From a virus, in the IMG/VR virus record IMGVR_UViG_3300021957_000014, positions 1-64,000 of that record: a stretch of DNA of 64,000 nt; one strand, given 5' to 3'. Below the pieces are notes generated by a model, which saw nothing but the letters and a program-made list of their open reading frames with translations, was not told where the DNA came from and did no database searches. A program made the translations under genes and the position numbers. Positions 1 to 64,000 of the stretch are shown here, piece by piece; positions within the stretch are counted from its first letter, which is position 1, and the number at the start of each line of letters is the position of its first letter.

Positions 1-1538
1 TCTGTAGATAGTTGAGTGTTAGTTGTTGTGACCGAACCACCCAATGCAACTGATTGACCATCAACTGTTATTGTGCTGTTTGATAATTTTGCGTTTGCAA
101 TAGAACCTGCTAACATGGCATTAGTAATACCTAATGCTTTTACTTGAAGTGTGTCTGAACTTGTTTCGATTGAACTGCCATCTACTGTTACGGAAAGAAC
201 ACCACTTGAATGTGCAAGACCGTCACCAGCGACTGATGCGTCTAGGTTTAAAGTAACTGCACCACTTGAACCACCACCACTTAGACCGTCACCTGCTGTA
301 ACACCTGTGATGTCCGCTGCGTTTCCGTCAATTGTAAGTGTTCCAGCTGCATCATCATATGTTGCAGTGATGTTTGTACCACCAACAATTAATGCACCAA
401 CTCTGTCATCTACTCTTTCGTTTGTATAGTAAAGGTTACCACTCTCTGTGATTCCACCAGTGTTTAGTGTGATGTTTGCTGTACCGTCAAAGGAAACACC
501 CGAGATAGTTCTTGCACTTGCAAGTGCAGTAGCAGTTCCTGCTAATCCTGTTGTATCTTGGTTAAGTGTTCCAATTGTAAAGTCTAAAGTGTTATCTGCA
601 TCTTGGTAAGCAACTGTAATACCACTTTCTGTGTTTGATGATACCATTGCACCAACTGTATCTGCAATATACTCTGAAGATACTGCAAGGTCAACTGCAC
701 CGTCACCAGCATCATCGTAAGTTGCTGTAAGACCAGTGTGTGAACCGTTAGTTGCTAATTGACCACCAACTACATCTTGAACTCTTTCTGAAGTATGATA
801 GAGGTTAGTTGAACCTTCACCCAAGTCATCTGAATCAAATGCACCCATGTTTACTGAGATTGCATCTGCAGCTACTGAGATACCTGTTCCACCACCAATG
901 TTTAATGTCGCAGCTCCACTTGTTGCACCACCAGTTAAACCCGAACCAGCAACTACTGATTCGATGTCACCAGCATCGTTTGTGAAACTGAATACACCAG
1001 TTGAACTGTTGTATGATATATCACCAGTTGCTGATAGAGCAGCTCTTGCTCTTGCATCTGTAAAGTAAAGGTTACTTGAACCTTCTGTAATTTCGTCTGA
1101 ATTGTCTTTTGTTAGAATACTTGCATCAACATAAGCTTTAATTGATTGTTGTGATGCAGCGTGAGATGCACTGTTCGAAGACATATCGTCTTCGTCTTTA
1201 AGGTCGATTGCAATGTCATCTGCATTTACAGTAATACCTGTACCAGCACCGATGTTTAATGTTGCATCACCCGAACTTGCAGTACCAGTTAAACCAGCAC
1301 CAGCATTAACTCCAGTGATATCACCTTGTTGTCCGTTGATTGTAAGTGTTCCAGCAGCGTCGTCATATGCTAATGATACCCCTGTTCCTGCTGTTAGTAA
1401 GGTATTGACTTGGTCATCGATGACCTCTAGAGCTGCACTACCGAAAGCACCTGCTACTAAGTCACCCGAACTATCTAGGACATCATTTGTTCCTACAGAT
1501 AGACCGTTCTTAAGTATGAAATTCTTTTCGCCTGCCAT
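1..1538 (-). CDS. Tail-fibre-like repeat protein, C-terminus beyond window
   Basis: The frame opens at an ATG (1538) and stays open to the window edge, so about 512 codons of a longer gene are visible. The product begins MAGEKNFILKNGLSVG and is Ser/Thr/Gly/Asp-rich, typical of beta-structured fibre shafts. A module of the form EGSxNLYxTxxR recurs (EGSSNLYFTDAR, EGSTNLYHTSER, ESGNLYYTNER) and also occurs in the 72-aa gene just upstream. Its ATG overlaps that gene's stop (TAATG), suggesting translational coupling. A tail-fibre or adhesin role is inferred from composition and position; the receptor-binding end is not visible. Confidence 0.8.
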   Translation of the reverse strand, partial: MAGEKNFILKNGLSVGTNDVLDSSGDLVAGAFGSAALEVIDDQVNTLLTAGTGVSLAYDDAAGTLTINGQQGDITGVNAGAGLTGTASSGDATLNIGAGTGITVNADDIAIDLKDEDDMSSNSASHAASQQSIKAYVDASILTKDNSDEITEGSSNLYFTDARARAALSATGDISYNSSTGVFSFTNDAGDIESVVAGSGLTGGATSGAATLNIGGGTGISVAADAISVNMGAFDSDDLGEGSTNLYHTSERVQDVVGGQLATNGSHTGLTATYDDAGDGAVDLAVSSEYIADTVGAMVSSNTESGITVAYQDADNTLDFTIGTLNQDTTGLAGTATALASARTISGVSFDGTANITLNTGGITESGNLYYTNERVDDRVGALIVGGTNITATYDDAAGTLTIDGNAADITGVTAGDGLSGGGSSGAVTLNLDASVAGDGLAHSSGVLSVTVDGSSIETSSDTLQVKALGITNAMLAGSIANAKLSNSTITVDGQSVALGGSVTTTNTQLST

Positions 1539-1756
1539 TAGATAGTACCCCCATCAATAACTGCATTTGATAATCTAGTATCAAATGAACTGTTAAATCT
1601 ACTGTCTGTGAAGTATAGATTAGTTGAACCTTCTGTGAGGTTATCTGAAGTAAGTAATGATATTGCAGTCGCAGCTAATTTTCCTGCTGAGGAAATAATT
1701 TCTGTCGACCCAACTGTCAGACCGTATTCTATTACGAATGTATTTTGTGTTGCCAT
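1538..1756 (-). CDS. Small fibre-module protein (72 aa)
   Basis: Short structural-type protein starting MATQNTFVIEYGLTVGSTEI and containing EGSTNLYFTDSRFNSSF, the same module as the downstream large fibre gene. It ends IDGGTI, resembling the C-termini of the genes at 4023 and 5785 (IDGGTF, LDGGTF). An AAGGAC ribosome-binding site lies upstream of the ATG. It could be a free-standing N-terminal fibre domain split from the following gene, or a small chaperone or adaptor. No specific function can be assigned. Confidence 0.7.
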   Translation of the reverse strand: MATQNTFVIEYGLTVGSTEIISSAGKLAATAISLLTSDNLTEGSTNLYFTDSRFNSSFDTRLSNAVIDGGTI

Positions 1757-1797
1757 TTATGTGTCCTTTTAAGGTTTACCTTGAGGGGTGATACATT

Positions 1798-1805
1798 TAT
1801 TTATC
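1798..1805 (-). promoter_or_regulatory. Putative T4-type late promoter GATAAATA
   Basis: GATAAATA on the minus strand is one mismatch from the T4 late box TATAAATA. It lies about 41 nt before the ATG at 1756, leaving a leader that contains the ribosome-binding site. Confidence 0.45.
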
Positions 1806-1833
1806 GATTCTGCCCACTCATAAGTAACGTATT

Positions 1834-2667
1834 TTATGCATCTACTAAAATCTTTTTAAATTTATAGACGGTTGAATTTGTAGAAGCAGAAGTTACTCTA
1901 ATTCTTAAAGTTCCTATATTGATATCTACTCCAAATGTTGCAAGTTCTGAACTCCCTGTAAGGACTGTACCGTACTGAGACACACTTGCAGTTGTTCCAT
2001 TATGAACAATTGATAATTCTGTAAATTGATATACACCACTTGTTGCATCTGAAATAGATACTTCATACTTTGCACTTCTATATGCAGTAGTAGAGAATGT
2101 ATCCATACTTGTTTCACTTGTAGATGTTGTGGTAAGTGTACCACCATCTAATCCAGCTGCTGATTGAAATGTTAATGTACCACTACCATTTGTAGTAAGT
2201 ACTTGACCCGAAGTACCATCCGAGGTTGGATAATTGATACTTGCACCTGTTAAACTATTTGTTGCAGTCAATGTTGTTGCAACTAAGTCACCAACATGTA
2301 AGTCTGCTAATGCATAACCACTTCCACTTAAATTAACAGTGGATGTAGGTTCTGTTTCTAATCCATCAAATAGTTTCCATGTCGAATCTGTAGCATCTCT
2401 GAATAGACCTGTGTATTCACTTGCACCCCCTTCTCCACTTAAACCATCATTATAGTTACCATAGATTCCTATGTCTACTGTATCTGCAGTGGTGTTACCA
2501 CTTGCAAGTTCTATCAATGAATCTGTAACCGATTGAGTTGTGGAATCTATAACTGTGTTAGTTCCATTTACAGTTAGGTCACCAGTGACTACGAGATTTC
2601 CACCAATAGATGTATCTCCCGATGTTTGGATGCCTACGTCTGCAAAAAATTTGGATTGAGTTGCCAT
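1834..2667 (-). CDS. Fibre-like structural protein with shared C-terminal beta domain
   Basis: 277 aa. The middle contains GNLVVTGDLTVNGTNTVIDS, a motif common in marine T4-like fibre proteins and also present in the gene at 4023. The last 90 residues (DTFSTTAYRSAKYEVSI... to KFKKILVDA) are clearly paralogous to the C-termini of the genes at 2730 and 3157. Directly upstream of the ATG is TATAAATA-N5-ATG, so the late transcript is predicted to be leaderless. Most likely a virion fibre or whisker component; the partner is unknown. Confidence 0.75.
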   Translation of the reverse strand: MATQSKFFADVGIQTSGDTSIGGNLVVTGDLTVNGTNTVIDSTTQSVTDSLIELASGNTTADTVDIGIYGNYNDGLSGEGGASEYTGLFRDATDSTWKLFDGLETEPTSTVNLSGSGYALADLHVGDLVATTLTATNSLTGASINYPTSDGTSGQVLTTNGSGTLTFQSAAGLDGGTLTTTSTSETSMDTFSTTAYRSAKYEVSISDATSGVYQFTELSIVHNGTTASVSQYGTVLTGSSELATFGVDINIGTLRIRVTSASTNSTVYKFKKILVDA

Positions 2668-2672
2668 AGTAC

Positions 2673-2680
2673 TATTTATA
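2673..2680 (-). promoter_or_regulatory. Late promoter abutting the start codon
   Basis: A perfect TATAAATA is followed by GTACT and then the ATG at 2667. With the T4 late box at about -13 to -6, +1 falls on the A of ATG. It lies immediately downstream of the terminator of the preceding gene. Confidence 0.75.
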
Positions 2681-2682
2681 GC

Positions 2683-2714
2683 AAAAAAAAGGGGAACCGA
2701 AGTTCCCCTTAAAA
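2683..2714 (-). terminator. Rho-independent terminator with UUCG loop
   Basis: On the minus strand AAGGGGAAC-TTCG-GTTCCCCTT forms a 9-bp stem closed by a TTCG tetraloop and followed by a T run. It sits just after the stop of the 2730..3143 gene and just before the late promoter of the next gene. Confidence 0.85.
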
Positions 2715-2729
2715 GAATTTAATCTTTGT

Positions 2730-3143
2730 CTATGCGTCTACTGTCGTCCTAATAAATTTAGTAACGGTTGAAGTGGTACTAGCAGGTGTGATTCTCAATC
2801 TGAGGTCATCACCACTAATGTCAGCATCAAATGTTGCCAAAGCAGAACTACTTTTTAACGTGCCGTATTGAGTTAGTGTCACATCACTTCCATCATGAAC
2901 TAACATGATTTCAGTCGAATGAAACTCTCCCGCCGAAGACATTGCAACCACATACCTTGCAGCTCTATGAGATGCATGGGCAAACGTATCCAAATTAATT
3001 TGGGTAGTTGCAGTCGTAGTGGCATCACTACGTGTGGTATTCTTATCACTCATAGGTTTAGTCGTACTAATCTCATCTGTAGATGTATTATACTGTAAGA
3101 CACGGATTAATTCTGCTATTTTAAATGCATTAGATTTAGCCAT
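2730..3143 (-). CDS. Small fibre/virion protein, paralogue of neighbours
   Basis: 137 aa. After a short N-terminus (MAKSNAFKIAELIRVLQY) the remainder is the same beta domain found at the C-termini of the genes at 1834 and 3157: an AARY or SAKY motif, LVHDG, a TQYGT motif, SSALATF, LRLRITPAS and a terminal VDA. It is essentially one copy of the shared domain. A strong terminator follows. Probably a virion decoration or fibre-tip subunit; this is inferred from paralogy only. Confidence 0.7.
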   Translation of the reverse strand: MAKSNAFKIAELIRVLQYNTSTDEISTTKPMSDKNTTRSDATTTATTQINLDTFAHASHRAARYVVAMSSAGEFHSTEIMLVHDGSDVTLTQYGTLKSSSALATFDADISGDDLRLRITPASTTSTVTKFIRTTVDA

Positions 3144-3156
3144 AGTTCAATCCCCC

Positions 3157-3984
3157 TTAAGAATGTCTAATTTGGAATGTATCAATTGTAGTGTTAGTAT
3201 TGGCTGGAGTTACGAGTAATCTCATATTCCCCGAATCAACATCTGCACTCAATGTGAACAAACTTGCTGTTGAATACACATCTCCGTATTGTACGAAGTA
3301 TGCATTCGAGCCGTTATTAATAAGTAAAACTTCACATGCATGTGTCCCTGCCGAAGCATGAGTTGCATTAATTACATACTTGATGCCCTTAATTGCAACT
3401 GCATTTGAAGATAATACTTGGTCTGCTGTGGTCGCAGTTAAAACAGATGCAGTATAATAACCTTGTACAAGGTTAGCTGCTTCTGTAATTGCTACTACTT
3501 CTAACACATCTCCACTTAAAGCATTTGCTTGTAGTGTGATGGTAGTACTATTGGTTGCAGCGTAGTCGACACTTCCATCGATTAACTTCACACCATTCAA
3601 ATAAACTTGTTCCGTACCTGCTGTATAGAGCAACGCATTACTATTATCATCATTGCCTGAGATAACAGTAGTTGTTGAACCAATTGTGTAGGTAAACGTT
3701 ACAACTCCACTTGATGCTTGAGAAGAAAATGATATTGCGCCTGAACCATCTGTTTGTAGTACTTGGCCAGAAGTTCCGTCACTAGTAGGAAAGGAGTAGG
3801 CATCATTAACAGAAAGAGTTTTAGGGTTAGAACCGATTTCAGTAATCGCTGCTGACCCATCGTTCTTCTCAGTATACATTCTACCATGATAGGTATTAAT
3901 CGCGACTTCACCTAGTGATAAATCACCAGTAGTCGGGACTGCATTCTGAGTCGAACTTCTTTTAAAATTAATAACTGTTGCCAT
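3157..3984 (-). CDS. Fibre-like protein with Mtd-type N-terminus
   Basis: 275 aa. The N-terminus MATVINFKRSSTQNAVPTTG followed by DLSLGEVAIN is the common head of phage fibre and receptor-binding proteins (Mtd_N-like), shared with the gene at 4023. A middle segment (YTAGTEQVYLNGVKLIDGSV) resembles fibre knob repeats, and the C-terminus is the domain shared with the genes at 1834 and 2730 (IKYVINATHASAGTHACEVL, VQYGDV, LLVTPANTNT). Its ribosome-binding site is AGGAG before the ATG. Confidence 0.75.
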   Translation of the reverse strand: MATVINFKRSSTQNAVPTTGDLSLGEVAINTYHGRMYTEKNDGSAAITEIGSNPKTLSVNDAYSFPTSDGTSGQVLQTDGSGAISFSSQASSGVVTFTYTIGSTTTVISGNDDNSNALLYTAGTEQVYLNGVKLIDGSVDYAATNSTTITLQANALSGDVLEVVAITEAANLVQGYYTASVLTATTADQVLSSNAVAIKGIKYVINATHASAGTHACEVLLINNGSNAYFVQYGDVYSTASLFTLSADVDSGNMRLLVTPANTNTTIDTFQIRHS

Positions 3985-4022
3985 GTTACTCTCCTAGTAT
4001 TGATTGATTAGTGAAATATTAA

Positions 4023-5639
4023 TTAAAATGTTCCGCCGTCAATACCAGTGATAGCTACTGCACCCGAAGTTACCGTGAAGTTTGCAGAAGCAAAACTTGC
4101 GATACCTTTGTTAGATGTTGTTGCATCTTCACCAGCGACTGTTACTGTTCCGCCAGAGTATGATGCATCCATCCCTTCTCCAGCTGCAACGATAACAACA
4201 CCAAGGTTAGAACCTGTACCAACTTCTGAAGCGATTGTAATCGCACCATCAGCATTAGTTACATCAATTCCTTCACCAGCAGTTAGAGTTGCAAGTTCCA
4301 TGTCTCCATTAGAACCATTACCAACCATCAACTGTCCAGCTGTTGGAGCTGCACCATCGATAGATGTAATTGAACCACTTAATGCAAGACCAGTACCTTC
4401 GATTCCACCAAATGCTACATTACCAGCACTTCCACTGAAGACTGAAGATGTATCTGTTGCATCTTGGATAAATGTGAATTTACCAGTTGAATCGTCTAAA
4501 CCAAAGAAACCAACTTTAGCAGCTGACCCATTGTGCCAGTTGAATTTGATACCTCTGTCTAAGTTATCGTCTGAAGTTCCTTCACCGATTTCAAATACAG
4601 GGTCATCAATTTCTACTGTTGTAGAGTTAACTGTTGTTGTTGTTCCGTTTACTGTCAAGTTTCCTGAAACAGTTAAGTTTCCTGAAGCTGCAATGTTTGT
4701 AGATGTGATGTCATCAGATGTAAGTGTTCCATCAACGTCTACGTTGTTGAAAGTTACGTTAGATGTTGTTGCAACTGCCTGACCAATAGCGAAAGTCGCT
4801 GCTTGACCTGAAACAGAAGTTGTTACACCAGTTCCACCAGTAAATGTGATTGACTGAGAGTCTAAGTCGACTGCACCAGTTCCACTATCACCAGCAAGGT
4901 CTAAGTCCTGTGCTGTTACTTGTGAATCTACATATGCTTTAACAGATTGCTGAGAAGGAACTTTGACTGCAGAGTCAGAAGCCATATTGTCTTCGTCTAC
5001 TAAGAAGTCGATTTTTCCTACTGTTACATTACTGTCTAGAATCTTAGCAGTTGTAACTTTATCGTTTCCGATTGTTACTGCACCACTAGATGCCATAGTA
5101 ACGTCACCACTCATTGATACGTTGTCAAAAGAATTACTTCCGTCATGAACAAGTAGTTGTCCACCTGTTGGAGAAGAAATATCTGAATCCGTTGCACCTG
5201 CTAGTGTTGATGTTGTTGATAAGAATGATAAGTTACCACTGCCATCTGTACCGATGACTTGGTTAGCAGAACCATCCGCTGTAGGTAGAGTAAAGGTTGT
5301 CGAAGCACCTAATACGTCAGCAGCTTTTAATGCAACGAAGTTCGTTCCATTATCACTGTCTTCCATTAACTGTACACTTGCACCTGCTGTAGCACCATTA
5401 CCAACTTTGAAGTTGGATGGAGTTGCAGCTGAACCTGCTAACATATCCGTATAATACTTACCACCGATGGCTTGTATTAATGGAGTACTGTTATCAGAAT
5501 CTACGGATTCAATATAAAGTTTTGCTCCGGCACCCGAATTCGACCTATCCTGTACGTACGCTAATTCACCTTCCGAAAGGTCGGAGATAGCTGGTGCAGA
5601 TACACCTGTACTTCTTTTAATCTGAATTACTGTTGCCAT
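4023..5639 (-). CDS. Long tail-fibre-like protein (538 aa)
   Basis: Begins MATVIQIKRSTGVSAPAISD followed by LSEGELAY, the Mtd_N-type fibre head. The body has Ser/Thr/Gly repeats, a QQSVKAYVDSQV element also seen in the gene at the window's left edge, and NLTVSGNLTVNGTTTTVNST, seen in modified form in the gene at 1834. It ends GIDGGTF. The leader of about 145 nt upstream is structured. Likely a fibre shaft protein; without the host receptor nothing more can be said. Confidence 0.75.
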   Translation of the reverse strand: MATVIQIKRSTGVSAPAISDLSEGELAYVQDRSNSGAGAKLYIESVDSDNSTPLIQAIGGKYYTDMLAGSAATPSNFKVGNGATAGASVQLMEDSDNGTNFVALKAADVLGASTTFTLPTADGSANQVIGTDGSGNLSFLSTTSTLAGATDSDISSPTGGQLLVHDGSNSFDNVSMSGDVTMASSGAVTIGNDKVTTAKILDSNVTVGKIDFLVDEDNMASDSAVKVPSQQSVKAYVDSQVTAQDLDLAGDSGTGAVDLDSQSITFTGGTGVTTSVSGQAATFAIGQAVATTSNVTFNNVDVDGTLTSDDITSTNIAASGNLTVSGNLTVNGTTTTVNSTTVEIDDPVFEIGEGTSDDNLDRGIKFNWHNGSAAKVGFFGLDDSTGKFTFIQDATDTSSVFSGSAGNVAFGGIEGTGLALSGSITSIDGAAPTAGQLMVGNGSNGDMELATLTAGEGIDVTNADGAITIASEVGTGSNLGVVIVAAGEGMDASYSGGTVTVAGEDATTSNKGIASFASANFTVTSGAVAITGIDGGTF

Positions 5640-5784
5640 TTTTATTTTCCTTTAAATAAAATTAATTAGTTGTGTTTCTCGTTCACTATCCCGAGAAGTT
5701 GATTGCATAATATAGTCTGTCCACTCACAATGTGGGTCGTTGTCTCACTGTCGACAACCTTGATTTGTACTAGTATTTAGACAA
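5640..5784 (-). promoter_or_regulatory. Structured leader with late-promoter variant
   Basis: This non-coding stretch on the minus strand starts with TCTAAATA (5774-5781), one mismatch from the T4 late box. Three possible hairpins follow: GTTGTC/GACAAC, CCAC/GTGG and TTCTCG/CGAGAA. AAAGGA precedes the ATG at 5639. A long structured 5' leader contrasts with the leaderless late genes nearby. Confidence 0.4.
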
Positions 5785-6030
5785 TTAAAACGTTCCACCG
5801 TCTAGTACGGTAGTTGTTGTCCACTTATCTGACGTTGCATCATATGATAAGAGTCCGTCATCTGTTTCAGATGCGTTTACGTCTGCAAGTTCATTGATTG
5901 ATTTTGCAGTAATGTCTGTTGAAGATGCAGAAGTTCCACCCATAGCAACCTGTGTTGCTTTGATGTTTCCACCACCAGTGACTTTACCACCAACGGTTAC
6001 AACTCTACTTAATGTTCCTCTAATTGCCAT
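5785..6030 (-). CDS. Small fibre-associated protein (81 aa)
   Basis: Starts MAIRGTLSRVVTVGGKVTGG and ends TTTVLDGGTF. It contains DLxxVNxxxxDDGLLSYDATSDKW, a motif seen in fibre proteins of T4-like marine phages. It lies 4 nt after the stop of the 109-aa gene, so the two are probably co-translated. Function unknown beyond a virion association. Confidence 0.65.
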   Translation of the reverse strand: MAIRGTLSRVVTVGGKVTGGGNIKATQVAMGGTSASSTDITAKSINELADVNASETDDGLLSYDATSDKWTTTTVLDGGTF

Positions 6031-6034
6031 ATTA

Positions 6035-6364
6035 TCACCTCGTTACACTTGGGGTTACGATGGCTTGTCCTTCTATTACTCTAGTAGTTGTTGAACCACT
6101 AGTTACAGTCATATCATATACATAACGACCTGGCTCCAATGCTCCGCTTTGTGCATCAGTTAATGATAATGTTACCTTACCATCGGATGCTGATACTGAT
6201 GTTGTAAATGTTGCACTTGCACTTGAGGAAGTATAAGTCTTTCTCATTTGTGCTGCTGCAGTATAACCTGTTAAGTTAAGAACATTTCCAGTTGCATCGG
6301 TTACATCTACAGTAATACTGAAGTCTGTATGTTGGTCGATGAATATGTTTGCAAGAATAGCCAT
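6035..6364 (-). CDS. Beta-sandwich virion protein (109 aa)
   Basis: Begins MAILANIFIDQHTDFSITVD, followed by a compact pattern (DVTDATGNVLNLTGYTAAAQ, LEPGRYVYDMTV, IEGQAIVTP) typical of the small Ig/BppU-like proteins beside fibre genes in many phages. The ATG follows a perfect late box with a 5-nt gap, so the mRNA should be leaderless. Probably an adaptor or decoration protein in the baseplate-fibre region. Confidence 0.65.
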   Translation of the reverse strand: MAILANIFIDQHTDFSITVDVTDATGNVLNLTGYTAAAQMRKTYTSSSASATFTTSVSASDGKVTLSLTDAQSGALEPGRYVYDMTVTSGSTTTRVIEGQAIVTPSVTR

Positions 6365-6369
6365 GTAAC

Positions 6370-6377
6370 TATTTATA
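6370..6377 (-). promoter_or_regulatory. Late promoter abutting the start codon
   Basis: TATAAATA-GTTAC-ATG on the minus strand has the same 5-nt spacing as the sites before 2667 and 26685, placing the predicted +1 on the A of the AUG. Confidence 0.75.
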
Positions 6378-6400
6378 CCTTTTTAAGTTTTACTTAAATG

Positions 6401-7585
6401 TTAACCACCAAACTCGCCCTCTGAATACTGAGCAGTTGGTATAGATTGGTGAACTTTTCGTGCTGTTCCACTATCGTTTACGTGAACCTCGTCTAATTTT
6501 CTTAAAGTTCCACTATCGTTTACAAAGACACCTTTAACTTTTGCATGTCTAGGTATGACTCTAGTAGTAGTATAAGTGACTTGATATGTGAATGGACTTC
6601 TATGTTGATATGTTACTTGACTACCAGCATTATAAAAGAAAGGTGTTTGATTGTTTCTAATATTAGGTTCTTGTCCTTGTACTGAGTTTTGATAAGTGAA
6701 AGGTGACCTATGTTGATAAGTAAACGGTGTTTGTCCATTTGCAATGTATGGATATGGTAATTGCCTACTTCTAATATTAGGTTCTTGACCACTTGCAATA
6801 TATGGGTAAGTTACATTAGTATTAGCAGGTATAGGGTTTTGTCCAGTTCTTTGATACGTAAACGGACTTCTATGCTGATAGGTAAATGGTTGTCGACCAG
6901 TTCTTTGATATGTGAATGGAGTCTGACTTGCCTTTACAACATTTGTCTGTGCATTGCTAGGATTTCTATATGTAAACGGAGACTGATGCTGATATGAAAC
7001 AGGTGTAAGTGCTTGTCTTGCATACGTAAATGGTGACCTATGATTATAAGTTAACGGACTTCTATGTTGATATGATGCAGGCTGTCTAGCATTCACTGGG
7101 TTCCTATAAGTGAAAGGTGACCTGTGATTGTATGTAAACGGTGCTTGATTGTTTCTAATATTAGGTTCTTGTGCATTACGTATATTAGGTTCTTGTTGAT
7201 TTCTAATATTTGGTTCTTGTGCATTCACTGGATGTCTATATGTAAATGGTGACCTGTGATTGTACGTAAACGCTGTTTGACTGCTCCTAATATTTGGTTC
7301 TTGTGCATTTACAGGGTTTCTATAAGTGTTAGGTTGCCTTGCGTTTGCAATACTTGGTTCTTGTCCATTCACTGGACTTCTATACGTAAATGGTGACCTA
7401 AAGTTGTACGTAAACGGTGTTCGACCAGTTCTATCATAAGTAAAAGGTTGTCGTGCATCCTTAGTCTCGTTTGACTGTGCATTTGCTATATACGGATATG
7501 GTTGCTGTGCGTTCACAATGGAAGGCATCGCATAATCAACGATTAACGGATTTCGATATGGATATGGTTGTTGTCCTGTTGCCAT
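6401..7585 (-). CDS. Pro/Tyr/Gln-rich repeat virion protein A (394 aa)
   Basis: About 300 residues are built from imperfect 6-, 8- and 12-residue units: SPFTYxHR, EPNIRNxQ, NPVNAQ and PYPYIANxQ. Aromatic-Pro units alternate with Asn/Gln/Arg units. The last 65 residues leave the repeat and carry two beta elements (VFVNDSGTLRKL, VHVNDSGTARKV) of a type seen at phage fibre ends. The ATG overlaps the stop of the upstream repeat gene (TAATG). A fibrous surface protein is inferred from the neighbouring fibre genes; no family is recognised. Confidence 0.75.
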   Translation of the reverse strand: MATGQQPYPYRNPLIVDYAMPSIVNAQQPYPYIANAQSNETKDARQPFTYDRTGRTPFTYNFRSPFTYRSPVNGQEPSIANARQPNTYRNPVNAQEPNIRSSQTAFTYNHRSPFTYRHPVNAQEPNIRNQQEPNIRNAQEPNIRNNQAPFTYNHRSPFTYRNPVNARQPASYQHRSPLTYNHRSPFTYARQALTPVSYQHQSPFTYRNPSNAQTNVVKASQTPFTYQRTGRQPFTYQHRSPFTYQRTGQNPIPANTNVTYPYIASGQEPNIRSRQLPYPYIANGQTPFTYQHRSPFTYQNSVQGQEPNIRNNQTPFFYNAGSQVTYQHRSPFTYQVTYTTTRVIPRHAKVKGVFVNDSGTLRKLDEVHVNDSGTARKVHQSIPTAQYSEGEFGG

Positions 7586-9315
7586 TATACAAATGGCCCC
7601 CCACCGCCACCGCTACCGCCATTATTAAATGCTTTTGCATAAACAGTTCCAGCACTATAACTAGTATACAATGATGTTTCTCCTGTTTTAGAAACTCTTA
7701 CCACAAAACTAGTACCAGTACTGGTTACTGTTGCTTCTGCTTCACCTTGGTTACTCACAGATGCTGTCCAGTGAAAAAATGCAGCATTTTGTGTAGTCCC
7801 ATTCCATAAATTATAATATGTATTTTTTGCTTTGTATAAATTAGAGGTTGTTGCATACTCATGAGGCGCAAAAGCGATGCCTTTGGAGCTATACCCAAAC
7901 TCTCCAGTAGAATTCCATTTTACTGCCCATGACCACGTACTGTCAATTCCTGCTGGGGAATGATGGTTTATAGTATCTGCATATGTAGGGGCGTGGGAAG
8001 TATCTGTACTCTCTATGCCGTACCATTTGGCCTTAACAGTAGCTGCTGTTGTTCCATTATAAAAGAATTCCATAGCAACTTTGGTATTGCAAGCGCTACC
8101 AGACTGAGTATTGACTTCTTTATTCCAGGCTCTGGTTGGAGAGACTGGGAGCATTGGAGTTGCCCCAGCGTTAGCAAGTGTAGCAGCTGGGTTGCCAGGG
8201 CCCCAAATTGTAGTTCCAGTTGGATTTGAATCATCCCCATCGATACCATCAAATATGTAAGGTCTCTGAGCAATCAAAGGTTGTTGTTGTGATGTAGTTG
8301 CTGGTGTTTGCAAAGAATAAGTAAACGGGTTTCGGCCCTGTCTTGCATACGTAAACGGTGACCTATATTGATAAGTAAACGGTGTTTGTCCATTTGCAAT
8401 GTATGGATACGGTTGTTGAGCACTCTTAATCGTAGGTTGTTGTGCGTCTACAGGATTCCTATATGTGAAAGGAGTTCTCAGTTGATATGTAAACGGAGTC
8501 TGACTATCCACTGGATTCTGATAAGTGAACGGACTTCTATATTGATATATCGCAGGTTGTCTTGCCTCTCTAATATTAGGTTCCTGTGCGCTTACAGGGT
8601 TTCTATAAGTGAACGGAGACTGGTGGTCATAAGTCAATGGACTTCTATGATTGTACGTAAACGGTGACCTATGTTGATATTCTGAAGGTTGACGTGCCTG
8701 TCTAATATTAGGCTCTTGTCCATTCACTGGATTTCTATAGGTGAAAGGTGTTTGACTGTTTCTAATATTAGGTTCTTGTTGACTTCTAATATTTGGTTCT
8801 TGTCCAGCTGCAATGTACGGATACGGCACCTGTGCATCACGTATGTTTGGTTCTTGTGCGTTTACAGGATTCTGATAAGTAAAAGGACTGGGATGCTGAT
8901 AAAACCCAGGCTGTCTTGCATTTGCTATATACGGATATGGTTGTTGTGCAGACTTAGTCTCGTTTGACTGGGCAGCTGCAATGTATGGATATGGTTGTTG
9001 ATGTTGATATATCGCAGGTTGCTGTCCCTGTCTTGCATACGTAAATGGACTTCTATGTTGATAAGTTGTTGGTGTCTGACCTTGTCTTGTATAGGTAAAA
9101 GGTTGACGTGCATCTCTAATATTAGGTTCCTGTGCGCTTACAGGATTGTTGTATATAAATGGAGACCTATACTGATATGTTGATGGTTGTCGACCCGATG
9201 CAGGGCCCTGAACTTCCATTGTTCGAATGTTCGGTTGTTGAGCATTTACAGGGACACGGGCAATGTATGGTTGCTGTACCTCTGTTGCTATATTTACAAA
9301 TAATTCTTCAGACAT
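7585..9315 (-). CDS. Pro/Tyr/Gln-rich repeat virion protein B with Gly-rich tip (576 aa)
   Basis: Residues from about 15 to 345 use the same vocabulary as the neighbouring gene (SPFTYxHR, NPVxAQ, EPNIRxAQ, PYPYIA). A globular Trp/Tyr/Thr-rich domain follows, and the protein ends in a glycine run (GGSGGGGGPFV). A glycine-rich terminus after a variable domain recalls T-even gp38-type adhesins, but this is an analogy only. The shared repeats suggest the two proteins co-assemble or arose by duplication. Confidence 0.75.
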   Translation of the reverse strand: MSEELFVNIATEVQQPYIARVPVNAQQPNIRTMEVQGPASGRQPSTYQYRSPFIYNNPVSAQEPNIRDARQPFTYTRQGQTPTTYQHRSPFTYARQGQQPAIYQHQQPYPYIAAAQSNETKSAQQPYPYIANARQPGFYQHPSPFTYQNPVNAQEPNIRDAQVPYPYIAAGQEPNIRSQQEPNIRNSQTPFTYRNPVNGQEPNIRQARQPSEYQHRSPFTYNHRSPLTYDHQSPFTYRNPVSAQEPNIREARQPAIYQYRSPFTYQNPVDSQTPFTYQLRTPFTYRNPVDAQQPTIKSAQQPYPYIANGQTPFTYQYRSPFTYARQGRNPFTYSLQTPATTSQQQPLIAQRPYIFDGIDGDDSNPTGTTIWGPGNPAATLANAGATPMLPVSPTRAWNKEVNTQSGSACNTKVAMEFFYNGTTAATVKAKWYGIESTDTSHAPTYADTINHHSPAGIDSTWSWAVKWNSTGEFGYSSKGIAFAPHEYATTSNLYKAKNTYYNLWNGTTQNAAFFHWTASVSNQGEAEATVTSTGTSFVVRVSKTGETSLYTSYSAGTVYAKAFNNGGSGGGGGPFV

Positions 9316-9316
9316 A

Positions 9317-10939
9317 TCATATCACAAACCATATGTGCCCAACTTCCGTACTCCCTACAGATGTAGGTGCGCTCGACACTATTTCATAATCCAATTTAAT
9401 TTTATCACCAACACCACTGCCTGAGTGTGTTAACCCATCGCCTGGGTCGGTATCAAATCTCAATGTGTTTCCATCTCCAGTGTACGTTTCGGTAATACCA
9501 GTACCACCCACTGTCAAAGCAGCGACATCATCATCTCCATATAATGGTGGTGCATTTAGTAGAATCTTATCAGATGCATCGTCATAAGATGCAGTAATGT
9601 TTGTATGAGAACTATGGTTTAATAGACCCGATACTTTGTCTTGTGCGTATTCTTGGAAAGATACAGTGGCACCACTTACTTGGAATGTTAAATCACCAGC
9701 AATATCTACATCGCCATCGATGTCAACATTACCACTAATATCTAAAGAACCTGCGTCAAGTTCTCCACTAAGTGTTATGTTTCTGAATCCAGTAATGTCT
9801 TTATTTGAATCTACTGCAACTACTTTACTAGCAATTACATTTCCGTTTGTTAGGTCATCGATTTTTTCTAAATCTGTTTGGTCTATTCTTGCAGCTCCGA
9901 TTACGAATTCACTTCCAGCAATTATGTCTGTAGATGAAGTAATGTCTCCAGTTGTATCAATGTTTCTGAATCCAGTAATATCTTTATTTGAATCTACTGC
10001 AACTACGTTACTAGCAGTAACACTTCCTAGTGTAGTTCCGTCAAGATAGTTAATCTCTGTAGTAGATAAAGTTGCACCGTCTAGTATTTCTAGTTCGGCC
10101 TCATCTACTCTTGCACTTCCGATTACGAATTCACTACCAGCAATTATGTCTGTAGATGAAGTAATGTCTCCACCAGCAGTTACCGTTGAAGTTAAAACTG
10201 CAGTTGTACCACTTAGATTACCGTTGAATATTGTTGAGGTGATAGAACTAAAACCTGTACCCACACCGCCTGTAATCGTTGCTGTTGAATCGGTGAAGGT
10301 TGGTGCAGTGATTGTATGTCCAGTGTCTACTGTAAAGTTTCCATCATGCAATGTTTGACCATACATTGCAATTGTGTTTCCACCACTAAGAGCTGTTACC
10401 CTGTTGGCTGCATCTGCATAGTTACCATTTATAATAACACCACTATCGTTATTATTATAAATTGTATTTGCAGCGGTCTCTGTAAAGAACCCAATTGATT
10501 TAGCACCAATTGTAGATGTTCCTAAGTATGAACCTGTGAATGAGTATACAACAAGTTTATCACCTGCTGATGCACCACTTGTTAGAGATAGTTTGAAATA
10601 AACGTTTCCAGTAACAGAAGATATAGAATAATCTGCACCCTCTAATAATAGAGTAGAATTTCTGAATACTTGGAATCTATCCTTTCTTAATCTAAGTGGA
10701 TTGTCGAAATCGTCAACTTCCATTGTTGTACCCAAACCAAATTCAGTTTGGCCACTTGTACAAGTATAGATTAACTCTTGAAAGAAGAAAGACTTGTCTT
10801 CTAAACTATTCAGAGCATCAATAACTGTTTCTTGATTCTCTGTTCTCAGGCCAGAAATATCACCAACATTGACTGCCAGTTCATTGTACTTCGTTCTAAA
10901 CTCTTCAATAGTTGAGTATGTGTCTACTGTTTTTGCCAT
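9317..10939 (-). CDS. Baseplate-proximal fibre protein with internal repeats (540 aa)
   Basis: The N-terminal 140 residues (MAKTVDTYSTIEEFRTKYNE, FQVFRNSTLLLEGADY) resemble the baseplate-attachment end of marine T4-like short fibres. The middle has two near-identical direct repeats containing SSTDIIAGSEFVIG, VVAVDSNKDITGFRNI and a DxxELEILDG-type segment, about 70 residues each. The C-terminus ends STEVGHIWFVI. Its ATG overlaps the stop of the 66-aa coiled-coil gene. Attachment to the baseplate is inferred from position next to the DUF4815 protein. Confidence 0.75.
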   Translation of the reverse strand: MAKTVDTYSTIEEFRTKYNELAVNVGDISGLRTENQETVIDALNSLEDKSFFFQELIYTCTSGQTEFGLGTTMEVDDFDNPLRLRKDRFQVFRNSTLLLEGADYSISSVTGNVYFKLSLTSGASAGDKLVVYSFTGSYLGTSTIGAKSIGFFTETAANTIYNNNDSGVIINGNYADAANRVTALSGGNTIAMYGQTLHDGNFTVDTGHTITAPTFTDSTATITGGVGTGFSSITSTIFNGNLSGTTAVLTSTVTAGGDITSSTDIIAGSEFVIGSARVDEAELEILDGATLSTTEINYLDGTTLGSVTASNVVAVDSNKDITGFRNIDTTGDITSSTDIIAGSEFVIGAARIDQTDLEKIDDLTNGNVIASKVVAVDSNKDITGFRNITLSGELDAGSLDISGNVDIDGDVDIAGDLTFQVSGATVSFQEYAQDKVSGLLNHSSHTNITASYDDASDKILLNAPPLYGDDDVAALTVGGTGITETYTGDGNTLRFDTDPGDGLTHSGSGVGDKIKLDYEIVSSAPTSVGSTEVGHIWFVI

Positions 10940-11139
10940 TACGTCCTATCCAATAATTGTTGAAGCATTCCTTTCATTTGTGATACTTCAGACTTAAGTG
11001 TGTCTATCTCTTCTCTCTGTGCTAGAAACCTTTGTTTTCTAACTTTATGTAATCTATACTGTTCTACATCTGTATTTATAATAGCATGAGAAGATTCTTC
11101 TCTATAAAGATGGGATTGTCCTTCGACTTTAATACCCAT
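10939..11139 (-). CDS. Small coiled-coil protein (66 aa)
   Basis: The ATG at 11139 is preferred over an in-frame TTG at 11148; it lies 1 nt after the stop of the giant baseplate gene. The sequence is charged and ends in a heptad-like helix (EEIDTLKSEVSQMKGMLQQL), predicting a coiled coil. It is sandwiched between a baseplate protein and a fibre protein, each boundary overlapping or nearly so, so it may be a trimerising connector or fibre chaperone. Confidence 0.65.
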   Translation of the reverse strand: MGIKVEGQSHLYREESSHAIINTDVEQYRLHKVRKQRFLAQREEIDTLKSEVSQMKGMLQQLLDRT

Positions 11140-11140
11140 C

Positions 11141-14100
11141 TTATGCAAGTGCCATACATCTAAGTGCAGTTACCGCTGGTACTATAGATGTACTTGTTCC
11201 TTGACCTACTATTTTAACCACAAACCCACTAAACTCGGGTAAATCGTTTACAGTAAACTCGTACTCTTTAAAGTTCCTTGCATCTGACTCTGTAACGACA
11301 TCGGGTGAACCATCGATGTTGAAATATTCAAAACCAACATCATCGAGTAAAGTTTCTTCATCATTCTTGATAATTTTATACATCAATTTAAGTTCAGTTG
11401 TTGGTGGTCTAAAGATATCTGCAATAACTTTTAAAGATGTTGCTGGAGTCTTAAGATTAACCTTTCTTGTAACATATACCATTGCATTATTATCACCCTC
11501 TGCTTCTGTTGATGGAATATATCCTGTACCAACTGGAAGGGATTTTGTGGTACCGTTGTTTTTAGTACCATCTGCACTGTCTATGTTGTTAATTCTGTTT
11601 GCAATACCTAGACAACCCGCTGCTTGAACATCAATCATAGGTGATATATTAGGGTTGAATGACATTAACTGTAACTGTAAGTCAAATGATTTACTGGATG
11701 ACATCTCTCTAGATTCATTTTCGGGTGAAGCTACGATGGATGGTGAACCAAAGAATACATTATCATTCAATGTTACAAATCTGTTTGCAGTTCTTCTTGT
11801 ATATGCACCCCCATCAATAATACCTTCGGGTGAATATTGAGGTGTTGTAAGAACGTTTGCACTAATGATTGTCCCTTTCAAGTTAACTGAAGGAATCATT
11901 GTGTGCAATGAATCAAAGTAGTAGTTTCTTGTTGATGTTACATTCGAACCACCACCTGTTGTTGTTTCGAATGCATAAGAACTTGCAAATGAGTATCCTG
12001 CTAGAGATGGAGTAAATCTAAATGAATCTATTCCTCTATCTGCAAGAGTGCTATGTAATGCATTGATTACTTCAATAGGACATCCACCTAAAGTGTCTTC
12101 GGGTGTTCCTAGTATTACACTTACATCTGCATTTGAACTTCCAATGTTTGTAATTGTAATGTTATCGGCTGCAGTATAACCCTGTCCACATTTGAGAATG
12201 TTTACATCTGTAATTGCACCACTTGATATGATGACTTCACACTTGATTCCACTACCTGTTCCACCACTATGGGTATCACCTGTACAGTCGATTGTTCCAT
12301 CTGCTGGTAGTGCATCACTACCAATCTGTGAGAAACTTGTTACTACTACCGCAGAATTCTGTTTATCTCCAATAACACCTGCTATTGTTACATTATCTTT
12401 GTTACTAGTATCGTCATACAAACCATGCATGTATGAATACACTTTTAACTTGTTGTCTGCATATGTTTCAATTGGATTAACCTGTAACTTAGCTGCTGGT
12501 AGAGCATCGTTTTCAAAATGCACACTACCAACCTTATCAATCTGATATTTTGCAGACTTTATATCAAACTTAAGGTCATCTGTTTGTTCCGCAGTCCATG
12601 TTGATGCGTTCTGTGATAAGAACAATGAACCAGCGTATGGTTGTCCACTAATAGTTTCTCCAGTTGTTATATCTGTTTCACCCATTCTTGAAATAAATGC
12701 TTCATATTCATTTGAATTAGAATAGATAACAAAACAGTATTCAGTATCTTCTATCAAATGAACTGGAGAGTCAAATGTAAAGGTAGTTTTTAAAGAACCA
12801 TCAGCTGATATATTAATATCATCGGGATTTTTAGTAACATCTGAGAATGGTAGTACTAACTGGCCTGGATATCCATTAACCATGTTTCTGATTTGTACTG
12901 AACAAGGCATGAAAGTATCTTTTGTTGCAAAGTATAAATCTATTGAGGTTAAATCTAATCCACCTACAGTGTCAACTAAGAATGATTGAGCAAGTGGGTC
13001 TCCCCATCCTCTTGGGTTACCACCATTAACTACTTGAACCATAGGTCTACGTAGTTGCAATTCAGGCATCTCTCTTCTATCTTGGATGACCATTACTTGT
13101 GGCACGTGTGGTGGTGTTGGGAATGTTATTACTGGCGGTACAAATACAACCTCTGGCGCTATGTTTGGAACCTCAAATAAATCTAACACACGTCGGCCTT
13201 CTTCCCATGGGTTCTCAATTGGGTCTGGAACTGGTATAACTACTGGGTCTGGCGTTAAAATCGGAGGCCCAGGCACAAAGATAGGCCCTGTTGGGTTTCT
13301 TGGTGGCGGAGTGTTATCAACTGGTATTTCATTAATTGGTCTTGGTGGTAACTCGGGTGCAGTTGTATCGTGACGTTCAGAGTTTAGTCTCTCACCTCTT
13401 TTTGAGAAGTCTCTTGTTGATGAACGGTCTTCTCTAATTACTCTTGCATTTCTTGTAGAGATAACTTCTGTTTGAGATGCTTGTAAGATACCTTGAGCAG
13501 TATATAATGTGGTTCCCTGTGAAGAAGGGTTTGCCATATTATAGAAACTTGATGTAATTCTCAACTCTCTTGTACCTGTTGGGAATCTTTGAACTGCAGT
13601 ATTAGGCAATTCAAAATAAGCTCTTAGTCTTCCATTACCATCTGTTTTAAGGTGAGATGCAGTAGTCGTACCACTATCTTGTGAATAGGCTGCACTGTAA
13701 GGTCTTACATATTTATTTACCATTATGTTATCAAAGTAGAAGTAATGGTTTGAATTTGGTTTCAAGTTGGTTGCATCAATTTCAATAGTCTTTGCACGAA
13801 TGAATGGTATCAAAGACATTGATACTACTCTATCATTTCTTGTTTCTACTAAATCTTCAACAACTGTAGTTGTTACACCAGTTCTTGTTTGAATTTCGGG
13901 TGTATCTGTAATCTCTCTAGTAATCTGTAACCCAGCAACCCATTGTCCACCTTGTAGTGGGTCTCCACTCCATGAACCATTAGAAGTTGCTTGTACTTCT
14001 GTAGATGTAGTAGTAGGTTCTCCGACCCATGTTGTTTGCCATGAGTTCCATACAGTTCCCAATGCATTAGCATTTTCAGCCATTACTGCATCAAAGTTAC

Positions 14101-17100
14101 CCTCTCTGTTTACTGTAACTTCAGGCAGTCTTTCTGTGTCTTGCCAAATATCTGTATCGGGTGATAACTTAATATTACCAATAAATGCAAACACATGATA
14201 GGGGTTAACATTTATTGAACGTGATGCTTTATTTTGGTTCACATAACTAACTTCATCATATGGTAAAGTAATTATATCACCAGTTTTCTGATAGTTTGAT
14301 GATGCACCTTCGTTCTGTGTAACACCAAAGAACTGTGTGAATGACTTAGGTCTTAACATACCCATTCCAGTATCAATAGCACAGTTATAGTCGGGATGGT
14401 TTACATCACCAATCTTGTGACCTCTAAAGTTGTCTACTAAGAAGCCTGACTTATATCTGTCGAAACCATCTGCATCTAAAATTTGTTTTGTTTGAGTATC
14501 CTTTTCTAATAGAGAAAGAGATGTAATTCTTTCAAGGTTAGTAACTCTGTTTTGTATCTTACCGATATCCTTCATGGTATATCGTCTATGGTCGAAGCTT
14601 CTTACTCGTATGTCTTTTAACTTGTTAGTATAAGCTGGGACTCTAATTTCGAACAATTGAATACAGTCGTCTAACCCTGCTGGTTTAGTCGGTGACAATG
14701 CTGGTGTTCCTTGAGATATTTCAAACTTACCTTTTTTATGTAAAAAGATTTTATCAATTCTTGGAACATAGAATGAGATGTCACCTTTAAGAGATGTTCC
14801 ACTAACAGGAACGTCCACTGCGTTAGCATTTGTTTCGGAGATACCAGTTCTTGCACCTAAGAAAGAACGACCAGTCTCGTAACCAAATGGTGCATACACT
14901 GCTCCACTAGTAGAGTTTGATAAGTCAATTGGATTTGATGGGTCTTGTGAATTGTTTGTTCCGAATGTTGTTGTACCAATAATCTGACCTACCACTGGTC
15001 TAAAGTCTAGACAATCTGAAAGTTCAAATGTTCCATCGGGTTCTAAACCACCCAAGTCTACTTTGTTTGGAGAGTAAACTGGAATCTGAGAATAATCGAT
15101 TGCTGAATATGAGGATACATCAAAGAAGTCACCACCACCCGATACTCTGAAGTAATCGAACAATACCATGATTGGGCCGTTAGGTGTTGGTTGCCCAGGC
15201 TTCAATGTCATTTTTGATAAGTCATAAAAACCATCTCTCTGACCATTGTCAAAGAAGTATCTATCTTTAATGTCGGGTGAACCTTGACTAATAGTTGCAC
15301 CTAAAACTCCAACTGCAACGGATGTCTGTCCTACTACTGTTTCACCACCAACGAATGTTGCACCGTCTTTAGATGTATAATACCAATATGATGCATTACC
15401 ACCACCGTTGTTAATGAGTATTGCTCTTGCGCCCGATGTTTGTCCTATGAGTTCTTCATAATTAACAAACGTACCACTTGATGTGGTAATAACACCGTTA
15501 GGTGTGATTGGTGTTCCGTCAACACCTTCGTATACTGCAATAATCTTATGTACGTCTGCAACACCTAATGTGATATCTTTATCATCGTATGCAGTTCCGT
15601 AGAACCCATTTGAAGTTCTAGGACTCCCTACTTTAAGACATCTTGCTTGAGATAATGCTTTACCTCTTGCAGTCGGGTCTGAGATAGTAACTGTGTAAGT
15701 TACATCAATAACTGCATTGTTATTTGATGATGCAACGGTGCATGCCAATGTTTCTGTTGAACCACTTGTAGTTATATTTGGACTCAAGTCTTCGATGTTT
15801 AGTACATCACCAGCTGCATAACCACCTGCTGGTTCTCTTACTGAGATTGCAAAATTGTCTGTGTTTCTTGCACCGAATGTTTCTCCAGCATTAGTAGTGA
15901 TACTGAAACCACCACTGGAAACTAATTTAGTGACCTGTCTTCTTACTGTAACAAAATCTGGGCTGTGTGTTTTAACCCAATCTCTTGGCCATGCATGGAT
16001 GTTTGCAGTTTGGTTTTGGTCAATCAGTTTTGCACGTCTTCGAACTGCATTACCACTGTATGAGTCTGTACCGCCAGAGGTCAAAGTTAAACTTGTTTCT
16101 GTTTCCACTGAAGCAATGGTATTAACTGCACCTGCTTGGTCTAATAGTTGGTCACCTTCTTTTAATTCTTTTATGAACTGAGTTGCAAAACCTGTAACGG
16201 TAGTGCTATTATCCATTGTAATTGTTCCAGCTAGAACTTGGTCTGAATCTAAGAAGACATCTCCAGTAAAGATTTCTCTACCAGTAACGTTTGGTAATTG
16301 GGCAACTGACCTTGCACGGTCAATGTTGTATGCTCTAACTGCAGTATTATTGGCTGCAGTAATTGTTGCATTGCTGGTTTGACCAACTGCTGTTATTGCA
16401 TCATCAGTTATGAATGCACCCTGTACATCATGAACAAATAGTCCTGCTGTGGTACCACTTCCTTCAATGTGATGAACTATAGCACTTGCACCACTTACAC
16501 TACCAGTGACTTTATCACCTGCTGTAAATGTATTTGTCTGTGTTCCAGTAATTTTAGTGAACATCTTGATATCGAACATATACAGATTGAATAATGTATC
16601 TGTACCATAGACATCATTTGTGTCTACACCACTGACATGGTCTACGTTTCTAACTCTTGCAGTACCAATATTTCCAGTTGAAGATAATGATGTAGCATCT
16701 GTGTCTGATATACCTAAAGTTGCTTTTAATCCATCATACAATAGTACTGGATTGTGTGGGTCGATAGTATCCTGTCCAGTTTCATTACCGAACTCGGGTA
16801 GACCATGAGCATTATATACTCGTAATTTGTTTCCTAATCTAATGGGTGCTGATACATTATTTAATGATTCTGTTGTTCTTGCTTTGTTTATGGTTAGAGT
16901 TGTTGTACCAACTTTATCAATCTCATATCCTCTTACATAAGCCTTGCCTGGCGACACCATGAATACAAATTTATCATCGTCTCCACCATTTCCTTTTGCA
17001 TAAAACCCTAAGTTCTCACCAGTATCTAAATGTTGTCTTGTAGATGCAGTGAACTGATTTACAACGAAGTCACCATTTGCATCGAAGGTTCTTCTTGCAA

Positions 17101-18010
17101 GAGTGTTTTCTATTTCTGCATATTTTGTTTTATCAATCTTGAGTGTTATAACACCTTGGATTACTCTTGTTAATTCAACGAAAGATGTACCCAACACTGA
17201 ATCTAAGGTATGTTTACCTAGTACTAGATTAAACTGTAATCTGTCTGCTCCACCAGCGTTCTCATTTGAGGAACCTGCTGCATTGTCTAATAATGAAAGG
17301 TCTGCAGATGAGGTCACCAATGTCTCGGTGATGTTTAGACCTACTTTGAAAGATGGAGCTCCATTGTATTTTTCTAACAGAATTATCTGTTTATCGACCT
17401 TTGTAAAAAATCCTCTTACAAATACAACACCTTCTGATATCTCTGCAATTGATGCTCTACCTAAAGGTTTTTCTGATATTGGTTGAATTTCGAAATCATT
17501 ATGAGAAGCTGAATCTGCAGTAACCGTACCACTTGAATTGTAACCAACTAGTTCTAAAGTTTCTGATGCTGAGAACAAGAAGTCATTACTTTCATTCGTA
17601 CCTTGTTGTACTGGTCTAACAAATAATGTTAGTTTATCGTCTGTAGTTTCTGCTGTACTTGTTACTACCTTTGCAACCACTCCACTAGTTTGTCCTCTGA
17701 CATACTTATTATGAAATGATTCTCTATAAGTTTCTACTGCAGTATCACCAAGTGGGTTAGGATTTGAAGCCTTTACCTTGACAAAGAAAACTTCCATGTC
17801 GATGTTTGCTTGTGCGCCTTGGATGATAGTCCCTTCTTCAAAGAAGTGGTCTCCAAGTCTAGAAATTTGGTTTTGTAGAATTGACTGAGACTGTGTTAAT
17901 TCCCTTGCTTGTAAAGGACGGCCTGCTCTATAAAGAACTTTATGAAATTTCTTATCTTCGGAATAGTCGTCATAATAAGGTGATATATTTAAGTCTGTCT
18001 TCTCTGCCAT
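11141..18010 (-). CDS. Giant DUF4815-type baseplate/virion protein (2289 aa)
   Basis: The N-terminus (ISPYYDDYSEDKKFHKVLY then RAGRPLQARELTQSQSILQ) matches the DUF4815 family of T4-like marine phage structural proteins as I remember it. A proline-rich linker spans about residues 1545-1640 and is followed by a domain with GDPLAQSFLVD and YFATKDTFMPCSVQIR, also typical of these proteins. It follows the gp8-like gene and precedes the fibres, the position of gp10 in related phages, so it probably forms the outer wedge that carries fibres. Assignment as a gp10 equivalent is inference. Confidence 0.8.
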   Translation of the reverse strand: MAEKTDLNISPYYDDYSEDKKFHKVLYRAGRPLQARELTQSQSILQNQISRLGDHFFEEGTIIQGAQANIDMEVFFVKVKASNPNPLGDTAVETYRESFHNKYVRGQTSGVVAKVVTSTAETTDDKLTLFVRPVQQGTNESNDFLFSASETLELVGYNSSGTVTADSASHNDFEIQPISEKPLGRASIAEISEGVVFVRGFFTKVDKQIILLEKYNGAPSFKVGLNITETLVTSSADLSLLDNAAGSSNENAGGADRLQFNLVLGKHTLDSVLGTSFVELTRVIQGVITLKIDKTKYAEIENTLARRTFDANGDFVVNQFTASTRQHLDTGENLGFYAKGNGGDDDKFVFMVSPGKAYVRGYEIDKVGTTTLTINKARTTESLNNVSAPIRLGNKLRVYNAHGLPEFGNETGQDTIDPHNPVLLYDGLKATLGISDTDATSLSSTGNIGTARVRNVDHVSGVDTNDVYGTDTLFNLYMFDIKMFTKITGTQTNTFTAGDKVTGSVSGASAIVHHIEGSGTTAGLFVHDVQGAFITDDAITAVGQTSNATITAANNTAVRAYNIDRARSVAQLPNVTGREIFTGDVFLDSDQVLAGTITMDNSTTVTGFATQFIKELKEGDQLLDQAGAVNTIASVETETSLTLTSGGTDSYSGNAVRRRAKLIDQNQTANIHAWPRDWVKTHSPDFVTVRRQVTKLVSSGGFSITTNAGETFGARNTDNFAISVREPAGGYAAGDVLNIEDLSPNITTSGSTETLACTVASSNNNAVIDVTYTVTISDPTARGKALSQARCLKVGSPRTSNGFYGTAYDDKDITLGVADVHKIIAVYEGVDGTPITPNGVITTSSGTFVNYEELIGQTSGARAILINNGGGNASYWYYTSKDGATFVGGETVVGQTSVAVGVLGATISQGSPDIKDRYFFDNGQRDGFYDLSKMTLKPGQPTPNGPIMVLFDYFRVSGGGDFFDVSSYSAIDYSQIPVYSPNKVDLGGLEPDGTFELSDCLDFRPVVGQIIGTTTFGTNNSQDPSNPIDLSNSTSGAVYAPFGYETGRSFLGARTGISETNANAVDVPVSGTSLKGDISFYVPRIDKIFLHKKGKFEISQGTPALSPTKPAGLDDCIQLFEIRVPAYTNKLKDIRVRSFDHRRYTMKDIGKIQNRVTNLERITSLSLLEKDTQTKQILDADGFDRYKSGFLVDNFRGHKIGDVNHPDYNCAIDTGMGMLRPKSFTQFFGVTQNEGASSNYQKTGDIITLPYDEVSYVNQNKASRSINVNPYHVFAFIGNIKLSPDTDIWQDTERLPEVTVNREGNFDAVMAENANALGTVWNSWQTTWVGEPTTTSTEVQATSNGSWSGDPLQGGQWVAGLQITREITDTPEIQTRTGVTTTVVEDLVETRNDRVVSMSLIPFIRAKTIEIDATNLKPNSNHYFYFDNIMVNKYVRPYSAAYSQDSGTTTASHLKTDGNGRLRAYFELPNTAVQRFPTGTRELRITSSFYNMANPSSQGTTLYTAQGILQASQTEVISTRNARVIREDRSSTRDFSKRGERLNSERHDTTAPELPPRPINEIPVDNTPPPRNPTGPIFVPGPPILTPDPVVIPVPDPIENPWEEGRRVLDLFEVPNIAPEVVFVPPVITFPTPPHVPQVMVIQDRREMPELQLRRPMVQVVNGGNPRGWGDPLAQSFLVDTVGGLDLTSIDLYFATKDTFMPCSVQIRNMVNGYPGQLVLPFSDVTKNPDDINISADGSLKTTFTFDSPVHLIEDTEYCFVIYSNSNEYEAFISRMGETDITTGETISGQPYAGSLFLSQNASTWTAEQTDDLKFDIKSAKYQIDKVGSVHFENDALPAAKLQVNPIETYADNKLKVYSYMHGLYDDTSNKDNVTIAGVIGDKQNSAVVVTSFSQIGSDALPADGTIDCTGDTHSGGTGSGIKCEVIISSGAITDVNILKCGQGYTAADNITITNIGSSNADVSVILGTPEDTLGGCPIEVINALHSTLADRGIDSFRFTPSLAGYSFASSYAFETTTGGGSNVTSTRNYYFDSLHTMIPSVNLKGTIISANVLTTPQYSPEGIIDGGAYTRRTANRFVTLNDNVFFGSPSIVASPENESREMSSSKSFDLQLQLMSFNPNISPMIDVQAAGCLGIANRINNIDSADGTKNNGTTKSLPVGTGYIPSTEAEGDNNAMVYVTRKVNLKTPATSLKVIADIFRPPTTELKLMYKIIKNDEETLLDDVGFEYFNIDGSPDVVTESDARNFKEYEFTVNDLPEFSGFVVKIVGQGTSTSIVPAVTALRCMALA

Positions 18011-18058
18011 AGTCTTTTAGCCTTGGTATGAAAATGTAAAGGGGATTACTCCCCAGTA

Positions 18059-19528
18059 TTACATTTCAATAATTAATTTAATATCTTCGATTTGGTCTGC
18101 AGCTCTTGAAACAGCACCACGGTTTTCGATGTACATGATGTTGCCTGAGTAAGCTTGAACCTCGGGGTGTGCAGCGTTAACTGAAGACACCGTACCAATG
18201 TTTGAACCACTCTTGTAAACTACGTCTGCTTGAGCAAAGTTTGCATAACCACCTTCACTGTTTGCTACAGGTATGTGAGATACAACTACTCCGTTTATAG
18301 AAACTATTCTAGAAACTGCTACTCCAACTCCGTCTGAAGATGCATCCATGATTAAATCATCGGGTGATAAACCACTTGTGCTTGATAAAGTCATTTGTGA
18401 ATATGCTGTCATAGAAGGGTCTGAACCAATAGTTGTTGTACCCTTTTTGAATGGGTCTTGTACTAATCCGATTCTTCTGAAGTCATTGTCTGTTGGGAAA
18501 TCTCCACCACCTTCACCAAACTCAAATCTAGAGTTGATGATAATGTAGTTTCCACCTAGTTCTTCTACTGGGTCTGCACCATGTCCAATGATTGGTGAAA
18601 GGATGACTTTAATTGCTGCCCCAGTTCCACCAGCTACTGCTGCTGCAATGTCTACACTTGCACGTCTGTAACCAGAGCCTGGTGTTGTAACTGTTACGTG
18701 TGTGATAGTACCACTGGATACATGTATTGAACATCTACCACCTGTACCATCTCCATCGATTACAACGTTTTCGTATGTACCATCTCCATCGGTATAACCA
18801 CTGCCTGCTGAAGTTACTACTGCATGATAGATTGCACCATCTACTGAGTCATTTTCTACATCCCATTGTGCTGTACTATCATTTGTTGCAACGGTTCCTA
18901 ATCCACCGTTCTCACCTGTTCCAAATATTTCGGTTTGAGCTCCAATTGTTTTAACTGGGATAAAGTCGTTAGTTACAAATTTGATTACGTCTGAAGCTGA
19001 GATTGAATACATGTATTTCCATTTGTATCCTCTACCTGTTCCCGCGTCTGCATCAGCAGTTTCAATAATTGCAGTTGAAGATGTACCACTAGGTGCTACA
19101 GTAGAGGCAACGACAGCACCGCCTGAACTTCTACCTGTTCTGATACATTTGTACACGTTGTAGTCTTCTGTCATCACATAAAATCTAGAATCGTAAACGT
19201 TTGATGCACTAGTTGCTGTTGAGTTGTTCCCAACTGCACCTACATCATGTTGATATTCGTCATAAGTTGTGTTTGCAGTCCAGTTATATCTAACTAAACC
19301 ATGAGTTACATCGCCAGTAGGCACTTTCTTTAGTGCAATCATGTCTGACCATGCGTCTAACTCTTCACCAACTGAATTAGTTGGGTCTGTAGGTACTGCA
19401 TCGTTTGGCCATGCAAATGACCTTCCTATGAATATATAAGTTGAAGAGGAAGTTTCTGCTGATGAGAAGTCCTCTTTGAATTGTTTCGCGTTATGTGTAC
19501 GAAACTTCTCTGTGATTATTGCTGCCAT
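18059..19528 (-). CDS. 8: Baseplate wedge protein, gp8-like
   Basis: 489 aa, starting MAAIITEKFRTHNAKQFKED, with YIFIGRSFAWPND and a later GRGYKWKYMYSIS motif. This is the pattern of the protein annotated as gp8 baseplate wedge in T4-like cyanophages. It lies directly downstream of the gp7-like gene, as 8 follows 7 in T4. A late box precedes the gene, with a leader of about 30 nt that includes a GGGAGAG ribosome-binding site. Length is larger than T4 gp8 (334 aa). Confidence 0.7.
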   Translation of the reverse strand: MAAIITEKFRTHNAKQFKEDFSSAETSSSTYIFIGRSFAWPNDAVPTDPTNSVGEELDAWSDMIALKKVPTGDVTHGLVRYNWTANTTYDEYQHDVGAVGNNSTATSASNVYDSRFYVMTEDYNVYKCIRTGRSSGGAVVASTVAPSGTSSTAIIETADADAGTGRGYKWKYMYSISASDVIKFVTNDFIPVKTIGAQTEIFGTGENGGLGTVATNDSTAQWDVENDSVDGAIYHAVVTSAGSGYTDGDGTYENVVIDGDGTGGRCSIHVSSGTITHVTVTTPGSGYRRASVDIAAAVAGGTGAAIKVILSPIIGHGADPVEELGGNYIIINSRFEFGEGGGDFPTDNDFRRIGLVQDPFKKGTTTIGSDPSMTAYSQMTLSSTSGLSPDDLIMDASSDGVGVAVSRIVSINGVVVSHIPVANSEGGYANFAQADVVYKSGSNIGTVSSVNAAHPEVQAYSGNIMYIENRGAVSRAADQIEDIKLIIEM

Positions 19529-19558
19529 TTTTATTTCTCTCCCGAAATTATATAATAC

Positions 19559-19566
19559 TATTTATA
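19559..19566 (-). promoter_or_regulatory. Late promoter with leader
   Basis: A perfect TATAAATA on the minus strand lies 30 nt upstream of the ATG at 19528. Unlike other late boxes here, it leaves room for a Shine-Dalgarno site. Confidence 0.7.
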
Positions 19567-19569
19567 ACA

Positions 19570-22500
19570 CTAACCCGACTTAACATAAGCGGAATAGGTC
19601 AAATTTGTTCTTTTATTTGCATAACTCTTCTCATATTCATCTGAATATCTATTTGGGAAGTAGTTATCAAAGGATGATATTCTCAGTCCTTCATATTTAG
19701 GTGTTTCCACCATTACGTTTCCATAGCCATTTTCTAAGATGATACCATCATCACTCTCGTCTTTTAGATAATACGATATGTCATATGATTGTTGACTTGA
19801 TAACATATTTAGTCGTCTTAATGTTGTTCCAAAACCATAATTCTGTTCTGCTCTTGCATAAGACTGAGTTCTTTCTGATACAAAATACTCTTCTTCTCTA
19901 GAGGTGGTTGCATCTTCCAAGAACATGATTGTTCCATCTTCATATTGAATGAAGTCTCCTTCCTCTGCAGCTGTATTCTGTGCATGGGTAGGTTCCATTC
20001 TCATGAAGTTATCAATCTGTTCTTGTACAATCTTGTCTCCATCTTCCAATACTAACCTTTCATCACTGAGTGTTTGTATTGAAGTCTGTACTTTACCATC
20101 TAAAGACGTTCTTGTTGGTAATGTGATAAGGTTTCCAGCAGTATCATAGATATTACTGTTCATATTACCACCAATACCCGATATCTCTACGTGAGTTCCA
20201 TAAGCATCTGTTGGATATAAAGATAATACCGTATCATATGAAGGAACACTTTTTGCAGCTCTTCCACCCATTCCAGCATGTAATGTACAATAATAGTAAA
20301 GAGTAGAAGGTGTTGTACCATCTACAATCAAATGAGTCATGTTATATAAATCAGCTGAATTATTGTGTGTGTAGTTTATAACACCACTTGTATAAATGGT
20401 ACCACCACCGTGAGTTCCATCTGCGGTTGTTGAGAATTTTAGTACATGAGTTTTAGGAACCGTAAAGTAGTAGTTGTATCCTTGTTTGATTTGAATTGCA
20501 CCTGCTTCATCGGCTAAGTCCATTTTAAATCTACCACCACTGACTGTAACATTTACATGAGCGTGTTTAGGATTGGTATCAGTTCTTGTTGTTTTTCTTT
20601 GCAGTGGTTCAGACTTAGAAACAATTTTAAAAATGTTTACGTGTCTAGCCTGTAATCTAGTATGATGCAATATGGATGAAGCATCTAAGACTCCATCTGG
20701 CTCAGGTGACCCAGCATCCACATAGAATGTTATTGGGTCATTTATTCTAGCAGGAGCAATAAATCTTGCATCCGTAATTTTACTTTCGGGTCTTGCTAGT
20801 TCGTTGATAACTTTAAAACCATCCTCTAATAGGATATTATTGTTTTCATATAACTTACCATCTTCTTGTGTCTCAAGAACCATGTAATCTGTAAGATAGG
20901 TTTGTAATTGCTTAAGTGTCTGTTTAGAGAAGTGGGCAAAGTTATCTCTAGAGTTTTCATTCTCTAGTAGATGTATATTTGATGTGGTATATAATTCGTT
21001 ATCAACTGGAAGACCGTCTTCCAAGGCCAAGTGGTTTTCATTATTTCTATCTGAAGTTTCCAACAATACATTGTCTGTTGGGTGCAACTGCATAATAACC
21101 ATAGGCACGAATGTAGTTGATATGATACCCATTCGGTTTTCGGGATTGAGGTCTTCGTCTGAAAAACGTCCTTCGGGTATGTCTGTACTTTTTACAACCT
21201 TTTGGATTGCAACTTCACCAAAGAATATATGACCAGCTGGATGTAGTAAATCTTTAACTACACTTCTCCACTTGTTGATAGATTCACCAACTCTAACTAT
21301 ATAAGAATGTGATTGATATCTATGACTATCATGTATGTTGGCTGCTGTAGCATCTAACCAAGACTTGTCACCAATGAAATGTTCTTGTACAACACCTTCA
21401 CCACCAAACGTACCACGACCATTATAAGGGTCATCATACATTACTTCAAATGAATCTACATTGGCATATGCAACCCTTTCGTTGTTTTGAAAAGACCCCT
21501 TTAAATTTGTATACTTAAGAACGTGTCTGTCTTGGTCGTAACTAATAACTTCAGCAGTTGCTCCCGAAATGTCACCAACAATTTTTTCTCCTTGGTTTAG
21601 AGAGGATGTTGGAGTTGTAATCATCATAGGGAAAGTTGATGTAGGACTTGCGACTGTGTCTGAAGTAAATCTATTACCTTGGTCTAGAATGTTTAACTTT
21701 TCAATTGCACCAATAGTTGATGAGTAGGTAAACATTTTTGCACCGTTACCTGTTGAAACATTTTGATTACGAATAATTGCAGTTGCTTCAGAGGTGTTAC
21801 CTTCGATTGGAGCTCCCTCTACGAACACACCAGTATGAGTACTATCCCTAAGAATAGTCATTCTGTTTAGACGTAAATCTATTTCTAAAATCTTTCCTGT
21901 AGCAGTTATACTAAAGTCTTGTATCTGAGATAACTGCTCACCTTCAACAAATGCACTAACATCGTCAAGGAATATATACCCGCCTGGATATACTTTAGGA
22001 AGAGTGTGATAACCAGCGCCAGGGTCTGAAATAAGAACTTCTCTGATTCTTCCATCGGTAGTATTATAGTTCATTGCTCTACCGTCTTCGTATACTATTC
22101 TATAGTATTCAATGACAATCTCTATAACATCACCAGCAGAACATGGTTCTGTAAATACTACTCTATCATTTTTGTGTGAGTAGTCATGAACTGTATGTGA
22201 GGTATTAGCCTTTCTTTCTATACCATTTTTAAATACCTTAATGAAGTTATCATTAAAGAATAGGCTCTTTCCATGGATATCATTTCCATTGAAAAGTGTT
22301 TGGTCTGCAATTGCAATGAACTCGTACTGACCAAAAGTTTCGTGGTTTTCTTGAATGACTTCGTCACCCACTGACCCTAAAACACCAGCTGCGCCCGAAC
22401 CACCTGTGGCAAAGTTATCAAAGACAACCATCTCTCCACCTTCGTAGTTCGTTCCACCAGTTTCAATAAATACTCTTTCAACTCCACCTAGTGACAACCC

Positions 22501-23805
22501 ACTTACGTTGGTTACACATTCTACACTGTCTAGGTTGTCCTTTGCACCGATAAAGTTAATCTTATCAGCATTACTATACATGGAACCAGCATTTCCACCT
22601 TCAAGCAGTACACCACTGCCATCTTCCCATAATAGGTCAAAGTCTACAGGTTCTTTTAAAATTAACCCACCGTCTTCTAATAATGCGTTGTCACCAGTTT
22701 CGGTTAGTATACTACCATCTTCTGAGTCCACACCAACATAAGTTGAAGATGCATCGTGGTTTATAGAATGTACTAGACCTTGAAGTACCCCAGTCTCGAT
22801 GGTCACACCATCTCTATCGACTAACTCTACCGCTGCACCAGCAGTAAATGTTCCTTTGTGATTGTCTGTAATTTGTAATGAAAATTCATCGTTGCTGAGG
22901 TCAAGAACATATACGGATTCAACAACTGACTCAGCTTGAATTGTAGTTCTAGTGGCATCTTTGTATTCTACAATTTTATCTGTAGCAACTGGAAGTCTAC
23001 CTTCCTTATCCATCTTGACATTTACTCTTCTTTCTTGAGAGTAGTTTGAATCAGATGCAAATATTGTTTCGTTGTAGGGGTAACGCACCTCGGCATCGTC
23101 CCCATATAGAAGTCTCATCAAGAATTTTAATGAGTCTTCTGTTCCCTTTTGTTGATATAGGTCTTTGATGTTTTTGATTGTGAGTCTCTTGTTCATTGTG
23201 AGACCCAAATCGAAAGCTGGTGCTAAATCTGTTTGGAAGTAATTTAAAAAATCTTCCGTTGTATGGTCGATATCAGAATAATCTAATAGTCGATTGTTTG
23301 CGAGAATTGTATTTTCTTTATATGAAACAACGGAAGTTTCTCGTCCACCTTCTCGTCCTTTAATGATTTCACCCTTGGCAAAACCTGTTCCCGATATTGT
23401 TTGTAGATACAATGTGTTATTATTAATAACTGTTATTTTAGAAACAGTTTTACTTGTGCTACCTACAATGTATTCACCAACTTTATATGGGTCGGTAAAT
23501 GCATTTGTGCTATCATCATAACCATTGTATAATACTTTTGAACTTTCTTGGTCGGGTGATGGCGAGACGGTAGCAGTTTCCAATAACATGGAACCTGTAC
23601 CGTCTTCATTTAAAATACCATCTATGTCACTCTTACTGAAATCAGATTTATTACTGACTTCGAAGACTAAGATTTCTGCTTCTAGATACTCAAAGTATGC
23701 ATTGAGGAAAGCCTCAAACATCGGAGACTCTTCCTTCAAATACTCGGGAAGTAATGAAGGTAGTCTATGACTTAGTTTATCTATTGAAAATTCTTGGTGT
23801 GACAT
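19570..23805 (-). CDS. 7: Baseplate wedge protein, gp7-like, with cupredoxin-like domain
   Basis: 1411 aa. Residues 10-45 (LSHRLPSLLPEYLKEESPMF followed by FLNAYFEYLE) and the following TxNIKDLYQQKGTEDSLKFLMRLLYG-type motif are typical of the gp7 wedge protein of T4-like marine phages (T4 gp7 is 1032 aa). Many beta repeats follow. Around residues 1085-1185 a domain has a His (THVLKFS) and CTLHAGMGG, the Cys-x2-His-x2-Met arrangement of type-1 copper or cupredoxin folds. Position between gp6 and gp8 supports the wedge assignment. Confidence 0.75.
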   Translation of the reverse strand: MSHQEFSIDKLSHRLPSLLPEYLKEESPMFEAFLNAYFEYLEAEILVFEVSNKSDFSKSDIDGILNEDGTGSMLLETATVSPSPDQESSKVLYNGYDDSTNAFTDPYKVGEYIVGSTSKTVSKITVINNNTLYLQTISGTGFAKGEIIKGREGGRETSVVSYKENTILANNRLLDYSDIDHTTEDFLNYFQTDLAPAFDLGLTMNKRLTIKNIKDLYQQKGTEDSLKFLMRLLYGDDAEVRYPYNETIFASDSNYSQERRVNVKMDKEGRLPVATDKIVEYKDATRTTIQAESVVESVYVLDLSNDEFSLQITDNHKGTFTAGAAVELVDRDGVTIETGVLQGLVHSINHDASSTYVGVDSEDGSILTETGDNALLEDGGLILKEPVDFDLLWEDGSGVLLEGGNAGSMYSNADKINFIGAKDNLDSVECVTNVSGLSLGGVERVFIETGGTNYEGGEMVVFDNFATGGSGAAGVLGSVGDEVIQENHETFGQYEFIAIADQTLFNGNDIHGKSLFFNDNFIKVFKNGIERKANTSHTVHDYSHKNDRVVFTEPCSAGDVIEIVIEYYRIVYEDGRAMNYNTTDGRIREVLISDPGAGYHTLPKVYPGGYIFLDDVSAFVEGEQLSQIQDFSITATGKILEIDLRLNRMTILRDSTHTGVFVEGAPIEGNTSEATAIIRNQNVSTGNGAKMFTYSSTIGAIEKLNILDQGNRFTSDTVASPTSTFPMMITTPTSSLNQGEKIVGDISGATAEVISYDQDRHVLKYTNLKGSFQNNERVAYANVDSFEVMYDDPYNGRGTFGGEGVVQEHFIGDKSWLDATAANIHDSHRYQSHSYIVRVGESINKWRSVVKDLLHPAGHIFFGEVAIQKVVKSTDIPEGRFSDEDLNPENRMGIISTTFVPMVIMQLHPTDNVLLETSDRNNENHLALEDGLPVDNELYTTSNIHLLENENSRDNFAHFSKQTLKQLQTYLTDYMVLETQEDGKLYENNNILLEDGFKVINELARPESKITDARFIAPARINDPITFYVDAGSPEPDGVLDASSILHHTRLQARHVNIFKIVSKSEPLQRKTTRTDTNPKHAHVNVTVSGGRFKMDLADEAGAIQIKQGYNYYFTVPKTHVLKFSTTADGTHGGGTIYTSGVINYTHNNSADLYNMTHLIVDGTTPSTLYYYCTLHAGMGGRAAKSVPSYDTVLSLYPTDAYGTHVEISGIGGNMNSNIYDTAGNLITLPTRTSLDGKVQTSIQTLSDERLVLEDGDKIVQEQIDNFMRMEPTHAQNTAAEEGDFIQYEDGTIMFLEDATTSREEEYFVSERTQSYARAEQNYGFGTTLRRLNMLSSQQSYDISYYLKDESDDGIILENGYGNVMVETPKYEGLRISSFDNYFPNRYSDEYEKSYANKRTNLTYSAYVKSG

Positions 23806-23820
23806 ATTTTTAGCTTAACC

Positions 23821-24294
23821 TTAAGTTATAGTTGCACCATTCTTTGCCACAACAAACCAAGCAGTACCATTCCACATAAGTAGAACTGACTCTCCACGAG
23901 TATCCATCTGAATCTGAAGAGTTGTATCTGTGGAGTAACCCCAAGAAGCAACTTGAATCTGAGCTTTATGAGTTGAAGCTGGTTCAGTAGATAGTAGGAT
24001 AATTTTTAACTGACCTACGTCTGTTCCGTTATCCAAAGTGAATTCAACATCACCACTGAATGCAGTTCCATCAATGAACGTTGCAAAAGTTGATGCAAGG
24101 TTTGATGCTGTTGCTGTCAATGTAGCAATATCATCTATCGCTATGTGAGTTGGAATGTTTTCAAACATCTGACCAATGGTCATCTTTTTGTTTACAGGAG
24201 TTCCGCCTGGGTTGTCTACAATGTGCAATAAATCATCAGCACCGATTTCTGAATCGGCAACTGCTGTTAATGCTGTTATTTTCTTATCTGCCAT
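23821..24294 (-). CDS. Virion protein between gp6 and gp7 (157 aa)
   Basis: Begins MADKKITALTAVADSEIGAD followed by DLLHIVDNPGGTPVNKKMT, a head found on many small phage fibre or decoration proteins. The C-terminal half is a beta domain (GQLKIILLST, VLLMWNGTAWFVVAKNG). It is inserted in the wedge operon and has an AGGAG site before the ATG. A surface or adaptor role in the baseplate is inferred from position. Confidence 0.65.
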   Translation of the reverse strand: MADKKITALTAVADSEIGADDLLHIVDNPGGTPVNKKMTIGQMFENIPTHIAIDDIATLTATASNLASTFATFIDGTAFSGDVEFTLDNGTDVGQLKIILLSTEPASTHKAQIQVASWGYSTDTTLQIQMDTRGESVLLMWNGTAWFVVAKNGATIT

Positions 24295-24324
24295 TTTTAT
24301 TTCTCCTAAAATTGACTAATTTAA

Positions 24325-24377
24325 TTAAAACCTCTTTCGAGGAATGCTACTCTAAGCACTGAACCTACAGTCTTAGA
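24325..24377 (-). other. Paired hairpins between gp6 and the next gene
   Basis: Minus-strand RNA would form TCTAAG-ACTG/CAGT-G-CTTAGA (24351-24377; 10 pairs with one bulge), then CCTC-GAAA-GAGG (24331-24342), then TTTT. This could be a weak terminator, an attenuator or an mRNA processing site separating gp6 from the structural genes downstream. Confidence 0.4.
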
Positions 24378-24392
24378 CCACTCTATGCATAA

Positions 24393-26264
24393 TTAATATG
24401 TCGAGGATGATGTGGATTTGTATCCAACACCAGCACTTGACTCACCACTTGCAATGGTGTCTACTTCACCTGTTACACTAACATCTGTTGGGTCGATATC
24501 CACTAGATTACCTAGTGTTGCAACCACATCATTACCTGCTGGTATAACTGTGAAATCAATCGTTGAATCAGTATTGACCGTTGAGGTAATATTGATGGCA
24601 TTGATTGTTATTTTCCCATTCGGATAATCCACTGTACCAGCTGCACTATCCAAATAAACTCTGGCCCCACTTGATAAGTAGAACCGTCTAAGAGTACCCT
24701 TACCGTCATCATCGAAATAATGAACGTTAACTGTATCTCCTTGAGTATAGAAACCTGTTGTTTGGGTGATACCACCACCCGCTGCATTATATCCACTGTT
24801 TGGATTGTATAATGCATTACCGAAAGCACTTAAATAACCAGTCTCTTGTCCAGTCTTTATAGTAGTTGCTTTCCTTAATCTGATATTACATGTATTAGAT
24901 AGTATTGACCCATCTGTTTCATCGATAGACTTAACAAGATTTGAATGTCTGAACACTGAATCAAAGTTTGCAAGATTAGTATTATCGAATGTGTTAATTG
25001 CACTCGTTACTAGTGTTACCAATTCTCCGTTAGAATATTGAGTTGCATTCTCGTTATACTTGAATACACATGTGATTAAAATTTTGACTATGTCTGCATC
25101 GATGATAGTAGGTCTAACAGTCAACATGTTTAGTTTGTTGAGTTTGCTTTGAACTAACTTCTTCTCTGTATCAGATAAGTAGTCTGCGTTCTTAGGTTTA
25201 AGTGCAATAAACACTTTACCATATTCGGGTGGGTCATTGTCTTCACCACCCCATACTGCAACTGCATCTGCATTCGGATAATACTCACTGACCTTTGCTT
25301 TGTAGTCATTCAGTGTTACCAGTCTGTTTTGAGATGTATAGAACTTCGTTGCTTTAAACTTGATAGAATCTATAGACTCTTTCTCTGCACCACCTGTAGC
25401 TGGAATAACTCTAGTTGTTCTTATATCTGAGAAACCATTGATACCACCCACCATTGTAAATAAGTTAGCACCATCTGCATGGTTTTCATCTACTACAATG
25501 TATGTCACTGCAATCGAATCCCCATCTTTGAGATTAGCACCAAGAACTCCATCACCAAAGTATAATTCAATATAACCTTCTTCGTTTTCTTGGGTATAGT
25601 ATACTTTACTCGATGTTGTAATTGCAGAGATGTTTGTTGATAAAGCATAGTTAGATGATAAACCACCACTTGTAACTACAACACTCAATTTAGATTTGTC
25701 TACCCTTGCATTACTAAGTACAAACTTTGAATTTGCAATTTGATTATCAAAAACAAAAATGTCTGTTGCATAAGTTCCTTGTACAAGGTTTACGTCCGTG
25801 TAATTGTAAGTAGTTCCATTCTGGCTAGGTCTTACTGTTGATGATACTACAAAATCGTAGTTAGTTCCATCATACACTGTCTGAAAAACTGTTCCTCTCA
25901 ATAGTTGCATTTCAGCTGTAGTTGGAGAAGTACCATTTGCATTTCTAACTCCACTACATGCAACATCAATTGTTGCTTCAGAGGCTGATTCAGACGCTGG
26001 AATGAATCCTAAATCCTTTGCACGAGATACTACATTCTTTCTCATCTGTGCAGAGTCTAGGAATAATTCCGAAGCTGCTATGTTTGTATTGATTGCACCT
26101 ATGTGAGATGCATATGCGAGAAGGTCAATCAAGACTGACATGTTTGACCCTTCAAAATCATAATCTTTGAATTGAGACTGACCTTTTAGATATCCCTTTA
26201 GGTTATCTGAAATTGAATCAAAATCTAAATCTGTTACATTTATTTGTGAACTGTTTGTTGCCAT
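24393..26264 (-). CDS. 6: Baseplate wedge protein gp6
   Basis: 623 aa (T4 gp6 is 660). The N-terminus carries the gp6/baseplate_J signature (LDFDSISDNLKGYLKGQSQF, SVLIDLLAYASHIGAINTNI, ASELFLDSAQMRKNVVSRAK). The middle has the ENEEGYIELYFGDGVLGANL segment common to this family. It ends 1 nt before the gp25 stop region, matching the T4 25-6 gene order. gp6 dimers form the inner wedge ring around the hub. Confidence 0.92.
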   Translation of the reverse strand: MATNSSQINVTDLDFDSISDNLKGYLKGQSQFKDYDFEGSNMSVLIDLLAYASHIGAINTNIAASELFLDSAQMRKNVVSRAKDLGFIPASESASEATIDVACSGVRNANGTSPTTAEMQLLRGTVFQTVYDGTNYDFVVSSTVRPSQNGTTYNYTDVNLVQGTYATDIFVFDNQIANSKFVLSNARVDKSKLSVVVTSGGLSSNYALSTNISAITTSSKVYYTQENEEGYIELYFGDGVLGANLKDGDSIAVTYIVVDENHADGANLFTMVGGINGFSDIRTTRVIPATGGAEKESIDSIKFKATKFYTSQNRLVTLNDYKAKVSEYYPNADAVAVWGGEDNDPPEYGKVFIALKPKNADYLSDTEKKLVQSKLNKLNMLTVRPTIIDADIVKILITCVFKYNENATQYSNGELVTLVTSAINTFDNTNLANFDSVFRHSNLVKSIDETDGSILSNTCNIRLRKATTIKTGQETGYLSAFGNALYNPNSGYNAAGGGITQTTGFYTQGDTVNVHYFDDDGKGTLRRFYLSSGARVYLDSAAGTVDYPNGKITINAINITSTVNTDSTIDFTVIPAGNDVVATLGNLVDIDPTDVSVTGEVDTIASGESSAGVGYKSTSSSTY

Positions 26265-26265
26265 C

Positions 26266-26685
26266 TTATCGTGCCCTTGTTACTGTGAATGTCAAATCGT
26301 TATTTGGAACACCCTCGTTAATGTTGTAGAATACTGTTACATCCATATTGTTGTCATCCACATCATCAAATTTTATAGTTACATTTGAGACTCTTGGTTC
26401 GAACTTCTCTATAGTATCTGCTAAGACTCTTTTCATTCTACGTACCTTTCTATCGGTATCTAATTCGAATAACATGTTTCTGATAGACCCACCAAAGTTT
26501 GGTTTAAATGGTCTTTCATATTTGTTGGTTAGAACAATGTTTCTTACTGCTCTACGTATTGCATCCGTATCCGTTTTAATGGTTACATCACCTGTGACTG
26601 GATGAGCTCTCATAGTGATATCCATATCAGAGTGTATGTTTTTGTTTGCAACGGTCTTTCCGTTATTTACTAGTTGGTCTGACAT
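26266..26685 (-). CDS. 25: Baseplate wedge protein gp25
   Basis: 139 aa (T4 gp25 is 132). It has the gp25/IraD-fold pattern, DTDAIRRAVRNIVLTNKYER followed by PFKPNFGGSIRNMLFE, the best-conserved signature of contractile-tail wedge proteins. It lies directly upstream of gp6. Its ATG follows TATAAATA with 5 nt between, so no Shine-Dalgarno site can be on the late transcript. Confidence 0.95.
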   Translation of the reverse strand: MSDQLVNNGKTVANKNIHSDMDITMRAHPVTGDVTIKTDTDAIRRAVRNIVLTNKYERPFKPNFGGSIRNMLFELDTDRKVRRMKRVLADTIEKFEPRVSNVTIKFDDVDDNNMDVTVFYNINEGVPNNDLTFTVTRAR

Positions 26686-26690
26686 ATATC

Positions 26691-26698
26691 TATTTATA
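26691..26698 (-). promoter_or_regulatory. Late promoter abutting gp25 start codon
   Basis: TATAAATA-GATAT-ATG on the minus strand. The predicted +1 is the A of the gp25 AUG. Confidence 0.75.
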
Positions 26699-26713
26699 CT
26701 CGCTTACTTATTA

Positions 26714-28051
26714 CTAACTTGGTTTTTCTGACTCATTCTTTTTACCAGCATTCGTACCTTGACCAGTATCCATAGATATTGTTTTGTGGGTATGAGATGA
26801 AAGTTTAGGTTTATTATTCTGTAGGGTTTGTATCTCTCCGTCTGCAACTATAGATTTCTTATTAGTCTGAGCTCCAGTGATATGAACCGTACCGTCAACT
26901 GTTAGATTTGTAGTCATTTTTGTAGTTGGTGAAGTGAATGTTGTATTACCCACTACATCTGCATTTAGTGTTCCACCTATCTGTGCATCTACGTTACCTT
27001 CGGTCACATCTAGATTGACATTACCTTTTGATACGGTTGTGAGAACATTTCCTTCTGATACTGTCGTGGTCATGTCTCCCTTCAATATGTCTGTTGTTAC
27101 ATTTCCTTCTGCTACTGTTGTGTGTACATTTCCTGTATTCACATTGATAGTTACATTACCTTTCTCTACGATTATGTCTGCATTACCAGCTATGAAAATG
27201 CTCTCGTTTTTACACACTACTTGATAGTGGTCATTTACTATTCTAGAAACTTCTGACCCATCGGGATGTATCTCATGGAATGTTCCCGACCTGTGATGTA
27301 TGTTTAGTCTTTCTGCAGTTGGAGTATCATCAACTTCAATTAGATGACCCGACTCTGTTGCTGTAACTTTGTTGTATGGGTAGACTGGTGCTTCTGCACT
27401 ATCTAAGAATCCTTCTAAGTTGTCTGATAGTTTATGCTCATAAAGAGTACCCTCTTTAGATACACCTCTTGCAAAACTTGACAAATCAGATTGGTCGGTG
27501 TATAATGGATAGAAAGGCAAATCATCTTCTGTTAGTTCTGTCTCTTCAATGGTTGAACCTGTTGCATCATACTTGATGTCAATTGTTTTGGGTTCTTTGG
27601 GTGCAGTATCTAATGCACTCGTTAAACCAAACCCTCTTCTAACATCCTGTTTTGGATTGGGCCCATCGGATGTATCATTGTAATCTTCTACGGTTAACTT
27701 TCTAGGGTCATTGAACCCTCTATCAGTTGCCCTACTAATAAGTTCGTCTGTAACAGATTCTTTGTATCCCACTTGAGGGATACCTGCTGTTGTTCCCAGT
27801 ATGATAGGGTCTTGTTTTAAATCACCATCTCTGAAATAACCAAATACTGTAGAACCTTCTATAAGTCCGTGTTGAGTTCCTATACCCGAAAGTGCAGCTG
27901 CAGTGGTTGGAAGAACTACTTGACACCACGGTAAATCGGGTGTTGCAATTAACTGTTTGTTGTCGGTATGTATTCCGTGTATACGTACACGAACCCTACC
28001 TATCATAAGAGGGTCTTGTCTGTCTTCGACTATACCATAAAAATAATCCAT
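26714..28051 (-). CDS. 5: Baseplate central spike, gp5-like, no lysozyme domain
   Basis: 445 aa (T4 gp5 is 575). Residues 1-95 are the OB-fold (MDYFYGIVEDRQDPLMIGRV followed by RVRIHGIH), as in gp5/VgrG spikes. Residues from about 290 to 380 are spike repeats of the type GNVTTDILKGDMTTTVSEGN, predicting a triple-stranded beta-helix. No T4-type lysozyme domain is visible, so entry probably relies on a separate lysin. The TTCTGCACTATCTAAGA segment (LDSAEAPVYPY) recurs in the carbamoyltransferase gene. ATG overlaps the gp27 stop. Confidence 0.88.
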   Translation of the reverse strand: MDYFYGIVEDRQDPLMIGRVRVRIHGIHTDNKQLIATPDLPWCQVVLPTTAAALSGIGTQHGLIEGSTVFGYFRDGDLKQDPIILGTTAGIPQVGYKESVTDELISRATDRGFNDPRKLTVEDYNDTSDGPNPKQDVRRGFGLTSALDTAPKEPKTIDIKYDATGSTIEETELTEDDLPFYPLYTDQSDLSSFARGVSKEGTLYEHKLSDNLEGFLDSAEAPVYPYNKVTATESGHLIEVDDTPTAERLNIHHRSGTFHEIHPDGSEVSRIVNDHYQVVCKNESIFIAGNADIIVEKGNVTINVNTGNVHTTVAEGNVTTDILKGDMTTTVSEGNVLTTVSKGNVNLDVTEGNVDAQIGGTLNADVVGNTTFTSPTTKMTTNLTVDGTVHITGAQTNKKSIVADGEIQTLQNNKPKLSSHTHKTISMDTGQGTNAGKKNESEKPS

Positions 28052-29499
28052 TATGTCTCCTTCACTGCTTTGTCACTTGATTCTATGCCCGGCGCATCTG
28101 CTATTTCCATTGTGTAACTTTCTTTAACACACTCTAAATGCATTATACCCGAAGCAGCTGCTGGTTCGAAATTTAAGCTCATGTCCGTAATCAAATACCT
28201 GTCATCGTTTAGATTGCTACTTACATTACCATCCAATGTTTCTGCGCCTGGAATTTTTAATTTAATAACCGTTCCAGCAGAGATGTCGGTTCTCAATGGT
28301 ATGGTTACTATCATCTTATGTTGTTCAAGAATTTCTAGTAATGCTCTTCTCTCTAGTTTTGCATTGTCTTTGTTTTTAATTCCTTGGAAGACTTCATCTG
28401 TTGCAATGGAATCTGCATTATCAAATGTGTGGTTTGATGTGTAAGTATAATCTACGATAGTTTTGAATTCTTTATTCATTGCAAGGTCTACATCTACTTC
28501 AATTGTATCGGGTGATGTCCTATCATCTGATTGGTTGTGAGCAGATAGACTAACTTCATCTTCATCTGTTACGATAAGTGGGAAGCCAGAAAGATGTGTT
28601 CCTCTTGCCATGGTTTCCTTGTAATCATAAATCACATCTTCTTCCAATTTTCTAACTGGGTCATAGACTTTCATTGAGGCACCATATGCACCACCAATCA
28701 TAGCACTAAGAGTATCCATCAATTGTGGTTTGAAGTAACTTAGAATTCTACTATTAAGACCGCCTGGAGCATTCAAATCTTTTTCATGTGTGTCCACATC
28801 TGCAGATGTTGGTTTAAATGAAAACTCAACTGGAAACTCTCTTTGGAACATTCCATCAATTGACCCGAATCTAAATCCACCATTAAGTGTTTGATAAAAA
28901 AACATAGAGTTTCTCCACCCATCACTTTTTTCTGAATGAGAGGTGGTGATACACCAATCCATAAATCGATTAACTGTCCAGTTAGGACAAATGAATTGAT
29001 GGTTTGCTGGGGTAGTCTCTTCCCATAAGTCAAACTCTTCGGGATAGAAATGTGTTTCATCTAATAATGCATCTTGTAGCATTTGACCCTTTGTACCCCT
29101 AAAGGTTTTACTCAATCGTTTTTTGTTTACATAAAATTGTCTAGGGTCACAGAAGAACATAACAAATGTTTGTGTACTCTCTTTAGGTCTCTGAACGTTT
29201 TCTACTTTATAAACTCTAAATGACTTGTCAATCGTAAATTCCTTTGCAGCCTCTTCATCAAATCCTTCTTTCTGTTTAATAGATATACGAATATATTCTT
29301 GACCAGTAAATCTGTAGTTCTTTAATATGTCTAAGCCATCAAGAATAGATGCTTGACCTGAGCAGAACTTTGAGAATATCGATTCGTATAAGGTTACACC
29401 CACAGTCAAAGCATCAATAACAACTGACTCTCCATGTTGATTGATTAGTGTGAATGCTTCGATGGAAAACCCACCTTCAACAAAATTACCTTGGGCCAT
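28051..29499 (-). CDS. 27: Baseplate hub protein gp27-like
   Basis: 482 aa (T4 gp27 is 391). The first 110 residues (ISIKQKEGFDEEAAKEFTID followed by KSFRVYKVENVQRPKESTQT) and the NWTVNRFMDWCITTSHSEKS segment have the pattern of gp27 hub proteins, which form the trimeric adapter between the spike and the tube. It is fused by 1-nt overlaps to gp53 upstream and gp5 downstream, a typical hub operon. Confidence 0.85.
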   Translation of the reverse strand: MAQGNFVEGGFSIEAFTLINQHGESVVIDALTVGVTLYESIFSKFCSGQASILDGLDILKNYRFTGQEYIRISIKQKEGFDEEAAKEFTIDKSFRVYKVENVQRPKESTQTFVMFFCDPRQFYVNKKRLSKTFRGTKGQMLQDALLDETHFYPEEFDLWEETTPANHQFICPNWTVNRFMDWCITTSHSEKSDGWRNSMFFYQTLNGGFRFGSIDGMFQREFPVEFSFKPTSADVDTHEKDLNAPGGLNSRILSYFKPQLMDTLSAMIGGAYGASMKVYDPVRKLEEDVIYDYKETMARGTHLSGFPLIVTDEDEVSLSAHNQSDDRTSPDTIEVDVDLAMNKEFKTIVDYTYTSNHTFDNADSIATDEVFQGIKNKDNAKLERRALLEILEQHKMIVTIPLRTDISAGTVIKLKIPGAETLDGNVSSNLNDDRYLITDMSLNFEPAAASGIMHLECVKESYTMEIADAPGIESSDKAVKET

Positions 29500-30209
29500 T
29501 ATGAACTCATTATTTTATCAAACTCTTGCACAACTCTTCGGATGTATTGTGGTCTGATAATTTTTATTAATCTTTTTGTATCGTTTTTATCGAACTCGTC
29601 TTGCCAGAGTGTTACTGCAGTATAACCATTTACAAAAGTGTTAGACCGTAATCCTTCATCATTCTTGTAGTATGATATACCATCAATTTGATTGATTGCA
29701 CTTAAAATGGTTGCAGTTTTTTCTGAACCTGTTATGGTGTCTCCACCAATAAAGTCTATTCTACCATCAACACCAATTCTATTATATGTAGGTTCCACTT
29801 TAATGACATGTGCTGTGTTACCAGTATTAGATTTAATTTCTTCTCCTAATAGGAACTTCCCATCTTCATCAATCATATCAGACGTATTACTAAAGGTTAG
29901 GTATTGGCCTGGGTATTTTTCCTTTAGATATGCTTCAAAGGTTGGAGTGTCTTTATGCCAGTCAAAATATGATTCCATTTCATTGACTAGTAGTAGAGTC
30001 CAGTGTAAATCACCGTTACCATACAATTTGGTTGCAACTACATCGGGTCTTTCTCCATCCTGTAGTTCATAGTATTCATAATCAATAACTTTGTGTAAAG
30101 CACCTTGGTCTATCTTTGACTTTCTAAAAAAGTCTTTGATGGTAATCCACTTACCATTAGCTAATTTGTATTGAGTTGTTGGAAAATTTTCGAAATATTG
30201 ATTTGCCAT
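29499..30209 (-). CDS. 53: Baseplate wedge protein gp53
   Basis: 236 aa (T4 gp53 is 196). It has a clear gp53 signature: a YxLxDGERPDVVATKLYGNG motif followed by DLHWTLLLVNEM and a PxxFEAYLKEKYPGQYL-like segment. The C-terminus ends KRLIKIIRPQYIRRVVQEFD. gp53 clamps wedges around the hub. It lies between gp48 and gp27. Confidence 0.93.
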   Translation of the reverse strand: MANQYFENFPTTQYKLANGKWITIKDFFRKSKIDQGALHKVIDYEYYELQDGERPDVVATKLYGNGDLHWTLLLVNEMESYFDWHKDTPTFEAYLKEKYPGQYLTFSNTSDMIDEDGKFLLGEEIKSNTGNTAHVIKVEPTYNRIGVDGRIDFIGGDTITGSEKTATILSAINQIDGISYYKNDEGLRSNTFVNGYTAVTLWQDEFDKNDTKRLIKIIRPQYIRRVVQEFDKIMSS

Positions 30210-30212
30210 AGT

Positions 30213-31349
30213 TTAACCCCCACCACCATTGGCACTTTTATCTCTATTTGATGCTGCAACGGTTTCTTGTCTTCTTTCAGCCAATGAGGTCATCCCACCA
30301 CCTAAGTCTTGTTTCTTTGCTGACTTGGATATTGTCTGATAGTTTTCCTGTGTAAGTATTTTGATTTCTGTGAAACTTAGTGACATTTTTGTTGATATTG
30401 GATACCCATCTTCAAATAGTTTGTTTGAATGCGAGACGTTACATGATGTACATACCATGGGTAAGAAGTCATCAAATTTATCTGCAATTGGGCCCTCCCA
30501 TTCTAATTTAAACATGTTGGGATAGTTGAAATAATTTTCAATTGCAGTATCACCTTCTGCTTCTCCATATGTGTCGGGTAACATTGCAGTCTTGAATCCC
30601 CATACGATATCTTTCACTGCAGTTGCTTCGTCACTATTTCTAGGGAAAAACTCATATTCAAAAGAAAAATCTCTGAAACCCACTCCTTCGAACATCTGTT
30701 CTTCCATAGGGTTGGCTGCTCTTCCAGCAAGGAAGTTGTTTGCACCGCCAGTGAGCATAGAACCTAGTTTGTTCATACCATCTTGGACTGCTCCCTCTAA
30801 TGCAGTTCCAGTTGCTTGTAATGTTGAACCATCCATTTTACCATTGAATGAATCTTTTATCTCAAGTCCTCGTCTAATACCAGCACCAACACCTTCATTC
30901 TTGTAGGTTGCCTTCACATCCCCTTCACTTATTTCATCGGGAACATATAGTGCAATCTCAACTGATTCTGAGGACAATAAATTTTTGTTATTAGCACCAT
31001 CTGCGTTTCTAGCAGTTCTAGGTAAAGTGGTGAATACAAGATAATTCTGTAACTCTTCCCCAATAGGGTACTGCAGTTCTCTAACTCTTGTCTCGGGTGA
31101 TTTTTTCCCTTGTTGTTTTGCTTGTTTCGATGCTTTATTCTTCTCTAAAGAAGACCGTCTTTTGTCTAGTGTTGCTTGTGCTTCTTCTGCTTGTTGGGCA
31201 AGCTTGTCTGCAACATCGGATAATGACCCCGATGCTAGATTTTTTAAGTCGTATCCCTTTCCAGTAAGTTTTGCTTGAATACCCTTAAGAGATTTCACTG
31301 CACTTTTAGCTTGACTTACTTTATTGAGTATTTTGTTGATATTCGGCAT
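30213..31349 (-). CDS. 48: Tail tube baseplate protein gp48-like
   Basis: 378 aa (T4 gp48 is 364). After an N-terminal helical, Lys/Gln-rich segment, the body has RELQYPIGEELQNYLVFTTL, FEYEFFPRNSDEATAVKDIV, FNYPNMFKLEWEGP and a terminal ISTKMSLSFTEIKILTQENY, the pattern of gp48/gp54 tube-initiating proteins. First gene of the leftward baseplate operon, divergent from gp4. Confidence 0.85.
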   Translation of the reverse strand: MPNINKILNKVSQAKSAVKSLKGIQAKLTGKGYDLKNLASGSLSDVADKLAQQAEEAQATLDKRRSSLEKNKASKQAKQQGKKSPETRVRELQYPIGEELQNYLVFTTLPRTARNADGANNKNLLSSESVEIALYVPDEISEGDVKATYKNEGVGAGIRRGLEIKDSFNGKMDGSTLQATGTALEGAVQDGMNKLGSMLTGGANNFLAGRAANPMEEQMFEGVGFRDFSFEYEFFPRNSDEATAVKDIVWGFKTAMLPDTYGEAEGDTAIENYFNYPNMFKLEWEGPIADKFDDFLPMVCTSCNVSHSNKLFEDGYPISTKMSLSFTEIKILTQENYQTISKSAKKQDLGGGMTSLAERRQETVAASNRDKSANGGGG

Positions 31350-31359
31350 TCAGAATCCC

Positions 31360-31367
31360 TATAAATA
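31360..31367 (+). promoter_or_regulatory. Late promoter for rightward gp4 operon
   Basis: A perfect TATAAATA on the plus strand lies 29 nt upstream of the gp4 ATG. It is half of a divergent pair with the box at 31392. Confidence 0.65.
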
Positions 31368-31391
31368 GTTCTTGTTAATTATGGTTACTGT

Positions 31392-31399
31392 TATTTATG
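31392..31399 (-). promoter_or_regulatory. Late promoter for leftward gp48 operon
   Basis: CATAAATA on the minus strand (one mismatch) lies 42 nt upstream of the gp48 ATG and overlaps the first codon of gp4. It pairs with the plus-strand box at 31360 in the divergent interval. Confidence 0.55.
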
Positions 31400-31846
31400 G
31401 CATATTCGGGTAAGTTCAAACCAAAGAACTACAAAAAATACAAAGGAGACCCCACAAAAATCTACTATAGGTCTTTATGGGAGCGTAGATTCATGGTTTA
31501 CTGTGATGAGAACAGTAATATCTTGGAATGGGGCAGTGAAGAAATCATAATTCCGTACATTTCACCACTAGATAAGAGACCACATAGGTACTTTCCCGAC
31601 TTCTATATAAAGTATAAGAATGCAGCAGGCAAAATACTACGTGAAATCATTGAGGTCAAACCAAAGAAACAAACTAAACCCCCAAAACAACCCAAAAGGA
31701 AGACACAACGTTACTACAAGGAAGTTGCAACCTATGTTGTCAACGAAGCAAAGTTCAAAGCTGCAGAAAGTTTCTGCAAAGATAGGAAACTGGGTTTTCG
31801 CATACTAACCGAAGACCACTTACTACCGAGGAAAGAGAAAAAGTGA
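31397..31846 (+). CDS. 4: Head completion protein gp4
   Basis: 149 aa (T4 gp4 is 150). It matches the family pattern throughout: PKNYKKYKGDPTKIYYRSLW, ERRFMVYCDENSNILEWGSE, PYISPLDKRPHRYFPDFYIK and EIIEVKPKKQT. The Glu-Trp, Pro-Asp and EVKP positions resemble the E...D...ExK core of TnsA-type nucleases. gp4 finishes DNA-filled heads before tail joining. First gene of the rightward operon. Confidence 0.9.
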   Translation: MAYSGKFKPKNYKKYKGDPTKIYYRSLWERRFMVYCDENSNILEWGSEEIIIPYISPLDKRPHRYFPDFYIKYKNAAGKILREIIEVKPKKQTKPPKQPKRKTQRYYKEVATYVVNEAKFKAAESFCKDRKLGFRILTEDHLLPRKEKK

Positions 31847-32424
31847 AAAAATTATATGTATTTGATTTAGATGGAGTCTTAATTGACTCAAAAAGTAACA
31901 TGGAGAAGTCATTTATCTCCTTACAAACTGGAAAACCATTTGAAGACTACTTCAAGCACATCGGGAAACCCTTCAAAGACATCTTAACTGAGATGGGTAT
32001 ACTCACTGACCAAGATGAACTGATGGCACAGTACAATAGAGCATCTGCAGAGAACTCCGATATGATAAAGTATTACGATGGTGTCGAATCACACTTACAA
32101 CATTTAAAGGCTGAAGGTAAAAAGTTAGCGGTGGTAACTTCAAAGCATTCAGGCAGAGCTCATGTTATTTTGGATGCGTTAGATGTTGAGTTTGATGCAG
32201 TCGTTTGTCCCGATAATGATTGGAGAGGTAAACCAGCACCCGACCAATTATTGATTGCACTTGCACATTGTAATGTAGACCCAAAAGACGCAGTCTATGT
32301 GGGTGACATGCAAGTCGATATGGATTGTGCAGACAGAGCTGGTGTTGATTTTATTTACGCAGAATATGGATATGGAGATATAGAATGTTGTTGGAACAGA
32401 GCAAGTTCAATCGAGTCGGTTTAA
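31843..32424 (+). CDS. HAD-superfamily phosphatase
   Basis: 193 aa. GTG start at 31843, overlapping the gp4 stop (GTGA); a GAGGAAAGAG site precedes it. HAD motif I is FDLDGVLID near residue 9, motif II is VVTSKHSGR, motif III is the Lys of GKPAPDQLL, and motif IV is VGDMQVDMD. The cap is small and helical (phosphoglycolate-phosphatase type). As the next gene makes CMP-Kdo, a sugar-phosphate substrate such as Kdo-8-phosphate is plausible but not shown. Confidence 0.85.
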   Translation: MKKLYVFDLDGVLIDSKSNMEKSFISLQTGKPFEDYFKHIGKPFKDILTEMGILTDQDELMAQYNRASAENSDMIKYYDGVESHLQHLKAEGKKLAVVTSKHSGRAHVILDALDVEFDAVVCPDNDWRGKPAPDQLLIALAHCNVDPKDAVYVGDMQVDMDCADRAGVDFIYAEYGYGDIECCWNRASSIESV

Positions 32425-33125
32425 TACCTGCCCGTTGGGGTTCATCTAGATTTGAGGGTAAACCCCTTGCATTAATCTGTGGTGAATCTATGATTAAGAG
32501 AACCTATGACCGTGCATCGATGTCGAAGAAACTAGACAAGGTCTACGTGGTTACGGATGATAACAGAATCGAATACCATTGTGAGATATTTAACATCCCT
32601 TGTATAAGAGTTGATGATGATTGTGCAACTGGTACAGATAGATGTGCAATTGCATCTAAACAAATAGACGCAGATATTTATGTCAACATACAAGGTGATG
32701 AACCCTTGATTGACCCCGAAGCAATTGATAGACTATGTGATTACTTTAACCCCACACTTGGTGTTGCAAATGCATATGTGATAATCAAAGAGCCGTATAA
32801 GGTAATGGACAACGATGTGGTAAAGGTTGTGTTCGATTCACATCATTGTGCAATGTATTACTCACGTCTTGGTATACCTTTCCCACGAGGTGAGGATGCA
32901 AAGGTAAATCAACAACTTGGTTTGTATGCATTCAGTAAAGAACGTCTACAAGAATTCTCAACATTACCTATGCAGACTTTAGAGAGAGCTGAAAGTGTTG
33001 AGATGTTAAGGTTCCTAGAACATGGGTATAAGGTTCTAATGGTTCATGTAGATGATGATGGTCTATCAGTAGACACCCCCAAAGATATTAAACTAGTAGA
33101 AGAGAGAATTAATGGATATAACTGA
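32385..33125 (+). CDS. kdsB: CMP-Kdo synthetase (KdsB-like)
   Basis: 246 aa, overlapping the phosphatase by 40 nt. It has GLIPARWGSSRFEGKPLA (the nucleotide-binding PARxxSxRxxGKPL signature), VVTDD, CATGTDRC, VNIQGDEPLIDP and a final GLSVDTPKDIK, as in 3-deoxy-manno-octulosonate cytidylyltransferase. It activates Kdo with CTP for LPS inner-core synthesis. Inside a structural operon it would be expressed late, possibly altering LPS on infected cells or making a glycan for the virion. Confidence 0.9.
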   Translation: MLLEQSKFNRVGLIPARWGSSRFEGKPLALICGESMIKRTYDRASMSKKLDKVYVVTDDNRIEYHCEIFNIPCIRVDDDCATGTDRCAIASKQIDADIYVNIQGDEPLIDPEAIDRLCDYFNPTLGVANAYVIIKEPYKVMDNDVVKVVFDSHHCAMYYSRLGIPFPRGEDAKVNQQLGLYAFSKERLQEFSTLPMQTLERAESVEMLRFLEHGYKVLMVHVDDDGLSVDTPKDIKLVEERINGYN

Positions 33126-33828
33126 GGATAAATTACAGAGTGCTTTTGAAGAGAAGTCTAAAACATCTATCCCTAAGTTTGCAACCCTAGGTGAATGTAA
33201 GCAATGGCACCCATATCATCCTAAGATGTTTGCAAAGAATTTGCTGGAAACTATACATCATAAAGATGTTGCAATCAATAGAACAGATGAAGATAGTAGA
33301 AGAAACGAATCACAGAAATTAGTGTGGTTAATCGACCAATACAAATCAGTGGGATTTTACTCTACACCCCAAGCTTGGATTAAACCTAATGGTAGGTGGA
33401 GAGTACATCCAGGCTCCGTTCGTGTAAATGCTATGATACAATGTAAAGCTTATGAATCAAAATTCGTCATTTGGGATGACTCAAATTATCTTCCCGACAA
33501 TAAACAAGTTACATATCAAGAATGGTTAGACCAGTTCCCCATACCCGAAGGTAGGACTGCAAGGTTTTTTGATGTTGAGGGTATGATTGAATTCCACATA
33601 TCTGAAGACCGTCCTACAATGTATGAATACTATCTAGACCTTAGAAAATTATATGATGGTAAACGTCCTAAACTGATAGGAACCTGTGATGATAGTATTA
33701 AAGATTTATTCGGAAGTGGCCCAGTGACCGTTCGTGGTCACATCACTGAAGATGAGTTAGGTTCCTTCCTAGAACTAAATCCAAATAACAGAAAAGTTAC
33801 TGAAACTAATTTTACTATTGTAGGCTAA
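33112..33828 (+). CDS. Unknown protein in sugar cassette (238 aa)
   Basis: Overlaps kdsB by 14 nt, so it belongs to the same cassette. No family recognised. Visible features are a His/Trp-rich N-terminus (ECKQWHPYHPKMFAKNLLET), a Lys/Arg/Trp segment (AWIKPNGRWRVHPGSVRVNA), and a segment FFDVEGMIEFHISEDRPTMY. HPGSxR can be a phosphate- or sugar-binding loop. It may use the product of KdsB; that is inference from context. Confidence 0.7.
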   Translation: MDITEDKLQSAFEEKSKTSIPKFATLGECKQWHPYHPKMFAKNLLETIHHKDVAINRTDEDSRRNESQKLVWLIDQYKSVGFYSTPQAWIKPNGRWRVHPGSVRVNAMIQCKAYESKFVIWDDSNYLPDNKQVTYQEWLDQFPIPEGRTARFFDVEGMIEFHISEDRPTMYEYYLDLRKLYDGKRPKLIGTCDDSIKDLFGSGPVTVRGHITEDELGSFLELNPNNRKVTETNFTIVG

Positions 33829-33832
33829 AATG

Positions 33833-33840
33833 CATAAATA
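33833..33840 (+). promoter_or_regulatory. Late promoter abutting start codon
   Basis: CATAAATA-GTTCT-ATG on the plus strand, with one mismatch to the late box and the same 5-nt spacing as the minus-strand cases. It restarts late transcription after the sugar cassette. Confidence 0.65.
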
Positions 33841-33845
33841 GTTCT

Positions 33846-34418
33846 ATGGTATCTAAAGTATTATCAACTGTAGCAAAAATGTTACCCGAAGAAATAGAAT
33901 CGGGAACCGAAGATAGTCTGCAATGGTTTAGACAAAACGTCCGTGATTTAAAAATCAAACCAATAAAGATTATGAAAGGATTAGACACAGTCACTAATAC
34001 TGGACTGAGACAAGGTGGAGTATACATGTTCCATTATGATGCAAAGTGGAAAGACACATTGCCGTATTGGGATAAGTATCCAATTGTCGTACCATTAGAA
34101 TTATACAACAATGGATTTTTGGGAATCAATATCCATTACATCTCACCTACAATGAGAGTACCTTTGTTAAGTAAGTTATTTGAATTTACTATGGAAGGTG
34201 AGGATGATGATAGAATGCTTGTAGACTATGACTTGACCCAAATAGAAAGTGGTCTAAGAAATGCCGGGCCGTGTATCAAAAGATATTTAACATCTCATAT
34301 CGGTGCAAGAATTGTTAAGGTACCAAGAGAACAATGGGAAACATTAATGATGATGCCAACAGCACAATTTAATGTAAACGCAAACACTGTATATGCAGAC
34401 AGTAGAAGGAAAATTTAA
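33846..34418 (+). CDS. Conserved T4-like protein, possible DNA end protector
   Basis: 190 aa. The central pattern (GGVYMFHYDAKWKDTLPYWD followed by GFLGINIHYISPTMRVPL) is widespread in marine T4-like phages, where I recall it annotated as a structural or gp2-like DNA end-protecting protein. That label is uncertain, since T4 gp2 is longer (274 aa). Position between head completion and tail tube genes suits a head-neck function. Confidence 0.6.
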   Translation: MVSKVLSTVAKMLPEEIESGTEDSLQWFRQNVRDLKIKPIKIMKGLDTVTNTGLRQGGVYMFHYDAKWKDTLPYWDKYPIVVPLELYNNGFLGINIHYISPTMRVPLLSKLFEFTMEGEDDDRMLVDYDLTQIESGLRNAGPCIKRYLTSHIGARIVKVPREQWETLMMMPTAQFNVNANTVYADSRRKI

Positions 34419-35203
34419 TGAGTATAACAATAGACACATTTAAAGCAAACTTTGATACAGGTGCAAGAGCAAACCTATTCGATGTTCATCTTATGTCACC
34501 ATCAAGCCTAGGGTGGCAATTCTCAGAAGGTGATATGCTTAGATGTAGGTCAATAACTATGGAAGGTTCATCTGTAGGAACCAATACAAGAGACCAATAC
34601 AATTCGGGATATGAAATCCCCGATGGAACTGTAGACCAAGGTGGGTTTGTTGAGATATCATTTCTCTGCGACCAATCATTCCATGACCGTGCATTAATAG
34701 AAGCATGGCATCAATGGATTTACCAAGGAACAGATGCCAATTCCAGAGCTGGGTCAGCACAGATACCAGTAATGAAATACTTAGATAGTTTTATCGGTAC
34801 AATGGAAGTGTATGCATTGAGAAAGGATGAGACAAAGTCAATGAAATATACGTATTATGATGTGTACCCTTCATCATTTGATGCAATGGATTTTGGTGCA
34901 GACGAAGAAGGAATCTTAGAAATTACTGCAACATTCCAGTATAGGAACTGGACAACCGAATACCTAGTAGAAGAGAGAAAACCAAACAGAAGCTATCAAG
35001 AAGAGTATGATAAGTTACAAACTAAAAGGGAAAAATTGCCTCCGTTGAAAACTATAAATAGAGGTGGACAAGTTTTAGATGGAACGCTTTCAGCATTAAA
35101 AGTTGGTGGACGTTTCAATAAAAAGACTGACGGATACTTTAAGAAGTTAAGTCAAGTCGATTCAGCTGCAAACAGATTTAGAAATATATTTGGTGGCGGT
35201 TAA
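34418..35203 (+). CDS. 54: Tail-tube-fold protein, probably gp54
   Basis: 261 aa. It has features of the gp19/gp54 tube fold: LRCRSITMEGSSVGTNTRDQ, GYEIPDGT, FLCDQSFHDRALIEAWHQWI and a TYYDVYPSSFDAMDFGADEE segment. The hub and wedge genes nearby favour gp54 (tube initiator, T4 length 320) over the major tube protein gp19, which normally sits with the sheath gene. ATG overlaps the previous stop. Confidence 0.65.
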   Translation: MSITIDTFKANFDTGARANLFDVHLMSPSSLGWQFSEGDMLRCRSITMEGSSVGTNTRDQYNSGYEIPDGTVDQGGFVEISFLCDQSFHDRALIEAWHQWIYQGTDANSRAGSAQIPVMKYLDSFIGTMEVYALRKDETKSMKYTYYDVYPSSFDAMDFGADEEGILEITATFQYRNWTTEYLVEERKPNRSYQEEYDKLQTKREKLPPLKTINRGGQVLDGTLSALKVGGRFNKKTDGYFKKLSQVDSAANRFRNIFGGG

Positions 35204-35222
35204 TTACAATATGGAGTAAATT

Positions 35223-35930
35223 ATGGGATTACCAATCCAATCAGCACCCACCTATACGTGTGTGCTACCAAGTAACGGAACTGAAGTAAAGTTTAGACCG
35301 TTTCTTGTAAAAGAACAAAAGGTATTGATACTTGCACGTGAGAGTGAAGACACTGTACAGTCATTAAGAGCTGTAAAGGATTTAATACATGCAGTGACTT
35401 ATGAAAAGGTAAATGCAGATGAACTTGCAATGATAGATTTAGAATATCTATTCTTAAAGGTTCGTTCTGTATCGATAGGTGAAACGATAGAACTATCGTT
35501 AACATGTAGAGACCAAGAATGTAATGGGACTGAGAAAGTTTTAATTAACTTGGATGAGATTGAAGCAAGCGGGGAACAACCTACAACCAATACAGTCATG
35601 ATAAATGATACTGTTGGTATTGAAGTAAGAACACCGTTAGTTAAAGACATCAAGTTAACTAATCAGAATCAAGCCGATGCAGATGTTGGTTTAGATGTAG
35701 TTAAAAATTCTATCACATCTATTTTTGATGAAGAGCAAGTTTATGATAAGAGTGATATGAGTAAATCTGATTTAGATGACTTCATTGATTCTCTAACTTA
35801 TAAGCAGTTGGAGTTATTAGGAGACTGGTTTGATGACCTACCTAAACTTTCTCATACTGCAGAATGGAAATGTAATGTTTGTGAAAGAGAAAACAAAAGA
35901 GTATTAGAAGGTATAAACTCTTTTTTTTAA
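35223..35930 (+). CDS. 26: Baseplate hub assembly chaperone gp26-like
   Basis: 235 aa (T4 gp26 is 208). It contains FRPFLVKEQKVLILARESED, LEYLFLKVRSVSIGETIELS, a Cys-containing LTCRDQECNGTEK segment and a second CNVCER pair, the layout of the T4 gp26 family. It ends in NSFF encoded over a run of eight T residues, and the stop overlaps the next ATG. A -1 slip on the T run would fuse it to the next ORF. Confidence 0.85.
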   Translation: MGLPIQSAPTYTCVLPSNGTEVKFRPFLVKEQKVLILARESEDTVQSLRAVKDLIHAVTYEKVNADELAMIDLEYLFLKVRSVSIGETIELSLTCRDQECNGTEKVLINLDEIEASGEQPTTNTVMINDTVGIEVRTPLVKDIKLTNQNQADADVGLDVVKNSITSIFDEEQVYDKSDMSKSDLDDFIDSLTYKQLELLGDWFDDLPKLSHTAEWKCNVCERENKRVLEGINSFF

Positions 35931-36109
35931 TGGCTCTTTCTCATGAGGGATTAGTAAACTATTACAATACTAATTTCCAAATGATGCAACATCACAAATA
36001 TTCATTGAGTGAGTTAGAAGACATGATGCCATGGGAAAGAGAGATTTACATTAAGCTCCTTTTGAACCACCTTGAAGAGGAGGCCGAAAGGAATAAACAA
36101 AACAGATAA
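35930..36109 (+). CDS. Short tail-assembly ORF, probable -1 frameshift extension
   Basis: 59 aa, too short for usual cutoffs. It contains HHKYSLSELEDMMPWEREIY followed by IKLLLNHLEEE; the LexMPWxExxxY pattern is characteristic of the T extension of tail assembly chaperones (lambda gpGT, P2 E'). It lies in the -1 frame relative to gp26, immediately after its T8 run, and before the tape-measure gene, as in siphophages. TAATG overlap also allows separate translation. In marine T4-like phages a gene here may be labelled gp51. Confidence 0.8.
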   Translation: MALSHEGLVNYYNTNFQMMQHHKYSLSELEDMMPWEREIYIKLLLNHLEEEAERNKQNR

Positions 36110-36126
36110 TATTAGAGGACACACTA

Positions 36127-36507
36127 ATGAGCGAAATAGATAAATTCTCGGGGGACATGAGTCGTAACGAGGTTGAAATTGACTTGAAGAAGTTCATGGC
36201 AATGGTAACAGAGATTGGCGAACTTAAACAAGAAATTTTTGAATTAACAAACGAAGATAGAAAGAACCCTTGGCAGAAATGGATATTTGCAGCCAAGACA
36301 ATTGATGCATGGAGAATTATACCTCGTGCATTCCTAGGTATTTACATGTACCTACTTTATTATGCAACATTTTGGTTCATGGACTTAGCAGACCCAACAC
36401 TAGAACAGTCGGGATTGATTTCCGTACTAGTCGGTGCTGGAGCAGCTTGGTTTGGACTATACACTTCAAGTGCAGCGAAAGAACACGGTGACACAAACCC
36501 CAATTAG
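36127..36507 (+). CDS. Two-TM membrane protein, holin candidate
   Basis: 126 aa. A charged N-terminal helix (residues 1-50) is followed by an amphipathic segment (WRIIPRAFLGIYMYLLYYAT) and a second hydrophobic stretch (SGLISVLVGAGAAWFGLYTS) with a short hydrophilic tail. A two-TM topology suits a holin, but its place next to the tape measure could equally mean a tail or membrane-contact role. An AGAGGA ribosome-binding site precedes the ATG. Confidence 0.65.
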   Translation: MSEIDKFSGDMSRNEVEIDLKKFMAMVTEIGELKQEIFELTNEDRKNPWQKWIFAAKTIDAWRIIPRAFLGIYMYLLYYATFWFMDLADPTLEQSGLISVLVGAGAAWFGLYTSSAAKEHGDTNPN

Positions 36508-36517
36508 GATATAACCA

Positions 36518-38926
36518 ATGGCAGGAAGAGACAAAGGAATTACTGAAGCAGAAAAAGACCAGCAACGCAAATTAGAAACATTAAATACCAACTTGGAGAA
36601 AGCTTCGGGTAAACTTAATGGTACTTTTGCTAATCTTGTAGCTAATGTTGCTGAAACGAATAGAGAGTATGCTCTTGAGCTTGCAGAAAAGCGTCTAGAG
36701 ACTCGTGCTACATTCTCGGGATTTCTTGCAAGAAGTAAACTTGCTGCACACACTAGAGAGTTTCTGGCAGATAATGCTGACTCAGAGAAGGAAAGAGCAG
36801 AATTAAAAGCAAAACTTCTAAATGACGAGAAACTTGAAATTAATCGTAACAAATCACTAAATGCAATGAAAGACAAAGTGTTTAGTAAGCAGTTCTCTAT
36901 TGATAACAATATCACTATGGGTATTGAAGACCGTCTTAAGAAACAAACAGAGATTGACGCGATACAGCAAGAGGTTGATGCAAAGGAATCTGAAATTAAG
37001 AAGTTCCGTGCGAAACAATTTGCAAAAATTAGTAAAGAAGAAGAACAAGCACAGGAAGATTATACAAAGATGCTTAATGAGGCTTCTAAAAGTGAGGACT
37101 TTGATAAGTTTTCGGGTTCAGTAAAGAACCTTACAGGTGGTCTTCTAGATATCGGTGGTATGCTTGATGACGTTGTTAAGTTCGGTGAAGATTTACAAAA
37201 TGTTGCCAAAGGGATTCAGAGTGCATTTGGAAAGATTTCCGAGCTCAGTAATAAACTTGGTAACTTTATTGGTGACAGTCTTAAAAGCTTTGCAAGTGAG
37301 ATAGGCAATTTCTTCAAAGCTGGATATGCGAAACTTGAAGACCTACCAATAGTTGGTGGTGCTTTCACCAAATTGAAAGATATAGTCATGAGTCTCATAG
37401 GTTCTATTGGTGCTTTATGGTTAACCATGAAAACTAAGATGAAAGATTTAGTGAGTGGTATTAAAACTAAAGTTAAAGATGGTACATCTAAAGTCGGTGA
37501 GAAGTTCAAATCTGCAAAGGAAAGTATTACTAGTAAAGTCGGAGAGAAGTTCCAACCTGTTAAAGATGTGTTCTCTGAGAAAGCAAAACTCTTTCAAGGT
37601 AAGATGTCTGACTTAGGTAACACTATGAAGAACGGTGCAAAGACTATGGGTGGTAAAGGACTCAAAGCAATTAAGATGGCACCTAAGATGTTAATGAAAG
37701 GTGCAACAAGGTTTGTATCTCTACTTGCACGAATCCCAGCAATGTTAGCTGCAATCCCAGCATTACTTGCATCACCGTTTGTATTAATCGGTGCAGCGGT
37801 TCTACTTCTTGCAATTGGTTTAGTTCTCGTATGGATGAAGTTCAAAGACCAAATCATGGAAAAATTTGAAATGATGAAGACTAAGGTGACGGAAGTAGTT
37901 ACCAACATTGTAGATGGTTTCCTAGATGTCTGGCAAAGAGTAAAGAACTGGTTCTCTGATAAGGTGTTCGGTATTAGAAGTTTCTTAGGTCTAACCTCTG
38001 AGGAAGAAGAAGCAGAACATGCTAAACAAGAGGTAATCAAAGAAAAAGAAAAAGAAAAGGAAAGACTTAAAGAAGAACAAAAAGAAATCGCCATGCAGGC
38101 AAAAGAAGCTGAAATCGATGCACAGTTAAAAGCAGAGTTTGGTGAAGACGCTCTCAACTGGGGCTGGGGTAGAGGTGACTCTGATGCAAAAGATATGAAG
38201 AAACAGATGATGGAACAAGCAGAAGCTGACATTGACCAAGACATGGCAATGGATGATATCTCCTCTAAGGATTTACTTAAAGAAAGGAATCAATCTGAAG
38301 ATGATTATGATAATGTTCAAAATGTCATAGATGCAAGACAAAAAGAAGTTGAGAATAAGGTTAAATTTAGTAACTTAAAAATCAATGGTGAGGATGCAAC
38401 CGAAGAACAGAAGAGAGAGTACTTTCAAGAACAAGCAGACAAGGGACAGTTAGATGGTCGACTGGGCGGTGGACTAGAAAGATTCGAAGGAACAAAAGGA
38501 GTAACCACTCAAGAGCTTCGTGAAGAACAAGCAGCCGAAGTCTTAGATATTAATAGAGCTCAGAAAGAACTCGATACAAGAGAAGACTACATCCCAATGA
38601 ACAGGGGTGACAATGCCACAATAGCGAGAAGAAATGAACTCCAAGGAATACAATCAGATGATGAGGTCTTTGGTGATGGTGAAGGTCTTACAGAAAAAGA
38701 GAAGATGGAACTGACTCGTTTAGAGAGAGACCAAGGTGATAGGATTAAAGACTCAGCAGACCGTGCTAAAGAAATGGGGCCCAAGAGACCCGACCCTAGT
38801 ATTAATACATCTGTTGCACAACAAAACACTAATAACAATGTAACTAACAATACGATATCTGCATCACCTAATCCTAGACCCACAGATAGAACTATTAATA
38901 GAACTGCTACTGTAAATCAGAATTAG
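36518..38926 (+). CDS. 29: Tape measure / baseplate hub protein gp29-like
   Basis: 802 aa (T4 gp29 is 590). Long helical, Lys/Glu/Ala-rich sequence with coiled-coil heptads (residues 1-220), a hydrophobic segment near 410-450 (ARIPAMLAAIPALLASPFVL followed by IGAAVLLLAIGLVLVW), amphipathic helices, and a polar C-terminus ending PRPTDRTINRTATVNQN. This is the usual make-up of tape measures. It follows the gp26-type chaperone genes. Its stop overlaps the convergent stop of the next gene. Confidence 0.8.
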   Translation: MAGRDKGITEAEKDQQRKLETLNTNLEKASGKLNGTFANLVANVAETNREYALELAEKRLETRATFSGFLARSKLAAHTREFLADNADSEKERAELKAKLLNDEKLEINRNKSLNAMKDKVFSKQFSIDNNITMGIEDRLKKQTEIDAIQQEVDAKESEIKKFRAKQFAKISKEEEQAQEDYTKMLNEASKSEDFDKFSGSVKNLTGGLLDIGGMLDDVVKFGEDLQNVAKGIQSAFGKISELSNKLGNFIGDSLKSFASEIGNFFKAGYAKLEDLPIVGGAFTKLKDIVMSLIGSIGALWLTMKTKMKDLVSGIKTKVKDGTSKVGEKFKSAKESITSKVGEKFQPVKDVFSEKAKLFQGKMSDLGNTMKNGAKTMGGKGLKAIKMAPKMLMKGATRFVSLLARIPAMLAAIPALLASPFVLIGAAVLLLAIGLVLVWMKFKDQIMEKFEMMKTKVTEVVTNIVDGFLDVWQRVKNWFSDKVFGIRSFLGLTSEEEEAEHAKQEVIKEKEKEKERLKEEQKEIAMQAKEAEIDAQLKAEFGEDALNWGWGRGDSDAKDMKKQMMEQAEADIDQDMAMDDISSKDLLKERNQSEDDYDNVQNVIDARQKEVENKVKFSNLKINGEDATEEQKREYFQEQADKGQLDGRLGGGLERFEGTKGVTTQELREEQAAEVLDINRAQKELDTREDYIPMNRGDNATIARRNELQGIQSDDEVFGDGEGLTEKEKMELTRLERDQGDRIKDSADRAKEMGPKRPDPSINTSVAQQNTNNNVTNNTISASPNPRPTDRTINRTATVNQN

Positions 38927-39144
38927 ATTAAGTCTGGGCCTCTAAGGATATCTGCTTTAGATACCTTTCGATTGTATTTGGTTTTGTCTTTTTGGACTTG
39001 AGTAAGTCCATGTGATGGTGTAGTCTTTCTAACCTTTATTTCAGTTTTCTTCTTACCAAAGATTGCTTCCCAATTATCTGAGTATGCTTTCTCGTTAGAA
39101 TTTCTACGTTTAGAACCTTTTCCGCCATGCCATTGTTCTGCCAT
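38923..39144 (-). CDS. Small basic conserved phage protein (73 aa)
   Basis: Begins MAEQWHGGKGSKRRNSNEKA, with YSDNWEAIFGKKK, a pattern I recall from many marine T4-like phages and of unknown function. Strongly basic with a Gly-rich start, so nucleic-acid or ribosome contact is possible. It lies 4 nt after the bS21 gene and is probably co-transcribed with it; it ends convergently against the tape measure. Confidence 0.75.
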   Translation of the reverse strand: MAEQWHGGKGSKRRNSNEKAYSDNWEAIFGKKKTEIKVRKTTPSHGLTQVQKDKTKYNRKVSKADILRGPDLI

Positions 39145-39148
39145 AATC

Positions 39149-39394
39149 TCAACCTAACGGCCCTCTGAATCCACGTCTACCCATTGATGCTCTCTTAGCA
39201 TCTAACTTCTTACGTCTTTTTAGTTGTTGGTTCTTTTCGTTTTTGATAGTGTTAGGTTTGATATGATACTTCCTATCCCTACACTCTTGAACTATATTTG
39301 CCCTTTCACATTCCTTTTTGAATCTGCGAAGTAGTTGGTCGAACCCTTCTACGTTCCGATTCTTTGGATTTATTTTTGGTGTTACACTTGGCAT
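39149..39394 (-). CDS. rpsU: Ribosomal protein bS21 homologue
   Basis: 81 aa. Residues 15-65 match bS21: FDQLLRRFKKECERANIVQE, then CRDRKYHIKPNTIKNEKNQQ, then LKRRKKLDAKRA. Compare the cellular pattern FDxALRRFKRxxExAGIL...KP..RK. It has a 10-residue N-terminal and a Gly/Arg-rich C-terminal extension. bS21 sits at the 30S platform next to the anti-Shine-Dalgarno helix, so a phage copy could change which mRNAs are initiated. A 198-nt structured leader precedes it. Confidence 0.88.
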   Translation of the reverse strand: MPSVTPKINPKNRNVEGFDQLLRRFKKECERANIVQECRDRKYHIKPNTIKNEKNQQLKRRKKLDAKRASMGRRGFRGPLG

Positions 39395-39592
39395 AATTGT
39401 TCTCTTAAAAAGTGTGATTTCGCCCCGCGCCTTACAGCAACCCGCTCTTCACCGACCAACCCGCTATATGCTGTTAGTCTTTCCCTTACTGAGTACCCCC
39501 AATTTTTTTCCACGGTCTCAGTGATGCAGTCGTCTTTTTTCAAGGACACATTTTGAATATACACGACTGCCCCATTATAAGAAACTTAACTA
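39395..39592 (-). promoter_or_regulatory. Structured leader between gp32 and bS21
   Basis: This stretch is more G+C-rich than its neighbours. Minus-strand RNA can form GCAGTCGT/ACGACTGC (8 bp, long A-rich loop) and, nearer the start codon, ACAGCA/TGCTGT enclosing two direct copies of AGCGGGTTG. A TATAAT-like hexamer occurs near the gp32 stop. It may be an autoregulatory leader for bS21 or a small RNA. A GTG-initiated ORF here lacks a ribosome-binding site and is not called. Confidence 0.5.
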
Positions 39593-40492
39593 CTAACTAT
39601 CAGCAGCCAGTTTCTTAAAGTAGTCCATCGCATCATCTTCCGTATCAATCGGAGTAGATTCAGCTGATGCAACTACAGGTTCATCAGCAACTGACTCTTT
39701 GTTTACATCTGCCCAAGGAACTTCTTCCATGTCATTTGCAACTGATTCAGCTGTTGAGTTAGTTACTGCACCTGTTAATCCAAGAACTCTATCGAGTTTC
39801 TCTTTTAACTCTTCGTAAGATTTAAACTCACTTGGTGCAATAATTCCACTTAAGCTATGTAGGTTGTTTACCACATCTACAAGCTTTTGCTCATCATCAA
39901 ATAAAGGTGCTTGTGTATCAAATTCAGATTTGTCATAGTTCCAGTAACCATCTACCTTTCTAATTTTAATCTTAAAGTTTGCACCTTCTTCTCTGAGGTC
40001 AAAAGGATTGATTGCTTTCTCATCTTCAAATGCTGGTGAGATTGCTTCCTTGAGTGCTTCAAAGATTTTTTTACCGTAACGATATTTGAATACTTTACCT
40101 TCGTTAGCAGGATTTTTAGGGTCTGAGATAACAAGGATGTTAGACACATAATGTAAACGTCTTTTCTGTTTACGTGCTTGGTCTTTGTTTGCCTCAACAC
40201 CAGTATTCCATAACTGAGTATTGTATTCAGACACAGGGTCTTGTTTATTGACAGTCGTTAAAGACTTCTCAATATACCATCCGCCTGGGCCTTGGAAACC
40301 GTGGTCGAAATAAGATACCCATGGCATCTCTTCTCCCTCGGGGGTGGGTAAAAAACGAACTACAGCGTAACCGTTACCACTCTTATCGAGTTCGGGTTTC
40401 CACATAGTATCGTCTGAGTAGGATTTTTTTTCTCCGCCTGTTGGGGAAGCTGTTTCCATTGCAGCTCTTAGTTTATCTAAACTACTTGACAT
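39593..40492 (-). CDS. 32: Single-stranded DNA-binding protein gp32
   Basis: 299 aa (T4 gp32 is 301). N-terminal LAST-like basic region, core with YAVVRFLPTPEGEEMPWVSY, GGWYIEKSLTTVNKQDPVSE and KRRLHYVSNILVISDPKNP, and an acidic C-terminal tail (SVANDMEEVPWADVN to the end). The protein contains no cysteine, so the T4 zinc site is absent, as I recall for marine relatives. It coats ssDNA and recruits gp59. The promoter and a leader hairpin lie upstream. Confidence 0.93.
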   Translation of the reverse strand: MSSSLDKLRAAMETASPTGGEKKSYSDDTMWKPELDKSGNGYAVVRFLPTPEGEEMPWVSYFDHGFQGPGGWYIEKSLTTVNKQDPVSEYNTQLWNTGVEANKDQARKQKRRLHYVSNILVISDPKNPANEGKVFKYRYGKKIFEALKEAISPAFEDEKAINPFDLREEGANFKIKIRKVDGYWNYDKSEFDTQAPLFDDEQKLVDVVNNLHSLSGIIAPSEFKSYEELKEKLDRVLGLTGAVTNSTAESVANDMEEVPWADVNKESVADEPVVASAESTPIDTEDDAMDYFKKLAADS

Positions 40493-40545
40493 TGTATTCT
40501 CCTATTGTATTACAATTGTATTTGCATTTTATCGCATTATATCAA

Positions 40546-40561
40546 GATACTCGTAAGTATC
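40546..40561 (-). promoter_or_regulatory. Hairpin in gp32 leader
   Basis: GATACT-TACG-AGTATC is a perfect 6-bp stem with a 4-nt loop, about 54 nt before the gp32 ATG. T4 gp32 represses its own translation through a leader pseudoknot and an unstructured A+U-rich stretch; the A+T-rich segment after this hairpin would suit the same mechanism. Confidence 0.5.
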
Positions 40562-40590
40562 CATTCTTCACTACTTTCATAGTATAATTC

Positions 40591-40619
40591 ATTATAGTCT
40601 ACTTTCATGAAACCGTCAA
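40591..40619 (-). promoter_or_regulatory. Sigma-70-type promoter for gp32
   Basis: TTGACG, 17-bp spacer, TATAAT on the minus strand in the gp59-gp32 gap. Predicted +1 is near 40584, giving a leader of about 92 nt. Confidence 0.75.
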
Positions 40620-40669
40620 TAGGCTTTTTCAATAGACTGTAATGTATTATTTAGGTAAAGCTAAAACTC

Positions 40670-41263
40670 TTATGTAGAACATATTTCTAGAAGTTTTGCT
40701 TTGTATTTCTTTTGGTCGTATGTTACAAACGACTTGTATTTGTTAATTCTAATGTGTAAGTCGGGATAGACTACCTTCTCTGAGATAAGTCTTTCCCAAT
40801 CTTTAGTGAAACCAATTATCTCATCCATGATGCAAATGGTTTCTAAACTTACATCCTTACTCATGTAAGCTTTCAGTAGTCTAGGGTGTTGACCATCTAC
40901 TACCTTAAGTTGTGTTTGAATCTTGAACTTTCGTATCAAGTCATTCACCTCTGTTTCAAACATATAACCAAGCTTCTGATTTCTCTTCTTCCATTCCTTA
41001 TATCTCTTATCACATTCTTTGTCTAGAAGGTCACCCGCCCAGAAATCTTTGTAAGATAGATTTGCAATGTAGAAGTCTTGTAGTTCTTGTTTATATGTTC
41101 TGAACAACTTACCAAAATGGTATTTGTCTTTACGTTTAAGAAAGGATTTGATATCCGACTTTACTTTTCCGTTGTACTTGACGAAATCATAATCCTTAGA
41201 GTGGAAGTGAAGTTTTATACCTAAGTATAAAGTGTACGCATCATATCCTTCTCTAGAAGTCAT
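40670..41263 (-). CDS. 59: DNA helicase loader gp59
   Basis: 197 aa (T4 gp59 is 217). The pattern agrees with T4: YDAYTLYLGIKLHFHSKDYD followed by FVKYNGKV, a KRKDKYHFGKLFRTYKQELQ-like segment, FYIANLSYKDFWAGDL and a late ETICIMDEIIGF. The 33-59-32 gene neighbourhood is that of T4. gp59 loads the gp41 helicase on gp32-coated forks. Confidence 0.9.
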   Translation of the reverse strand: MTSREGYDAYTLYLGIKLHFHSKDYDFVKYNGKVKSDIKSFLKRKDKYHFGKLFRTYKQELQDFYIANLSYKDFWAGDLLDKECDKRYKEWKKRNQKLGYMFETEVNDLIRKFKIQTQLKVVDGQHPRLLKAYMSKDVSLETICIMDEIIGFTKDWERLISEKVVYPDLHIRINKYKSFVTYDQKKYKAKLLEICST

Positions 41264-41571
41264 TAAGTAATAATCTTCTTCTCTGCTGGAACTTCAACTC
41301 TAGGAGCTTCTTTCTTTCCTGTTGCAATGTCATATGCGTCAGCAACACCTTTGTTTGATTCTGTCACAAACACATAGTTGTTAAACACAATCGACTCGGG
41401 AGCTTCACATCCTGTTACCGCTACACCTCTTGCAAATCCCATCCCACCATCGGGGTTTGAAACTATCATTTTTGGTTGAGTCAATGTAATAGTTGTATCC
41501 AACTGACTGTCGAACTCACCTACGTACTCACCACTAATTGCCACTACTGTGACTGTATCACCTTTTTTCAT
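41263..41571 (-). CDS. Conserved phage protein of unknown function (102 aa)
   Basis: Small beta-rich protein starting MKKGDTVTVVAISGEYVGEF, with an SH3/Sm-like feel (GDTVTVV...GEYVGEF), then MGFARGVAVTGCEAPESIVF. Its position between gp33 and gp59, overlapping the latter, suggests a replication or late-transcription accessory. No firm family is recognised. Confidence 0.7.
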   Translation of the reverse strand: MKKGDTVTVVAISGEYVGEFDSQLDTTITLTQPKMIVSNPDGGMGFARGVAVTGCEAPESIVFNNYVFVTESNKGVADAYDIATGKKEAPRVEVPAEKKIIT

Positions 41572-41577
41572 AATTAC

Positions 41578-41814
41578 CTACTTGTTAAAGAAACCTGTAA
41601 TGGTTCCTTGTGCTGATGAACCCCTGTTTATCATTTTCAAACCAGTTGCTTCTGCTTCTAATTTTTCTTTGAGAGGTTGGGATATTAACCTCTTTGCTGA
41701 TTCGGGTTCGACCTTGTTGTCGTCACAAACTTTTATGATTGCTCCCATAACATCTGTCTTACCACCTATCAATAACTTTTCCACTTGTTCCGTAAATTCT
41801 TTTTTACTTATCAT
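41578..41814 (-). CDS. 33: Late transcription coactivator gp33-like
   Basis: 78 aa (T4 gp33 is 112). The segment FTEQVEKLLIGGKTDVMGAI followed by IKVCDDNKVEPESAKRLISQ and PLKEKLEAEATGL has the pattern of marine T4-like gp33. The C-terminus GTITGFFNK carries two Phe before a basic end, plausibly the sliding-clamp binding tail. gp33 bridges RNA polymerase and the clamp at TATAAATA promoters, which are plentiful here. Gene order 33-59-32 matches T4. Confidence 0.8.
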   Translation of the reverse strand: MISKKEFTEQVEKLLIGGKTDVMGAIIKVCDDNKVEPESAKRLISQPLKEKLEAEATGLKMINRGSSAQGTITGFFNK

Positions 41815-42146
41815 CGGTACAGTGCCTCTCCGTCTTTGATAAACGAATGTGTAACTTCTGTAAAACCTTTTCTATCTGAAATCCAATCCTCTTCATCATC
41901 AAATGTTTCTGAATACTCGATGAGTTCTCTAATAGCATCATCAACATGATAACCATTGAGGTGTGCATAGTTTGGGTCAATTACGTTTTCTATTTCAAAC
42001 CCAACTTCAACTTCTCCATCCTCGATGAACTCTTCAATCATGGTATCACATATACCTAAAACTTCTAGTGCTTCTGCACTGATTCTCTTTTCTTTTATTA
42101 ATGAAACATGATGTCCTTCATGCACTCTTATTCTGATATCTTCCAT
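41811..42146 (-). CDS. Acidic protein of unknown function (111 aa)
   Basis: Starts MEDIRIRVHEGHHVSLIKEK, strongly acidic, and ends FIKDGEALYR. It overlaps gp33 by 4 nt and follows the RecB-like nuclease. No recognised family; it contains GYHVDDAIRELIEYSETFDD, predicted helical. It has a GGAG site before the ATG. Confidence 0.7.
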   Translation of the reverse strand: MEDIRIRVHEGHHVSLIKEKRISAEALEVLGICDTMIEEFIEDGEVEVGFEIENVIDPNYAHLNGYHVDDAIRELIEYSETFDDEEDWISDRKGFTEVTHSFIKDGEALYR

Positions 42147-42147
42147 A

Positions 42148-42816
42148 TTATACTCCGTGAAGGTTACCGTACTGTTCTCTTAACTTATATAAATCTTCAA
42201 CATAGTCCATAGGGTCTGCTGAGAAGATTTGAAAGCTCCCGTTTTCTAGACTCACAATAGCAGTAATCTCTTCGATTGGTGTTCCTGTAAGTTCTTCCAC
42301 CATAACTGCATATGCAGTCATTTGATAGAACCAAGGTTTTGCCATATACTCTTCCTTAAAAGAAGCTGAGGTCTTGAAATCTATAATGGATAATGCATCT
42401 TCGAACACTCCGATGCAATCCACACGTCCAGCCATTTCCAAGTGCCTAGAGAGCAATGGTGCCTCTAAAGCAATCGGTACTATTTCATCTAGTACTGGTT
42501 GAACTCCTTTAAATCTGTTTTCTTCGATGATGTCGGTAAAGGTCAATTCCTTTCCTTCATATCTTAGGTAGTCTTCTACGACTTGGTGGAATGATGTACC
42601 ACGTTTGGCTGCACCAGTTGATATACGATTGGCTGTATCTTCACCAACTCGTTCTCTCCACAATTTGATATGTTCTCGATTGAGTAAACCAACAACGGTT
42701 GTTACACTTGGATAGTGAAAGTCTTCATCACCATTTGTGTAAAATCTCTTACCGTCTTTTTGAACGGTATGTAAATCTAAGTGTTCTAATTCCCACAGTT
42801 CTAATAAATTACTCAT
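42148..42816 (-). CDS. PD-(D/E)XK exonuclease, RecB/Cas4-like
   Basis: 222 aa. The nuclease core is visible: GTSFHQVVEDYLR (motif I, His and Glu), AGRVDCIGVFEDALSIIDFK (Gly-Arg-x-Asp then Asp-Phe-Lys of D...ExK type), and QMTAYAVMVEELTG (motif III Gln/Tyr). This is the arrangement in RecB-family exonucleases of marine T4-like phages. It may process DNA ends for recombination-dependent replication. Confidence 0.85.
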   Translation of the reverse strand: MSNLLELWELEHLDLHTVQKDGKRFYTNGDEDFHYPSVTTVVGLLNREHIKLWRERVGEDTANRISTGAAKRGTSFHQVVEDYLRYEGKELTFTDIIEENRFKGVQPVLDEIVPIALEAPLLSRHLEMAGRVDCIGVFEDALSIIDFKTSASFKEEYMAKPWFYQMTAYAVMVEELTGTPIEEITAIVSLENGSFQIFSADPMDYVEDLYKLREQYGNLHGV

Positions 42817-42825
42817 AAGTCTATT

Positions 42826-43134
42826 CTACTTCTTTCTTGATTGAATGTCTAGATGCTTTTTAACTATTTCTTTAGTCTTAACTTCTTTGACTCCACGTTG
42901 TCTATGTCTGTCCATAGGTGAGCCTGGGTTTGCAGAAGAAATTTTATTGAGGACTTCTTTGAAGCCATTATCAAGTTTCACCCTGTCACCATGACCACCA
43001 ACAATGCTTGGCGTTCCAAGTATAACTTGTTTGAGGTGTGGGTTGTCTTCTTTGAATTGGTCGAGTTTGGTATAAGACATATTATGCTCTTCAATCTCAC
43101 CAGTTTCATTATTTAAAAAATCATATAGAGGCAT
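42826..43134 (-). CDS. MPLYDF-type small regulatory-like protein (102 aa)
   Basis: The ATG at 43134 is preferred over the longer 128-codon reading because MPLYDFLNNETGEIEEHNMS is the conserved start of this FmdB-like phage family. The family's zinc Cys residues are missing here. It overlaps the previous gene's stop by 14 nt. The rest is basic (MDRHRQRGVKEVKTKEIVKK). Function unknown. Confidence 0.75.
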   Translation of the reverse strand: MPLYDFLNNETGEIEEHNMSYTKLDQFKEDNPHLKQVILGTPSIVGGHGDRVKLDNGFKEVLNKISSANPGSPMDRHRQRGVKEVKTKEIVKKHLDIQSRKK

Positions 43135-43657
43135 ACATAAACTCGGGTGTTGGTCTTGCAGTCCATACTGCAAAATCTTTTTTGTATTTGTTGTAGTATT
43201 TATGGTAACCATCTATAGATGATTTCATTTTGACATCATCGGGCATACATTGAGGTGGTTCTCTCCACGCACAAAGGTCAATATTGTTTGGTAACTGGTT
43301 TAGTAAATCCAGTAGTTTTTCCTGCGTTAAATGGGCCCTGGCATAACGATGGGTGTACTCCTTACACAAAGCTGCAAATAGGTCATATACAAATTGGTAG
43401 TGAACTGCGTTCTCTCGAACCCATATATTGGATGGGTGGTTGACGTGTGAAGCCTTGTATAAGTTTTCCATTTCACCTTCAAGTCTCCATCTTTGAATTC
43501 TACGACCACTCGAATCGTCAATATAATGTTTACCATCTAACATTCTATGTGCAGTGGACAAAAGCTGAGCGTATTCTATAATCATTTTGACTACATGTTT
43601 GTCGCAATGTAGTTCAGCTGCAATTTCGGGTTCTTCGTGTAAGTAAAATATATTCAT
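43121..43657 (-). CDS. Conserved phage protein, HCDKHVVKM family (178 aa)
   Basis: The pattern MNIFYLHEEPEIAAELHCDK followed by HVVKMIIEYAQLLSTAHRML, then NHPSNIWVRENAVHYQFVYD and ALCKEYTHRYARAH is widespread in phages. I recall it only as a conserved unknown. Multiple His, Asp and Cys residues could bind metal. It follows the SleB-type lysin with 4-nt overlap. Confidence 0.75.
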   Translation of the reverse strand: MNIFYLHEEPEIAAELHCDKHVVKMIIEYAQLLSTAHRMLDGKHYIDDSSGRRIQRWRLEGEMENLYKASHVNHPSNIWVRENAVHYQFVYDLFAALCKEYTHRYARAHLTQEKLLDLLNQLPNNIDLCAWREPPQCMPDDVKMKSSIDGYHKYYNKYKKDFAVWTARPTPEFMYASI

Positions 43658-44157
43658 TTGTAAAAGATGTGGTTGTTAATAGTTACAGTCTCATTCAATG
43701 AGTCTGCCCAATACGGATGTACACTGTCATTATGATAATGTGTGGCACCCTCGGTGATATCACCGTAATTATTCCATATAACTGCCCTTGCAGTCATAAG
43801 TGCAATATCCCATGTGACACTATCTTCGGGTATATCGGATTTACCATCACAAAACCACGAAAATTGACACATATGCCTCACTGGCATTGGATTGCCTTTC
43901 CAATTGGTGGCCCACTTGGCCTGAAAAACAACTGCACAAATATCATCGGGGTAATCTCTACTTTTTACTCGATTTTGCACGACTTGTGCTACTGCAATTT
44001 TACCAGCTACCGGCTGATTACCTGCTTCGAAGTAGATATTCTTTGCCATGCAGAAAATTTCACCATTTGGGTCGGAGGCCTGAACCTTCTGAGAGAAGGA
44101 ACCAGTCAAAAACCCTAAAATTGCACCAAAAACTAAATAGTAATGTCTCATTTTCAT
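43654..44157 (-). CDS. Cell wall hydrolase, SleB/CwlJ type (endolysin candidate)
   Basis: 167 aa. The N-terminal hydrophobic segment (HYYLVFGAILGFLTGSFSQ) followed by VQASD is a signal peptide or SAR anchor. The body matches Hydrolase_2 (PF07486): MAKNIYFEAGNQPVAGKIAV, AQVVQNRVKSRDYPDDICAV, VFQ, CQFSWFCDGKSD and a GATHYHNDSVHPYWAD end. The Glu in YFEAGNQ is the expected catalytic residue. With gp5 lacking lysozyme, this is the clearest lysin in the window. Confidence 0.85.
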   Translation of the reverse strand: MKMRHYYLVFGAILGFLTGSFSQKVQASDPNGEIFCMAKNIYFEAGNQPVAGKIAVAQVVQNRVKSRDYPDDICAVVFQAKWATNWKGNPMPVRHMCQFSWFCDGKSDIPEDSVTWDIALMTARAVIWNNYGDITEGATHYHNDSVHPYWADSLNETVTINNHIFYK

Positions 44158-44360
44158 GATTTATACTCCACCCAAGCCTTAAAAACTGTTTCTGCCTGTT
44201 CCCTAGAAAAACCGAAGTTTTCCCTTAACCATCTTGGGGCTCCAAACATGTTAATTTCACCACTTTCCTGTAATAGGTCTAATTCGGGAAACCATTCTGC
44301 TGGTTCGAACGGCAAATCTGCCGATGATAGTTGATTTTGGTTCAAATGAAAATTACTCAT
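44154..44360 (-). CDS. Small unknown protein (68 aa)
   Basis: Starts MSNFHLNQNQLSSADLPFEP and contains Trp/Phe-rich segments (PAEWFPELDLL, PRWLRENFGFS). It overlaps both neighbours by 4 nt, so it is in the translational chain of this operon. No family recognised. Confidence 0.65.
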   Translation of the reverse strand: MSNFHLNQNQLSSADLPFEPAEWFPELDLLQESGEINMFGAPRWLRENFGFSREQAETVFKAWVEYKS

Positions 44361-44581
44361 AAGTTTTCTATCTCCTTCAGATGGAACTCAACGTCCTCGT
44401 CTGATAAATGTCCTAAGACATCACTAGTTACACTAGTATTATAACACAACTCACCGTTTTTGAGAACCGCCAATTCCCATAAATCGTTTTTTCCGCCATA
44501 TGACATGTCATGCTTGACTACACTGGCACCGTAACCATTATGAAACTGGTGTACAATCTGTACACCGTTCAATTCTAACAT
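44357..44581 (-). CDS. Small unknown protein (74 aa)
   Basis: The ATG at 44581 is chosen over a GTG at 44602 because GAAGAGAA lies 4-9 nt before it. The product MLELNGVQIVHQFHNGYGAS continues with VVKHDMSYGGKNDLWELAVL and an acidic end. Predicted alpha/beta; function unknown. Confidence 0.65.
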   Translation of the reverse strand: MLELNGVQIVHQFHNGYGASVVKHDMSYGGKNDLWELAVLKNGELCYNTSVTSDVLGHLSDEDVEFHLKEIENL

Positions 44582-44598
44582 TGTGTTCTCTTCAACAA

Positions 44599-44766
44599 TC
44601 ACGTGTTGTCGCCATCTTTATATTTGACATCATCTTTGTCAAACTGTTTACGTTTTTCCCATGGAAACGGTTTATTAATGTGTAAACCTGCGAAGGTTAA
44701 GGACGCCATAATTACACATAAGAGAAACCCACCAATCGCACTAATTTGTACTACTTCCTGTTCCAT
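44599..44766 (-). CDS. Small single-TM protein (55 aa)
   Basis: The likely ATG is at 44766 (an upstream in-frame ATG at 44841 lies inside the previous gene). MEQEVVQISAIGGFLLCVIM followed by ASLTFAGLHI is one TM segment; the C-terminal part is charged (FPWEKRKQFDKDDVKYKDGD). Probably an inner-membrane protein; no function can be named. Confidence 0.6.
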   Translation of the reverse strand: MEQEVVQISAIGGFLLCVIMASLTFAGLHINKPFPWEKRKQFDKDDVKYKDGDNT

Positions 44767-44767
44767 A

Positions 44768-44980
44768 TTAATACCCACTCGTTGTGTGAGCGTATTCATC
44801 GGGACAAGCTTCTTCCCCACAGATGCATACGTTCTCATCAAATTCCAATTCCGTTTGGAATGGATTCATATCAGCAGCGTTGGTAGTACCATACGTTGCT
44901 AGATTCATGACATCGTCGGCTGTCAATTTACCTTCTGTACGTTCTGCAATTAGTTTTGCACTTTCGTAATCTAAACTCAT
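44768..44980 (-). CDS. Small acidic protein with Cys pair (70 aa)
   Basis: Starts MSLDYESAKLIAERTEGKLT and ends with ENVCICGEEACPDEYAHTTS, a CxC...C motif that could bind zinc but lacks a complete ligand set. An AGGAG site precedes the ATG. Unknown. Confidence 0.65.
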   Translation of the reverse strand: MSLDYESAKLIAERTEGKLTADDVMNLATYGTTNAADMNPFQTELEFDENVCICGEEACPDEYAHTTSGY

Positions 44981-44989
44981 ATTATTCTC

Positions 44990-45349
44990 CTATGAATTTG
45001 CATTGTAGTCGGCTTTGATATTACCACCAACAATTAGGTTTACTAAATCATCTGCAATGTAGGACTTTCCACCTACATGCCATTGACATTCGTTTAGAGG
45101 GACATGTCCGTCCTTCCAGTTATAAATCGTGACCAGTTCACGGTCATAGTCATAGTCTTCCATACCTTCTTCTTCGAAGTACTTGACATTCAGCACCCAC
45201 TCGCAATTAACCTTTGCATATGGGTCTGCATCTGTGTAGGTTGGTTTACCAAACAATGACACTAGAGTGTCATAACAAGTGGTTACATAACCTTTGAGTG
45301 ATGTCCCGCCGACACCCTCTGATTCAATTTCGTATTCTTTTATTATCAT
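44990..45349 (-). CDS. Conserved hypothetical protein (119 aa)
   Basis: Begins MIIKEYEIESEGVGGTSLKG, with YVTTCYDTLVSLFGKPTY and a central WVLNVKYFEEEGMEDYDYDR. The GTSLKGY...LVSLFGKP...EWVL layout resembles small phage alpha/beta proteins I have seen without function. Overlaps the next upstream gene's stop by 4 nt. Confidence 0.7.
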   Translation of the reverse strand: MIIKEYEIESEGVGGTSLKGYVTTCYDTLVSLFGKPTYTDADPYAKVNCEWVLNVKYFEEEGMEDYDYDRELVTIYNWKDGHVPLNECQWHVGGKSYIADDLVNLIVGGNIKADYNANS

Positions 45350-45699
45350 ATTGCATTTACCTCGCTAATTAATTCTGACACATCGCCCACCCATGTAGGA
45401 TTGTCGATTTCATCGGAACGGAAAGTTCCCTCGATTTGTTCAATCGAAGTGATGTAGTCGAATGAACCATTCAACCCATTATACCTATTGACATGTTTCA
45501 TGACCAATGCAGCTGCACTAGCCTCAGTCAAACTAGGTGCATGGTAGTAAGAGTGTTCGCCCTCACCATAAGCATTCTCCTCGTACACGAGGGTTTCGAC
45601 ATCGAACCCAATGACGTAGTCTGACCCGCCCTTGAACTTATGGAAGTTGTCTCCATACTCTTCAAGATTTTGGGTGGTGATTACATATTGGTTTCTCAT
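45346..45699 (-). CDS. Conserved hypothetical protein (117 aa)
   Basis: The ATG at 45699 is chosen for the AAGGAAAG site just upstream; the frame stays open earlier but would enter the promoter. MRNQYVITTQNLEEYGDNFH continues with a KFKGGSDYVIGFDVE segment and Ala-rich SLTEASAAALVMKHVN. First gene after a strong promoter (45732..45761). Function unknown. Confidence 0.7.
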   Translation of the reverse strand: MRNQYVITTQNLEEYGDNFHKFKGGSDYVIGFDVETLVYEENAYGEGEHSYYHAPSLTEASAAALVMKHVNRYNGLNGSFDYITSIEQIEGTFRSDEIDNPTWVGDVSELISEVNAI

Positions 45700-45731
45700 A
45701 ATTCTTTCCTTTGTTTTTTCATTATATACAT

Positions 45732-45761
45732 AGTATATCAAAAAGCCAGGGCCATTGTCAA
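45732..45761 (-). promoter_or_regulatory. Sigma-70-type promoter
   Basis: TTGACA, 18-bp spacer ending CTTTTTGA, then TATACT. It overlaps the 3' end of the upstream gene and drives 45346..45699. The stretch from the spacer to about +15 is nearly identical to the promoter at 46654. Confidence 0.8.
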
Positions 45762-46001
45762 GGCATTCTTAATTAAAAATAGTAGACCTACTGCATTGAG
45801 TAGTATCAATGCCCTGTCGTTCCATATAAAGGACACCCACAACCACAAAGTAATTCCAATCATAGAAAGACCTAGGTCATAGTGTGCCATACCCTCGATA
45901 CCTCTTAGAGACATCGCTGCAAGAACGAATACACATGCAGCCCACTTAACATACCAATCAGTGGTATGCTTAGGGGTTACACTTTTTTTCAACTTTTTCA
46001 T
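45738..46001 (-). CDS. Multi-TM membrane protein (87 aa)
   Basis: The ATG at 46001 overlaps the upstream stop (ATGA), which is more natural than the long 120-codon reading. After a basic N-terminus (MKKLKKSVTPKHTTDW) there are three likely TM segments (YVKWAACVFVLAAMSL, LGLSMIGITLWLWVSFI, ALILLNAVGLLFLIKNAL). Function unknown; an inner-membrane or superinfection role is possible. Confidence 0.65.
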   Translation of the reverse strand: MKKLKKSVTPKHTTDWYVKWAACVFVLAAMSLRGIEGMAHYDLGLSMIGITLWLWVSFIWNDRALILLNAVGLLFLIKNALTMALAF

Positions 46002-46372
46002 TTCAGATAATCCGGCCCGTACTTTCTCATTCCAGTGATTTTGTATCCACCGTCCATGAAGAGATTTCCTCTTGCTGAATTTAATGCTGGGGTTGCCCAT
46101 CCAGCAGACATAAGAACGTCACCACACAAAAAGGTAGTATCTTTCTTATTAGTCCATTCTGACTTATTAATGAAACCCCAAACTGATTTTTGGTTTCCAC
46201 TGTCGGTGATAATCTTAATATACTTCCTAGACACTTTATAAGAGTAGGAATAATCAGTAAGAGTTGGGAACTGCTCAAGATGAGCAGCCGTCAAGTCTTC
46301 AACCAAGTTGTCACACAATTGAAGCAACTCTTGTTCTTGGTTTACTTCGTTCACTAGTGCTGACAATTTCAT
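45998..46372 (-). CDS. Conserved hypothetical protein (124 aa)
   Basis: Helical N-terminus (MKLSALVNEVNQEQELLQLC) followed by a beta-rich domain: YKVSRKYIKIITDSGNQKSV, WGFINKS, FLCGDVLMSAGWATPALNSA and RGNLFMDGGYKI. It resembles a small substrate- or nucleic-acid-binding fold but no family is recognised. Start overlaps the upstream stop by 1 nt. Confidence 0.7.
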   Translation of the reverse strand: MKLSALVNEVNQEQELLQLCDNLVEDLTAAHLEQFPTLTDYSYSYKVSRKYIKIITDSGNQKSVWGFINKSEWTNKKDTTFLCGDVLMSAGWATPALNSARGNLFMDGGYKITGMRKYGPDYLK

Positions 46373-46623
46373 TACGCTGCCTCCAACATAGTTAAAGGAA
46401 CTGAATATCTACCCTCTGGCAGTTCTACAGTTGCTCTTGATATCTTGACTTTAATTAAAGTCCCCAAAGTCCTTTTAGTCTTTTGGACTACGTAGACTTT
46501 TGCACCTTCGACCAAAGAGGTCTTGGCATTCAGTTTCTTCACTTCATTACAAAGTGCGATAACTTCATTCAACTCTGCAAGAGAGCTTAAAGAAGTGATT
46601 TTGGTTTTTAATGATTGGTTCAT
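46372..46623 (-). CDS. Conserved hypothetical protein (83 aa)
   Basis: The ATG at 46623 is chosen for the AAGGAG site upstream. MNQSLKTKITSLSSLAELNE then NEVKKLNAKTSLVEGAKVYV and RTLGTLIKVKISRATVELPE, a helix followed by a small beta barrel. Such proteins often bind nucleic acid, but this is inference. It is the first gene behind the promoter at 46654. Confidence 0.7.
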   Translation of the reverse strand: MNQSLKTKITSLSSLAELNEVIALCNEVKKLNAKTSLVEGAKVYVVQKTKRTLGTLIKVKISRATVELPEGRYSVPLTMLEAA

Positions 46624-46653
46624 AGTGTCTCCTTGATTTTTCATTATATACAT

Positions 46654-46683
46654 AGTATACCAAAAAGCTTAGCCTGCTGTCAA
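46654..46683 (-). promoter_or_regulatory. Sigma-70-type promoter
   Basis: TTGACA, 18-bp spacer ending CTTTTTGG, TATACT, followed by ATGTATATAATGAAAAA. Near-duplicate of the promoter at 45732. The -35 lies in the last codons of the upstream gene. Confidence 0.8.
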
Positions 46684-46950
46684 GGCCTCACGCTCTTTAA
46701 TATATGCAAGTACTGAATCTTGTTCAAGGGGGGTTAGGTCGTTCACTGTCTTGAACCTCGAATAGGTCAACCCTATCGTGGTCATTTTATTGCCTGCTGT
46801 GACCGCTGCATTCCATAGACGTAGTGACTCTTCGTCATTGCCTGGATGTAGTTCACCCATCTCACAGGCGGTTATAATCTCCCTACCTAACTTAACAATG
46901 TGCATTTGGGATTCGGGGGACGTGTATATACTATCACGATGTTTTCTCAT
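46669..46950 (-). CDS. Conserved hypothetical protein (93 aa)
   Basis: MRKHRDSIYTSPESQMHIVK, then a helix (LGREIITACEMGEL), LWNAAVTAGNKMTTIGLTYS and a charged C-terminus. AGGAG lies upstream of the ATG. Mostly helical; function unknown. Confidence 0.7.
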   Translation of the reverse strand: MRKHRDSIYTSPESQMHIVKLGREIITACEMGELHPGNDEESLRLWNAAVTAGNKMTTIGLTYSRFKTVNDLTPLEQDSVLAYIKEREALTAG

Positions 46951-46985
46951 GTTTAACTCCTAAAGTTATTTCTTTATTGGAGTAC

Positions 46986-47015
46986 AGTATATCAAAAAGC
47001 GGGGGGTGCTGTAAA
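46986..47015 (-). promoter_or_regulatory. Sigma-70-type promoter
   Basis: TTTACA, 18-bp spacer ending CTTTTTGA, TATACT. Third member of the promoter family with the CTTTTTG spacer element; drives 46669..46950. Confidence 0.75.
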
Positions 47016-47021
47016 GGCCTT

Positions 47022-47267
47022 TTATAAACTCTTTTGTATGTCGTCTAGTTCTTTAAGTTTCTTATTGATGATGTCTACTCTATTGGGCCAATAGATATAG
47101 TCCTTGTCTGAATCCTTTGCAAGATTCTCAAGTAGGGGTCTCACAAAATTATCAAGTTTGTTGATTACATCCGTTGCAGTTGTAGTCTTCTCAATAATCT
47201 TTGTATCAATGGCTGCAAGTTCATCTGCATCCATCGCTGTAAATCCGAAATCGTTGTATTCTGTCAT
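47022..47267 (-). CDS. Small helical acidic protein (81 aa)
   Basis: MTEYNDFGFTAMDADELAAI followed by long helices (KIIEKTTTATDVINKLDNFV). Its ATG follows a perfect late box by 5 nt, so it should be expressed late from a leaderless message although it sits among early-type genes. A virion or assembly role is possible; marine T4-like phages have similar small proteins of unknown function. Confidence 0.65.
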   Translation of the reverse strand: MTEYNDFGFTAMDADELAAIDTKIIEKTTTATDVINKLDNFVRPLLENLAKDSDKDYIYWPNRVDIINKKLKELDDIQKSL

Positions 47268-47272
47268 AGTAT

Positions 47273-47280
47273 TATTTATA
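47273..47280 (-). promoter_or_regulatory. Late promoter abutting start codon
   Basis: TATAAATA-ATACT-ATG on the minus strand. It overlaps the stop codon of the upstream SDR gene (TAA within the box) and predicts a leaderless transcript from 47267. Confidence 0.7.
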
Positions 47281-47872
47281 ACGAATCAGTGTGTAAATGA
47301 TAGTAAACTTCCTTTAAAGTTTCCTTGTCACTCTGCACGTCTTGGTAGTTTGCATGTGCTTGTAGTGTCACGTCTGCAATCTCATAGTCGGGATAGGACG
47401 TAATCAGTTTGTAGATAAGTCCAGCAACGTCTTGGTGTTTGACACTAGGTAGATTCTCATCGTTGAGAAGACCTAAATTGATTGTGGTCATTTTATATCT
47501 CTTCTTAGAATTGTATTGTAGATTATTTGCAAGGTGATTGAGTTGTGCTTTCTCTGATGCGTAAACAAATCCTTTTGAAATATTCGGCTGGGCTGCTCGA
47601 CTTGAGATATTGATAATAGTCTTAGACTTGTCTGTCTCCCATGCCTTATGTGCAATCGATAGAATCTTAGATTGGTCTACATGTGCAAGATTGATTAGAA
47701 CATCACAAGGTCTATGACCGCTGCTGAATAACCAGCAGTTAGTTCCATTCATTGTAATGTCTTCACAACGAATTGTGTCTACTGTAATAACCTCTCCTTG
47801 AAAGGGTGTTGCTTCTAGTGTGTCTTTGATTGTCTTTGCAAGACCACTACTTCCTGTTATTGCTACTCTCAT
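47276..47872 (-). CDS. SDR-family NAD(P)-binding oxidoreductase
   Basis: 198 aa from the ATG at 47872. N-terminal Rossmann motif VAITGSSGLAKTI (GxxGxA), then DVLINLAHVDQS, IINISSRAAQPNI and a YASEKAQLNHLANNLQ segment with the Tyr-x3-Lys catalytic pair (Y-ASE-K). These are SDR hallmarks. Overlaps the radical SAM gene by 26 nt, so the two are probably a functional pair. The substrate is unknown; a nucleotide-sugar or small metabolite is possible. Confidence 0.8.
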   Translation of the reverse strand: MRVAITGSSGLAKTIKDTLEATPFQGEVITVDTIRCEDITMNGTNCWLFSSGHRPCDVLINLAHVDQSKILSIAHKAWETDKSKTIINISSRAAQPNISKGFVYASEKAQLNHLANNLQYNSKKRYKMTTINLGLLNDENLPSVKHQDVAGLIYKLITSYPDYEIADVTLQAHANYQDVQSDKETLKEVYYHLHTDSL

Positions 47873-48803
47873 AATATTCACTCACTATGTCGAAAGATTG
47901 CTTGCCGAACAAGCTGCCATCGACACTGCACTTGTTACAGGGGGACATAGACCTGTCACCCTTCATTAATTTCTTTCTAATCTTATTCATAGGTTTAGAG
48001 AACCATACATTATGTAGGGTCTCTGATAACAAGTTGCCTACAACATGTTCTCTACCCCAGTCATTGGAACAGAATAAAACATCACCATTCCAATCAACAA
48101 ACATTTTATAAAAAGGATAATGACACGGTTTACCTTGTAACGCTTCAATTGTACTCTCCTCAATTCCTACCCAATCCATTACACCACTTCTATTGTTTAG
48201 TATCAATCCATGATTTGCCATGTCACCCCAATGCATACGATACTTGTATTTCGTTTCGGGAATCGTTTTCATTATCTTATCGAAGTGTTCCATCTGTTCG
48301 ATACCATCATATAGATTGATGTAGAGTAAATCCAATCCACTAAATTCGAATAACTCTTCTGCATATTCTCTAGTGAGTTTATCTCCGTTCGTGTTGCATT
48401 CTATTGTTGCATAAGGAACTGCTGACCTAAAGGTATGAACGATTTCTCTGAACCTTGGGTTAAGTAGATTCTCTCCGTATCCACTTAAAGATATCTTCCC
48501 TCTAAATCCATTCTTATGTAATTCATCTCCAATGGTCTTTGCAGCCTTGGGAGTCATATGTAAATTTCTATTTGGGAATACTTCGGGATTTGCACGTGGA
48601 CAAAATGAACATGTCCTGTTGCATAACTCTGTAGTGTTAACTTCAACTGTAAGAATAGAACTGAGTTCATTCAGTTGGTCTTGTCGACTCCAATGTTTCT
48701 CTTCCTGTTCTCTACGATGTTCTAGAAAGTCGTATTGGTCTACTGCTTTAATCGGTATGTTACGTATCGACACGCCTGCACCTAATGTGTCTTTCTTCTC
48801 CAT
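47847..48803 (-). CDS. Radical SAM protein with SPASM-type C-terminus
   Basis: 318 aa from the ATG at 48803 (a TTG at 48845 is less likely). The cluster motif CNRTCSFC (CxxxCxxC) near residue 60 binds the [4Fe-4S]-SAM cluster. SLSGYGENLL (GGE-like) and the C-terminal set CHYPFYKMFVDWNGDVLFC, CNKC and more Cys form a SPASM-like auxiliary cluster. Such enzymes modify peptides or small substrates; here it overlaps the SDR gene. The reaction cannot be named. Confidence 0.85.
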   Translation of the reverse strand: MEKKDTLGAGVSIRNIPIKAVDQYDFLEHRREQEEKHWSRQDQLNELSSILTVEVNTTELCNRTCSFCPRANPEVFPNRNLHMTPKAAKTIGDELHKNGFRGKISLSGYGENLLNPRFREIVHTFRSAVPYATIECNTNGDKLTREYAEELFEFSGLDLLYINLYDGIEQMEHFDKIMKTIPETKYKYRMHWGDMANHGLILNNRSGVMDWVGIEESTIEALQGKPCHYPFYKMFVDWNGDVLFCSNDWGREHVVGNLLSETLHNVWFSKPMNKIRKKLMKGDRSMSPCNKCSVDGSLFGKQSFDIVSEYYESSNNRK

Positions 48804-49212
48804 CCAAAACCTGTTCTTGGTAAGAAAACTCGATTGTGTCGCCAATGTCGATTACTCCTTCAGTAAAGTATTGTGGTATGATAAAAAACTGTGCTGATTT
48901 GTCTTCTGAAATCATACAACTTTGTGGGTCACCATGTCTATTATAAAGATATGGTCTAATGTGTAATCCGTCTGTTTGCCTGTCGTGTGCTGAGAAAATT
49001 AACTCACCATCTTCAAGATAGAGATTTACAAAGGGGGTATCGTATTGGATTCCTAAGCGGATTGTATATTCAAGGGGAAAGTTTAAACGTAGAACGTCAT
49101 CTTCAATATCGTGAAAACGTTCTACGTATCTGTGACTTACTTTGTCTAATTCAAGGGGTAGTACTTCTGATTCCTTAGAAGTAACCACCGTCTCGCACAG
49201 TATCATTGTCAT
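48760..49212 (-). CDS. Unknown protein overlapping radical SAM gene
   Basis: About 150 aa. The ATG at 49212 is chosen because AAGGAA precedes it by 6 nt; alternatives at 49206, 49218, 49227 and 49260 exist. It contains KSEVLPLELDKVSHRYVERF-type and FVNLYLEDGELIFSAHDRQT segments and is beta-rich. It overlaps the next gene by 44 nt and the upstream stop by 38 nt. Not recognised; possibly a substrate or partner of the radical SAM enzyme. Confidence 0.6.
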   Translation of the reverse strand: MTMILCETVVTSKESEVLPLELDKVSHRYVERFHDIEDDVLRLNFPLEYTIRLGIQYDTPFVNLYLEDGELIFSAHDRQTDGLHIRPYLYNRHGDPQSCMISEDKSAQFFIIPQYFTEGVIDIGDTIEFSYQEQVLDGEERHIRCRRVDT

Positions 49213-50662
49213 TATCATTTCCTTCATCACTGTCGACTGCTGATACGAATGACCCATCATCCTGTAGTGATTGTATTAATTCATCTGTTTGGTCTTGAAA
49301 TGATTCAATCAATTGTGCTTTTGTTTGAGACTTATCAAGTGTAAAGTTTAAATCCGTTCCAGCTTTAATAATAGCACTCTTAGTCATTGCATCTAATTCT
49401 GCACTAGACGGAATTGTAATTTCGTCATATACTTCTTCTTCTTCAATGTCTGTTTGTGCATCAATCTTTGCTTGTGCAGCTGCAAGTAATTCTTCTTCAC
49501 TATCATATGAAGGGATTGTCTTTTCAGCTGGTGCCTTTACTGAGTCACCTGTCTGTAGAGTTTCTGCTCTTGGTTTAAAATTACCACCAGTGATTACTGG
49601 TTTTGCTAAGGACGATTCAGTTCTAGTATCTTCTTCCTGTACTGAGAACTCTGAACCTAATGGTTCTACTTCGTCTGATACTTCAAACCCTTGGTCTTCT
49701 TCAATCTCTTGTCTGAATGCCTGTTTGGTTTCTTCTACCCTTGCATTGAAATCTGCATCGGTTGAGATTGCTTCATCCCACTCTTCGGGTGTTGCATCAT
49801 TGATTGATTTGTAGGACTCATCCGTAATCACTTCGTCAGCAAATGCAACTTCGTTAACTCTATCAACTTCATCAAAGAAAGACTCGGTTGTATTCCCTTG
49901 TGGTTGATATCTTGTATCAGACTGTGGTGTATCTAAAGGAACGAAAGGTTCGACTTCTGTCGGGTCAACAAATGTTGTTTCATTTACTTCTACGTCTGTT
50001 CCAACATCAACTGTATCTTCTGTAGCAGGATTCATTGCACGTGCAAGACCCATGTTACCTGTTGCCTTACTAGGTTTTGCTAGAGGGGTTTGTTGTACAG
50101 GTGCTGGTTGTGGAATTTCGTATCCATGTTTCTTGGCAAGTATTGCGACTTCGTCAGCAGACATTTCAACAAAACCATCTTTGTTTAATGTACCTTGTTT
50201 AACACCGATAACTCCGTCACCGTTTAAGTCAACACCAATCCCATGTGATGCAAGAACAGCTTCAAGTTGTGCAATCTTATTGTTTGCTTCTTTCCTTGCA
50301 ATCCTTTCGTCTGCAAGTCTTTGCTGTTGTTCTTGTTGTGATTTTTCAAATGCCTGTGCCTTTGCAAGTTGGTCAGCAGCGATAAGTTCTTGAGACCTAC
50401 GTTGTGCATTCTCGACAATCTGATTGTACTCTGCTAATCCAGCAGCGTATTCTTCGGTTACAGTATGCAATGGTACAAGTTCACCTTGGGTGACCTTACC
50501 ACTTTGTAGATGTGATTGAATCAGTGCATTAACAACCCCAGCACTGTTGACGGTAAATCCTACTTTGTAGTCAGCAATTCTTTGTTGAATTCTTTCTAAC
50601 TCTGTAGGTTCGGGTTTTTCTTGTGCAAACTGTGACACAGTTTGATTTTCATTTGTTGCCAT
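49175..50662 (-). CDS. Acidic virion-type protein with EF-hand and SAP-like segments (495 aa)
   Basis: N-terminal helical, Gln-rich coiled coil (residues 70-140), then DLNGDGVIG near residue 144, a canonical EF-hand/dockerin calcium loop. A disordered acidic middle follows, and a C-terminal segment SSAELDAMTKSAIIKAGTDL resembles a SAP/Rho-N helix pair. Ends with repeated Asn-Asp. Such proteins in marine T4-like phages are structural, but the particle part is unknown. A late-box variant and a palindrome lie upstream. Confidence 0.65.
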   Translation of the reverse strand: MATNENQTVSQFAQEKPEPTELERIQQRIADYKVGFTVNSAGVVNALIQSHLQSGKVTQGELVPLHTVTEEYAAGLAEYNQIVENAQRRSQELIAADQLAKAQAFEKSQQEQQQRLADERIARKEANNKIAQLEAVLASHGIGVDLNGDGVIGVKQGTLNKDGFVEMSADEVAILAKKHGYEIPQPAPVQQTPLAKPSKATGNMGLARAMNPATEDTVDVGTDVEVNETTFVDPTEVEPFVPLDTPQSDTRYQPQGNTTESFFDEVDRVNEVAFADEVITDESYKSINDATPEEWDEAISTDADFNARVEETKQAFRQEIEEDQGFEVSDEVEPLGSEFSVQEEDTRTESSLAKPVITGGNFKPRAETLQTGDSVKAPAEKTIPSYDSEEELLAAAQAKIDAQTDIEEEEVYDEITIPSSAELDAMTKSAIIKAGTDLNFTLDKSQTKAQLIESFQDQTDELIQSLQDDGSFVSAVDSDEGNDNDNDTVRDGGYF

Positions 50663-50772
50663 AATTTAGGTTTCTCCATGGAGCAGAACTAGACTAGAAA
50701 GTTGTTTACTGAAGTTGATATATCAACTTCCCTTTTTAATATGTATAGTCTCGGTCTACTGTAATTATTTAG
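50663..50772 (-). promoter_or_regulatory. Leader with perfect palindrome
   Basis: ACTAAATA at 50766-50773 is a possible late-box variant. The interval contains the 20-nt perfect palindrome GAAGTTGATATATCAACTTC (50711-50730), which could be an operator or a leader hairpin, and no gene. An AGAAAC stretch precedes the ATG at 50662. Confidence 0.4.
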
Positions 50773-51288
50773 TTAACAATTAATCTCGGGAAAGGCTTCT
50801 TTCACGATATTTGCTGTGATATTTGGGAATGCCCAAGTACCGTCTTTAACGAGGTCAAGCAGTTCTGCTTCTTCTTTAGGGATGCCTTCAAGAAGACCAA
50901 TCCACATTGCCTCTCTCTTAGTTGCAGAGATTTGTTCCGTAACAAAATACTGGAACAACCTATGTTCAAATCTAAGTGATGTTTCTGTTAAATCAGAGCT
51001 AGGTGCTGAGTTCTCTCTGTAAGGTGTTTTGCCTTCGGGTAAGACGGTTGTAATATTCTCATCGAATTGCCACTGCAATACTTTCTTAACTCCACCGTTA
51101 GTTTCATTGAATACTTTCAATCCGTTAACTGCTTTTGCTGAATCAGTCTCAGCAACGATATTTGCTTGACATAGTATTTCATATACGTCTGCATTTTTCT
51201 GAAGCTTTACTCTTTCGGTAATCAACTTCATTTTAGGTTTATTGGGAGCTCCCTTCGGTCTTCCTCTTCCTCTTTTTTTCTCGGTCAT
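50773..51288 (-). CDS. DUF6433-like protein with AT-hook
   Basis: 171 aa. The N-terminus KKRGRGRPKGAPNKPKMK has an AT-hook (RGRPKG). The C-terminal two-thirds match, from memory, the DUF6433 pattern: LQWQFDENITTVLPEGKTPY, FEHRLFQYFV, KREAMWIGLLEGIPKEEAEL and NITANIVKEAFPEI. The overlap with RNase H (4 nt) suggests a replication-related role. DNA binding through the minor groove is inferred from the hook. Confidence 0.8.
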   Translation of the reverse strand: MTEKKRGRGRPKGAPNKPKMKLITERVKLQKNADVYEILCQANIVAETDSAKAVNGLKVFNETNGGVKKVLQWQFDENITTVLPEGKTPYRENSAPSSDLTETSLRFEHRLFQYFVTEQISATKREAMWIGLLEGIPKEEAELLDLVKDGTWAFPNITANIVKEAFPEINC

Positions 51289-52127
51289 AATGTAAAATCC
51301 TCTACATGGTTTAACAACTGGTCTAGTCGATGTGTTCTTAAATAATCAAAGACTTTACCCTTTACTGGTGCTGTCTTTTCAAACTCATCTAATATATTCT
51401 TTTCTATATCAGTTGGTATAAACTCTAAATCAATTAGAGTTTGGTTTCTTAAATAGTTACGATAGTATTTATCGTCACTCTCAATTGTAATTCTTAAGTA
51501 CTTATCTTTGACAGGCTTCCTTAAAGGTGTTTGTCTAATACCTAAGTCCAAGCAATCATCATTAGATAGAATGTTTGGAACTCCGTCTGACTTATCACCA
51601 GTAAGAATATGTTCTCTCAAAAATAAATCGGGGTCTTCAACTGTAATAAGTTTATTAAGGTTGGGACTCCATTGAGTTACGTACTTGTATTTATGGAGTT
51701 GCTGAAAGTCTTTATCTCCACTTACTATCATGACCTTCTCTCCGAAGGGTGCATGTTTAGTTAACACTGCAATGATATCATCAGCTTCACACTTCTCGAC
51801 ATACATATAACGGTATGGAAAGTTCTCTTTGATTTCCATCTTCACCTTATGAAGTGTATCAAATATTAATCCCCAGTCTTTGTTATCTGCTTCTCTAGAC
51901 TTCTTACGATTTGCTTTGTACTGTGGGAAGTAGTCTCGTCTCCATGGATGTGATGCATCCGTACAAAGAGTAATCTCTCCATACTCTGCAGCGTACTTCC
52001 TTTGATATCCTCGAACTGAATTGAGAATCATGTGTCTTAACATGTCCTCACTTACTTCTCCGTTGTTCATTTTTAGTTGAACCATTAAACCAGCAATGAT
52101 GGTTTGTGTAAAGTCTATTAGAATCAT
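51285..52127 (-). CDS. rnh: RNase H, T4-type 5'-3' nuclease
   Basis: 280 aa (T4 RNase H is 305). FEN-family acidic residues are visible: ILIDFTQ at the start, LCTDASHPWRRDYFPQYKAN, EKCEADDIIAVLT, IVSGDKDFQQL and LTGDKSDGVPNI. It removes RNA primers during lagging-strand synthesis. It overlaps both neighbours by 4 nt. Confidence 0.93.
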   Translation of the reverse strand: MILIDFTQTIIAGLMVQLKMNNGEVSEDMLRHMILNSVRGYQRKYAAEYGEITLCTDASHPWRRDYFPQYKANRKKSREADNKDWGLIFDTLHKVKMEIKENFPYRYMYVEKCEADDIIAVLTKHAPFGEKVMIVSGDKDFQQLHKYKYVTQWSPNLNKLITVEDPDLFLREHILTGDKSDGVPNILSNDDCLDLGIRQTPLRKPVKDKYLRITIESDDKYYRNYLRNQTLIDLEFIPTDIEKNILDEFEKTAPVKGKVFDYLRTHRLDQLLNHVEDFTL

Positions 52128-52837
52128 TTTACCACTTTCAATAATAATGTATTTTTGGTAATCAAGTCGTTTCCGTCTTTCAACTTCGACCTAGGAATCT
52201 CATCCATAAATCCACGAGCAATAATATTACCACCTGTTACTAGTCTATCAAGCAACTTGTAATCTGTCAAGGTCTTTTCTTTACATGAGTCATACCCAGT
52301 AATTCTAGAACCTTTGACTGCAAGATGTCCACTGAAGTGTGTAAACTTTTTAGATGCAGTATTGTATGTGAACAAGTCTAATGCTCTTGGTATCTCTTCC
52401 TTGTCTATAGACTTGTAACCTTCCCACTCTTCTAAGAACGGAAGCTTCCTTACCATTCTCTTAGGGGTCATAGGTCTGACCTTACGAACTGGTTTGTACT
52501 CGTCACAATACTTATCGATATCGGATTCGATACCCTCTAAGAATTTGATGTAGTTTTTCTTTTGTGTTTTAGTGAGAAAGTTAAAGGCCTCTTCTAATTG
52601 TTCACAACCTTCTTTGTTCTTAACTTCGAGTTGTGCTTGAAGTGTTTTACCTTTCATGAAGGTAATTACTTTAGAACTATAATCTAGTTGCTTAAGATAT
52701 TTGTACATTGAGAAGGAGCTCTTCTTATCGTCCATAAAGGAATCGATTTGGAACTCAACTTCATCATAGGCATCGATTGCTTTCTCACGCATTCGGTCTT
52801 GGATATTTATTTTTTTGGGTTCAGTTTTCATAATCAT
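52124..52837 (-). CDS. Conserved protein of unknown function (237 aa)
   Basis: The ATG at 52837 is chosen over the listed TTG at 52873, because that TTG lies in the -35 box. MIMKTEPKKINIQDRMREKA leads into helices, PRALDLFTYNTASKKFTHFS and GNIIARGFMDEIPRSKLKDG. The family is common in marine T4-like phages but unnamed to me. Promoter -10 ends 6 nt before the ATG, so the message may be leaderless; a second ATG follows at 52831. Confidence 0.75.
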   Translation of the reverse strand: MIMKTEPKKINIQDRMREKAIDAYDEVEFQIDSFMDDKKSSFSMYKYLKQLDYSSKVITFMKGKTLQAQLEVKNKEGCEQLEEAFNFLTKTQKKNYIKFLEGIESDIDKYCDEYKPVRKVRPMTPKRMVRKLPFLEEWEGYKSIDKEEIPRALDLFTYNTASKKFTHFSGHLAVKGSRITGYDSCKEKTLTDYKLLDRLVTGGNIIARGFMDEIPRSKLKDGNDLITKNTLLLKVVK

Positions 52838-52843
52838 GTGAGC

Positions 52844-52873
52844 AGTATATAATAAAGCCAGGGGCGTTGTCAA
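52844..52873 (-). promoter_or_regulatory. Sigma-70-type promoter, leaderless geometry
   Basis: TTGACA, 18-bp spacer, TATACT on the minus strand; 6 nt then separate the -10 from the ATG at 52837, so +1 should fall on or beside the A of AUG. Confidence 0.75.
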
Positions 52874-52886
52874 GTTGATTTATAAA

Positions 52887-54269
52887 TTAACTATCATCCC
52901 TTTCATCACGTTTGTTTGTAATCATGAACTTACGTGCTGGGTTTATCATTAAGTTTGCACGTTGCATCAAGTCACGGTTCGCAAGAAACGGTATTGCACC
53001 TCTAGTATCTAAACTAACTTCTTGTTCGTATATAGTGTTTAGGAAATTTAACTCAAGTTCTACGACTGGTCTGTCTTCAGCTGGTTTCAATAAAGTAACC
53101 ATTCTCTTTAATGGTTTCTTATACTTAACACCCTCTGTTGTCCATGTAACTATCTTACCCTTGACCTTTAAATCTTCTGCATGAAGTGAACAAGCTGAAA
53201 CTGAATTACCTGTATCTAACTTCACTGTCATCTCTTGACCTTCAATCTCTATGGTTTCTAATACACCACACTCTGTTGGTGACTTCTTCCATATGTCTCG
53301 GTCTTTGTAAATCTTAAGAACCATCTTAACAATGTCCTCACCGATAACACTAGAGATTCCTTCAGTGCCTGGCGAATGATTTACTTCCAATAGGTATGGT
53401 GGTTCGGTCTTTCTGTTTTTGCTAGGAATAAAGTCGACACCACACCATTGTCCGTTGACGGCTTTGCTAGCTCTTAGACAAATATCTTTTTCCATCTCTG
53501 TCAATGTAACTGATTGTGCATCTGCACCTTGGGATACATTACTTCTGAAATCATCTGTAATTTTGTTTCGTCTCATTGCACCAACGATTTCTCTGTTGAC
53601 AATGACTACACGTACATCGTAATCTGATTCGATATACTCTTGTAATAGAATATCACAGTAAGGGTCAATCTTATAAATCAAGCTGACCTGTGATTGTAAT
53701 GAACGTTCTGTTTCGATTAATAGAACACCCACACCTTTAGAACCCTGTAATGTTTTAAGTATCATCGGGAAGTTATTATCTAATGCTTCGTGAGCTCTAT
53801 CTACAGTCTCGGGTTCATCGTTTGGAATCAATACGGTACGTGGTTGGTTTAGACCTATCTCTTGCAGTCTCAGATACGTTCTAAACTTGTCTGAACAAAC
53901 TTCGATACATTCCCTAGGGTTACACGTTGCAATGCCGTAGCGTTCAATCTGAGAGATTAAATCGAGGTAGGAATCTTTAGTGTTTACTGCACCACGAATC
54001 ATAACTAATGTGTCTGCATCAATCTCGAATCCTTTCTCATCGTCTGCATTGTGAATAGTAATCTCACCACTATCCTCATCACGTTCTAAGTATGCACCAT
54101 TGATACGCACGTTGTAAACATCCATGCCCATCTTCTCTGCAACACTAACTATCTTACCACTGGTAGATTTCTTTGATTGTTTCTTAGGACGTTCTGCAAG
54201 AACGACAAGGCGATAGGGGTCGGACTTCTTAATGTCTTCTTCGACTATTAATTCTTGAAATGATTTCAT
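52887..54269 (-). CDS. rimK: RimK-like ATP-grasp ligase fused to RimB-like protease domain
   Basis: 460 aa. Residues 1-320 are ATP-grasp: FPMILKTLQGSKGVGVLLIE (phosphate-binding Gly loop), LLQEYIESDYDVRVVIVNRE, GAMRRNKITDDFRSNVSQGA and YLLEVNHSPG (metal site). Residues 335-455 match the ATP-dependent zinc protease/RimB domain: MTVKLDTGNSVSACSLHAED (DTGN aspartate) and a REDLM-like PFLANRDLMQRANLMINPAR. RimK adds glutamates to ribosomal protein bS6, and RimB trims them. A single fused phage protein is unusual. Confidence 0.88.
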   Translation of the reverse strand: MKSFQELIVEEDIKKSDPYRLVVLAERPKKQSKKSTSGKIVSVAEKMGMDVYNVRINGAYLERDEDSGEITIHNADDEKGFEIDADTLVMIRGAVNTKDSYLDLISQIERYGIATCNPRECIEVCSDKFRTYLRLQEIGLNQPRTVLIPNDEPETVDRAHEALDNNFPMILKTLQGSKGVGVLLIETERSLQSQVSLIYKIDPYCDILLQEYIESDYDVRVVIVNREIVGAMRRNKITDDFRSNVSQGADAQSVTLTEMEKDICLRASKAVNGQWCGVDFIPSKNRKTEPPYLLEVNHSPGTEGISSVIGEDIVKMVLKIYKDRDIWKKSPTECGVLETIEIEGQEMTVKLDTGNSVSACSLHAEDLKVKGKIVTWTTEGVKYKKPLKRMVTLLKPAEDRPVVELELNFLNTIYEQEVSLDTRGAIPFLANRDLMQRANLMINPARKFMITNKRDERDDS

Positions 54270-54646
54270 TTCTTTAATCCCACCTGTATGGCTTGTTCTT
54301 CTAATGGGGTTAATGGTTTCTTATGCAACTCTACAAAGTATTCTGCATCCACCAACACCAATGGTTTACTTCTATTTCTTTTAATCACAACAATGGGTTC
54401 GTACTTACCACAATTGCTTTCTGCTTGTGTATATGCATTCCACACGTTAACTGCTTCTTGGTTCTTGCACTCTACACTGTATGGAAATAATCTTCGGGAC
54501 TCTGTACCTAGGATGATGTCCTCGCCTTGAGAACCCATAGGTCTTGATTCAGAATCTTCGGGGTCTAAGTCTAACTTCTCTACAAGTAAGTCCCTAAACC
54601 ACTGTTGTAGTTTACGACCTTTAGCTTTTGCTGATGATGTCTTCAT
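54266..54646 (-). CDS. Hjc-like PD-(D/E)XK nuclease
   Basis: 126 aa. Pattern: KAKGRKLQQWFRDLLVEKLD (motif 1, Arg and helix), RPMGSQGEDIILGTESRRLF (Gly-x-Asp) and YSVECKNQEAVNVWNAYTQA (ExK), the archaeal Holliday-junction-resolvase-like nuclease family of phages. Conserved D and E-x-K are present. It could resolve recombination or packaging intermediates, a role played by gp49 in T4. Overlaps the RimK-like gene by 4 nt. Confidence 0.8.
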   Translation of the reverse strand: MKTSSAKAKGRKLQQWFRDLLVEKLDLDPEDSESRPMGSQGEDIILGTESRRLFPYSVECKNQEAVNVWNAYTQAESNCGKYEPIVVIKRNRSKPLVLVDAEYFVELHKKPLTPLEEQAIQVGLKK

Positions 54647-54947
54647 TAAATTTTATACTCACTCCACAACCACAACTGGCTTCTTCATTTGGATTCTGAA
54701 ACGTAAATGTTTCATTCAATCCTTGTTTCTCATAATCTAGTGTCATTCCATTTAAAAAAGGTTGACTCATTGTATCTATTAAAAATTTAAAGTTACCGTA
54801 ATCTAATTCTAAATCACCGTCTCTGAATTCATCTTCTACAAAAACATATTCATAACCACTGCAACCACCACCAGTAACACCCATTCTAACTGAGTCTACT
54901 TTCTTCTCTATAAGCTTTGCAATTGCAATGTCTGTGACTTCTATCAT
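54621..54947 (-). CDS. Fe-S cluster assembly protein, IscA/HesB type
   Basis: 108 aa. HesB/A-type carrier pattern: the first conserved Cys in GGGCSGYEYVFV and the second pair in EEASCGCGVSIKF, with the usual spacing. Marine T4-like phages often carry this gene. It may deliver clusters to phage radical SAM or other Fe-S enzymes; the radical SAM gene is in the same region. ATG follows TATAAATA by 6 nt. Confidence 0.92.
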   Translation of the reverse strand: MIEVTDIAIAKLIEKKVDSVRMGVTGGGCSGYEYVFVEDEFRDGDLELDYGNFKFLIDTMSQPFLNGMTLDYEKQGLNETFTFQNPNEEASCGCGVSIKFNEDIISKS

Positions 54948-54953
54948 AAGAAG

Positions 54954-54961
54954 TATTTATA
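54954..54961 (-). promoter_or_regulatory. Late promoter abutting start codon
   Basis: TATAAATA-CTTCTT-ATG on the minus strand (6-nt gap), just inside the downstream end of the carbamoyltransferase C-part gene. Predicts a leaderless or 1-nt-leader message for hesB. Confidence 0.65.
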
Positions 54962-55607
54962 CTTCTGACTCCCACACACCATCTTGTTCTGCATCATTTT
55001 TTAAATCTTTTGATTTCTTAGGTCGAATTAATTCGTATGGAATACCATCTGGCTGGTCTTCGGGTACGTAAAGGAATCCAATGTCGGAACGATTACATGT
55101 GTCGACTGCATCAAAGATTGTTTCCACTAGAGCTTCTCCACCTAAATTAAATGAAGTATTAAATATAATGGGGGTGCCATTCTTTTCACCCAAGGCTTTA
55201 ATTAAATTGTAATAATTTTTATTCTGCTCTTGAGTAACAGTTTGAATACGACATGTTCCGTCTGCATGAACGATAGCAGGAATCTCTTTGTATGCTTTCT
55301 CTTTGCATTGAATTGCAAACGACATATAAGGTGACTCTTCTAACTGCAACATCTCAAAATATTCATGTGCATGTTCTTTTAATACAGTACCAGCAAACGG
55401 TCTATAATATTCTCTCTTCTTAATTGTATTTACAATTTGCTTTGCATCGGGATTAGTAGGGTCAAATAAAATACTACGATTACCTAATGCACGTGGGCCC
55501 CATTCAGAACTACCTTGGAACATTGCAACAACTTGTTTCTCTTCAACCAGTAATCTAATTACTTCGTCTTGGTCTCTAATGATTTCTAATATTCTATTCT
55601 TACTCAC
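54957..55607 (-). CDS. Carbamoyltransferase, C-terminal domain as separate protein
   Basis: 216 aa starting at GTG 55607 (a GTG at 55664 would add an implausible His/Gln/Lys-rich start). GAGGAA precedes it by 7 nt, and it overlaps the upstream stop (GTGAGTAA). RILEIIRDQDEVIRLLVEEK, FQGSSEWGPRALGNRSILFD, RPFAGTVLKEHAHEYF and IIFNTSFNLGGEALVETIFD are the TobZ/NodU C-terminal (Carbam_trans_C) motifs. The catalytic half lies in the next gene. Confidence 0.85.
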   Translation of the reverse strand: MSKNRILEIIRDQDEVIRLLVEEKQVVAMFQGSSEWGPRALGNRSILFDPTNPDAKQIVNTIKKREYYRPFAGTVLKEHAHEYFEMLQLEESPYMSFAIQCKEKAYKEIPAIVHADGTCRIQTVTQEQNKNYYNLIKALGEKNGTPIIFNTSFNLGGEALVETIFDAVDTCNRSDIGFLYVPEDQPDGIPYELIRPKKSKDLKNDAEQDGVWESEV

Positions 55608-56868
55608 TGTCTGTTTCCTCTGTTGTTGCTTCTTCCTTGTATGGATGGACTGGTGCTTCTGCACTATCTAAGACTCCTTCCTTTACTGGTTCGAAGTATT
55701 CGTTTTCTAAATGATAATGTAACCAAAATGCAGCTCCAACTGCAGTACCACCATCATGGGGTACAGGGTCAACGAATATATTTAATTCGGGAAACTCTTG
55801 TAGGTATCTGTAATTGTTTGTACAGTTTAATGAGAAGCCACCACTGAGAACTAAGTTCTTACAGTCGGGATTTAATTCTACTGCACGTCTGATAACATTA
55901 CATGCATTCTTAAATGATTCTTCCTCACACATCTGTGCAACGATATGTCTATCAAACCTATCGGGTCTGTCTTCGTATAGTCTTCCGTATGATGCCATAC
56001 CCATGACTTTACCCGCTGCACGTCCATGAATGTCTGCACCGAAGGCATAACTCATGTTACTGAAGTTCATACCGCTAGAAGGGAAGCTAGTGAACGTAAC
56101 AGGCAGTCCATCAATCTCTGTCTCTAAGTCTGTGAGACAATGAGCTGAGTCGTAGTACATGTTAGGAAAGAACGTATTGGATACGTCACCTAACATACGG
56201 TGATTAGACATCTTCTTCCACTGGGGAACAATAGTCTTAGTGTCAAAGTCACACTTCCAAATAGATTCAATCTCTTGATAGTTCGGATGTGTTTCATGAT
56301 AACACTTAGCACCACCACCATCCCATGCAATAGCCATTGCATCCTCACCCTTGTCAAAGAAAGGACTGAGATAATATCCACTGTATGCATGATACATGTG
56401 ATGTTCTGTGTCAAAGTGATACTGGTCTACATCAAAGAACTGTTTACACATCTCATCATGAATGGTTTCATCCATTTCTTCGTGCCAGTCTTGTTTGAGT
56501 CCCACTTTGGGATAGGCTTTAATTAATTCTTGGATTCTTGCTTCGGTTAATTGTTCCTTTGCAAGTTCATCTGCAAACTCTTGTGCAATGAGACGATTAT
56601 CCATAAGATAATCTAAGTCCATTTCAAGTTTCATGTCACGTCTATCGAACGATGCAAAGATTAACTCTCCCTTTACATTGCCTTCATCGTCTACCAATGA
56701 GTCTGCAAGACCTTTAGAGTCGATTACATGTAGGTGGGGGGACTCTAAAGTCGGTGAATAATACTTATCACGTCTTTCTCTTTCTTCTTCGAAGAGTTCT
56801 ACGACTTCTCCGTCTTCCATAATACATAAACTGGTATCATGGCTGGAATTAATTCCAATTATTCTCAT
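55600..56868 (-). CDS. Carbamoyltransferase, N-terminal catalytic domain
   Basis: 422 aa. NodU/CmcH/TobZ family: RIIGINSSHDTSLCIMEDGE at the start, HxxH-like HFDTEHHMYHAYSGYYLSPF, IAWDGGGAKCY, GKVMGMASYG, NLVLSGGFSLNCTNNYRYLQ and VPHDGGTAVGAAFW. It normally transfers a carbamoyl group to a sugar or lipid. In most family members N- and C-domains are one protein; here the frame stops after a charged tail and the C-part starts in the overlap. The tail contains LDSAEAPVHPY. Confidence 0.88.
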   Translation of the reverse strand: MRIIGINSSHDTSLCIMEDGEVVELFEEERERRDKYYSPTLESPHLHVIDSKGLADSLVDDEGNVKGELIFASFDRRDMKLEMDLDYLMDNRLIAQEFADELAKEQLTEARIQELIKAYPKVGLKQDWHEEMDETIHDEMCKQFFDVDQYHFDTEHHMYHAYSGYYLSPFFDKGEDAMAIAWDGGGAKCYHETHPNYQEIESIWKCDFDTKTIVPQWKKMSNHRMLGDVSNTFFPNMYYDSAHCLTDLETEIDGLPVTFTSFPSSGMNFSNMSYAFGADIHGRAAGKVMGMASYGRLYEDRPDRFDRHIVAQMCEEESFKNACNVIRRAVELNPDCKNLVLSGGFSLNCTNNYRYLQEFPELNIFVDPVPHDGGTAVGAAFWLHYHLENEYFEPVKEGVLDSAEAPVHPYKEEATTEETDSE

Positions 56869-56889
56869 AATATATCCTTGGTGTTGTTT

Positions 56890-57063
56890 CTACTTTTCTT
56901 TTAATCGTTCGTAGAAGGTTATTATTTGCTGTGGGTCGACAATATTGTCGTCCATGAGCGTTTGAAGTAGTTCTGCATGTCCATGTTTGACACCACTACG
57001 GTGTACGAAATAGACTAGTGCTAGGATAAATCCTAAATGAATCAATATTAATTCTATACTCAT
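56890..57063 (-). CDS. Small TM protein (57 aa)
   Basis: ATG at 57063 with a GGAG site. MSIELILIHLGFILALVYFV is one TM segment; the remaining 37 residues are soluble (HRSGVKHGHAELLQTLMDDN). Probably cytoplasmic-side anchored. Unknown. Confidence 0.65.
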   Translation of the reverse strand: MSIELILIHLGFILALVYFVHRSGVKHGHAELLQTLMDDNIVDPQQIITFYERLKEK

Positions 57064-57079
57064 GGTTTTATTTATCTCC

Positions 57080-57202
57080 TTAAAATTTAAAGTATTTTTT
57101 GATTAAATAATCAATGTAAAATACGAGACCAACCCATGCAACACCGCTACCGACAAATGCAATGACATAAAACGGTAACAAATACCAATCAAAGATACTC
57201 AT
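57080..57202 (-). CDS. Small TM protein (40 aa)
   Basis: ATG at 57202, inside the end of the upstream gene. MSIFDWYLLPFYVIAFVGSG continues with VAWVGLVFYIDYLIKKYFKF: two hydrophobic stretches or one long TM with a basic end. Unknown. Confidence 0.55.
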   Translation of the reverse strand: MSIFDWYLLPFYVIAFVGSGVAWVGLVFYIDYLIKKYFKF

Positions 57203-57356
57203 TATCGAGAAACTCCCTTATTTTTGTAAGATTATAGTACAATGAAGAGTAGACTCGGGTACTATTCGGTGTCTCCACAATAAAACGTGGAATGCCAGCG
57301 GGTGAACGGTCTTGAAATATCCTACAACCTAGGTAGGATTCTAATAATAGTCTCAT
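57189..57356 (-). CDS. Small protein (55 aa)
   Basis: The ATG at 57356 follows GAGGAAG by a good distance, favouring it over an earlier start at 57413. MRLLLESYLGCRIFQDRSPA, then GIPRFIVETPNSTRVYSSLY. Predicted alpha/beta, function unknown. Confidence 0.6.
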   Translation of the reverse strand: MRLLLESYLGCRIFQDRSPAGIPRFIVETPNSTRVYSSLYYNLTKIREFLDNEYL

Positions 57357-57357
57357 G

Positions 57358-57546
57358 TTATACTTCCTCATCGATGATTGAACCCTTGGATGGTACGTCT
57401 GCACCAATTTCATTTATATAGGGGACTTTATTTTGATTATACATTGCTTCATGTTCTTTATTCATTCTATCTGCTGTTCGTTGCATACTTTCTTCCAACA
57501 TTTTTTCGAAATGTTTATCTAATTTTGCAAGTATCCAACTGAACAT
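57358..57546 (-). CDS. Small helical protein (62 aa)
   Basis: MFSWILAKLDKHFEKMLEES followed by MQRTADRMNKEHEAMYNQNK: an amphipathic helix with a hydrophobic start. It lies 2 nt after the upstream gene's stop. Unknown. Confidence 0.6.
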   Translation of the reverse strand: MFSWILAKLDKHFEKMLEESMQRTADRMNKEHEAMYNQNKVPYINEIGADVPSKGSIIDEEV

Positions 57547-57548
57547 GA

Positions 57549-57851
57549 TTATCTCCCTATGTGTTTCACCTCTGAACGTGGTATCACTTGGTAGGCACCC
57601 TTATTATAAGACGGTGCAATGGTATACTCGGACGAGATACGTTGTCGTTCTTCTTTACTTAGGGTATTTAGAGTCTTAGGACTGTCCACACCACACGCCG
57701 ACGGATAGTATACACTCTCACGCACGTAAGGAGCTACCGTTTTCACACTCGTCTCCCAATTATAATCCTTAGCGGTCTTAGTACGAACCTTCCAAGCATT
57801 CGTCTTACGTTTCTTACCACTAAAAGAGTGTGTCATAGAACCCTGTCTCAT
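57549..57851 (-). CDS. Small basic protein (100 aa)
   Basis: The ATG at 57851 is chosen for an AGGGGAAATA site, identical in core to that before the gene at 59241. MRQGSMTHSFSGKKRKTNAW then TVAPYVRESVYYPSACGVDS and a Tyr/Ser-rich end. Basic N-terminus suggests nucleic-acid contact. Unknown. Confidence 0.65.
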   Translation of the reverse strand: MRQGSMTHSFSGKKRKTNAWKVRTKTAKDYNWETSVKTVAPYVRESVYYPSACGVDSPKTLNTLSKEERQRISSEYTIAPSYNKGAYQVIPRSEVKHIGR

Positions 57852-57852
57852 A

Positions 57853-58155
57853 TTATTTCCCCTGTACACACATAGTGTACTGTTCTAGAGTGCCTGGTCT
57901 TATTAACCACTCACACCTCTGAGTATTCTGTTTGTAATCTTTAGGTTTATGGTAGGGTGATACCAAGTCTTTATGCAATGTATCTAATATTATTATAGAG
58001 TCTTTGATATCTTTAGGTTTCGAAACGTCTTCGAGTATCTTCACACTACGTTCTAAACGTTTAAGGTCTTCCACAGCATCCAATACATCCCAAAAGTCTG
58101 CATAAGAATGGGTAGGTATCAGTAGCAATGTAAGTATTAATAATTTGTATTTCAT
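57853..58155 (-). CDS. Secreted periplasmic protein (100 aa)
   Basis: MKYKLLILTLLLIPTHSYAD is a signal peptide with a probable signal peptidase I site after HSYA. The mature part is helical and charged (DAVEDLKRLERSVKILEDVS) and ends with QRCEWLIRPGTLEQYTMCVQ, a Cys pair. Predicted to be exported. An extended -10 promoter ends 6 nt before the ATG. Function unknown; superinfection exclusion or periplasmic inhibition is possible. Confidence 0.65.
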   Translation of the reverse strand: MKYKLLILTLLLIPTHSYADFWDVLDAVEDLKRLERSVKILEDVSKPKDIKDSIIILDTLHKDLVSPYHKPKDYKQNTQRCEWLIRPGTLEQYTMCVQGK

Positions 58156-58161
58156 AAGTCT

Positions 58162-58167
58162 ATTATA
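58162..58167 (-). promoter_or_regulatory. Extended -10 promoter, leaderless geometry
   Basis: TGGTATAAT on the minus strand, with AGACTT between the -10 and the ATG at 58155. The -35 at 17 bp (TTCCCA) is weak, but the TG extension supports the call. Confidence 0.55.
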
Positions 58168-58266
58168 CCATAAAACTGGGGGGATGGGAATACGGTTTCA
58201 CGCATGTCGTGTAAGTATTTGTGGACTTGGTGATGTTCGATTCCCTGTCCCCTTCCCGAGTGAGTG

Positions 58267-58497
58267 CTATGATGCACCACCCCTATTATAAAAATGTCTA
58301 CGTATGATATACACACGTGTGTATGCAACGACTGTCATCCATGCAGTGATAGTAGTACCTATCTGCAGTGGGGAAGTCATTTCTAGTCTCTCTATGCATA
58401 TGTATAACCCAAATAGATTCAGTGGGTAATTAATTAACAAGCCAGTGAAGACTGTAGTAAATGTTTCTTTGTGTATTCTTCGTGATTTCTCTGACAT
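58267..58497 (-). CDS. Two-TM membrane protein, DUF7220-like (76 aa)
   Basis: ATG at 58497 preferred (the longer frame begins without good support). MSEKSRRIHKETFTTVFTGL, LLINYPLNLFGLYICI and TTITAWMTVVAYTRVYIIRR give two TM helices and the SRR...VARVYIIRR-like basic ends seen, from memory, in a common phage family (DUF7220). Unknown function in the inner membrane. Confidence 0.7.
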   Translation of the reverse strand: MSEKSRRIHKETFTTVFTGLLINYPLNLFGLYICIERLEMTSPLQIGTTITAWMTVVAYTRVYIIRRHFYNRGGAS

Positions 58498-58629
58498 ATA
58501 AAAAGGTCTTAAGGTTAAAAATTTACCCGAAAAAAAAATTCTCGGTAGTAGTATAGAATGCTTCACAGAGCTATAGAGGTAGGGGGTTGAGTTGCTGCCC
58601 AGATACCCTAGGAGTCCCACAGCACTGTT

Positions 58630-58803
58630 CTAAGAGGCTTTCCGTAGTTCGACTACGTGTTTGTACTCCTCTAACTCTGCACACAGTCTGAGCGCCTCTG
58701 AGAGACTCACAGGTTTCACCGTACGCTTAAGCAGTTCATGTGACCCATCTATGTTGGTCACCTTCGTATCTATACTGTATACATCTACAGTATTCCATTG
58801 CAT
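58630..58803 (-). CDS. Small soluble protein (57 aa)
   Basis: ATG at 58803. MQWNTVDVYSIDTKVTNIDG, then a helical LSEALRLCAELEEYKHVVEL. Behind the strong promoter at 58817; predicted +1 leaves only about 7 nt of leader. A host-takeover role would be typical for a strong early gene of this size, but nothing in the sequence proves it. Confidence 0.65.
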   Translation of the reverse strand: MQWNTVDVYSIDTKVTNIDGSHELLKRTVKPVSLSEALRLCAELEEYKHVVELRKAS

Positions 58804-58816
58804 AGGTTAACTCTCC

Positions 58817-58845
58817 ATTATAACATACTTTGATGCTCTTGTCAA
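58817..58845 (-). promoter_or_regulatory. Sigma-70-type promoter
   Basis: TTGACA, 17-bp spacer, TATAAT on the minus strand, both hexamers perfect. The transcript starts about 7 nt before the ATG at 58803. Confidence 0.85.
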
Positions 58846-58989
58846 GGCCCTCGTAAACCCTTATATAGCAGGGCCTAGAGGGGTGGCGCTTCTCATCGCC
58901 ACGCGTGCTTTCGGTAACAACCCACTGAGACTTAACTCATAGCAATCCACGGTACAATTCTCAGTTCAACTCCCGTACATATAAAGTAT
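58846..58989 (-). ncRNA. Candidate small RNA between two promoters
   Basis: This stretch has its own promoter (58996..59024) and no ORF of useful length. On the minus strand, GTGGCG-ATGAGAAG-CGCCAC forms a 6-bp stem with 8-nt loop (58883-58902), and the sequence is more G+C-rich than its surroundings. No terminator T-run is visible, so the 3' end is not defined; it may read through into the gene at 58803. Confidence 0.4.
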
Positions 58990-58995
58990 ACACCT

Positions 58996-59024
58996 AGTAT
59001 AACATATCAGCACCTGCCTGTCAA
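58996..59024 (-). promoter_or_regulatory. Sigma-70-type promoter
   Basis: TTGACA, 17-bp spacer, TATACT on the minus strand; predicted +1 near 58989. It lies in the gap after the gene at 59032 and drives the candidate RNA and then the 58630 gene. Confidence 0.8.
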
Positions 59025-59031
59025 CTGGCTC

Positions 59032-59241
59032 TTAGTGGAATACACGCTTGATTCCATCCAGTACCAACCAATCGATGTCTATAGCACCAATGACTCTTAT
59101 GCCAGTACGGTCTTCAACCATCTCCATAGCGGTATCCCAGCCGTCTGTACTCTGCATAACATAGTGAACTTCCCACTCATTCAATTCAATCTCTACAGGC
59201 TGGTTAGTAGCAATGTGAGTACCAATAATTCCGTGTCTCAT
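59032..59241 (-). CDS. Small acidic protein (69 aa)
   Basis: MRHGIIGTHIATNQPVEIEL, then NEWEVHYVMQSTDGWDTAME and an end in DIDWLVLDGIKRVFH. GGGGAAATA precedes the ATG. ATGA overlaps the stop of the tiny gene upstream. Compact alpha/beta; function unknown. Confidence 0.65.
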   Translation of the reverse strand: MRHGIIGTHIATNQPVEIELNEWEVHYVMQSTDGWDTAMEMVEDRTGIRVIGAIDIDWLVLDGIKRVFH

Positions 59242-59336
59242 AGTATTTCCCCTAGCGTAATAAGAACCAATAGTCCTATAACAGGTTGAATGAAGTCTGC
59301 ATCAAGCAGTCCGTGTTGTTTAATAATCTTTATCAT
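59238..59336 (-). CDS. Tiny hydrophobic peptide (32 aa)
   Basis: MIKIIKQHGLLDADFIQPVI followed by GLLVLITLGEIL. One hydrophobic stretch. Stop overlaps the next ATG (ATGA). The extended -10 promoter ends 6 nt before its ATG, so it should be translated from a leaderless message or serve only to couple the next gene. Confidence 0.5.
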   Translation of the reverse strand: MIKIIKQHGLLDADFIQPVIGLLVLITLGEIL

Positions 59337-59342
59337 ACGCAT

Positions 59343-59371
59343 ATTATACCAAGATAGCGGTGCATTGTCAA
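59343..59371 (-). promoter_or_regulatory. Sigma-70-type promoter, leaderless geometry
   Basis: TTGACA, 17-bp spacer, TATAAT with TGG extension on the minus strand; ATGCGT separates it from the ATG at 59336. Confidence 0.85.
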
Positions 59372-59667
59372 GGCTTCTCGCCGAAGTTCTGCGGATTTCT
59401 TTGCAGTGCTAGATGACCAGCACGACAGGCACTCGGAGTTTCCCTAGCGAAATCAATGCGCCAGCCTTGCTATTACGGGCTTTCTGTGTTATACTGTAGC
59501 CCCTCTGAAACCCTCTGAGGTGCCTTGACTCCGAACTAAATCTCTGATTAACCTCTCCGAACACAAGCACTCAAACCCACTTTATTCCACTTTCTCCCAT
59601 CAAGTCTAAATACCATTATTATTACACACTTTACCACACTATACCACACATTATATTAGAGACCACC
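59372..59667 (+). promoter_or_regulatory. Divergent gap with plus-strand promoter
   Basis: No gene seen. On the plus strand TTGCTA (59467-59472), 17-bp spacer, TATACT (59490-59495, TGT extension) is a promoter for the gene at 59668 with a leader of about 165 nt, which is pyrimidine-rich and has CCTC/GAGG pairing. On the minus strand GTGCT/AGCAC gives a small hairpin. Confidence 0.5.
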
Positions 59668-60306
59668 ATGATACCCTTTGAATTATATTCCATATCCCCT
59701 TCTATCAACGATTACGGACACATATACTCCATACCTAACTACTACACCCCCTCTGAGATGTCTTCTGTACAGTCTCAAATACAGTCTCATATGGACAAAG
59801 CATCCTATAACTCAGTACCCTTAGAAGCATGGCCGTCTCTACGTGTTGACCTATTTGATAACAAACAACCATTCGTTTCTGAGAAGTCTCAATGGTTATT
59901 AGATAATTGGTCTGAGATACATGAGTTGACCTATACGGATGATATAGAGTACTTTAGGAATGGGTCATGTGTACCCGAACATGTACAAGAGTCTGCACGT
60001 GGTACTGGTGGTGGTAATCGTTTGTATCCCTCTCATAATGATAGAGGTGCTTTGAAGTTATTGACTATTCTAGTTCCTCTCGTTGATGTTGGATGTCCTA
60101 CTCGCTTTCATGGTCGTAAGGAAAATTCTCAGCTCGAGTCTCGTGTATGGTGTCACGAATGGGCGTTGAATAATGCGTATATGTTTAGACCTTCTGAGAG
60201 GTCATATCATTCGTATCAGAATACCATGGGTATTGATAGGTGGATTAGTAATATTAATTTGTGTGGTCGACTTGAGAATGGTCAACAAGTCAATGATGGG
60301 TATTAG
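59668..60306 (+). CDS. 2OG-Fe(II) oxygenase-like protein (212 aa)
   Basis: The only plus-strand gene in this part. The core shows a possible Fe ligand pair HND in LYPSHNDRGALKLLTILVPL, CPTRFHG, then a second His in MFRPSERSYHSYQNT and an Arg in DRWISNINL, the H-x-D...H...R pattern of 2OG oxygenases. Overall similarity is weak, so function is a guess; its convergent neighbour is also oxygenase-like. It has its own promoter. Confidence 0.65.
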   Translation: MIPFELYSISPSINDYGHIYSIPNYYTPSEMSSVQSQIQSHMDKASYNSVPLEAWPSLRVDLFDNKQPFVSEKSQWLLDNWSEIHELTYTDDIEYFRNGSCVPEHVQESARGTGGGNRLYPSHNDRGALKLLTILVPLVDVGCPTRFHGRKENSQLESRVWCHEWALNNAYMFRPSERSYHSYQNTMGIDRWISNINLCGRLENGQQVNDGY

Positions 60307-61016
60307 TCTCTACTGACTTCTATATGGAGAAAGTTACGTAGCCCTTCCACGTGGTTGTATACTTCTTTGGATTCTAGGGATGTATTCGTGAAGTGTCCGT
60401 CTAGGTGTATGTCGAATGCTTGAGACATTCTAGGCTCCTGTCTCGTGTTAGAGTCTACGGAATGCACGATGAGTGGACTGAATAGATGCAAGTCACCTCT
60501 GATATTCTCTACCCAACCTTTGCCTTGATAGTAAGTACCGTATTCTCTATGGTCGTTATCACTAAGGAATACATTACCGCTAATCATGTGTTGTCTACAA
60601 TCGTCTTCTGCGTGTTTATGTTCTTGAATAGTTACCCATTCGTATTGTCCTGTCTGTTCCATATCCATCGCTGCATGTCGATGGGGTTTAATGCCTTCTC
60701 CTTTGTCCCATAGGTTGCACCATGATTTTATAAACACATCGTTCACGTCTCGTGTGTCTATCTGTTCCATGATTCTTTGTACTAGGTTGATACCTAGGTT
60801 GTCTTCTATGAGGGGTATCCAGTTGAAGGTTGAATGGAGTGCGGTGAGTCCTGTGTATCCATTCGAATCAGCCCATACAGACGAATCGGGAGAATGCTCC
60901 CGAATTAAGTCGTCTGAATGTTCTGAAATAAGTTCACAGATTGAATTGCATTCTTGGTCTGTATAGAACTTGGGGATGACTATGTGATAGTCTTCGGATT
61001 GTCTTATAGAACCCAT
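60303..61016 (-). CDS. 2OG-Fe(II) oxygenase-like protein (237 aa)
   Basis: A clear pattern: FIKSWCNLWDKGEGIKPHRH (H of HxD/H), SGNVFLSDNDHREYGTYYQG, GDLHLFSPLIVHSVDSNTRQ (distal His and 2OG-binding Arg), EPRMSQAFDIHL. These enzymes use 2-oxoglutarate and Fe(II) to hydroxylate proteins, nucleic acids or small substrates. Stop overlaps the convergent gene by 4 nt; its start lies within the next gene's 3' end. Confidence 0.8.
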   Translation of the reverse strand: MGSIRQSEDYHIVIPKFYTDQECNSICELISEHSDDLIREHSPDSSVWADSNGYTGLTALHSTFNWIPLIEDNLGINLVQRIMEQIDTRDVNDVFIKSWCNLWDKGEGIKPHRHAAMDMEQTGQYEWVTIQEHKHAEDDCRQHMISGNVFLSDNDHREYGTYYQGKGWVENIRGDLHLFSPLIVHSVDSNTRQEPRMSQAFDIHLDGHFTNTSLESKEVYNHVEGLRNFLHIEVSRD

Positions 61017-61879
61017 AGTTGTAGATATCTATCCGTAGTAGGACACGCATCACCTTTAAGATGTACGAAACTACATTGTTGACTGATATCTCTGTACTCG
61101 TGTTCGAACTCGATGAACCTTGCTTGTTGGTCTCCACCTAGTCCTCTCCATTCTCCTTCATTCTCGAATGATGGTCGTACATTGGTTTCCCATTTCTGAT
61201 TCATGTCGATGTTTGCAAACTCATCACCGATTACATATTGACCTACGATACCATGGTTAGTGTTTAACACCATACCGCTGTTCTCTGCAATTTGGTCTTC
61301 GATGTATTGCTGTACGTTTGAACCATACTTTTCTTGAATGCCTGCTTTGTCGGCTAGGAAATTGTCAATAATGTATTTTGCATCACCTTGTACCCATCCA
61401 CAGAAATGTGGGAAATACTGAGTATCACCGTCTTCCATCCAGTTTCTTTCTTGATAGAAGAAAGAGGTGTTGTTCTCTTTGATGGATGCTGTTTCTTCAT
61501 CGGTGAATGTGAAATTGCATTCGTCTGTAGTACCTTTAGAAGGTAATCCTTCATAGATAACAGATGTACACATTTGTCTTGCAACAACTTTTGCATTGAT
61601 ATATGTGCATTTGGATTCATCTCTGAGTCCTTTCATGTCACCGTCAAATAACAAAGCCTGATACCATTCATCATGAATGATTTCGGGGTCTTTCATTAGT
61701 GGGATGACTCGGATGCCTTCGTCAAGACCTGTAGGGTCATCAGTATAACAAGACAACCTTGCAATAGTCATACCGTCATTGGATAGACTTCTCTGTCTAT
61801 CAAGAGACAGCTTCAATCGGTTTACATCATCGGATGTAACACCTAGACCATCGGTCTTAATCGTAATCACTTCAAACAT
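61004..61879 (-). CDS. Glycosyltransferase-like protein (291 aa)
   Basis: MFEVITIKTDGLGVTSDDVN, then IARLSCYTDDPTGLDEGIRV and EWYQALLFDGDMKGLRDESK resemble the N-terminal and DxD-like parts of small phage glycosyltransferases (CYTDDP... IPL pattern). The C-terminus (FIEFEHEYRDISQQCSFVHL, LKGDACPT) is unusual. Next to two oxygenase genes, it may modify a glycan or DNA, but the acceptor is unknown. An AGGAG site precedes the ATG. Confidence 0.6.
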   Translation of the reverse strand: MFEVITIKTDGLGVTSDDVNRLKLSLDRQRSLSNDGMTIARLSCYTDDPTGLDEGIRVIPLMKDPEIIHDEWYQALLFDGDMKGLRDESKCTYINAKVVARQMCTSVIYEGLPSKGTTDECNFTFTDEETASIKENNTSFFYQERNWMEDGDTQYFPHFCGWVQGDAKYIIDNFLADKAGIQEKYGSNVQQYIEDQIAENSGMVLNTNHGIVGQYVIGDEFANIDMNQKWETNVRPSFENEGEWRGLGGDQQARFIEFEHEYRDISQQCSFVHLKGDACPTTDRYLQLWVL

Positions 61880-61932
61880 TTAAAACTCCTATAAAAATAA
61901 TATATTTGATTTGTTCCATTTATTTAGGGATA

Positions 61933-61975
61933 TAAAAAAACCCTTCATACTTCTATTATAAGATATATGAAGGGT
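61933..61975 (-). terminator. Rho-independent terminator with nested promoter
   Basis: Minus strand: ACCCTTCATA ... TATGAAGGGT (10-bp stem, 61940-61949 and 61966-61975) followed by seven T. It terminates the transcript of the 37-aa gene. A sigma-70-type promoter overlaps it, with the -10 in the loop. Confidence 0.88.
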
Positions 61976-61983
61976 CTCGTCAA
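61955..61983 (-). promoter_or_regulatory. Sigma-70-type promoter nested in terminator
   Basis: TTGACG (61978-61983), 17-bp spacer, TATAAT (61955-61960) on the minus strand. Predicted +1 near 61948 lies in the second half of the hairpin, so new transcripts cannot form the terminator. It drives 61004..61879. Confidence 0.75.
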
Positions 61984-61987
61984 TTGG

Positions 61988-62101
61988 CTATTTAAACATT
62001 TCTTGTACAAGAACGTGTACGTCACCACTCTTCATCATATCGTTAAATTTGTCTGCTAGTGTCCTAAGATACGAGGCAGACAATGATGCGTAATGTTGCA
62101 T
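61988..62101 (-). CDS. Tiny helical protein (37 aa)
   Basis: ATG at 62101 with a strong AGGAG site (TAGGAGATAAAA). MQHYASLSASYLRTLADKFN, then DMMKSGDVHVLVQEMFK. Amphipathic helix. The good ribosome-binding site and downstream terminator argue that it is real. Unknown. Confidence 0.65.
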   Translation of the reverse strand: MQHYASLSASYLRTLADKFNDMMKSGDVHVLVQEMFK

Positions 62102-62182
62102 TTTTATCTCCTATATTTGTTGTAGCAATCTGATACTCGGACTTCGAACTTAATCTACTTACTCTTGTATCGTACTTGTTAC

Positions 62183-62212
62183 ATAAGTGTGACATTTATG
62201 TGCCACACTTAT
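62183..62212 (-). other. Long hairpin downstream of porin gene
   Basis: ATAAGTGTG / CACACTTAT is a 9-bp stem with an inner ACAT-AA-ATGT extension. No T-run follows on either strand, so it is not a standard terminator; it could be a transcript-stabilising or processing structure after the porin mRNA. Confidence 0.45.
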
Positions 62213-62231
62213 ATATAGGTGAATCAACAAC

Positions 62232-62873
62232 TTAGAAGTTGTATAGTAATCCTACTGATATACTATCTGCAACTTGGTCTTCGAACACATCTTGACCAAT
62301 TAAACCTGTTAAGGTAAAATTCTCATTCAAGTCATAACTCACATTGAGTTGACCGAATGTATCTTCACTGTCATATAGACCACCAATCAATGTTACGTCC
62401 ACTACTGGAATGAACCATAGGTCATATCCAATCTCAGCGTAGTTATCATTCGTATCAATATCTTGATAGTATGATAAGGATAGATTGCCTATATATGCAG
62501 CTGCATATAACTCTTCAAAAGATTCCACTGACCCATCGTATGTATATCTGATATACCCAACGTTCAATGTTACCTTGTCGGTTATAGGTAGTAATAGACC
62601 ACCATAGAAATCCGTCTCACTGGTTGCATCATCAAACTCAACGTCTGAGTTCCATGCACCAACATATAGTCCAGTTCCCTCGTGAAGAACCATACCACCG
62701 ACTGACAATGCTGGTTGGTTTCCTTGTGAGACACCTCTCCATACATAGTCTGATTTATAACCTATCTCACCAGTGAAAGAAAATGATGGTGTTGATTCCA
62801 CTACCTGTCTTTCATTTGCTAAGACTCCAAATGACATTACTGTAAACAATAATGTTGCTAATATATTTTTCAT
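62232..62873 (-). CDS. Outer-membrane porin, TorF/TIGR02001 family
   Basis: 213 aa. [20 protein letters not shown] is a signal peptide; the mature barrel starts with [20 protein letters not shown], the hallmark SDYVxRGVSQ motif of TorF (Gcw_chp) proteins, and continues with alternating beta strands ([27 protein letters not shown]) to a C-terminal aromatic residue (SVGLLYNF) as needed for outer-membrane assembly. The length matches the bacterial family. Bacterial copies are host genes, so this was probably acquired. AAAGGAG precedes it, just after the tRNA. Confidence 0.88.
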
Positions 62874-62905
62874 ATATTCTCCTTTCTTATTAATTTGATT
62901 ACTAC

Positions 62906-62981
62906 TGGTGGAGCTAGAGGGAATCGAACCCCCGACCTACTGATTGCAAACCAGTCGCTCTCCCAACTGAGCTATAGCCCC
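62906..62981 (-). tRNA. tRNA-Ala (anticodon TGC)
   Basis: 76 nt. Acceptor stem GGGGCTA/TAGCTCC contains the G3-U70 pair that defines alanine identity. D arm AGCTCAGTTGGGAGAGC, anticodon stem ACTGG/TCAGT with loop TTTGCAA (anticodon TGC), T arm GGGGGTTCGATTCCC-like, and an encoded CCA end after the A discriminator. It sits between a 58-aa gene and the porin gene. Confidence 0.95.
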
Positions 62982-62986
62982 AAGTA

Positions 62987-63163
62987 TTAACCGTTATTAT
63001 TTATGTTTGGTTTGTACGACTTTTTCTTAGATTTGTAAACTCTCTTTTTTGACTCATCAACATCGGGTGTTGATTTATCATCAGCAATGTAACGACCTTT
63101 CTCGTCTCTTGCTCTAACAGTTTCGAATCCAAGGAAGTCTGTAAACTTTGTCCAAAATCCCAT
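62987..63163 (-). CDS. Conserved small protein [13 protein letters not shown] (58 aa)
   Basis: ATG at 63163 with a GAGGT site; too short for usual cutoffs. [20 protein letters not shown] followed by [20 protein letters not shown] and a Lys/Asn-rich tail. I recall the GFWxKFTDFxGFExVRAR...GRYxADDxxTPDVxE motif from cyanophages and pelagiphages, always without function. It ends 6 nt before the tRNA gene. Confidence 0.8.
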
Positions 63164-63176
63164 AAATTACCTCGTT

Positions 63177-63590
63177 TTAATATCTGAACCCAAATGGATT
63201 CTTATATTGTAATGCATCGGGTGTATCCTTTGCATCTCTTATACACCAATATAATGGTATAAAGTTTAAGAGTGGTATTGGAAACAATAATTGCCACCAA
63301 CCACTACGACCTCTATCATGCAATCTTCTTGCAGTCAATGTAATACTCTGTACTAGTGTTCCTAGTGTAAACAAGGCTACTAATACTCCACTCTCTCGTA
63401 GTTCTCCGAATGGTTCAAGTATACTAAAGAATGTATATCCTATTACATAATAGTCTAACGCCATCAGTCCAACCAAAATGATGGTTGCGTATAAAGTGAA
63501 CCACCAAAATTCGGGTCTGTCTGACCTTCCGTCAATATCTGTTGCTCTATCGACCAACACCGTCTTCAATGTGTCAATAATATGACTCAT
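63177..63590 (-). CDS. DUF805 membrane protein (137 aa)
   Basis: Pattern of DUF805: GRSDRPEFWWFTLYATIILV at the start, four TM segments, and TARRLHDRGRSGWWQLLFPI in the middle, with a C-terminal WCIRDAKDTPDALQYKNPFG. Inner-membrane protein found in many bacteria and some phages; function unknown. An AAGGAG site precedes it. Confidence 0.85.
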   Translation of the reverse strand: MSHIIDTLKTVLVDRATDIDGRSDRPEFWWFTLYATIILVGLMALDYYVIGYTFFSILEPFGELRESGVLVALFTLGTLVQSITLTARRLHDRGRSGWWQLLFPIPLLNFIPLYWCIRDAKDTPDALQYKNPFGFRY

Positions 63591-63600
63591 AATTATCTCC

Positions 63601-64000
63601 TTACGTCTGAGCGTAATGTATATTTCCAGCTACCGATATCCTTTCACCTTGTGGGTCATGGAATGGGTAGACGGAATGATTCAACCACGATGGGAAGATT
63701 AGTATATCTCCTTTCTCGGGGTAATGATGCATGGAAGTCCAGTTCATAAACTGAGTCTCTCCATAATGCAAGTCTATATGACCCGCAAGTGCTTTTGATT
63801 CACTAGTTATATTTCTGTCGAACATATTGTCCGTAGCATCTTCTCTAGTGATTGTGTTTTTGGTATAGAATACAAAACTAAACATACCATCATGTGCATG
63901 GATAGGATTGTATTCAAATTCTTTCTGAAGGTTAACCCAAAGGCCCTCTATTTGCAGCTGTTCTGTATAGATTTCCATACCAATACTCTGGGCCCATGTC
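63601..64000 (-). CDS. 2OG-Fe(II) oxygenase-like protein, N-terminus beyond window
   Basis: The frame is open to the window edge; an ATG at 63978 exists but lacks a ribosome-binding site, so the true start is probably upstream. NPIHAHDGMFSFVFYTK (HxH/HxD-like) and GDILIFPSWLNHSVYPFHDP followed by GERISVAGNI (distal His and Arg) match TIGR02466-type oxygenases of marine phages. Usual length is about 200 aa, consistent with a missing N-terminus. Third oxygenase-like gene in this end. Confidence 0.8.
   Translation of the reverse strand, partial: TWAQSIGMEIYTEQLQIEGLWVNLQKEFEYNPIHAHDGMFSFVFYTKNTITREDATDNMFDRNITSESKALAGHIDLHYGETQFMNWTSMHHYPEKGDILIFPSWLNHSVYPFHDPQGERISVAGNIHYAQT

Follow-up and report, generated by a model that had tools for sequence, protein, structure and literature searches.

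Across an entire lineage of marine T4-like phages, many late promoters appear, from their sequences, to have been moved onto the start codon of the gene that they serve. At these sites, a T4-type late box is followed by exactly five nucleotides and an ATG (hereafter N5). The best explanation, to which we assign a probability of about 0.8, is that N5 sites are gp55-type late promoters at which the A of the AUG would be the first transcribed base, so that the late mRNAs would be leaderless. The sliding clamp would tether a late RNA polymerase made up of the host core enzyme and phage gp55. This polymerase would open the TATAAATA box at -13 to -6 and initiate six bases downstream, and the resulting 5'-terminal AUG would be read by 70S ribosomes without Shine-Dalgarno (SD) contact. 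A second late set, including the major capsid, tail sheath and baseplate wedge genes, would use the same box 15-47 nt upstream, with a leader and usually an SD site. The 5' ends, the gp55 dependence and the 70S initiation are what we infer from these genomes.

Late boxes at start codons

The window analysed comprises positions 1-64000 of an 86,212-base IMG/VR record, which is partial, and its source is a T4-superfamily phage. No close cultured relative was identified when phage records were searched at the nucleotide level. A preliminary description had listed six late boxes at a short, constant distance from a start codon, and all six were found with the coordinates and spacings claimed (Table 1). 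Copies of TATAAATA stand at N5 before 2667, 6364, 26685 and 47267, CATAAATA stands at N5 before 33846, and TATAAATA stands six nucleotides (N6) before 54947. Beyond these six, a weak GATAAATA site was observed at N5 before 57063 (-), and a good CATAAATA site at N5 before 84765 (-), in the same record but outside the window. The site at 57063 is doubtful because AAGGAG lies just 5' of the box. The interpretation of the boxes as fused to the AUG was supported for the N5 sites and is less certain for the N6 site of the HesB/IscA-like gene, where the spacing is 7 in G003; if functional, this box would leave a leader of 0-1 nt. The sites at 54947 and 57063 are both weak.

Table 1. Late boxes and associated features in the window
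Feature	Position	Strand	Gene or remark
Late box TATAAATA, spacer GTACT, ATG	2665..2680	-	277-aa gene
Intrinsic-terminator-like hairpin AAGGGGAACTTCGGTTCCCCTT and T run	2689..2710	-	Ends just upstream of the 2667 box
Late box TATAAATA, spacer GTTAC, ATG	6362..6377	-	L-shaped-tail-fibre-assembly-like gene (phrog_3304)
Leadered late box, 30 nt before ATG (19528), SD GGGAG in leader	19559..19566	-	Baseplate wedge gene (phrog_438)
Late box TATAAATA (26698-26691), spacer GATAT, ATG	26683..26698	-	gp25 baseplate wedge gene, 26685-26266
Two facing late boxes, TATAAATA (+) and CATAAATA (-)	31360..31398	both	Divergent genes, both leadered
Late box CATAAATA, spacer GTTCT, ATG	33833..33848	+	DNA end protector, gp2-like (phrog_429)
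Ribosomal protein bS21 (PF01165)	39149..39394	-	Candidate trans-acting partner (putative role)
Late box TATAAATA, spacer ATACT, ATG	47265..47280	-	81-aa gene; box overlaps stop of upstream ORF
Late box TATAAATA, six-base spacer CTTCTT, ATG	54945..54961	-	HesB/IscA-like gene, 54947-54621 (PF01521)
GATAAATA, spacer AAACC, ATG	57061..57076	-	57-aa ORF

The genes with an N5 box here include gp25 (product matching PF04965, E=3e-14), the DNA end protector, the tail-fibre-assembly-like gene and others without assigned function. Overall, the promoters precede genes of late type (gp25, gp2, portal, tail fibre assembly, baseplate), lateness being judged by homology. Several N5 genes start 8-36 nt after an upstream stop codon, and readthrough mRNAs with translational coupling may therefore also serve them. 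For the 277-aa gene, the terminator-like hairpin directly before the box would limit readthrough from upstream.

Spacing statistics

The word TATAAATA was counted 9 times in the window against 5.4 expected, which is not a significant enrichment; the signal is in the spacing and not in the abundance of the box. Of the 15 ATAAATA boxes in the record that stand before an ORF of 50 aa or longer, 7 were at N5, whereas the best of 900 control combinations (20 permuted motifs at 45 spacings) reached 3, with a mean of 0.12. Across seven related genomes, 42 ATAAATA-N5-ATG sites were counted, compared with a mean of 0.91 and a maximum of 12 for the permuted controls, and this bears out the earlier claim that the constant spacing is not due to chance. 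HTVC008M, Mosig and Melnitz together had 18 N5 sites (control maximum 6).

A peak in the distances from box to ATG in relatives had been proposed as a check, and one sharp N5 peak was obtained rather than a flat distribution. When the clade was pooled and deduplicated, 61 distinct sites had a spacing of 5, none had 0-4, few had 6-14, and a broad class was observed at 15-47. In an IMG/VR-wide scan with the pattern GTATAAATAG-N(0-25)-ATGG, on contigs not selected for this clade, at least 16 distinct N5 sites were recorded, with at most 4 at any other spacing among the matches listed. The genome-wide scans used mechanical ORF starts, and the contigs are fragments. Variant boxes (CTAAATA, TATAAGTA) were not counted because an exact ATAAATA was required. 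Because the genes behind N5 sites belong to 32 unrelated protein families, the pattern was not spread by the copying of a single gene.

Start site, start codons and Shine-Dalgarno motifs

The T4 late box occupies -13 to -6 (PMC1524935), and an N5 spacing would therefore put +1 on the A of the AUG. Leadered boxes of the same genomes had T at the fifth base after the box in 53% of cases and A or G at the sixth in 83%; a purine was present at the sixth base in 76-95% of boxes in T4, KVP40, S-PM2, Syn9 and AG-345-L05. For the N5 boxes, the fifth base was T in 75%, and the sixth is the A of the ATG. The initiator signature of the leadered boxes thus independently points to the sixth base, in agreement with the prediction that +1 falls on or next to the A of the AUG. 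The base at -13 was T in 66% of boxes, C in 23% and G in 11%, the other seven bases being fixed by the search. Judged on every testable sequence feature, the boxes are of the T4 late type. Homologues of gp55 were present in G001, G002, G003, G005, G007, HTVC008M and Mosig, and none was found on the 86-kb partial record itself.

The start codons of the N5 class were 61 ATG, 1 GTG and no TTG. As had been expected of mRNAs beginning at the AUG, SD sites were nearly absent, a four-base SD motif (SD4) being found at 4 of 61 N5 genes compared with 63 of 113 leadered genes. All seven HTVC008M N5 ATGs within 5-52 kb are annotated starts, and sequence conservation in the portal and tail-fibre-assembly proteins begins at the first methionine; together, these observations indicate that the N5 start codons are right. 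The HTVC008M gp2 gene has a divergent neighbour 26 nt away. Weaker 5' mRNA structure in the predicted leaderless genes was considered and was not seen, as the predicted minimum free energy of the first 40 nt was equal in the two classes (-2.34 for N5 and -2.30 for leadered genes).

Distribution and inheritance among relatives

The clade genomes and records compared are labelled G000, G001, G002, G003, G004, G005, G007 and G012. Among 80 IMG/VR contigs encoding a gp25 relative, the ATAAATA-N5-ATG arrangement was kept in nearly all of those with the start codon in view, despite differing upstream sequence. For 11 clearly different gp25 flanks, the box was 98% identical and codons 2-15 were 54% identical, compared with 26-31% for the sequence upstream, and the N5 spacing was exact. 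Among the loci compared, boxes were 98-100% identical, with flanks at 26-56%. No conserved -35 element was found at gp25 in unrelated contigs, the flanks from -60 to -15 being only 26-31% identical.

Among cultured or single-cell phages, the fraction of boxes at N5 was 9/18 in HTVC008M, 6/32 in Mosig and 3/26 in Melnitz (a weak signal), and 0/31 in T4, 0/22 in KVP40, 0/21 in Syn9, 0/16 in AG-345-L05 and 1/28 in S-PM2. At IMG/VR portal-gene loci, the N5 count was 29 of 192 for Mosig-like contigs and 1 of 241 for cyanophage-like contigs. Gene by gene, gp25 is at N5 in all clade members and HTVC008M, with a spacing of 8 in Mosig; the DNA end protector is at N5 in G000, G001, G004, HTVC008M and Mosig, with a spacing of 7 in G002; the tail-fibre-assembly gene is at N5 in 7 of 7 clade members, and the portal gene in 6 of 6, the portal box lying 25, 31 and 28 nt away in Mosig, Syn9 and T4, respectively. 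The 277-aa gene at 2667 is at N5 in G007, G004 and G002 and leadered in G012, and the relatives of the 81-aa gene at 47267 in G001 and G002 have no late box. These spacings indicate that N5 status is inherited but switchable.

Leadered late genes in the same genomes

Leaders are retained by the major capsid, tail sheath and baseplate wedge genes, most of them with an SD site. The gene at 19528 had been cited as a late gene that keeps its leader, and both the distant box and the GGGAG were confirmed. The accompanying suggestion that two translation modes coexist agrees with the bimodal box-to-ATG distances (N5, and leaders of 15-47 nt). The portal, gp25 and gp2 genes fall into the predicted leaderless class and the capsid and sheath genes into the leadered one, a division that may run along low-copy versus high-copy products.

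Several other features of these regions were recorded. The facing boxes at 31360-31398 serve a head closure gene at 31397 (+) and a tail tube cap gene at 31349 (-), forming a compact bidirectional late promoter that is kept in G004. The leader of a 271-aa late gene (G001, G004, G007, G012) contains a short inverted repeat, e.g. GTAGTATAACAGGAATACTACT, with an SD-like AGGA in its loop, located between the late box and the ATG. Variant late boxes, TATAAGTA and CCTACTAAATA, were observed upstream of the portal gene (loci L485-L503 and L511-L527), often forming an inverted repeat together with the SD region (AGTAGGAG); CCTACTAAATA resembles the CTAAATA box of Aeh1. These variants suggest that gp55 specificity may drift among pelagiphage-like contigs.

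Alternative explanations

The mild over-representation of TATAAATA in the window might suggest that the pattern arose by chance or from the composition of an AT-rich genome, but this is already refuted, as permuted motifs never came near the N5 count and the boxes of T4 (0/31) and of the cyanophage-like contigs (1/241) do not share the spacing. It is very improbable that TATAAATA at -13 to -6 acts instead as an A/U-rich ribosome-binding or enhancer element in mRNAs that begin upstream, the box being no promoter here. Its position is that of an SD site, the sampled SAR11 genome has few SD sites, and several N5 genes follow closely behind an upstream gene; however, the same motif and initiator occur 15-47 nt before SD-led late genes, as a promoter would, orthologues such as the portal gene switch between N5 (six clade members) and a leader (Mosig, Syn9, T4), and a terminator-like hairpin stands 5' of the 2667 box. 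Moreover, an RNA element would need neither the match to the T4 late consensus nor the exact spacing. Somewhat less remote, although still improbable, are real late promoters initiating slightly upstream, giving mRNAs with leaders of 1-5 nt that lack an SD site yet do not begin at the AUG. Bacterial promoters commonly show a wobble of 1-2 nt in the start site, and minor N6-N8 classes exist, but the initiator signature is centred on the sixth base and the spacing stays at 5 instead of ranging over 5-9. The sequence alone would be compatible with a leader of 1-3 nt.

A different question is why promoter and start codon were fused. It is possible, at rather less than even odds, that the cause was mainly genome compaction, with the late promoters of streamlined phages squeezed into intergenic gaps of about 13 nt and leaderless translation tolerated rather than selected; this addresses the 'why' and is compatible with AUG-fused late promoters. 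The boxes at 47267, 54947, 84765 and 33846 overlap or abut upstream stop codons, and mean intergenic spacers of approximately 21-25 bp are given for pelagimyophage group A in the available text of PMC7029224. Against compaction, other late genes of the same genomes keep leaders of 15-47 nt, and the choice of N5 genes is largely conserved.

Sigma-70-type promoters and SD use

A second class of fused promoters was observed outside the late genes. In the clade, 18 deduplicated sites of the form TATAAT-N6-ATG, the equivalent geometry for sigma-70, were counted (null mean 2.3, maximum 9), including those of the gp55 gene of G001 and of G000 at 65103, 69454 and 76887 (-), and a similar peak was obtained when a -35-like TTG was required. 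The peak was not seen in T4 or KVP40. As sigma-70-type promoters also seem to be AUG-fused, the arrangement would reflect a general translation mode of the lineage and not a late-only one, and leaderless mRNAs probably extend beyond the late genes. For SAR11, the idea of a leaderless signal throughout the host was also considered and was set aside, since a TAnnnT-N6-ATG peak near 16S loci was not clearly upheld over 400 kb of one genome. In this SAR11 contig (L414-L433, 400 kb), an SD motif preceded approximately 12% of mechanical gene starts (control 6%). The pelagiphages HTVC008M and Mosig had 53% SD use, above that of this sampled relative of their host.

Phage-encoded bS21

A gene for ribosomal protein bS21 was present in G000, G001, G002, G004, HTVC008M, Mosig and Melnitz. 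It was absent from T4, S-PM2, Syn9, P-SSM2, KVP40 and AG-345-L05, and was not found in the partial clade records G003, G007 and G012. Its presence follows that of the N5 class across the fuller T4-like genomes compared. Eight IMG/VR contigs with bS21 contained 38 N5 sites in 778 kb compared with 3 in 648 kb for eight contigs without it, as tallied among the matches listed and without an ORF filter. The bS21 genes showed no N5 enrichment in their immediate surroundings (3 of 38 sites), which means that bS21 and the N5 sites are physically unlinked. The association is a correlation within related phages, and shared ancestry alone may account for it. A RimK-like ATP-grasp protein (PF08443, E=9.5e-35) whose C-terminal part has a weak protease-like match is also encoded at 52887-54269 (-). 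In E. coli, RimK modifies ribosomal protein S6.

The bS21 of HTVC008M enters E. coli 70S ribosomes, and selection of phage transcripts by bS21 has been suggested (PMC9723584). Leaderless mRNAs and phage bS21 might form one programme, in which bS21 would replace the host protein beside the anti-SD sequence on the 30S platform and so re-tune ribosomes to favour SD-less phage mRNAs with a 5' AUG, capsid-scale proteins still being SD-led. We regard this as unlikely; bS21 could equally serve SD leaders, which are used in about half of the genes of these phages.

Relation to known systems and significance

In T4, whose late transcription is a textbook system, the late genes carry SD-bearing leaders. 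The gp55/gp33/gp45 late promoters of T4, KVP40, S-PM2 and Syn9 have in common with those described here the 8-bp box with a variable -13 position, the initiator at the sixth base and the late structural genes. The difference is in the spacing, as about one quarter to one half of boxes here are at N5, compared with none in T4, KVP40, Syn9 and AG-345-L05 and one in S-PM2. A transcription start-site map of Syn9 has reportedly been published. Among other phages, lambda cI is a leaderless phage mRNA. Leaderless phage mRNAs were first found in lambda (PMC3160421), where a single mRNA is known to begin at the AUG, whereas a genome-wide late class covering 32 protein families is predicted here. Cellular TA-led leaderless genes, with a -10 box at approximately -12 from the start codon and no SD site (PMC3160421), have the same geometry; those genes use host sigma factors, and here a phage late-sigma box is found together with a sigma-70 set. 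The phiKZ late promoters (TATG, with +1 at the G; PMC4666361) likewise place a short motif next to the transcription start in a large phage, but the polymerase differs and is not gp55-type, and they were set aside as a precedent because +1 is the G and there is no start-codon fusion.

No earlier report of AUG-fused or leaderless late mRNAs in T4-like phages was found in the open literature searched. The available text of the Melnitz paper lists 15 late promoters and does not discuss their spacing (PMC9004378), and that of PMC7029224 describes late-promoter prediction as 'unsuccessful in PMP genomes'. Wholesale AUG fusion of late promoters is not shown by T4 or by the cyanophages examined, and in pelagimyophages it may help to explain this failed prediction. 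For cultured HTVC008M or Mosig on P. ubique HTCC1062, the fused boxes give 5'-end predictions at single-nucleotide resolution. The predicted leaderless class would also provide a concrete mRNA feature for testing why such phages carry their own bS21.
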